This document shows, in pieces, positions 1-19,749 of a stretch of 19,749 bases of DNA. The stretch is taken from assembly GCA_027021085.1 (NCBI GenBank), contig JALUVB010000008.1, positions 1 to 19,749 on the forward strand. The letters are read 5' to 3'. Under the pieces are notes generated by a model, which was not told where the DNA came from, made no database searches, and was given only the letters and a program-made list of their open reading frames with translations. The translations under genes and the position numbers were made by a program. Position 1 is the stretch's first letter. The number at the start of each line of letters is the position of its first letter. This DNA comes from a bacterium. GTDB taxonomy: Bacteria; CAIJMQ01; JAADFP01.

Positions 1-2067
1 GATGCATTTAGAGATAACCTGCAGGAAAAAATTGATATTAAAAAAGCGCTTGCCGCAAAAATCTCCCTGTGGGAAGAAATTCTTAAGGGAGATTCCCAGA
101 TTCCTTCCGGCAATAGATACCTGAAAACAAAATACCCACATTTATCCTTTATGGGTGACTTGGTAGAAGTAGAAACCGGAGCACTCAAAGCATTTGAATC
201 GCTTTTTGTTCACCTTGTTGATGCTTTATGGGTAGATAACTGGAAAGAAGCTAAGCAATTATTAGAAGAGGCAAAACGCGAAAAAAAGGGAAGGGTAAAA
301 CTTATCATAGGAAAGAAGCATGCTGTCAAATACTGGCAGGGAAAAATGAAAGGGCCGGAGATAATTTCAAAATTTCTACCCCCGGAAGAAAAAACCAGCT
401 GGGTAAACAACCTTTCAGAAGCTGAAGAATACATTAAGAAAGGGAATTTTTCCGAGGTGTTGATAACCAGAGAAGGGGAGGTCATTTATCCTAATGGCTT
501 GATAACTGCGGTGTACGATGAGAAGTCGATCGTAACCGGAAGAGAAAAACGCTTCCGGGCAATGATAGACAGACTGAAAGAGACTGAAAAGGAAATAAGG
601 GAATGGCAAGAAAAAGTGGCGAAAAAAGCAGCATTACTGAGTGAATTAAAAGACCAATTAAACAGTAAATTAAGGGAGCAATCACAGGTAGAGAAAGAAA
701 TAGAGGAGTGGAAAGAAAAACAGCGGCAACTTACCCAGAGAGAGAAAGATATTGAAAATGCTCTCCAGGCCCTAAATAGTGAGAAAAAAGAATGGGAGAA
801 AGAAATAGAAGATAGCAAGAAAGCACTGAAAGAGATGGAAAAGACAAAAGAAAAAGAAGAAACTAAAAAGAACCTTGTGGCAGATGAGCTTAAAGAAGCA
901 GGGAAAAATATTGATAACATAGCACAGGAAGTTTTTAAATTACGGGAAGAAATGCAGGATACTGTGCAGAAAATCTCCCATTGGAAAGTCAACCTGGAAA
1001 ATGTAAAAATTAACTTGAGCGAGTTGAAAAAAAGGAAAGAAAAACTGGGAAGGGATAAAGTACAGGGACAAATGGAGGAAGATAAGTATGCAGATGAAAT
1101 GCAGGGGATAACTAAGGCAATAAAAGAATTGGAAGAAGAGAGGGGGAAAAACGAAAAAGAACTGCAGGAAATCAGGACAGAAAGCAGCAAGTTGTTGCAG
1201 ATGAAGGAAGAGAAGGAAAAAGAACGCAGAAACGAAGAAGAGAGAAGCCGAAGAATGAGAGAAGAATGGGAGCAAACTCTCCATCAATTACAGGAAAAGG
1301 AGCTTTCTTTCACCCGTATAGAAGGAGAGATGAGAAACATATACTCCAGGATATATTCTCTCTACCAGGTAGAAATTGACCGATGGAAAGACAAAAATTT
1401 AAGTATAATAGAAGAAGACCTGGATTACCTCAGAGATAGGTTAAAACGTCTGGGAGAGGTAAATTTAACTGCTATCGAGGAGGAAAACGAAATAGAAGAG
1501 AGATACCAGTTTTACCTAAACCAGAAGGAAGACATTGAAAAGAGTATAGATGAGCTGAGAAGTACGCTTAAACACCTGGAAAAAGAGGCTAAAAGGCGCT
1601 TTTTGGATGTATTTGAGGAGATACGAAGGGAATTTTCCCGCACCTTCCAGGAAATTTTTGCAGGAGGAGAAGCTGACTTGAAATTAACCGAAGAGGAGAA
1701 TTTTGAAGAAAAAGGAGTGGAAATAATGGCCTCACCACCCGGTAAAAAACCTTCTCATTTATCTCTGCTTTCCCAGGGAGAAAGAGCCCTGGTAGCAATC
1801 TCACTCCTTTTTTCCTTTTTCCGGATAAAGCCTTCGCCCTTCTGCATGCTGGATGAAATCGATGCTCCCCTGGATGACCCGAACGTAAGCAAGCTGCTCA
1901 ACTTCTTAAAGAGATTGAAAGACAACACCCAGTTTCTTATTATTTCCCATAACAAGCGAACACTCTCTGAGGCAGATGCTCTATTCGGCATAACTATGGA
2001 AGAACCTGGTATCTCAAAGATATTATCCGTGAATTTTATGGAGGCAGCGGAAATCAGTGAAAACTAA
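1..2067 (+). CDS. smc: Chromosome partition protein SMC, C-terminal part (5' truncated by window)
   Basis: SMC is a dimeric ATPase that organises and segregates the chromosome with ScpA/ScpB. The frame is open from base 1, so the visible 688 codons are the hinge-to-C-terminus part and the N-terminal Walker A half lies upstream of the window. In order: a hinge-like globular region (about 110-560), a long charged coiled coil rich in E and K (about 560-1600), and the C-terminal ABC head. The head shows the signature LLSQGERAL (LSQGE at 1768-1782, instead of the usual LSGGE), Walker B and D-loop FCMLDEIDAPLDD (LDEID at 1849-1863) and the switch histidine region LIISHNKRTL. The hinge is divergent: the usual PGGxxTGG turn reads PNGLITAV at 490-513. 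The stop overlaps the ftsY start by 11 nt, and smc-ftsY adjacency is common in bacteria. The identification is secure; the partial state is due to the window edge. Confidence 0.96.
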   Translation, partial: DAFRDNLQEKIDIKKALAAKISLWEEILKGDSQIPSGNRYLKTKYPHLSFMGDLVEVETGALKAFESLFVHLVDALWVDNWKEAKQLLEEAKREKKGRVKLIIGKKHAVKYWQGKMKGPEIISKFLPPEEKTSWVNNLSEAEEYIKKGNFSEVLITREGEVIYPNGLITAVYDEKSIVTGREKRFRAMIDRLKETEKEIREWQEKVAKKAALLSELKDQLNSKLREQSQVEKEIEEWKEKQRQLTQREKDIENALQALNSEKKEWEKEIEDSKKALKEMEKTKEKEETKKNLVADELKEAGKNIDNIAQEVFKLREEMQDTVQKISHWKVNLENVKINLSELKKRKEKLGRDKVQGQMEEDKYADEMQGITKAIKELEEERGKNEKELQEIRTESSKLLQMKEEKEKERRNEEERSRRMREEWEQTLHQLQEKELSFTRIEGEMRNIYSRIYSLYQVEIDRWKDKNLSIIEEDLDYLRDRLKRLGEVNLTAIEEENEIEERYQFYLNQKEDIEKSIDELRSTLKHLEKEAKRRFLDVFEEIRREFSRTFQEIFAGGEADLKLTEEENFEEKGVEIMASPPGKKPSHLSLLSQGERALVAISLLFSFFRIKPSPFCMLDEIDAPLDDPNVSKLLNFLKRLKDNTQFLIISHNKRTLSEADALFGITMEEPGISKILSVNFMEAAEISEN

Positions 2068-2932
2068 AATTTTTAAAGGTCTGGGAAGGATGAGAAATCT
2101 TTTCTCTTCCCGGCTGGGAAGAGGAAAAGACCATGGCTGGGAGGAGATAGAAGAAATACTTATTCAATCAGACATGGGCATCCAGACAGTAGATATTCTA
2201 ATGGAGAAACTAAAAAAACGAAAAGGTGTAAACATACAGGAAATTTTAAAAGAAGAAATTCTTTCCCTTTTCCCTCCCCTAAACAGAGAACCGATAATTT
2301 CTCCTGTTCCTCCCACCGTCCTTCTCATGGTAGGTGTGAACGGTGTAGGTAAAACCACGACCATCGGCAAACTTGCTTCCTCCTTTGTCAAAGAAGGGAA
2401 AAAAGTGCTGCTCTCTGCCAGTGATACTTTCCGTGCCGCTGCAATAGAGCAACTTGGACTAATTGCCAGAAAGGTGGGAGCTGACATGGTTAAACACCAA
2501 TACGGTGCTGACCCCACGGCAGTAACCTTTGATGCTCTGCAGTCCGCTCTGGCACGAAACTATGATTTTCTCATTATTGACACGGCAGGAAGAATGCATT
2601 CGGATAAAAACCTCATGGAAGAACTAAAGAAGATTAAAAGAGTTCTTTCCGCGAAATTTAATTATTCCCCTCTCTTACCGCCCCAGGAAGTAATAATGGT
2701 GCTGGATGCCCACGTAGGACAGAATAGCTTCCAACAAGCACATGTCTTCCACAATGCACTTGATATTACGGGAATAGCACTTACCAAACTTGACGGAACA
2801 GCCAAAGGGGGGATAATACTTCAAATAGAACGTGAACTTGAAATACCGGTAAAATGGGTGGGAGTAGGGGAGAAATGGGATGACCTGGTAAAATTTTCTC
2901 CCCGTGATTACGTAGAATCTATTTTCTCATGA
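2057..2932 (+). CDS. ftsY: Signal recognition particle receptor FtsY (NG core)
   Basis: FtsY is the membrane-associated SRP-receptor GTPase that docks ribosome-SRP complexes at the SecYEG translocon. The 291-aa protein has a short N-terminal helical N domain (about 1-75) and a G domain. G-domain motifs are G1 GVNGVGKTT (93-101), DTFRAAA (123-129), DTAGR (175-179), the GQN region DAHVGQN (217-223) and TKLDGTAKGG (243-252). It ends with the family-typical GVGEKWDDL (269-277). There is no long acidic A domain like that of E. coli. The basic, hydrophobic N-terminus (FKGLGRMRNLF) could be the membrane-binding amphipathic helix. The start is GTG, 11 nt inside smc, with no strong Shine-Dalgarno, which suggests coupling to smc translation. 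The stop overlaps the next start as ATGA. Confidence 0.97.
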   Translation: MKTKIFKGLGRMRNLFSSRLGRGKDHGWEEIEEILIQSDMGIQTVDILMEKLKKRKGVNIQEILKEEILSLFPPLNREPIISPVPPTVLLMVGVNGVGKTTTIGKLASSFVKEGKKVLLSASDTFRAAAIEQLGLIARKVGADMVKHQYGADPTAVTFDALQSALARNYDFLIIDTAGRMHSDKNLMEELKKIKRVLSAKFNYSPLLPPQEVIMVLDAHVGQNSFQQAHVFHNALDITGIALTKLDGTAKGGIILQIERELEIPVKWVGVGEKWDDLVKFSPRDYVESIFS

Positions 2933-3150
2933 AAAAGGTTGAGATAATCGAGAATATCCTTATATTTATATCTATTTTTTCTATCTGGCCGGTAATATTC
3001 AATTGGCCTGGAAAAGGGTACCGATTCATAATGTTTTTCTTCCTTTTTGTGCTTGTAGGAGTGCTTATAAACAGAGCCAAAAGATTCCAGAGACTGATTC
3101 GCAAATTGAGAGAGGAAATGAAAGATGAATATGAAAAATTCACTAAGTAA
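2929..3150 (+). CDS. Small two-helix membrane protein of unknown function
   Basis: I do not recognise this 73-aa protein. It has two predicted membrane helices (about residues 7-24 and 33-47) joined by a short loop (NWPGKGYR). A positively charged, helical C-terminal tail follows (about 48-73, rich in R, K and E) and should be cytoplasmic by the positive-inside rule. Its ATG overlaps the ftsY stop (ATGA), and its 3' end overlaps the following TPR gene by 26 nt, so it sits in a translationally coupled chain. The strong overlap on both sides and the clean hydrophobic pattern support a real gene rather than a chance frame. A role tied to FtsY or to the membrane-anchored TPR neighbour is only an inference from position. 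Confidence 0.7.
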   Translation: MKKVEIIENILIFISIFSIWPVIFNWPGKGYRFIMFFFLFVLVGVLINRAKRFQRLIRKLREEMKDEYEKFTK

Positions 3151-3685
3151 GGCAATTTACCTCATCTCTTTCCTCTCTATCCTGGCTATAGCATCTGTAA
3201 TTCTACAGGGAATAAATAAAACCAAAAACCTTAAAAACGACGAGAAAGGAGAAGCACTATTCTGGGAAGGCAAAAACCAGGAAGTCAAAGAACTATGGAA
3301 AAAGGAATGGGAAGAAAAGAAAGAAATAGGAATAGCCAGGAAACTGAGCGTTCTTTACATCAAAGAAGGCTGGATAAAAGAAGGAATCGCATTTCATAAG
3401 GAAGCTTTAAAGATTTACCCGGATGATCCCAAGCTGCGATTTAATTTATCCCTTCTTTATTTTCAGGCGGAAAAATGGAAAAATGCCTGGGGAGAGCTGG
3501 ATAAAATAAAAGTAAATTACCCTCTTTTTCCCAACTTACATTACCTCAGGGGACTTATTCTGGAAAAAGAAGGGAAAGAGAAAGAAGCTTACAAAGAATT
3601 TATCAATGAGCTTAACAATTATCCGGAATGCGCAGGTGCCTGGGAAAAAATCCGGTTGTTTTCTAAAAAAGGGATTGAAAATTAA
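3125..3685 (+). CDS. Membrane-anchored tetratricopeptide-repeat protein
   Basis: The 186-aa protein starts with an uncleaved-looking membrane anchor (about residues 9-28). A charged linker and about three TPR-like helical pairs follow (roughly 68-101, 102-135 and 136-169). TPR-style positions are visible in ALKIYPDDPKLRFNLSLLY and in EGKEKEAYKEFINELNNYPE. TPR domains are protein-protein interaction scaffolds, so it probably tethers a partner at the membrane. The chosen ATG at 3125 has a purine-rich site (GAGAGG) upstream. A second in-frame ATG six bases later (3131) is an alternative. It overlaps the preceding small membrane protein by 26 nt. No specific function can be assigned. Confidence 0.8.
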   Translation: MNMKNSLSKAIYLISFLSILAIASVILQGINKTKNLKNDEKGEALFWEGKNQEVKELWKKEWEEKKEIGIARKLSVLYIKEGWIKEGIAFHKEALKIYPDDPKLRFNLSLLYFQAEKWKNAWGELDKIKVNYPLFPNLHYLRGLILEKEGKEKEAYKEFINELNNYPECAGAWEKIRLFSKKGIEN

Positions 3686-3712
3686 GACAAATTTATTTAA
3701 AATGCTCTCAGG

Positions 3713-5662
3713 ATGGAAAATTTGACACCTCAGCCAGCAAATACCCGGGCTACCTACAGAGGCATGATAATAGGAGCCCTTTTCTCTCTCCTGGCCGTGT
3801 TAATGGCACATTATTCCATAAATGTGGTGCACGGTTCCTACATGGCCATCGACCATGTGCCAGTAGCAGGAGTCTTTTTGTTCCTGGTCCTGGTCATCTT
3901 TTTCAACGTATTATTAGGAAAGTTAAGAAGATCCTGGCATCTCTCTTCCGGAGAGCTACTCCAGGTGTATATCATGCTTCTGGTGGCTTCTTCCATAACC
4001 ACCATGGGGCTGGGCTCTCAGATACTATCCCTCATAGCTGCTCCCAAGTATTTCGCCTCTCCAGAAAATCGCTGGGATACCCTTATACTTCCCTATATCA
4101 AACCCTGGCTCATTCCCCAGAATACAGAAGCAATTAGGTTATTCTATGAAGGAGCGGGTAAAGGAGCCTCCGTGCCCTGGGGGGTATGGTTCAAACCACT
4201 GCTTTTCTGGTCTCCTTTTCTACTTTCTCTTTACTTATTGATGATTTTCATTCCTGCCATCATGGCAAAACAATGGATAGAAAGAGAAAGGCTTATCTTT
4301 CCTCTTACCCAGCTTCCCCTGGAAATGGTAAAAAAGGATAATCCTTCTTCCCTCCTTCCTCCTTTCTTCCGCAATCCCTTGATGTGGCTGGGATTTGCTG
4401 TCCCCTTTCTATTAAGCTCGATAAATGCTCTTCATAACTATATTCCCGGTATTCCCCAGATAAACCTGGCAAATAATATCCTGGTTTTCCGCCAGACTCG
4501 TTCTCTCTACTTTCGTCTGAGTTTTCCTGTTCTGGGGCTTCTGTACCTGGTAAACCTGGAAGTATCTTTCAGCATCTGGTTTTTCTCGCTTGTTTATCAA
4601 ACCCTCTCCGGGGTCTTTAACATCACAGGAATAGCCTCTCCTGAGAACCTCGGCATTTATGGTACCAGGGATGTGATATTCAACCATGTAGGTACAGGTG
4701 CTTTTATTACCTTTGTATTGTACGGGCTCTGGATGGCACGGGGACACTTGAAAGAAGTTTTCAGAAAGGCAATAGGCAGAGGCAACATAGATGATTCGGG
4801 AGAACTTCTTCCTTACAAGATAAGTTTCTGGGGTGCAATAGTTGCCTATATTATCTCTATAACCTGGTTGATTTTCTCCGGTATTCCTCCTATCCCGGCT
4901 ATTTTCTTCTTCACGCTGGCAATAATAATCTTCCTGGGAGTTGTACGGGTAGTCATTGAGGGAGGCATCCCCACGCTTATTGCTCCTGGCATAGCCTTTC
5001 CCCAAACTTATTCCACCCTGGGAACATCGCTATTAGGACAGAAAGGATTGGTAGCAAGTTACTTCACTTATGCCTATGCAGCAGATATAAGGACTTTCGT
5101 CATGTCTGCAGTCTCTAACTCTTTAAAAATACTCAAAGAAGGCGTGAAAGAGAAAGGAAGGCTAATCTTCTGGTCCATACTGTTTGCCGTGGTGATTTCA
5201 ATAGTAGCTTCTGTAGTAGTAGACCTCCATCTTGCCTATACCTACGGAGGAATAAACCTGAACCGTTGGTACTTTGTTGGTAATGCAACAAACCCCTTGA
5301 AAACAATAACCGATAAAATCCTTCATCCCACTCCTCCCAATAGCTTAGGATTACTTGCCAAGGGGGTGGGAGCAGGATTCATGTTCTTCCTCATGTTCAT
5401 GCGGGAAAGATTTCTCTGGTGGCCATTGCATCCTATCGGATTTGCCATAGGCTCGGTGAACTGGATAGATATGCTCTGGCTTTCCATATTTTTAGCCTGG
5501 CTTTTAAAGTTTCTCATCCTGAGATATGGAGGACCCAGAATTTATCTCAGAATACGTCCGTTCTTCCTGGGCTTGATTTTAGGCCAGTATTCTGCAGCAG
5601 GATTGTGGTTCGTAATAGACTTGCTCACCGGAATGACAGGAAACACAGTATTCTGGATTTAG
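3713..5662 (+). CDS. DUF6785/DUF6784-type polytopic membrane protein (OPT-like)
   Basis: This 649-aa, highly hydrophobic protein has more than ten membrane segments. It matches, from memory of the family, the DUF6785 (N-terminal) plus DUF6784 (C-terminal) architecture of uncharacterised proteins from planctomycetes and candidate phyla. Family-like landmarks are PWGVWFKPL (155-163), WIERERLIFPL (188-198), RVVIEGGIP (412-420), FLWWPLHPIGFAIG (567-580) and LRYGGPRIYLRIRPFFLGL (603-621). The fold resembles oligopeptide transporters, so a transport role is plausible, but no substrate is known. An in-frame stop at 3698-3700 makes ATG 3713 the only sensible upstream start; its ribosome site is weak. 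It is the first gene of a three-gene membrane cluster, 12 nt ahead of the M28-like/FtsX fusion and in the same orientation as the OPT-like gene that follows. Confidence 0.82.
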   Translation: MENLTPQPANTRATYRGMIIGALFSLLAVLMAHYSINVVHGSYMAIDHVPVAGVFLFLVLVIFFNVLLGKLRRSWHLSSGELLQVYIMLLVASSITTMGLGSQILSLIAAPKYFASPENRWDTLILPYIKPWLIPQNTEAIRLFYEGAGKGASVPWGVWFKPLLFWSPFLLSLYLLMIFIPAIMAKQWIERERLIFPLTQLPLEMVKKDNPSSLLPPFFRNPLMWLGFAVPFLLSSINALHNYIPGIPQINLANNILVFRQTRSLYFRLSFPVLGLLYLVNLEVSFSIWFFSLVYQTLSGVFNITGIASPENLGIYGTRDVIFNHVGTGAFITFVLYGLWMARGHLKEVFRKAIGRGNIDDSGELLPYKISFWGAIVAYIISITWLIFSGIPPIPAIFFFTLAIIIFLGVVRVVIEGGIPTLIAPGIAFPQTYSTLGTSLLGQKGLVASYFTYAYAADIRTFVMSAVSNSLKILKEGVKEKGRLIFWSILFAVVISIVASVVVDLHLAYTYGGINLNRWYFVGNATNPLKTITDKILHPTPPNSLGLLAKGVGAGFMFFLMFMRERFLWWPLHPIGFAIGSVNWIDMLWLSIFLAWLLKFLILRYGGPRIYLRIRPFFLGLILGQYSAAGLWFVIDLLTGMTGNTVFWI

Positions 5663-5674
5663 AGGAGGAGATAA

Positions 5675-8600
5675 ATGATAAGAAAATTAAGCTGCACTAT
5701 CTTCATATTTTTTTTCTTATTTTCTCTTACTATCACAGGATACGCTGACCAACTAACCCAGCACATAGAATATTTTTCCTCTCTTAAATCCAGAATTCCC
5801 GGATATCCGGGAAATAAAAAGGCAGCCAAATACATAGAGAACTTTCTCAAAAACCTTGGCCTGGAAGTAAAGAAAGAAGCAGTAGAGGTTACAGTTCCCG
5901 TCTCCAGGGGCGGAGAGCTCACCTTAAAAGGCAAGGTTTTCCCGGTTTACCCTCTCTGGCCCAACCTGGTAAGAACCCCTACTGTCCCCCCTGAAGGCAT
6001 AAAAGGAAGAATTATTTATGCGGGAAAAGCAAATTACAAAGATATAACCGGAGAAAAAATAAAAGACAATATACTTATCCTGGATTTCAATTCGGGAACT
6101 GCCTGGTTAAACATGGCCATGTTAGGAGCTAAGGCAATAGTATTTATAGAGCCCGAGAATACTTCCCGCTATGAAGCAGAGAGAAAATTTCTTTCCCAGC
6201 CCCTGGATATTCCCCGCTACTGGTTACCAAGAAAGTACTTTTCAGAGTTTCTATCCCTTTTAAGTGACAAAAATACAGAAGGAACCTTGAAAGGGAGAAT
6301 GGACTGGGAAAAGGTTAAATCCTACAATATTTATGCTACGCTTAAAGGTTCTGACCCCAAACTCAAGGAACAGTTGATAATCCTCTCTACTTTCTACGAC
6401 TCTATTTCCGTTATTCCTGATTTTGCTCCGGGAGCAACTTCTGCCTTCAACACTGCCACCCTTCTAAACATAGTCGAGGATTTCGTCAAGAACCCTCCTA
6501 AGAGAAGCATAATGTTTCTCTTTACCACCGGTCATTACGAAAACCTTTCCGGGATTGTAGCCTTTACACAGAGACATTTACGCAAACATAGGTTCATCAG
6601 AAACAAGATAAAAGAGCCAATCAATGCCAGTCTTTTCATTACCCTGGACCTCTCACCCGGGACCGATGAGATAGGTGTCTGGCACGGAACGAACGATTTC
6701 TATTACCAGAAGTTTTTTGCTCCCCTGGGCAAAAAATTTGAAGAGTATAATAAAAAAGTATCTGCCCGTCTCGGATATATCCCGGAAAACACCCTCACAA
6801 ATGGAATAAGCCCGGTAAAGGGAATAAGCTGGGATACTCTTATCTTAGAAAAAATAAAGGTAGAGGGCACTCCTGTTCTGCTTTCAGGAACTCCTGCCCT
6901 TAATCTTGTTACCATATATGATTCCCGAAACTACCTGGATACTCCTTTTGATACGCTGGACAGGTACAACCTTGCTTTCATCCGCAAGCAGTCCCGTTTC
7001 CTGAACAGCCTGCTGCAGGAGGCTATAAACGACGAAGATCTTTTCCCCTCCTTCCAGACAGAATTGAAGGATGGCTTGAAAAGCTTAGAAGCACGCTTAG
7101 TAACCTTTAATCCCCGCACTTCTTTTGTCCCTTCTAACCCTGTGTCCGGAGCTATTGCCTATGTCCACCTCACCGGCCAGGAGAAGGAGTATATGGGGGT
7201 AAGGACGCTAAGGCTAAGAATGACCGACAAAAAGGGCAAAGCAATTTTTAATGCTGTTAATGTCACATTATCAGAAAGCACCAATTATTATCTGGAAGGT
7301 TATGCACTGGATCCTACTACCGGAGAAATTGTTCTTGCCCCGGATTTAGGAGTAAATGGTAATGAAAATTACCCACTCCAGGTTAAAATGACCAACGTGG
7401 AAAATGAACATATGATTGTTCTTTTCCCCTGCAAGCCTATAAATGTATTTGACCTTATTGACCCGGCATTTCTCATTTCTCTTGATCGTATAGATGTTTT
7501 TGACAGGGCAAACAGCACTCCCTATGCCTATGGACAGAGCAGGTTCGTCCCCCGCGAGTGGGTGTGGTCTTCTGATAGTGAACCAGTAGGAGTAGTCTTT
7601 GCCCAACCTCAATCCTGGGTAAAAATACTGGGGAGCTCAGGTCCTCTGGGCAAACGATACCTGCTACTAAATTCCCAGAACTGGGAAACAAAAGAAGGTT
7701 CTGAAGGTAAAGGCTTCAACCCACAAGAAACTAATTCAATCATTCGTACTCCTTACCAGGGTGCCCATGACATGCTTTACCTGGACGAATTCCGGATTAA
7801 AAACCTGATTAGATATGGAATAAGCAACCGAAGACTGGAGAGTTTACATAAATGGGCATGGGACTCCTTTAAGAAGGCAGAAGAAGCACTCAAAAACAGG
7901 GTATGGGACAAATTTATGAAGTTTTCCCGCCAGGCCTTAGCAATAGAATCGCGCGCATATCCTGATGTAAAAGCAACTTCAAACGATGTTATCAAAGGAA
8001 TCATCTTCTACCTGGCAATCCTTCTTCCCTTTGCTTACTTTGCCGAAAGATTATTTTTTGGCTTTGCGGATATTAAAAAACAATTAGGGGGAGTTTTCGC
8101 TATCTTTCTTTTTATTTACTGGATAATGCGCATGGTCCATCCCGCTTTTCGTCTGGCCAATACCCCGGAAGTAATCCTGCTCTCCTTTATTCTACTCTCT
8201 CTTTCTGTAATCGTGGTTTCTATTATTAGCAGTAAATTTGAAGAGCAGATGCAAAGGATGAAAAGGGAGAGAGCCAAGGTACACGAAGCAGACGTAGGCA
8301 GAATTAGCGCTACAGCAGCCGCCTTCACCCTGGGTGTCTCCAACATGAAGAGAAGAAAGGTGAGAACCTGGTTAACTTCAATAACCTTGATTCTTCTCAC
8401 TTTCACCGTGCTTTCCTTTACTTCCGTAAAAACTTTCATGAAGTACAACCGGGTACTGCGAGATAACAAACCTCTCTACCAGGGCATCTTGATAAGGGAT
8501 AGGTCATGGAATCCTTTCGAGGAAGTTGTACTGGAACATTTGAGAAGCGGGTTTTTTAATGAAGCTAAGGTAATTCCCCGTTCCTGGCTTATCTCTCCCG

Positions 8601-10063
8601 TCCTGGAATCAACCACTTTCATAAAACTGAGAAACGATAAGCAATTTGCCTATGCTTCAGGCCTGGTGGGAGTAGTCCCGGAAGAAGATAAGATTACCCG
8701 CATTTCCAGGTTTTTGATAGCCGGAAGATGGTTTAAACCAGGAGAAAAGAATGTCATAATACTTCCTCTAAGACTTGCCAATCTTCTCAAAATAAAGAAA
8801 GAAGACGTAGGGAAAATTTCTCTAAACTTGCTGGGAGAAGAGGTCAGAGTAATAGGTATTCTCAACGACGAAGCCATGAAAAACTTGCATGACCTGGATG
8901 ATGAAAGGCTTACACCCGTCAATTTCAGCATGATGGGATCGAAGGAGTTAGAAAAAGTTAAACAGGAAAAAACAGTTATGGCAGGAATGGGGAAAACCAC
9001 CATGGAATCCTTCACCCACAGCGAATATTCCACTGTTCCCTTCCTTCCCTACCGTTTTGTTATGGAAAACGGCGGCACACTGCAGTCAATGGTTCTTTCC
9101 TTCCCCGAGGGTACCGACATAATTGCCCAGGCAGAAAAATTCGTTTCCCGTCTTGGCCTGACTATCTTCACTGGAGTAGGGGATAAAGTATGGGTTTACA
9201 GTTCTGTAGGGCTTACCTCATACAGAGGCATGGGAAACCTGGCCATTCCCATACTTATTGCTGCACTTATTGTACTGAATACCATGCTGGGCTCCGTATA
9301 TGAAAGGATAAAAGAAATAAGCACCTATTCCTCCGTAGGGCTTGCCCCTGTACACATAGCAGCCCTTTTCATAGCCGAAGCAGCAGTCTATGCAGTCCTG
9401 GGAGCAGTAGCCGGCTATCTCTTAGGGCAAGTTGTAGCAAAATTAACTACCACTTTCGGATTCCTTACCGGTCTTACCCTGAACTACTCTTCCCTTTCTG
9501 CGGTTACCTCCACACTCATCGTCATGGCAGTGGTAATGCTTTCCACTCTTTATCCTGCTCGCAAAGCATCCCAGCTATCTGTGCCGGACGTTACACGCAG
9601 ATGGAAACTTCCTGAGCCGGAAGGTGATGTCTGGGAATTTGATTTTCCTTTCACTATAAGTGGAAAAGAAATTCTCGGTGTCTATGTCTTCTTCCGAAAT
9701 TACTTTTCTGCTTATACGGAGGAATCCATTGGAACATTTTTCACCCAGGGAGTAGAATTTAAACCTTTTGATTGGAAAGGAGAAAAGGGCTACTCAATGG
9801 AAATGATAGTGCACCTGGCACCTTTTGACCTGGGCGTGAGCCAACATGCCACATTAAAAGCAATACCGACGGGAGAATTCGGCGTTTACCTGATTAAGGT
9901 AATCCTGAAAAGAAGAAGTGGGGAAATAGGTGCATGGAAAAGAGTTAACCGCAGATTCCTTGATACTCTCAGAAAACAATTCCTGGTCTGGAGAACACTA
10001 AGCCCGAAAATTAAGCGCGAATACCACGCAGAAGGAGAATCATTACTCAGAGAGAAGGAGTGA
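5675..10063 (+). CDS. Exported M28-peptidase-like domain fused to FtsX/MacB-type permease; probable pseudo-peptidase
   Basis: A 1462-aa fusion, preceded by a strong GAGGAGG site. Residues 1-24 look like a signal peptide (ending GYADQ). Residues 25-450 follow the M28 zinc-peptidase layout, including a PA-like insert (about 85-215), but metal positions are changed. The HxD site reads TFYDS (239-243), the GAxDN site reads GATSAFN (253-259), the GEE site reads GHYEN (286-290), and the late yHT site reads YLDTPFDT (420-427). Residues 480-770 are a beta-rich domain of unknown type. Three membrane helices follow (about 773-793, 805-823, 832-853). Next is an FtsX-like module: helix 897-917, an external domain 918-1185, and three helices between 1187 and 1296, with ERIKEISTYSSVGL (1210-1223) and PARKASQL (1294-1301). 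A 160-aa tail (1303-1462) should be cytoplasmic. FtsX permeases normally need an ATPase partner, and none is adjacent. The domain assignment is good; the function is unknown and loss of catalysis is inferred. Confidence 0.82.
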   Translation: MIRKLSCTIFIFFFLFSLTITGYADQLTQHIEYFSSLKSRIPGYPGNKKAAKYIENFLKNLGLEVKKEAVEVTVPVSRGGELTLKGKVFPVYPLWPNLVRTPTVPPEGIKGRIIYAGKANYKDITGEKIKDNILILDFNSGTAWLNMAMLGAKAIVFIEPENTSRYEAERKFLSQPLDIPRYWLPRKYFSEFLSLLSDKNTEGTLKGRMDWEKVKSYNIYATLKGSDPKLKEQLIILSTFYDSISVIPDFAPGATSAFNTATLLNIVEDFVKNPPKRSIMFLFTTGHYENLSGIVAFTQRHLRKHRFIRNKIKEPINASLFITLDLSPGTDEIGVWHGTNDFYYQKFFAPLGKKFEEYNKKVSARLGYIPENTLTNGISPVKGISWDTLILEKIKVEGTPVLLSGTPALNLVTIYDSRNYLDTPFDTLDRYNLAFIRKQSRFLNSLLQEAINDEDLFPSFQTELKDGLKSLEARLVTFNPRTSFVPSNPVSGAIAYVHLTGQEKEYMGVRTLRLRMTDKKGKAIFNAVNVTLSESTNYYLEGYALDPTTGEIVLAPDLGVNGNENYPLQVKMTNVENEHMIVLFPCKPINVFDLIDPAFLISLDRIDVFDRANSTPYAYGQSRFVPREWVWSSDSEPVGVVFAQPQSWVKILGSSGPLGKRYLLLNSQNWETKEGSEGKGFNPQETNSIIRTPYQGAHDMLYLDEFRIKNLIRYGISNRRLESLHKWAWDSFKKAEEALKNRVWDKFMKFSRQALAIESRAYPDVKATSNDVIKGIIFYLAILLPFAYFAERLFFGFADIKKQLGGVFAIFLFIYWIMRMVHPAFRLANTPEVILLSFILLSLSVIVVSIISSKFEEQMQRMKRERAKVHEADVGRISATAAAFTLGVSNMKRRKVRTWLTSITLILLTFTVLSFTSVKTFMKYNRVLRDNKPLYQGILIRDRSWNPFEEVVLEHLRSGFFNEAKVIPRSWLISPVLESTTFIKLRNDKQFAYASGLVGVVPEEDKITRISRFLIAGRWFKPGEKNVIILPLRLANLLKIKKEDVGKISLNLLGEEVRVIGILNDEAMKNLHDLDDERLTPVNFSMMGSKELEKVKQEKTVMAGMGKTTMESFTHSEYSTVPFLPYRFVMENGGTLQSMVLSFPEGTDIIAQAEKFVSRLGLTIFTGVGDKVWVYSSVGLTSYRGMGNLAIPILIAALIVLNTMLGSVYERIKEISTYSSVGLAPVHIAALFIAEAAVYAVLGAVAGYLLGQVVAKLTTTFGFLTGLTLNYSSLSAVTSTLIVMAVVMLSTLYPARKASQLSVPDVTRRWKLPEPEGDVWEFDFPFTISGKEILGVYVFFRNYFSAYTEESIGTFFTQGVEFKPFDWKGEKGYSMEMIVHLAPFDLGVSQHATLKAIPTGEFGVYLIKVILKRRSGEIGAWKRVNRRFLDTLRKQFLVWRTLSPKIKREYHAEGESLLREKE

Positions 10064-10066
10064 GAT

Positions 10067-12040
10067 ATGGAAGAGATAAAAAACACCAATGCAAAACAGC
10101 AGGAAGAAAAATTCGAAGACGGTTTTAATATTAAAACCGTCGTAGCAGCTCTATTTATAGGCTTCATCATGTTACCCGGGGCAATTTACCTGGGGCTGAT
10201 TACAGGAGGAAGCATAGGAGGAGCCGCACAATGGGTAACCATTATCCTTTTCGTGGAAATAGCCAAGCGTTCCCTGGTGCAATTAAAAAAGCAGGAGATC
10301 TATATTATATATATTATTGCCTCCAGCCTGGTGGCACCCGGTCTCATCATGGGAGCAGCATCCCTTGTACTCCAGGGAGGAGCCTTCGCCGAGAAAATAT
10401 GGCAGCAGTATCTAATCCAGTCACCCTATGCAAAAGCTTTCGGATTATCCGATAAAATACCTTCCTGGGTAGTGCCTCCTGCCGGTTCTGAAGCATTAAT
10501 CAAAAGGACTTTCCTGGACAAAGCCTGGATTATTCCTATCCTTCTCCTGGTAGGGAATAATGTTCTTTTCCGCTTAAATTACTTTGGCCTGGGATACCTT
10601 TTTTATAAACTCACTGCTGATATAGAGCGTTTACCTTTCCCTATGGCACCGGTGGCAGCAGAAGGCGCCACGGCACTGGCCGAAAGTAGTGCAAAGAAAG
10701 AAACATGGCGCTGGAGAATTTTTTCTATCTCTGCCATGATCGGAATAATTTTCGGCCTCTTTTATGTGGTAATTCCCACTTTCACCGGCCTGGTAATGGC
10801 GAAACCATTCATGCTCTTCCCCATACCCTGGGTAGATGGCACTTCTGACCTTGGTGCTCATTTACCCGCTGCCATATTTGGCTGGGGAACAGATTTAACC
10901 TGGATTTTTGTTGGCTTCCTGCTTCCCTTCTGGGTGGTAATAGGGACCTTCCTGGGCTCTTTCCTGGCTAACACGGTAATGAATCCAATTTTTTACAAGC
11001 TTGGTATTATACGCAGCTGGAGGCCGGGTATGACCGTGATACCGGCCAAGGTGGCCACCACGATGGATATCTGGATTTCCGTAACTATTGGATTGGGTAT
11101 AGTAGTAGCCCTGGTTGGTATATGGAAAGTGATAAAGACTTTCATGAAACCTCCTGCCCAGAGAAGGATAAGAAAATCACCGGCAGGAAGAGGAGACTTT
11201 CCCATCTGGCTTTCGCTGGTAGTATGGCTTTTTTCTACTACTGCCTATATTGTCATATGTCATATTCTGGTCCCCAGTTTTCCCTTGTGGATTTTCATTG
11301 TCTTCGGCTTCGTGCTTACCCCGTTGCTTTCCTTTGTCTCCGCCCGTATGTTCGGGATAACCGGTGTGGCCACAGGCATAAGTTTTCCCATGGTAAGAGA
11401 AGGGACCTTTATCCTTTCCGGTTACAAAGGTGCAGGTATCTGGTTTGCTCCTGTTCCTTATTTCAACCACGGATGGGTAACCCAGAGATTCGAAGAGCTT
11501 AACCTCACCCATACACGTTTCCCCTCCTGGGTCAAGGCAGAATTTACCGCCTTAGGTATCATGCTTGTTGCCTCTTTCCTTTTCTGGCAGATAATATGGA
11601 GAATGGGGCCCATTCCCTCTTCCACTTACCCCTTTGTACAAAAGATGTGGCCCATGAGTGCCATATTTAAATCTCTCTGGGCCACGGCCACCCTGGAAGG
11701 AGGAGCTAAGTGGATGCTCAAAGCAATAAATCCATCCTATATATTGCTAAGCTCGGGTATAGGAATTGTTTTATATTCGGCCTTAGCCATGTTTCGTATT
11801 CCCGTATCTCTATTTTATGGCTTGGTAGGAGGGGTAGCTATATTTCCCCATTTTGCTTTCCCCATGTTTGTAGGTGCTCTCCTGGGCAGATATTTCTTTG
11901 CCCGTAGAATCGGCAAAGAAACCTGGAGGAAATACACCCCCATAATCCTGGCTGGTTACTCCTGCGGAATGGGACTGGTGGGTATGGCTTCCATTGCCCT
12001 TGCCCTCATTGCCAAAACCGTTACCTCCCTCATTTTCTGA
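10067..12040 (+). CDS. OPT-superfamily-like polytopic transporter
   Basis: This 657-aa protein has a charged, cytoplasmic-looking N-terminus (1-22) followed by many hydrophobic segments. The motif RLPFPMAPVAAEGATAL (188-204) and the glycine-rich GYSCGMGLVGM near the C-terminus (about 630-640) resemble OPT-family (oligopeptide transporter) membrane proteins, a secondary-transporter group. It is not a close copy of the DUF6785/6784 protein upstream but shares size and general plan, so the two may be distant relatives. ATG 10067 lies 3 nt after the fusion gene and is preceded by GAGAAGGAG, which overlaps that gene's end. This spacing implies co-translation with the M28-like/FtsX protein. A peptide or other organic substrate is only a guess from the OPT resemblance. 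Confidence 0.75.
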   Translation: MEEIKNTNAKQQEEKFEDGFNIKTVVAALFIGFIMLPGAIYLGLITGGSIGGAAQWVTIILFVEIAKRSLVQLKKQEIYIIYIIASSLVAPGLIMGAASLVLQGGAFAEKIWQQYLIQSPYAKAFGLSDKIPSWVVPPAGSEALIKRTFLDKAWIIPILLLVGNNVLFRLNYFGLGYLFYKLTADIERLPFPMAPVAAEGATALAESSAKKETWRWRIFSISAMIGIIFGLFYVVIPTFTGLVMAKPFMLFPIPWVDGTSDLGAHLPAAIFGWGTDLTWIFVGFLLPFWVVIGTFLGSFLANTVMNPIFYKLGIIRSWRPGMTVIPAKVATTMDIWISVTIGLGIVVALVGIWKVIKTFMKPPAQRRIRKSPAGRGDFPIWLSLVVWLFSTTAYIVICHILVPSFPLWIFIVFGFVLTPLLSFVSARMFGITGVATGISFPMVREGTFILSGYKGAGIWFAPVPYFNHGWVTQRFEELNLTHTRFPSWVKAEFTALGIMLVASFLFWQIIWRMGPIPSSTYPFVQKMWPMSAIFKSLWATATLEGGAKWMLKAINPSYILLSSGIGIVLYSALAMFRIPVSLFYGLVGGVAIFPHFAFPMFVGALLGRYFFARRIGKETWRKYTPIILAGYSCGMGLVGMASIALALIAKTVTSLIF

Positions 12041-12042
12041 TT

Positions 12043-13299
12043 ATGGCAAAATATACCCGTCTTAGAGGGACGACTGACTTCATTCCTCCTCAATCCGAAA
12101 TACTGCGCAGCACAGAGAATAAAATTACAGAAACAATAAAAACTTTTGGCTTCAGAGAAATAATCACTCCCACGCTGGAGAGAAAAGCCCTCTTTACCCG
12201 CAGTATAGGCGAAACTACGGACATAGTGGAAAAAGAGATGTTTTCCTTCAAAGATAAAGGCGGCAGAGAAGTAGTGCTTCGCCCTGAAGGCACTGCACCC
12301 GTGGTAAGAGCCTACGTAGAGGAAGGAATTTACGGGAGGCAAAAATTCGTTCGCTATTTCTATCGAGGTTCATTTTTTCGCTATGAAAAGCCCCAGGCCG
12401 GCAGGGAAAGGGAATTTCACCAGATAGGAGTAGAGGTGCTGGGCTGCAGGAGTCCTTACCTTGATGCCGAAATTATCTACCTGGGAGTTAAAATATTGGA
12501 AACCCTGGCTATTAAAGATTTTACCCTCGAATTGGGAAGTGTAGGCTGTTTGCAGGATAGAAAGGCATTTGTAGAGAAATTAAAAGTGAGCCTGGGAAAC
12601 AGGGTTGATTTACTCTGCAAGGACTGTAAGCGGAGGACTGAACAGAATCCCTTAAGAATATTTGATTGCAAAGTTAAAGAGTGCAGAAAATTAGCCGAAC
12701 ATCTGCCTTCCCTCCTTGACAATCTCTGCAATGACTGCAAGAACCACCTCCATAAAGTTGAGAACACCTTAAAAGAGTTGCATGTGCGTTACCATCTTCA
12801 TCCTCACCTGGTGCGTGGATTGGATTATTACACCGGCATTACCTTTGAATTTCAACACAATCTATTAGGGGCTCAAAACACTATTTTAGCCGGGGGAAGA
12901 TACGACAACCTGGTAGAAGAAATCGGGGGGGCATACACTCCTGCCTGCGGTTTTGCTTTAGGCCTGGAAAGAATCCTGCTGGCTTTAAAAGAAGAAGGTA
13001 AAACACCAGCGGACAGAAACGGCATCCAGGCTTTCGCCTGCTATGTAAGCGAAAAAGAATTTTTACCCGCCTTTTGCCTAACCCAGGAGTTAAGAAAAAG
13101 GGGGATAACCTCGGATTTAGATTACTCGGGAAAGAATCTCAAACACCAGTTGAAATCAGCTAACCGGGTAAAAGCCAAGTACTCCGTTATCCTGGGAGAA
13201 GACGAAATAAAAGAAGGAAAAGTTCTCCTGAAAAACATGGATACGGGAGAACAAAAATTGCTCAGCAAAGAAGAAGCCATAGAAATTATTAAACAATGA
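12043..13299 (+). CDS. hisS: Histidyl-tRNA synthetase
   Basis: This class II synthetase charges tRNA-His with histidine using ATP. The 418-aa length is normal for the bacterial enzyme. Motif 1 lies near 40-55. Motif 2 and its flank run from RPEGTAPVVRA (80-90) to FYRGSFFRYEKPQAG (106-120). The histidine-specific HisA motif is LVRGLDYYTG (256-265), followed by GGRYDNLVEE (284-293) and motif 3 FALGLERILLAL (304-315). The C-terminal anticodon-binding domain spans about 328-418. The insertion domain has a cysteine cluster (C192xxC195, C209, C214, C229xxC232) that could bind a metal. The gene starts 2 nt after the OPT-like gene, has no obvious Shine-Dalgarno, and overlaps aspS by ATGA, so hisS and aspS are probably translated together. 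Confidence 0.98.
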   Translation: MAKYTRLRGTTDFIPPQSEILRSTENKITETIKTFGFREIITPTLERKALFTRSIGETTDIVEKEMFSFKDKGGREVVLRPEGTAPVVRAYVEEGIYGRQKFVRYFYRGSFFRYEKPQAGREREFHQIGVEVLGCRSPYLDAEIIYLGVKILETLAIKDFTLELGSVGCLQDRKAFVEKLKVSLGNRVDLLCKDCKRRTEQNPLRIFDCKVKECRKLAEHLPSLLDNLCNDCKNHLHKVENTLKELHVRYHLHPHLVRGLDYYTGITFEFQHNLLGAQNTILAGGRYDNLVEEIGGAYTPACGFALGLERILLALKEEGKTPADRNGIQAFACYVSEKEFLPAFCLTQELRKRGITSDLDYSGKNLKHQLKSANRVKAKYSVILGEDEIKEGKVLLKNMDTGEQKLLSKEEAIEIIKQ

Positions 13300-15065
13300 A
13301 AAACGAAATTACCCCAAGGACATGCTACTGTGGTGAGGTAGGGGAGGAACACATCGGTAAAGAAATACAGCTATATGGATGGGTAAGAAGAACCCGGGAC
13401 CATGGAGGGTTAACTTTTATCGACCTTGCCGACAGGGAAGGAGTGGTGCAGGTTGTTTTCAACCCCGAGGATAATCTTTCCCTGCATAAAAAAGTAAAAA
13501 AGCTAAAATCCGAAAGCGTAGTAGGGATAAAAGGCATAGTAAGAAAAAGGCCGGCAGGCACAGAAAACCTACGTATCAGTACAGGAAAGATAGAAGTAAT
13601 AGGCAGTGAATTAACTACATTCTCTACCCCTGCTCATCTTCCCTTCACTATTGATGAAAAAGAGCTCACTGAAGAGGTGAGATTAAAATACAGGTACCTG
13701 GACATTAGAAGAGAGGAAATGCTTAACCGTCTTAAGCTCAGACACCATGCAGCCCAGACAATCAGGGGGTTTCTTTCTTCCCATGGTTTCTGGGAGGTGG
13801 AGACACCTTTCCTCACCCGCAGTACTCCCGAGGGAGCAAGAGACTACCTGGTGCCTTCTCGTATCTACCCGGGCAAATTCTATGCTCTCCCACAATCACC
13901 CCAGCTTTTCAAACAACTCTTGATGGTAGGAGGAGTGGATAAATACTTCCAGATAGTCAAATGTTTCCGGGACGAGGACCTGCGGGCAGACCGTCAGCCT
14001 GAATTTACCCAGATCGACCTGGAAATGTCTTTCATAGATGAAAAGAAAATAATGGAAGTTACTGAAAATCTCTTACAGCACCTGTTCAAGAAACTCCTGG
14101 GGAAAGAAATATCTCCCCCTTTCCCGTCTTTCTCCTATTCAGAATGTCTTCAACGCTACGGCACAGACCGTCCTGACCTGAGATTTGGTTTGGAAATCCG
14201 GGATTTCACAGAAGTTTTTACCTCCACCTCCTTCCGGGTATTCCAGAAAGTTATAGAAAAAGGAGACTGCATTAAAGGAATAAACATTCCGCAAGGGAGC
14301 CAGTTCTCTCTTAAGGAAAGGGAAGAGCTAATAAGCAAATCCAGGGAACTCGGAGCAGAAGGGCTGATATGGATAGGATTCAGAGCCTCTGGGGTAAAAT
14401 CTCCTATTGCAAAATTTCTGCAAGGAGAAGAAATCGAAAAGCTCAAAAATACAGGAAAGATAGAAACAGGAGACCTCCTTATCCTGGTAGCCGGAGAAGA
14501 GAAAAAATCGCTGGAAATACTGGGCAACCTAAGAAACTTCCTGGCAAAGAAAATGAACCTGATAAATTCGAATGAGCTTAAATTTGCCTGGGTCACAGAG
14601 TTTCCCCTTTTTGAATACAGCAAAGAAGAGCAAAGATGGATTACTCTTCACCATCCTTTCACTTCCCCAAAGGAAGAGGATATACCTTTGCTCAAAAGCA
14701 ACCCCGGCAAAATAAGAAGCAGGGCTTACGATATCATCCTCAACGGAGAAGAGCTGGGAGGCGGGAGCATCCGAATTCACCAGGCACAGGTGCAAAAGCA
14801 AATGTTTGAGATTATTGGTCTTTCTCCTACCGAATACAAAGAGAAATTCGAATTCCTCCTGGATGCTCTAAGCACAGGCGCTCCTCCCCATGGGGGGATA
14901 GCTCTGGGACTGGACAGACTACTTATGATTATGAGCGGTACGGATTCAATAAGAGAAGTGATTGCCTTCCCCAAAACCCAGAGGGCCGTCTGCCTGACCA
15001 CCAACTCTCCTTCTACTGTTACAGAAATCCAACTCCGCGAGCTTCATATAAAAGTACGGCTTTAA
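13296..15065 (+). CDS. aspS: Aspartyl-tRNA synthetase, bacterial type, probably non-discriminating
   Basis: This class IIb synthetase charges tRNA-Asp. The 589-aa length and domain order are those of bacterial AspRS: an OB-fold anticodon domain (about 22-105), the catalytic core with motif 2 FRDEDLRADRQPEFTQ (224-239), the inserted GAD domain (about 290-425), then GGGSIRIH (488-495) and motif 3 LGLDRLLM (537-544). In the anticodon domain, RDHGGL (34-39) has His where E. coli has Leu, and the later loop reads RPAGTEN (85-91) with a Gly. Both are features associated with non-discriminating enzymes such as that of Pseudomonas aeruginosa, which also form Asp-tRNA-Asn for GatCAB. That specificity is an inference. 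The start overlaps the hisS stop (ATGA). Confidence 0.98.
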   Translation: MKNEITPRTCYCGEVGEEHIGKEIQLYGWVRRTRDHGGLTFIDLADREGVVQVVFNPEDNLSLHKKVKKLKSESVVGIKGIVRKRPAGTENLRISTGKIEVIGSELTTFSTPAHLPFTIDEKELTEEVRLKYRYLDIRREEMLNRLKLRHHAAQTIRGFLSSHGFWEVETPFLTRSTPEGARDYLVPSRIYPGKFYALPQSPQLFKQLLMVGGVDKYFQIVKCFRDEDLRADRQPEFTQIDLEMSFIDEKKIMEVTENLLQHLFKKLLGKEISPPFPSFSYSECLQRYGTDRPDLRFGLEIRDFTEVFTSTSFRVFQKVIEKGDCIKGINIPQGSQFSLKEREELISKSRELGAEGLIWIGFRASGVKSPIAKFLQGEEIEKLKNTGKIETGDLLILVAGEEKKSLEILGNLRNFLAKKMNLINSNELKFAWVTEFPLFEYSKEEQRWITLHHPFTSPKEEDIPLLKSNPGKIRSRAYDIILNGEELGGGSIRIHQAQVQKQMFEIIGLSPTEYKEKFEFLLDALSTGAPPHGGIALGLDRLLMIMSGTDSIREVIAFPKTQRAVCLTTNSPSTVTEIQLRELHIKVRL

Positions 15066-15073
15066 AACTTTTC

Positions 15074-15082
15074 TGTTATAAT
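15074..15082 (+). promoter_or_regulatory. Extended -10 promoter directly upstream of ychF
   Basis: TGTTATAAT at 15074-15082 is a perfect extended -10 element (TGn plus TATAAT). There is no good -35 at the matching distance (GTACGG at 15054-15059), which extended -10 promoters can tolerate. Transcription would start about 6-8 nt downstream, at or next to the ychF ATG (15088). The element sits in the only gap (22 nt) between aspS and ychF. Confidence 0.6.
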
Positions 15083-15087
15083 TCTAC

Positions 15088-16146
15088 ATGCAGATAGGTA
15101 TTATAGGCCTTCCGAACGCGGGCAAGTCCACCATTTTTAACGCTCTCAGCAGAGGCAATGCCAGGGTAGAAAAATTCCCCTTCACCACCATCGAGCCAAA
15201 TATAGGGAAAGTGGCAGTACCCGACGAAAGATTATCAAAGTTAAAAAATTTCCTAAGAGTAGGAGAGGGGATACCCGTAGAGATAGAGTTTATGGATATT
15301 GCCGGGCTTATCGAAGGAGCCAGCAAAGGCGAGGGAATGGGAAACCAGTTTCTCTCCCAGATTCAAGCCGTAGATTTAATACTTCATGTAGTAAGAGGTT
15401 TTGATAACCCTGATATTCCTTACCGAAAGGGAGATTTAGATATAAAAGGGGACATTGATATTATAGAAACAGAGTTAATTTTAAGAGATTTAGATATACT
15501 GCAAAATGCCGTTAACAAGTTGAAGGCAAGAGAAGACATACCCAGAAAAAAACTCCTTGCAGAAGTAATAGAGCGACTCCAGCAGGGAACACCCCTAAGG
15601 GAAATACCTCTAAAAACAGAAGAGCAGCAAATTCTGACAGGATACGGCCTCATCACTTTAAAACCTGTTGTATATCTAATTAATATGGGAGAAGACAAAA
15701 AGGTAGAAGACTTCCCCTGTACCTCAGAGCTTATAGAAAGAAATCTCCCCGTCCTTTTCTTATGCGGAAAAATCGAGGAAGAGCTCTCTCAACTTTCAGA
15801 TAGTGAAAGAGAAGAATTCAAAGAAATTATGGGGATACAAAAAAGCGGGTTGCAAAAATTGATTAAGGTTTGTTATGATATGCTAAGCTTAATTACTTTT
15901 TACACTATCGCGAGGAATAAATTACATGCCTGGTCTTTGAAAAAGGGAGCAAGCGTAGTGCAGGCGGCAGAGAAGATACATAGTGATATGGCAAAAGGAT
16001 TTATCAAGGCAGAAGTTATAAATTTTGAACATCTGGTTGGCTTTAATTCTTACTCCGAGGCAAAAGAAAAAGGCAGAGTAAGAATCGCCGGGAAAGAATA
16101 TTTAGTAAATGACGGGGATATACTGTACATACATTTCCGTACCTGA
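15088..16146 (+). CDS. ychF: YchF/OLA1-family ribosome-associated P-loop ATPase
   Basis: YchF is a universally conserved Obg-related ATPase that binds ribosomes and affects translation and stress responses. The 352-aa protein shows P-loop GLPNAGKST (7-15), PFTTIEPNIG (31-40), G3 DIAGL (70-74) followed by GASKGEGMGNQFL (77-89), and an altered G4 motif NMGE (199-202) in place of NKxD. That replacement fits ATP rather than GTP preference in this family. The C-terminal TGS-like domain (about 265-350) includes AWSLKKGASVVQAAEKIHSD (281-300) and KAEVINFEHLVGF (307-319). The start matches the family's usual first residues (MQIGIIGLPN). No Shine-Dalgarno precedes it and the mRNA may be leaderless from the promoter at 15074. 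It is followed closely by rpsF. Confidence 0.97.
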   Translation: MQIGIIGLPNAGKSTIFNALSRGNARVEKFPFTTIEPNIGKVAVPDERLSKLKNFLRVGEGIPVEIEFMDIAGLIEGASKGEGMGNQFLSQIQAVDLILHVVRGFDNPDIPYRKGDLDIKGDIDIIETELILRDLDILQNAVNKLKAREDIPRKKLLAEVIERLQQGTPLREIPLKTEEQQILTGYGLITLKPVVYLINMGEDKKVEDFPCTSELIERNLPVLFLCGKIEEELSQLSDSEREEFKEIMGIQKSGLQKLIKVCYDMLSLITFYTIARNKLHAWSLKKGASVVQAAEKIHSDMAKGFIKAEVINFEHLVGFNSYSEAKEKGRVRIAGKEYLVNDGDILYIHFRT

Positions 16147-16153
16147 AAGGAGG
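16145..16153 (+). promoter_or_regulatory. Near-perfect Shine-Dalgarno of rpsF
   Basis: GAAAGGAGG lies 8 nt before the rpsF ATG and overlaps the end of the ychF stop codon. It is one of the strongest ribosome sites in the window, in clear contrast with ychF, hisS and aspS, which have no evident site. Confidence 0.8.
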
Positions 16154-16161
16154 AAGAAAAA

Positions 16162-16446
16162 ATGCGTTTATATGAAGGACTTCTTATCTTTCGTCCAGAC
16201 TTAGAAAAAGAGGAAGTAGAAAAACTAACTCAGGCTTTTGAGGAATTACTGCAAAAAGAGGGGGGGAAAGTTGTAGAAAAATTAGACTGGGGAGTAAGAA
16301 GGCTGGCTTACCCCATAAAAAAACTGGAAGAGGGTTACTATCTCATATTTAATTTTGAGGCACCTGCCGAAGCCATAGATAAACTAAAAACCGCATTCAA
16401 AACCGATGAAAGAGTACTCAGAAAACTTATTACCCGGAAAAAATGA
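16162..16446 (+). CDS. rpsF: 30S ribosomal protein S6
   Basis: S6 binds 16S rRNA as a heterodimer with S18 in the platform of the small subunit. The 94-aa length is typical for the family. The sequence shows the expected beta-alpha-beta plan, with the N-terminal strand MRLYEGLLIFRPDL, the central KLDWGVRRLAYPIKKLEEGY (39-58) and a basic C-terminus (VLRKLITRKK). There is no long acidic tail as in some proteobacteria. It starts 15 nt after ychF behind a strong ribosome site. Together with ssb and rpsR it forms the classic S6-SSB-S18 operon. Confidence 0.97.
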   Translation: MRLYEGLLIFRPDLEKEEVEKLTQAFEELLQKEGGKVVEKLDWGVRRLAYPIKKLEEGYYLIFNFEAPAEAIDKLKTAFKTDERVLRKLITRKK

Positions 16447-16448
16447 AT

Positions 16449-16477
16449 TTGACAAAATGCCCACATTCTGGTAATTT
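16449..16477 (+). promoter_or_regulatory. Possible promoter for ssb-rpsR
   Basis: The 55-nt rpsF-ssb gap contains a perfect -35 hexamer TTGACA (16449-16454). Seventeen bases later is TAATTT (16472-16477), which matches the -10 consensus at three positions and is preceded by TGG, an extended -10 feature. A start near 16484 would leave a short leader holding the AAGGAG site at 16489-16494. The -10 is weak, so this is tentative. Confidence 0.42.
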
Positions 16478-16501
16478 TACTTAGAAAAAAGGAGAATAGC
16501 G

Positions 16502-16921
16502 ATGCCAAATCTAAATAAAGTTTTTGTGATGGGAAATCTTACACGCGACCCGGAATTGAGATTTACTCCCTCAGGCTCCCCGGTTTCCACTCTCAGCGTT
16601 GCAGTTAACCGGGTATACACCAACCGTGCCGGGGAGAGAAAAGAGGAAGTATGCTATGTTAACGTGCAAGTCTGGGGAAAACAGGCAGAAAGCTGTACAC
16701 AGTACTTAACCAAAGGCAGGCCTGTCTTTGTAGAAGGCAGATTACGGAACAGAAGTATAGAAATAGGTGACGGTAAAACACGAAACATCGTAGAGGTAGT
16801 AGCCAACAGGGTACAATTCCTCTCCAGAATAGGCGGAGAGCTCAATACCACCGAGGCAGCAGATGTACATCCAGAAGAAACCATAGACAACACACATGAA
16901 TTAGAAGAAGGAGTAGAATGA
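16502..16921 (+). CDS. ssb: Single-stranded DNA-binding protein
   Basis: SSB coats single-stranded DNA during replication and repair. The 139-aa protein has the OB-fold hallmarks: [20 protein letters not shown] (5-24) near the start, then [10 protein letters not shown], a WGK motif (VQVWGKQAE), [14 protein letters not shown] and the last strand [11 protein letters not shown]. The tail after about residue 110 is short (about 30 aa) and acidic ([17 protein letters not shown]). It does not end in the usual DDIPF-like tip that recruits partner proteins. A clear AAGGAG lies 7 nt before the ATG. The stop overlaps the rpsR start by ATGA. Identification is firm. Confidence 0.96.
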
Positions 16922-17169
16922 ATATGGAACTGACCAAAAGGGCAACAAAATTTCCTGCAACCACCAGAAAGAGAGTGTGCAGGTTATGTCAAAAAGATTT
17001 GGATACGATAGATTACAAAGATACAGAAACCTTGCAGCATTACATCAGTGAACGCGGCAAAATCCTCCCTCGCCGGCATACAGGTTTTTGTGCTAAACAC
17101 CAGAGAATGCTTGCTCGCACCATAAAAACCGCGCGGATGGCCGGACTATTGCCTTACGTGAAACAGTGA
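16918..17169 (+). CDS. rpsR: 30S ribosomal protein S18 (cysteine-containing form)
   Basis: S18 pairs with S6 on the 30S platform. The 83-aa protein shows CRLCQKDL with CxxC (20-23), the conserved IDYKD (31-35), the [12 protein letters not shown] stretch, and [20 protein letters not shown] leading to LLPYV. The CxxC plus CxxH pattern is the presumed zinc-binding (C+) form. Two in-frame ATGs compete: 16918, overlapping the ssb stop as ATGA and 4 nt after AAGGAG (16908-16913), and 16924, 10 nt after it. The first is annotated because of the typical overlap. The stop overlaps the GTG start of the next gene. Confidence 0.97.
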
Positions 17170-18098
17170 ATCCTTTCTCTTTTTACTTTTTCTTTCCTAT
17201 CCTGAGCGCTCTGGGCTTTCTGGCTTCTGTACATGCGCCTTTCCTGGGCAGTATACTTTATTTCTTCCTTTTCATTCCCTTTATATTATCCTTCTTCCTG
17301 CTCTCCTGGCGGGAATTACTCCTCTCCTTCATTATCTCGCTTCTACTTATATTCATTATGAATAAAAACATGCTTATCCCTTACATCTTCTCTCTCCTGG
17401 CTGTATGCTTCCCGGGCATACTATTATTACTGCTTAAAAAAACTTTCTCTCACTGGAGGATAATATTCTATAACTCCTTATGGGCAGTATTCCTGGTCAC
17501 CGTAAGCCTGCTCCTTCTCTACCATCTAAAAGATTTCTCCCTCACCACATACTTTAATCAATTGCTGCAGAATACTATCCAGGAAACAACCAACGCCTAC
17601 AAAAAAATGGGCATGGGAGAAGCCGAAATCCAGCGGGTTACAAAGGCCATAACAACCTTACTCCACTACTTCCGCATATCTTTCCCTGCCTGGATGCTCA
17701 TCTCCTTGACCTCTCTTATCCTTACCCATTATTACCTCTCCATCAGAGTTTTATTCCGATTCAACAAATTAAAAACCGATTTCCCCGAATTTCCCCGCTG
17801 GAAAACCCCTTTCTTCCCTGTCTGGCTCCTTATAATCAGTTTGCTCCTCACCTGGCAGGGGAAAGTAGATACCCTCCTCTGGACTTCCGGGGTAAACCTA
17901 CTCACCCTCACTGCCTTTCTATTCACTCTCCAGGGACTATGCAACCTTAGTTTCTTCCTCCAGAAAAACAAAACCCCCAAGATTTTCTCCTTTTTCATCT
18001 ACCTGCTCTTCGTTATCCAGCCTCTTCTGCTGAGCATAATCTTCTTCTGGGGACTCTTTGATGCCTGGTTCAACTTTCGCAAACTTCCTGTGGGATAA
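17166..18098 (+). CDS. DUF2232 (YybS-like) integral membrane protein
   Basis: This 310-aa polytopic protein has about eight hydrophobic segments. A hydrophilic, helical stretch (about 120-165) precedes the RISFPAWML segment (170-178). The C-terminal pattern, [11 protein letters not shown] (255-265) and then [13 protein letters not shown] (294-306), is characteristic of DUF2232/YybS proteins, which often sit beside rpsR/rplI-type genes. Its molecular role is not established. It starts with GTG overlapping the rpsR stop (GTGA), without its own ribosome site, so it depends on coupling. The usual downstream partners rplI and dnaB are absent here: the operon ends in a repeat-rich intergenic stretch facing convergent genes. 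Confidence 0.85.
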
Positions 18099-18153
18099 CA
18101 CCACATCTTTCTTAAGAGATTCAAAGAATAACGCCATGTGCAAATCCTTTTTA

Positions 18154-18181
18154 GTAGCGAGTAGTTAGTAGCGGGTAGCGA
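18154..18181. repeat. Heptamer array, GTAGCGA type, 4 copies
   Basis: Four consecutive 7-mers read GTAGCGA, GTAGTTA, GTAGCGG and GTAGCGA. The array is intergenic and the period is not a multiple of three. The same unit recurs at 18340-18360. Confidence 0.9.
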
Positions 18182-18193
18182 GGGAGGCAGGAA

Positions 18194-18228
18194 AGACTAT
18201 AGACTATAGACTTTAGACTGTAGACTGG
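18194..18228. repeat. Heptamer array, AGACTAT type, 5 copies
   Basis: Five consecutive 7-mers read AGACTAT, AGACTAT, AGACTTT, AGACTGT and AGACTGG. Divergence increases from left to right, as expected of a slippage-grown array that is decaying at one end. Confidence 0.92.
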
Positions 18229-18249
18229 GAAGAGAAAGAGACAAGACAA

Positions 18250-18270
18250 CAGTAAGCAGTGAACAGTGAA
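18250..18270. repeat. Heptamer array, CAGTGAA type, 3 copies
   Basis: Three consecutive 7-mers read CAGTAAG, CAGTGAA and CAGTGAA. The unit differs from the neighbouring heptamers but has the same period. Confidence 0.78.
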
Positions 18271-18304
18271 TTTCCCGCTATCTTAGTATCCTGGCTTCTT
18301 GCCC

Positions 18305-18337
18305 ACCTGTCATGCCTGCGAAAGCAGGCATCCAGGT
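18305..18337. repeat. Dispersed palindrome, copy A (+ orientation)
   Basis: The inner hairpin pairs ATGCCTGC (18312-18319) with GCAGGCAT (18324-18331) around a GAAA loop, so the apex is GCGAAAGC. Outer arms ACCTG (18305-18309) and CAGGT (18333-18337) extend it across a small bulge. It belongs to the GTCATNCCTGCGRAAGCAGGNNTCCA family also seen at 18428 and, inverted, at 18366. Confidence 0.88.
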
Positions 18338-18339
18338 AA

Positions 18340-18360
18340 GTAGCGGGTAGTGAGTAGCGG
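18340..18360. repeat. Heptamer array, GTAGCGG type, 3 copies
   Basis: Three consecutive 7-mers read GTAGCGG, GTAGTGA and GTAGCGG, the same family as 18154-18181. The array lies exactly between palindrome copies A and B, which face each other. Confidence 0.88.
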
Positions 18361-18365
18361 GGGAA

Positions 18366-18392
18366 TGGATTCCTGCTTCCGCAGGAATGACA
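18366..18392. repeat. Dispersed palindrome, copy B (- orientation)
   Basis: ATTCCTGC (18369-18376) pairs perfectly with GCAGGAAT (18381-18388) around TTCC. Read on the minus strand it is GTCATTCCTGCGGAAGCAGG followed by AATCCA, the same family as copies A and C in reverse orientation. Confidence 0.88.
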
Positions 18393-18427
18393 AGAAAAAG
18401 TAGGAAAGATAATCAACCAGCCTGCGC

Positions 18428-18455
18428 GTCATACCTGCGGAAGCAGGTGTCCAGG
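18428..18455. repeat. Dispersed palindrome, copy C (+ orientation)
   Basis: GTCATACCTGCGGAAGCAGG then TGTCCAGG. ACCTGC (18433-18438) pairs with GCAGGT (18443-18448) around GGAA, with one outer G-T wobble and one further pair. It matches copy A over the whole unit with few substitutions. Confidence 0.88.
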
Positions 18456-18458
18456 ATT

Positions 18459-18472
18459 TTAGACATTAGACA
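18459..18472. repeat. Heptamer doublet, TTAGACA
   Basis: Two identical 7-mers TTAGACA in tandem, directly after palindrome copy C. The unit shares the TAGAC core with the AGACTAT array at 18194. Confidence 0.6.
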
Positions 18473-18514
18473 GAAAGGAGAAAAGATGAATAAAGGTGAA
18501 GTGATAGGGACCCC

Positions 18515-18535
18515 GGTCATACCTGCAAAAACAGG
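18515..18535. repeat. Dispersed palindrome, decayed copy D
   Basis: Starts GGTCATACCTGC like copy C, but the apex GCGAAAGC has become GCAAAAAC, leaving only CCTG (18522-18525) and CAGG (18532-18535) able to pair. The changes look like G-to-A decay of an older copy. Confidence 0.65.
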
Positions 18536-18544
18536 CCTCTCCTC

Positions 18545-18562
18545 CCCCGATACAAATCGGGG
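18545..18562. repeat. Perfect 7-bp hairpin next to palindrome copy D
   Basis: CCCCGAT (18545-18551) and ATCGGGG (18556-18562) form a perfect stem with loop ACAA. No T-run follows on either strand, so it is not a standard intrinsic terminator. It lies about 25 nt before the 3' end of the minus-strand gene and could still slow convergent transcription or belong to a longer repeat. Confidence 0.6.
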
Positions 18563-18586
18563 TTGGGAGCAAAGGGTAAAATCCAA

Positions 18587-19315
18587 TCAATTTAACTTTT
18601 TAAGGAAATTTTCCTTATACCACCTTTCCCATTCTTCCGGGCTCTGATATTTTTCTCCCGTTATTTCCTGGAGACTTAATATAACTCTACCCATGAAACG
18701 AGAATCTTTCTGAGCCGGAGGGATAGAATGCATGATTTCAAAGAGAGTTTTGATAGCTTTTTCTTTCTCTTGCGAGAGCAACCCTAAAACAGCTAATGAA
18801 GGAGCCGCATTGGAACGGACCATATAGTTTTCATTTCTATCATAGAAGAGCCGTTTAAGAAGCCGGATATATTCAGAATAGGTATTTAATTTATTTTTTC
18901 TTTCCTCCAGAAAAATCCCCAGTCCAAAAAGGGCCACTTCTGCTCGAAATTCCGGATCTTCTTTACCCCTAACTATGTTAAAAACTAATTCTTTTCTTTT
19001 TAAATCCCATTCAGGCAAATTGTCCATCTTTTTTAATAGGGCAAGGGAGGCTATGGACCAATAGCGGACAATTTTATCTTCCTGAGTAGATTTAGCAGTG
19101 GTATAAAGTATTTCGACACCTTTGATATAATTTTCGCCCATTTTTTCTTTCTTTAAGAGTTTACCTAACTCCACGATGTCTTGAATTTTCTTCTTTCTTG
19201 TTGCGGGTTGCTTTAGGTCTCTCATCAGATTTTCTATGGATTGAGAATAGAGGTTGACGCTAGAAAAAAGAAAAGTTAATAAAAGGGATAGAAATTTAAC
19301 CCATGTCCTTGCCAT
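18587..19315 (-). CDS. Secreted HEAT-like helical-repeat protein
   Basis: The 242-aa protein begins with a signal peptide (about 1-24, basic start MARTWVK and a hydrophobic core of L, F and V, ending near LYSQS). The rest is mostly helical with spaced ALA/LAVLG-type motifs (KIVRYWSIASLALL 81-94, FRAEVALFGLGIFLEE 123-138, RSNAAPSLAVLGLL 167-180), consistent with HEAT-type alpha-solenoid repeats. It ends with ITGEKYQSPEEWERWYKENF (218-237), a C-terminal form I associate with periplasmic HEAT-repeat proteins. The solenoid would mediate protein binding in the envelope; no enzyme motif is seen. The ATG at 19315 is preceded on the minus strand by GGAGGG (19321-19326 on +). It lies 24 nt after the stop of the upstream minus-strand gene, so the two are probably one transcript. 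Confidence 0.78.
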   Translation of the reverse strand: MARTWVKFLSLLLTFLFSSVNLYSQSIENLMRDLKQPATRKKKIQDIVELGKLLKKEKMGENYIKGVEILYTTAKSTQEDKIVRYWSIASLALLKKMDNLPEWDLKRKELVFNIVRGKEDPEFRAEVALFGLGIFLEERKNKLNTYSEYIRLLKRLFYDRNENYMVRSNAAPSLAVLGLLSQEKEKAIKTLFEIMHSIPPAQKDSRFMGRVILSLQEITGEKYQSPEEWERWYKENFLKKLN

Positions 19316-19339
19316 CTTTACCCTCCTGGGTTAATTCCT

Positions 19340-19749
19340 TTACGGAGACCATTTTTTTACCTCGGTCTGTTTTGACTCTTTCAATGTCAACCCATGGATA
19401 TTATAAGTAACTTCAAGATTTACTTTAGTATACACAAGAGTGTAAGAACTGGATTTATAAATCTGTCTTGTAGCAGGGATAGCCCATACTCCATTGATCA
19501 CATCAAGCCCAAAAGCTTCATTGTTAGGGGTAACATAATTAATATTCCACCATATGTGGGCAGTAAGAGAACCTGTATTATCGTCGATGAGAGCTTTGCC
19601 ATTAGCCTGAATCAAAGCTTTGTACCCATATTGATCCGCTGCAATTGCCCAGAAATTATCAATGGTAACCTCACAAACCACAACTACCTCCGTTAACGCT
19701 CCACTGCATCCCGCAATGCTTTTCTTTAAGTTTACCCTATCTCCGGGGG
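19340..19749 (-). CDS. Unrecognised protein, 5' end outside window
   Basis: The minus-strand frame is open to the window edge, giving 135 visible C-terminal residues. A GTG at 19681 exists, but the frame continues upstream of it without a stop, so the true start is probably beyond the window. The sequence alternates hydrophobic and polar residues (for example SYTLVYTKVNLEVTYNIHG near the end) and looks beta-rich. It is rich in N, T, Y and A and has one visible IAGC motif that is not preceded by a hydrophobic stretch, so it is not a lipobox. I do not recognise a family. It shares a probable operon with the secreted HEAT-like gene, so an extracytoplasmic role is plausible. Confidence 0.6.
   Translation of the reverse strand, partial: PGDRVNLKKSIAGCSGALTEVVVVCEVTIDNFWAIAADQYGYKALIQANGKALIDDNTGSLTAHIWWNINYVTPNNEAFGLDVINGVWAIPATRQIYKSSSYTLVYTKVNLEVTYNIHGLTLKESKQTEVKKWSP

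Follow-up and report, generated by a model that had tools for sequence, protein, structure and literature searches.

What do three large, closely packed membrane-protein genes encode together? In the 19,749-nucleotide stretch analysed here (the window), an earlier note had read them as a fusion of an exported domain and an FtsX-type permease flanked by two OPT-like proteins, and had taken their tight spacing to imply a fixed three-protein complex. We confirmed the three ORFs and their positions by ORF coordinates and Pfam matches, with gaps of 12 nt (DUF6785/DUF6784 to M28-FtsX) and 3 nt (M28-FtsX to OPT), and the following genes are discussed here:

3125..3685, + strand: TPR protein of 186 aa with one N-terminal TM anchor (Pfam TPR matches), first gene of a unit conserved in two phyla
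3713..5662, + strand: DUF6785/DUF6784 protein of 649 aa with 13 hydrophobic peaks, a predicted OPT-fold carrier and facultative, multi-copy member (Pfam, structure model, co-occurrence)
5675..10063, + strand: M28-FtsX fusion protein of 1462 aa, a putative permease half with a giant ectodomain (Pfam FtsX and M28; 33 homologues)
10067..12040, + strand: OPT-family protein of 657 aa, the putative invariant carrier partner (Pfam OPT, distribution, adjacency)

Spacing proved a weak argument for a complex, because hisS (at 12043, 2-nt gap) and aspS (4-nt overlap) follow the OPT gene just as tightly, with ychF 22 nt beyond, and we discarded it as evidence. In the window's phylum hisS and aspS are part of the same operon. 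The TPR gene had been overlooked in the earlier note; an ATPase and a short FtsX permease, encoded on another contig, lay outside its view.

That the three genes belong together was instead borne out by their phylogenetic profile. In a co-occurrence survey of 290 genomes, M28-FtsX, OPT and a LolD-like ATPase (at least 72% identity) were present in an identical set of 14, and DUF6785 in 13 of those 14 and in no others, these being counts over families that possibly share ancestry and not independent trials; within the window's phylum all three of the former occur in G000, G001 and G005, and none in G002, G003, G004 or G006. M28-FtsX and OPT were neighbours in 29 of 34 readable loci from ~11 families, far above chance, with a median gap of 18.5 nt while every other neighbour varied; M28-FtsX paralogues of family G155/G292 have no adjoining OPT. 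The earlier note would have given up its reading had the families rarely been adjacent in other genomes: this is so for DUF6785, which lies off-locus in most relatives, and clearly not so for M28-FtsX and its recurring partner OPT. The conserved core is thus M28-FtsX plus OPT, with DUF6785 as a variable member, and the earlier view was partly right, in its OPT-like flanks, its pseudo-M28 domain and the linkage of the genes, and wrong in the fixed trio drawn from spacing. A first pattern scan of genome contigs returned only 5 loci, whereas in one phylum the gene is present in 31 of 35 genomes, and such a scan is therefore a poor gauge of distribution. The TPR gene adjoins the M28-FtsX unit in 23/23 readable loci of two phyla (in the other phylum's loci directly upstream of M28-FtsX, usually overlapping by 8-17 nt); it was rejected as a universal member, being limited to these two phyla, with none adjacent in other families in profile A4.

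The 1462-aa protein matched Pfam FtsX (PF02687; 58.5 bits at aa 1192-1302) and Peptidase_M28 (30.1 bits, cut-off 21.3), and 33 homologues align along its length, which confirms it as a genuine single-protein fusion of an exported domain and a permease. Hydropathy predicts an N-terminal signal-like hydrophobic segment, ~750 extracytoplasmic residues and 3 TM helices, then one TM helix, ~270 aa and 3 further TM helices, from which we divided the protein as follows:

5675..5749, + strand: signal-peptide-like hydrophobic segment, aa 1-25 (hydropathy)
5753..7054, + strand: catalytically dead domain with a predicted PA-containing M28 aminopeptidase fold, aa ~27-460 (model pLDDT 89, fold matches, metal ligands absent)
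7055..7954, + strand: beta-rich domain and helical stalk, aa ~461-760 (DSSP of the model)
7988..8227, + strand: three extra TM helices, aa 772-851 (hydropathy, regional identities)
8372..8428, + strand: FtsX TM1, aa 900-918 (hydropathy)
8429..9241, + strand: FtsX extracytoplasmic domain, aa 919-1189 (placed between TM1 and TM2)
9242..9580, + strand: FtsX TM2-4 and coupling region, aa 1190-1302 (PF02687; regional identities)
9602..10060, + strand: conserved C-terminal cytoplasmic domain, aa 1310-1462 (alignments)

The TM helices of the FtsX part (900-918, 1190-1208, 1228-1246 and 1274-1292, with ~270 aa separating TM1 from TM2) reproduce the type VII layout of TM1, large ectodomain and TM2-4, which marks the protein as a permease half of the type VII (MacB/Lol/FtsX) ABC kind. 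The extra TM helices share 58-77% identity with most homologues and are more conserved than the ectodomain, and TM2-4 with the coupling region reach 61-79% across families outside the genus.

The modelled ectodomain (pLDDT 89) superposed on the M28 aminopeptidase 2anp (VIA Z 27.5; 257 residues, rmsd 2.5) and on transferrin receptor 1 (Z 25), while alignment columns showed that the first His of the HxD motif and the Glu-Glu pair of the M28 catalytic site were replaced in 33/33 sequences. An active peptidase was ruled out, the zinc ligands being missing in all homologues, and the earlier reading of the external domain as a pseudo-M28 holds: it models as a PA+M28 aminopeptidase fold that has lost its zinc ligands. 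Transferrin receptor 1 and nicalin, both matched by profile, likewise retain the PA+M28 fold without catalysis as a membrane-anchored ectodomain for binding or assembly, and nicastrin is another pseudo-M28 membrane protein; unlike all three, the domain described here is fused to an ABC permease.

Where, then, is the ATPase? The co-occurring ATPase (P0009), which displaced the idea of M28-FtsX as a stand-alone permease, carries Walker A, the signature LSGGQQQR and Walker B, and its presence in the same 14 genomes and contiguity in six loci mark it as the putative partner of LolD/MacB/FtsE kind. With the short FtsX permease it lies on a separate contig in the window genome; the ATPase block is contiguous with M28-FtsX/OPT in six loci of five families, and is unlinked to M28-FtsX in the window genome and in the G011 phylum. 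The short FtsX adjoins the ATPase in nearly all readable G011-phylum loci; in G227 and G082, where the block lacks it, a short FtsX stands next to a second ATPase that is related to the first. Shared distribution and the gene order of those six loci therefore tie M28-FtsX to this LolD-like ATPase and to the short FtsX, which has no ectodomain. The block has an Opp/Dpp operon as its neighbour in three genomes of the G011 phylum and, in the window genome, genes for Opp/Dpp-type ATPases. The block also encodes a PqqD-like protein, which together with a 278-aa ORF was rejected as a universal part, PqqD occurring in only two G011-phylum ATPase loci (tblastn, 1.5-kb flanks).

Both flanking proteins of the trio are OPT-like, as the earlier note had held. 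The 657-aa protein passed Pfam OPT (31.0 bits vs. a cut-off of 25.8), which 12 of 24 homologues matched at E <= 1, and fell far below the TIGR00728 OPT superfamily cut-off (19.8 vs. 128.35 bits). The first ORF matched DUF6785 (408 bits) and DUF6784 (106 bits); its model (pLDDT 90) superposed on barley Yellow stripe 1 (YS1), of the OPT/YSL family (Z 23.9 over 549 residues, rmsd 3.9, ~10% identity; Foldseek E 7e-9), with the next unrelated chain at Z 5.1. Profile-profile comparison joined the two families (E 7.7e-6; shuffled controls 0.02-0.26), while none of the 24 DUF6785 members checked matched PF03169 (Pfam OPT) and a PDB sequence search with the OPT and DUF6785 profiles gave no match, the PDB relative being reached by fold comparison only. 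A plasmid search with the OPT protein gave no match.

We considered whether DUF6785 is a mere passenger that in this genus happened to insert downstream of TPR and upstream of M28-FtsX. The window copy groups with unlinked G011-phylum copies (50-57% identity) rather than with the linked copies of G226 and G155 (27-32%), the sister genome G005 holds only an internally deleted remnant, and DUF6785 is unlinked in 20/20 readable G011-phylum loci; remnant and unlinked loci together ruled out a fixed DUF6785-M28-OPT trio, and with its absence from most relatives' loci and multiple copies elsewhere they place DUF6785 outside the fixed core. Nevertheless, three unrelated families (the window, G226 L102 and, with 1 nt between, G155 L182) have a same-strand DUF6785 gene directly upstream of M28-FtsX, in G155/G292 DUF6785 lies divergently beside M28-FtsX, and its genomic distribution is nested within that of M28-FtsX, leaving the passenger reading somewhat improbable. 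By distribution M28-FtsX is thus linked not only to the invariant OPT protein but also to a second, often multi-copy family of predicted OPT fold.

We propose, at a probability of roughly 55%, that the products of this locus belong to a composite transport machine of the envelope, in which a type VII ABC transporter with a pseudo-peptidase ectodomain serves OPT-fold carriers; the composition of parts is well supported, and the mechanism and substrate are inferred. The permease would be an asymmetric pair of M28-FtsX and the short FtsX, mounted on two ATPase copies; ATP hydrolysis would move the ectodomain (mechanotransmission), which would bind a substrate (probably a peptide or some other small conjugate) and hand it to, or release it from, an OPT-fold carrier of the same membrane; and the DUF6785 paralogues would be exchangeable carriers with different substrates sharing one core. 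Import seems slightly more likely than export. A peptide substrate is probable by guilt by association (the OPT family, the peptidase-derived ectodomain, the PqqD-like protein and the Opp/Dpp neighbours). At odds with it are the sugar, sugar-acid and housekeeping genes that DUF6785 paralogues adjoin and the position of the ATPase block after an lpx/bamA-type envelope operon in the window's phylum; at odds with a joint machine are the unlinked ATPase blocks and the G155/G292 paralogues described above. More tentatively, the type VII core with its dead-peptidase receptor may energise or gate one invariant and many exchangeable (DUF6785) OPT-fold carriers, making a supposedly secondary carrier fold the substrate-specific part of an ABC system, an ECF-like division of labour from unrelated parts.

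An unlikely alternative is envelope trafficking, with M28-FtsX, the short FtsX and the ATPase pulling lipoproteins or lipids out of the inner membrane like LolCDE or YbbAP-TesA, and OPT as an accessory flippase or scaffold. LolD and lolCE are the best families for the ATPase (231.7 bits) and short FtsX (55.6 bits), but these scores lie far under the Lol equivalog cut-offs (307.75 for LolD; 362.45 for lolCE, to which M28-FtsX scores 24), which ruled out LolCDE membership, and many of these genomes own other LolC/E-sized FtsX proteins (385-439 aa). In G000 a same-strand run of bamA, a Skp/OmpH-like gene, lpxC-fabZ, lpxA, lpxI and a Gfo/Idh gene leads straight into the ATPase block, and of this run G001 retains lpxI-Gfo/Idh; however, this linkage is confined to the window's phylum, other blocks neighbouring proC, Opp or unrelated genes. 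YbbAP-TesA, in which a type VII ABC transporter can present lipids of the membrane to a partner of hydrolase type in the periplasm (PMC12646458), is a precedent, yet the trafficking reading leaves the OPT partner unexplained.

Least likely, OPT and DUF6785 each act alone as ordinary proton-coupled carriers and M28-FtsX/ATPase is a separate machine, joint inheritance and transfer accounting for shared operon and distribution: OPT carriers studied elsewhere are single-component (the YS1 structures 7wsr/7wst hold one protein), gene order by itself is no proof of contact and even hisS/aspS share the operon, but OPT was found in 0/276 genomes without M28-FtsX (E <= 1e-10), unlike a free-standing carrier, and the two genes stay adjacent while other neighbours change.

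The composite machine that we favour resembles type VII ABC systems (MacB, LolCDE, FtsEX, YbbAP-TesA, BceAB) in its FtsX permease and LolD/MacB-like ATPase, and differs in the dead PA+M28 domain, beta-rich domain and three extra TM helices fused ahead of the permease, in a second permease half without an ectodomain, and in its obligate OPT-fold companions. A Porter-like subdomain in the TM1-TM2 ectodomain is a type VII feature (PMC5985334), and BceB is a precedent for a permease in which just one of the two halves bears an ectodomain (PMC5985334). The mostly single-copy core with many scattered carrier paralogues would recall ECF transporters, where many substrate components share one energising core, in layout only, sequence and fold being unrelated. 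We know of no OPT protein linked to an ABC ATPase. Our literature search found no characterised system of this composition, in keeping with the earlier note, and no paper naming DUF6785/DUF6784 or joining M28 with FtsX and OPT.

In the proposed reading, the window thus holds some of the components of a bacterial membrane machine that is undescribed and widely scattered, and whose ATPase is encoded elsewhere in the genome. DUF6785/DUF6784 thereby receives its first functional context, as a predicted OPT fold linked with one particular ABC system, and so does the giant pseudo-peptidase permease of several little-known bacterial phyla. With the parts list defined (M28-FtsX, short FtsX, ATPase and OPT, with DUF6785 and TPR as accessories), reconstitution and complex prediction are directly feasible, and the finding raises the question of whether a type VII ABC motor can drive or gate a carrier fold regarded as secondary-active.

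The three open reading frames described in the earlier note, encoding DUF6785 (window 3713-5662), a 1462-aa pseudo-M28/FtsX fusion (M28-FtsX; 5675-10063, plus strand) and an OPT-like transporter (OPT; 10067-12040), were confirmed at those positions, separated by 12 and 3 nt, as was their domain content. The window is the entire contig C8 of a 1.93-Mb genome in 307 contigs (G000), and its gene run reads SMC - ftsY - TPR - DUF6785 - M28-FtsX - OPT - hisS - aspS - ychF - ssb. That close spacing implies a fixed complex was not borne out: hisS and aspS come next downstream of OPT at gaps of 2 and -4 nt, and the spacing is therefore the mark of a compact operon, not evidence of a complex. Elsewhere in the window (18587-19315, minus strand), a 242-aa protein gives a weak HEAT-repeat match under the cut-off.

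We found M28-FtsX and OPT to be direct neighbours in 29 of 34 readable loci (median gap 18.5 nt, 24 measured), and their pairwise protein distances correlate at r = 0.93 (25 loci), which is as expected from joint inheritance and is not proof of contact. In the same genus (G005), M28-FtsX is intact (89% identity), as is OPT (97% over the part present). Of the DUF6785 gene that separates TPR from M28-FtsX, a remnant survives there (L019:4464-4844): an internal deletion has fused its first ~37 codons to the last ~90, and a stop codon interrupts the reading frame. The window's copy at this site is intact. A second DUF6785 (42%) lies elsewhere in G005. A different family of the phylum (G001) has TPR(partial) - M28-FtsX - OPT - hisS - aspS, and no DUF6785 was found anywhere in this 84%-complete genome. 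In a second phylum (35 genomes), reached from three genome-scan loci, M28-FtsX is encoded in 31 genomes, always as TPR - M28-FtsX - OPT in readable loci (TPR/M28-FtsX overlap mostly 8-17 nt) with varying outer genes; DUF6785, present in 31 of the 35 at 1-5 copies apiece, never adjoins M28-FtsX there, the closest same-contig distance being 17 kb.

Among 290 genomes sampled as relatives, M28-FtsX occurs in 14, spanning 11 family-level groups. OPT lies directly 3' of it in G260, G118, G081, G324 (two loci), G226, G227 and G082; G226 shares the window's order, DUF6785 - M28-FtsX - OPT, and G155/G292 carry four M28-FtsX paralogues with no adjoining OPT. A further G155 locus reads DUF6785 - (1 nt) - M28-FtsX - amidohydrolase-like gene - OPT. 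This 3.8-Mb genome has 41 FtsX-family matches, many of which fall in proteins of ~800 aa that carry a pair of FtsX domains; it also contains three OPT copies and at least three M28-FtsX paralogues. At L183 (G226, contig C78), a second OPT copy carries a disrupting in-frame TAG; no M28-FtsX was seen next to it.

Outside the window, we located an ATPase block on contig C280 of the same genome (locus L106):

6155-5319, minus: 278-aa-type ORF, without significant Pfam family
5337-4957, minus: PqqD-like protein
4960-4325, minus: short FtsX
4267-3536, minus: LolD-like ABC ATPase
3488-2286, minus: GGDEF protein

PqqD-like, short FtsX (214-220 aa, without ectodomain), ATPase (243-246 aa) and GGDEF genes lie 3' of M28-FtsX/OPT at L094, L095 and L096; a 278-aa-type ORF, PqqD-like protein and ATPase follow M28-FtsX/OPT at L103 and L105, and at L102 these three stand upstream of DUF6785. 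The ATPase (≥72% identity) was found in exactly the 14 M28-FtsX genomes of the 290 (best match elsewhere 54%), the OPT subfamily in the same 14 and none besides (E ≤ 1e-10), and DUF6785 in 13 of them (missing G001) and none besides (E ≤ 1e-20); the sample is phylogenetically non-independent, and we therefore give this co-occurrence without a p-value. In the phylum of the window, M28-FtsX, OPT and the ATPase, which make up the core, are jointly present (G000, G001, G005) or jointly absent (G002, G003, G004, G006, all lacking M28-FtsX). In the second phylum, the ATPase (≥76% identity) is present in 29 of 35 genomes, nearly always adjoined by the short FtsX. Besides M28-FtsX and the short FtsX, the window's genome encodes just one FtsX-family protein, of 385 aa, making three in all.

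The ectodomain model of M28-FtsX (residues 20-776, mean pLDDT 89) best matches the PA-containing M28 aminopeptidases 2ek8 and 6hc6 (lowest Foldseek E 5e-25) and, by VIA, 2anp (Z 27.5, 257 residues, rmsd 2.5), with transferrin receptor 1 at Z 25; a profile search added nicalin. All 33 sequences have other residues in place of the first metal-binding His and the M28 Glu-Glu pair, and judged from sequence the ectodomain is a pseudo-peptidase family-wide, its fold maintained by selection. Few matches cover the beta-rich region behind the M28 domain (~residues 461-690). Three extra TM helices (window 7988-8227) and a C-terminal cytoplasmic domain (window 9602-10060) are strongly conserved and without known family. 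Some homologues reach 1746-2426 aa with large extra N-terminal segments (L103:6192-13280, L105:7076-14356, L104:7258-13089, L101:8251-13491).

The earlier call of two OPT-like proteins was correct, because DUF6785 matches the OPT partners by profile (24 sequences each, near full-length alignment, E 7.7e-6, score 56 vs. 20-29 for reversed and block-shuffled controls) and, in its model (pLDDT 90, pTM 0.92), the barley Yellow stripe 1 transporter by fold (Z 23.9, 549 residues; next unrelated chain Z 5.1). By profile comparison and predicted fold, DUF6785 is thus an OPT-fold carrier. Its paralogues neighbour HMGL/aconitase-type, amidase, PfkB, Gfo/Idh, CBM9, GH42 and xylose-isomerase-like genes, a mixture compatible with different substrates.

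By analogy with MacB, LolCDE and BceB (PMC5985334) and YbbAP-TesA (PMC12646458), the ATPase would bear an asymmetric permease pair made up of M28-FtsX and the short FtsX, which lacks an ectodomain, and ATP hydrolysis would set the dead-peptidase ectodomain in motion; the membrane partner of that ectodomain would be OPT or a DUF6785 paralogue, which would carry the substrate. The OPT family, peptidase ancestry, PqqD-like protein and neighbouring Opp/Dpp genes suggest, but do not prove, a peptide-like substrate. The main rival is an envelope-lipid role for the M28-FtsX/short FtsX/ATPase set, since in the window's genome the ATPase block follows an lpx/bamA operon on one strand (L106:2286-12890: bamA - Skp/OmpH-like - lpxC/fabZ fusion - lpxA - lpxI - Gfo/Idh - 278-aa ORF - PqqD-like - short FtsX - ATPase - GGDEF).

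The earlier note knew of no characterised system of such composition, and our literature search likewise found no paper naming DUF6785/DUF6784 or combining M28, FtsX and OPT. Every part comes from a known superfamily, and the whole assembly corresponds to no described system. We file the assembly, with its proposed ATPase-driven dead-peptidase ectodomain, among the type VII ABC systems as a variant, and see a smaller probability that it represents a novel kind of carrier-ABC hybrid.
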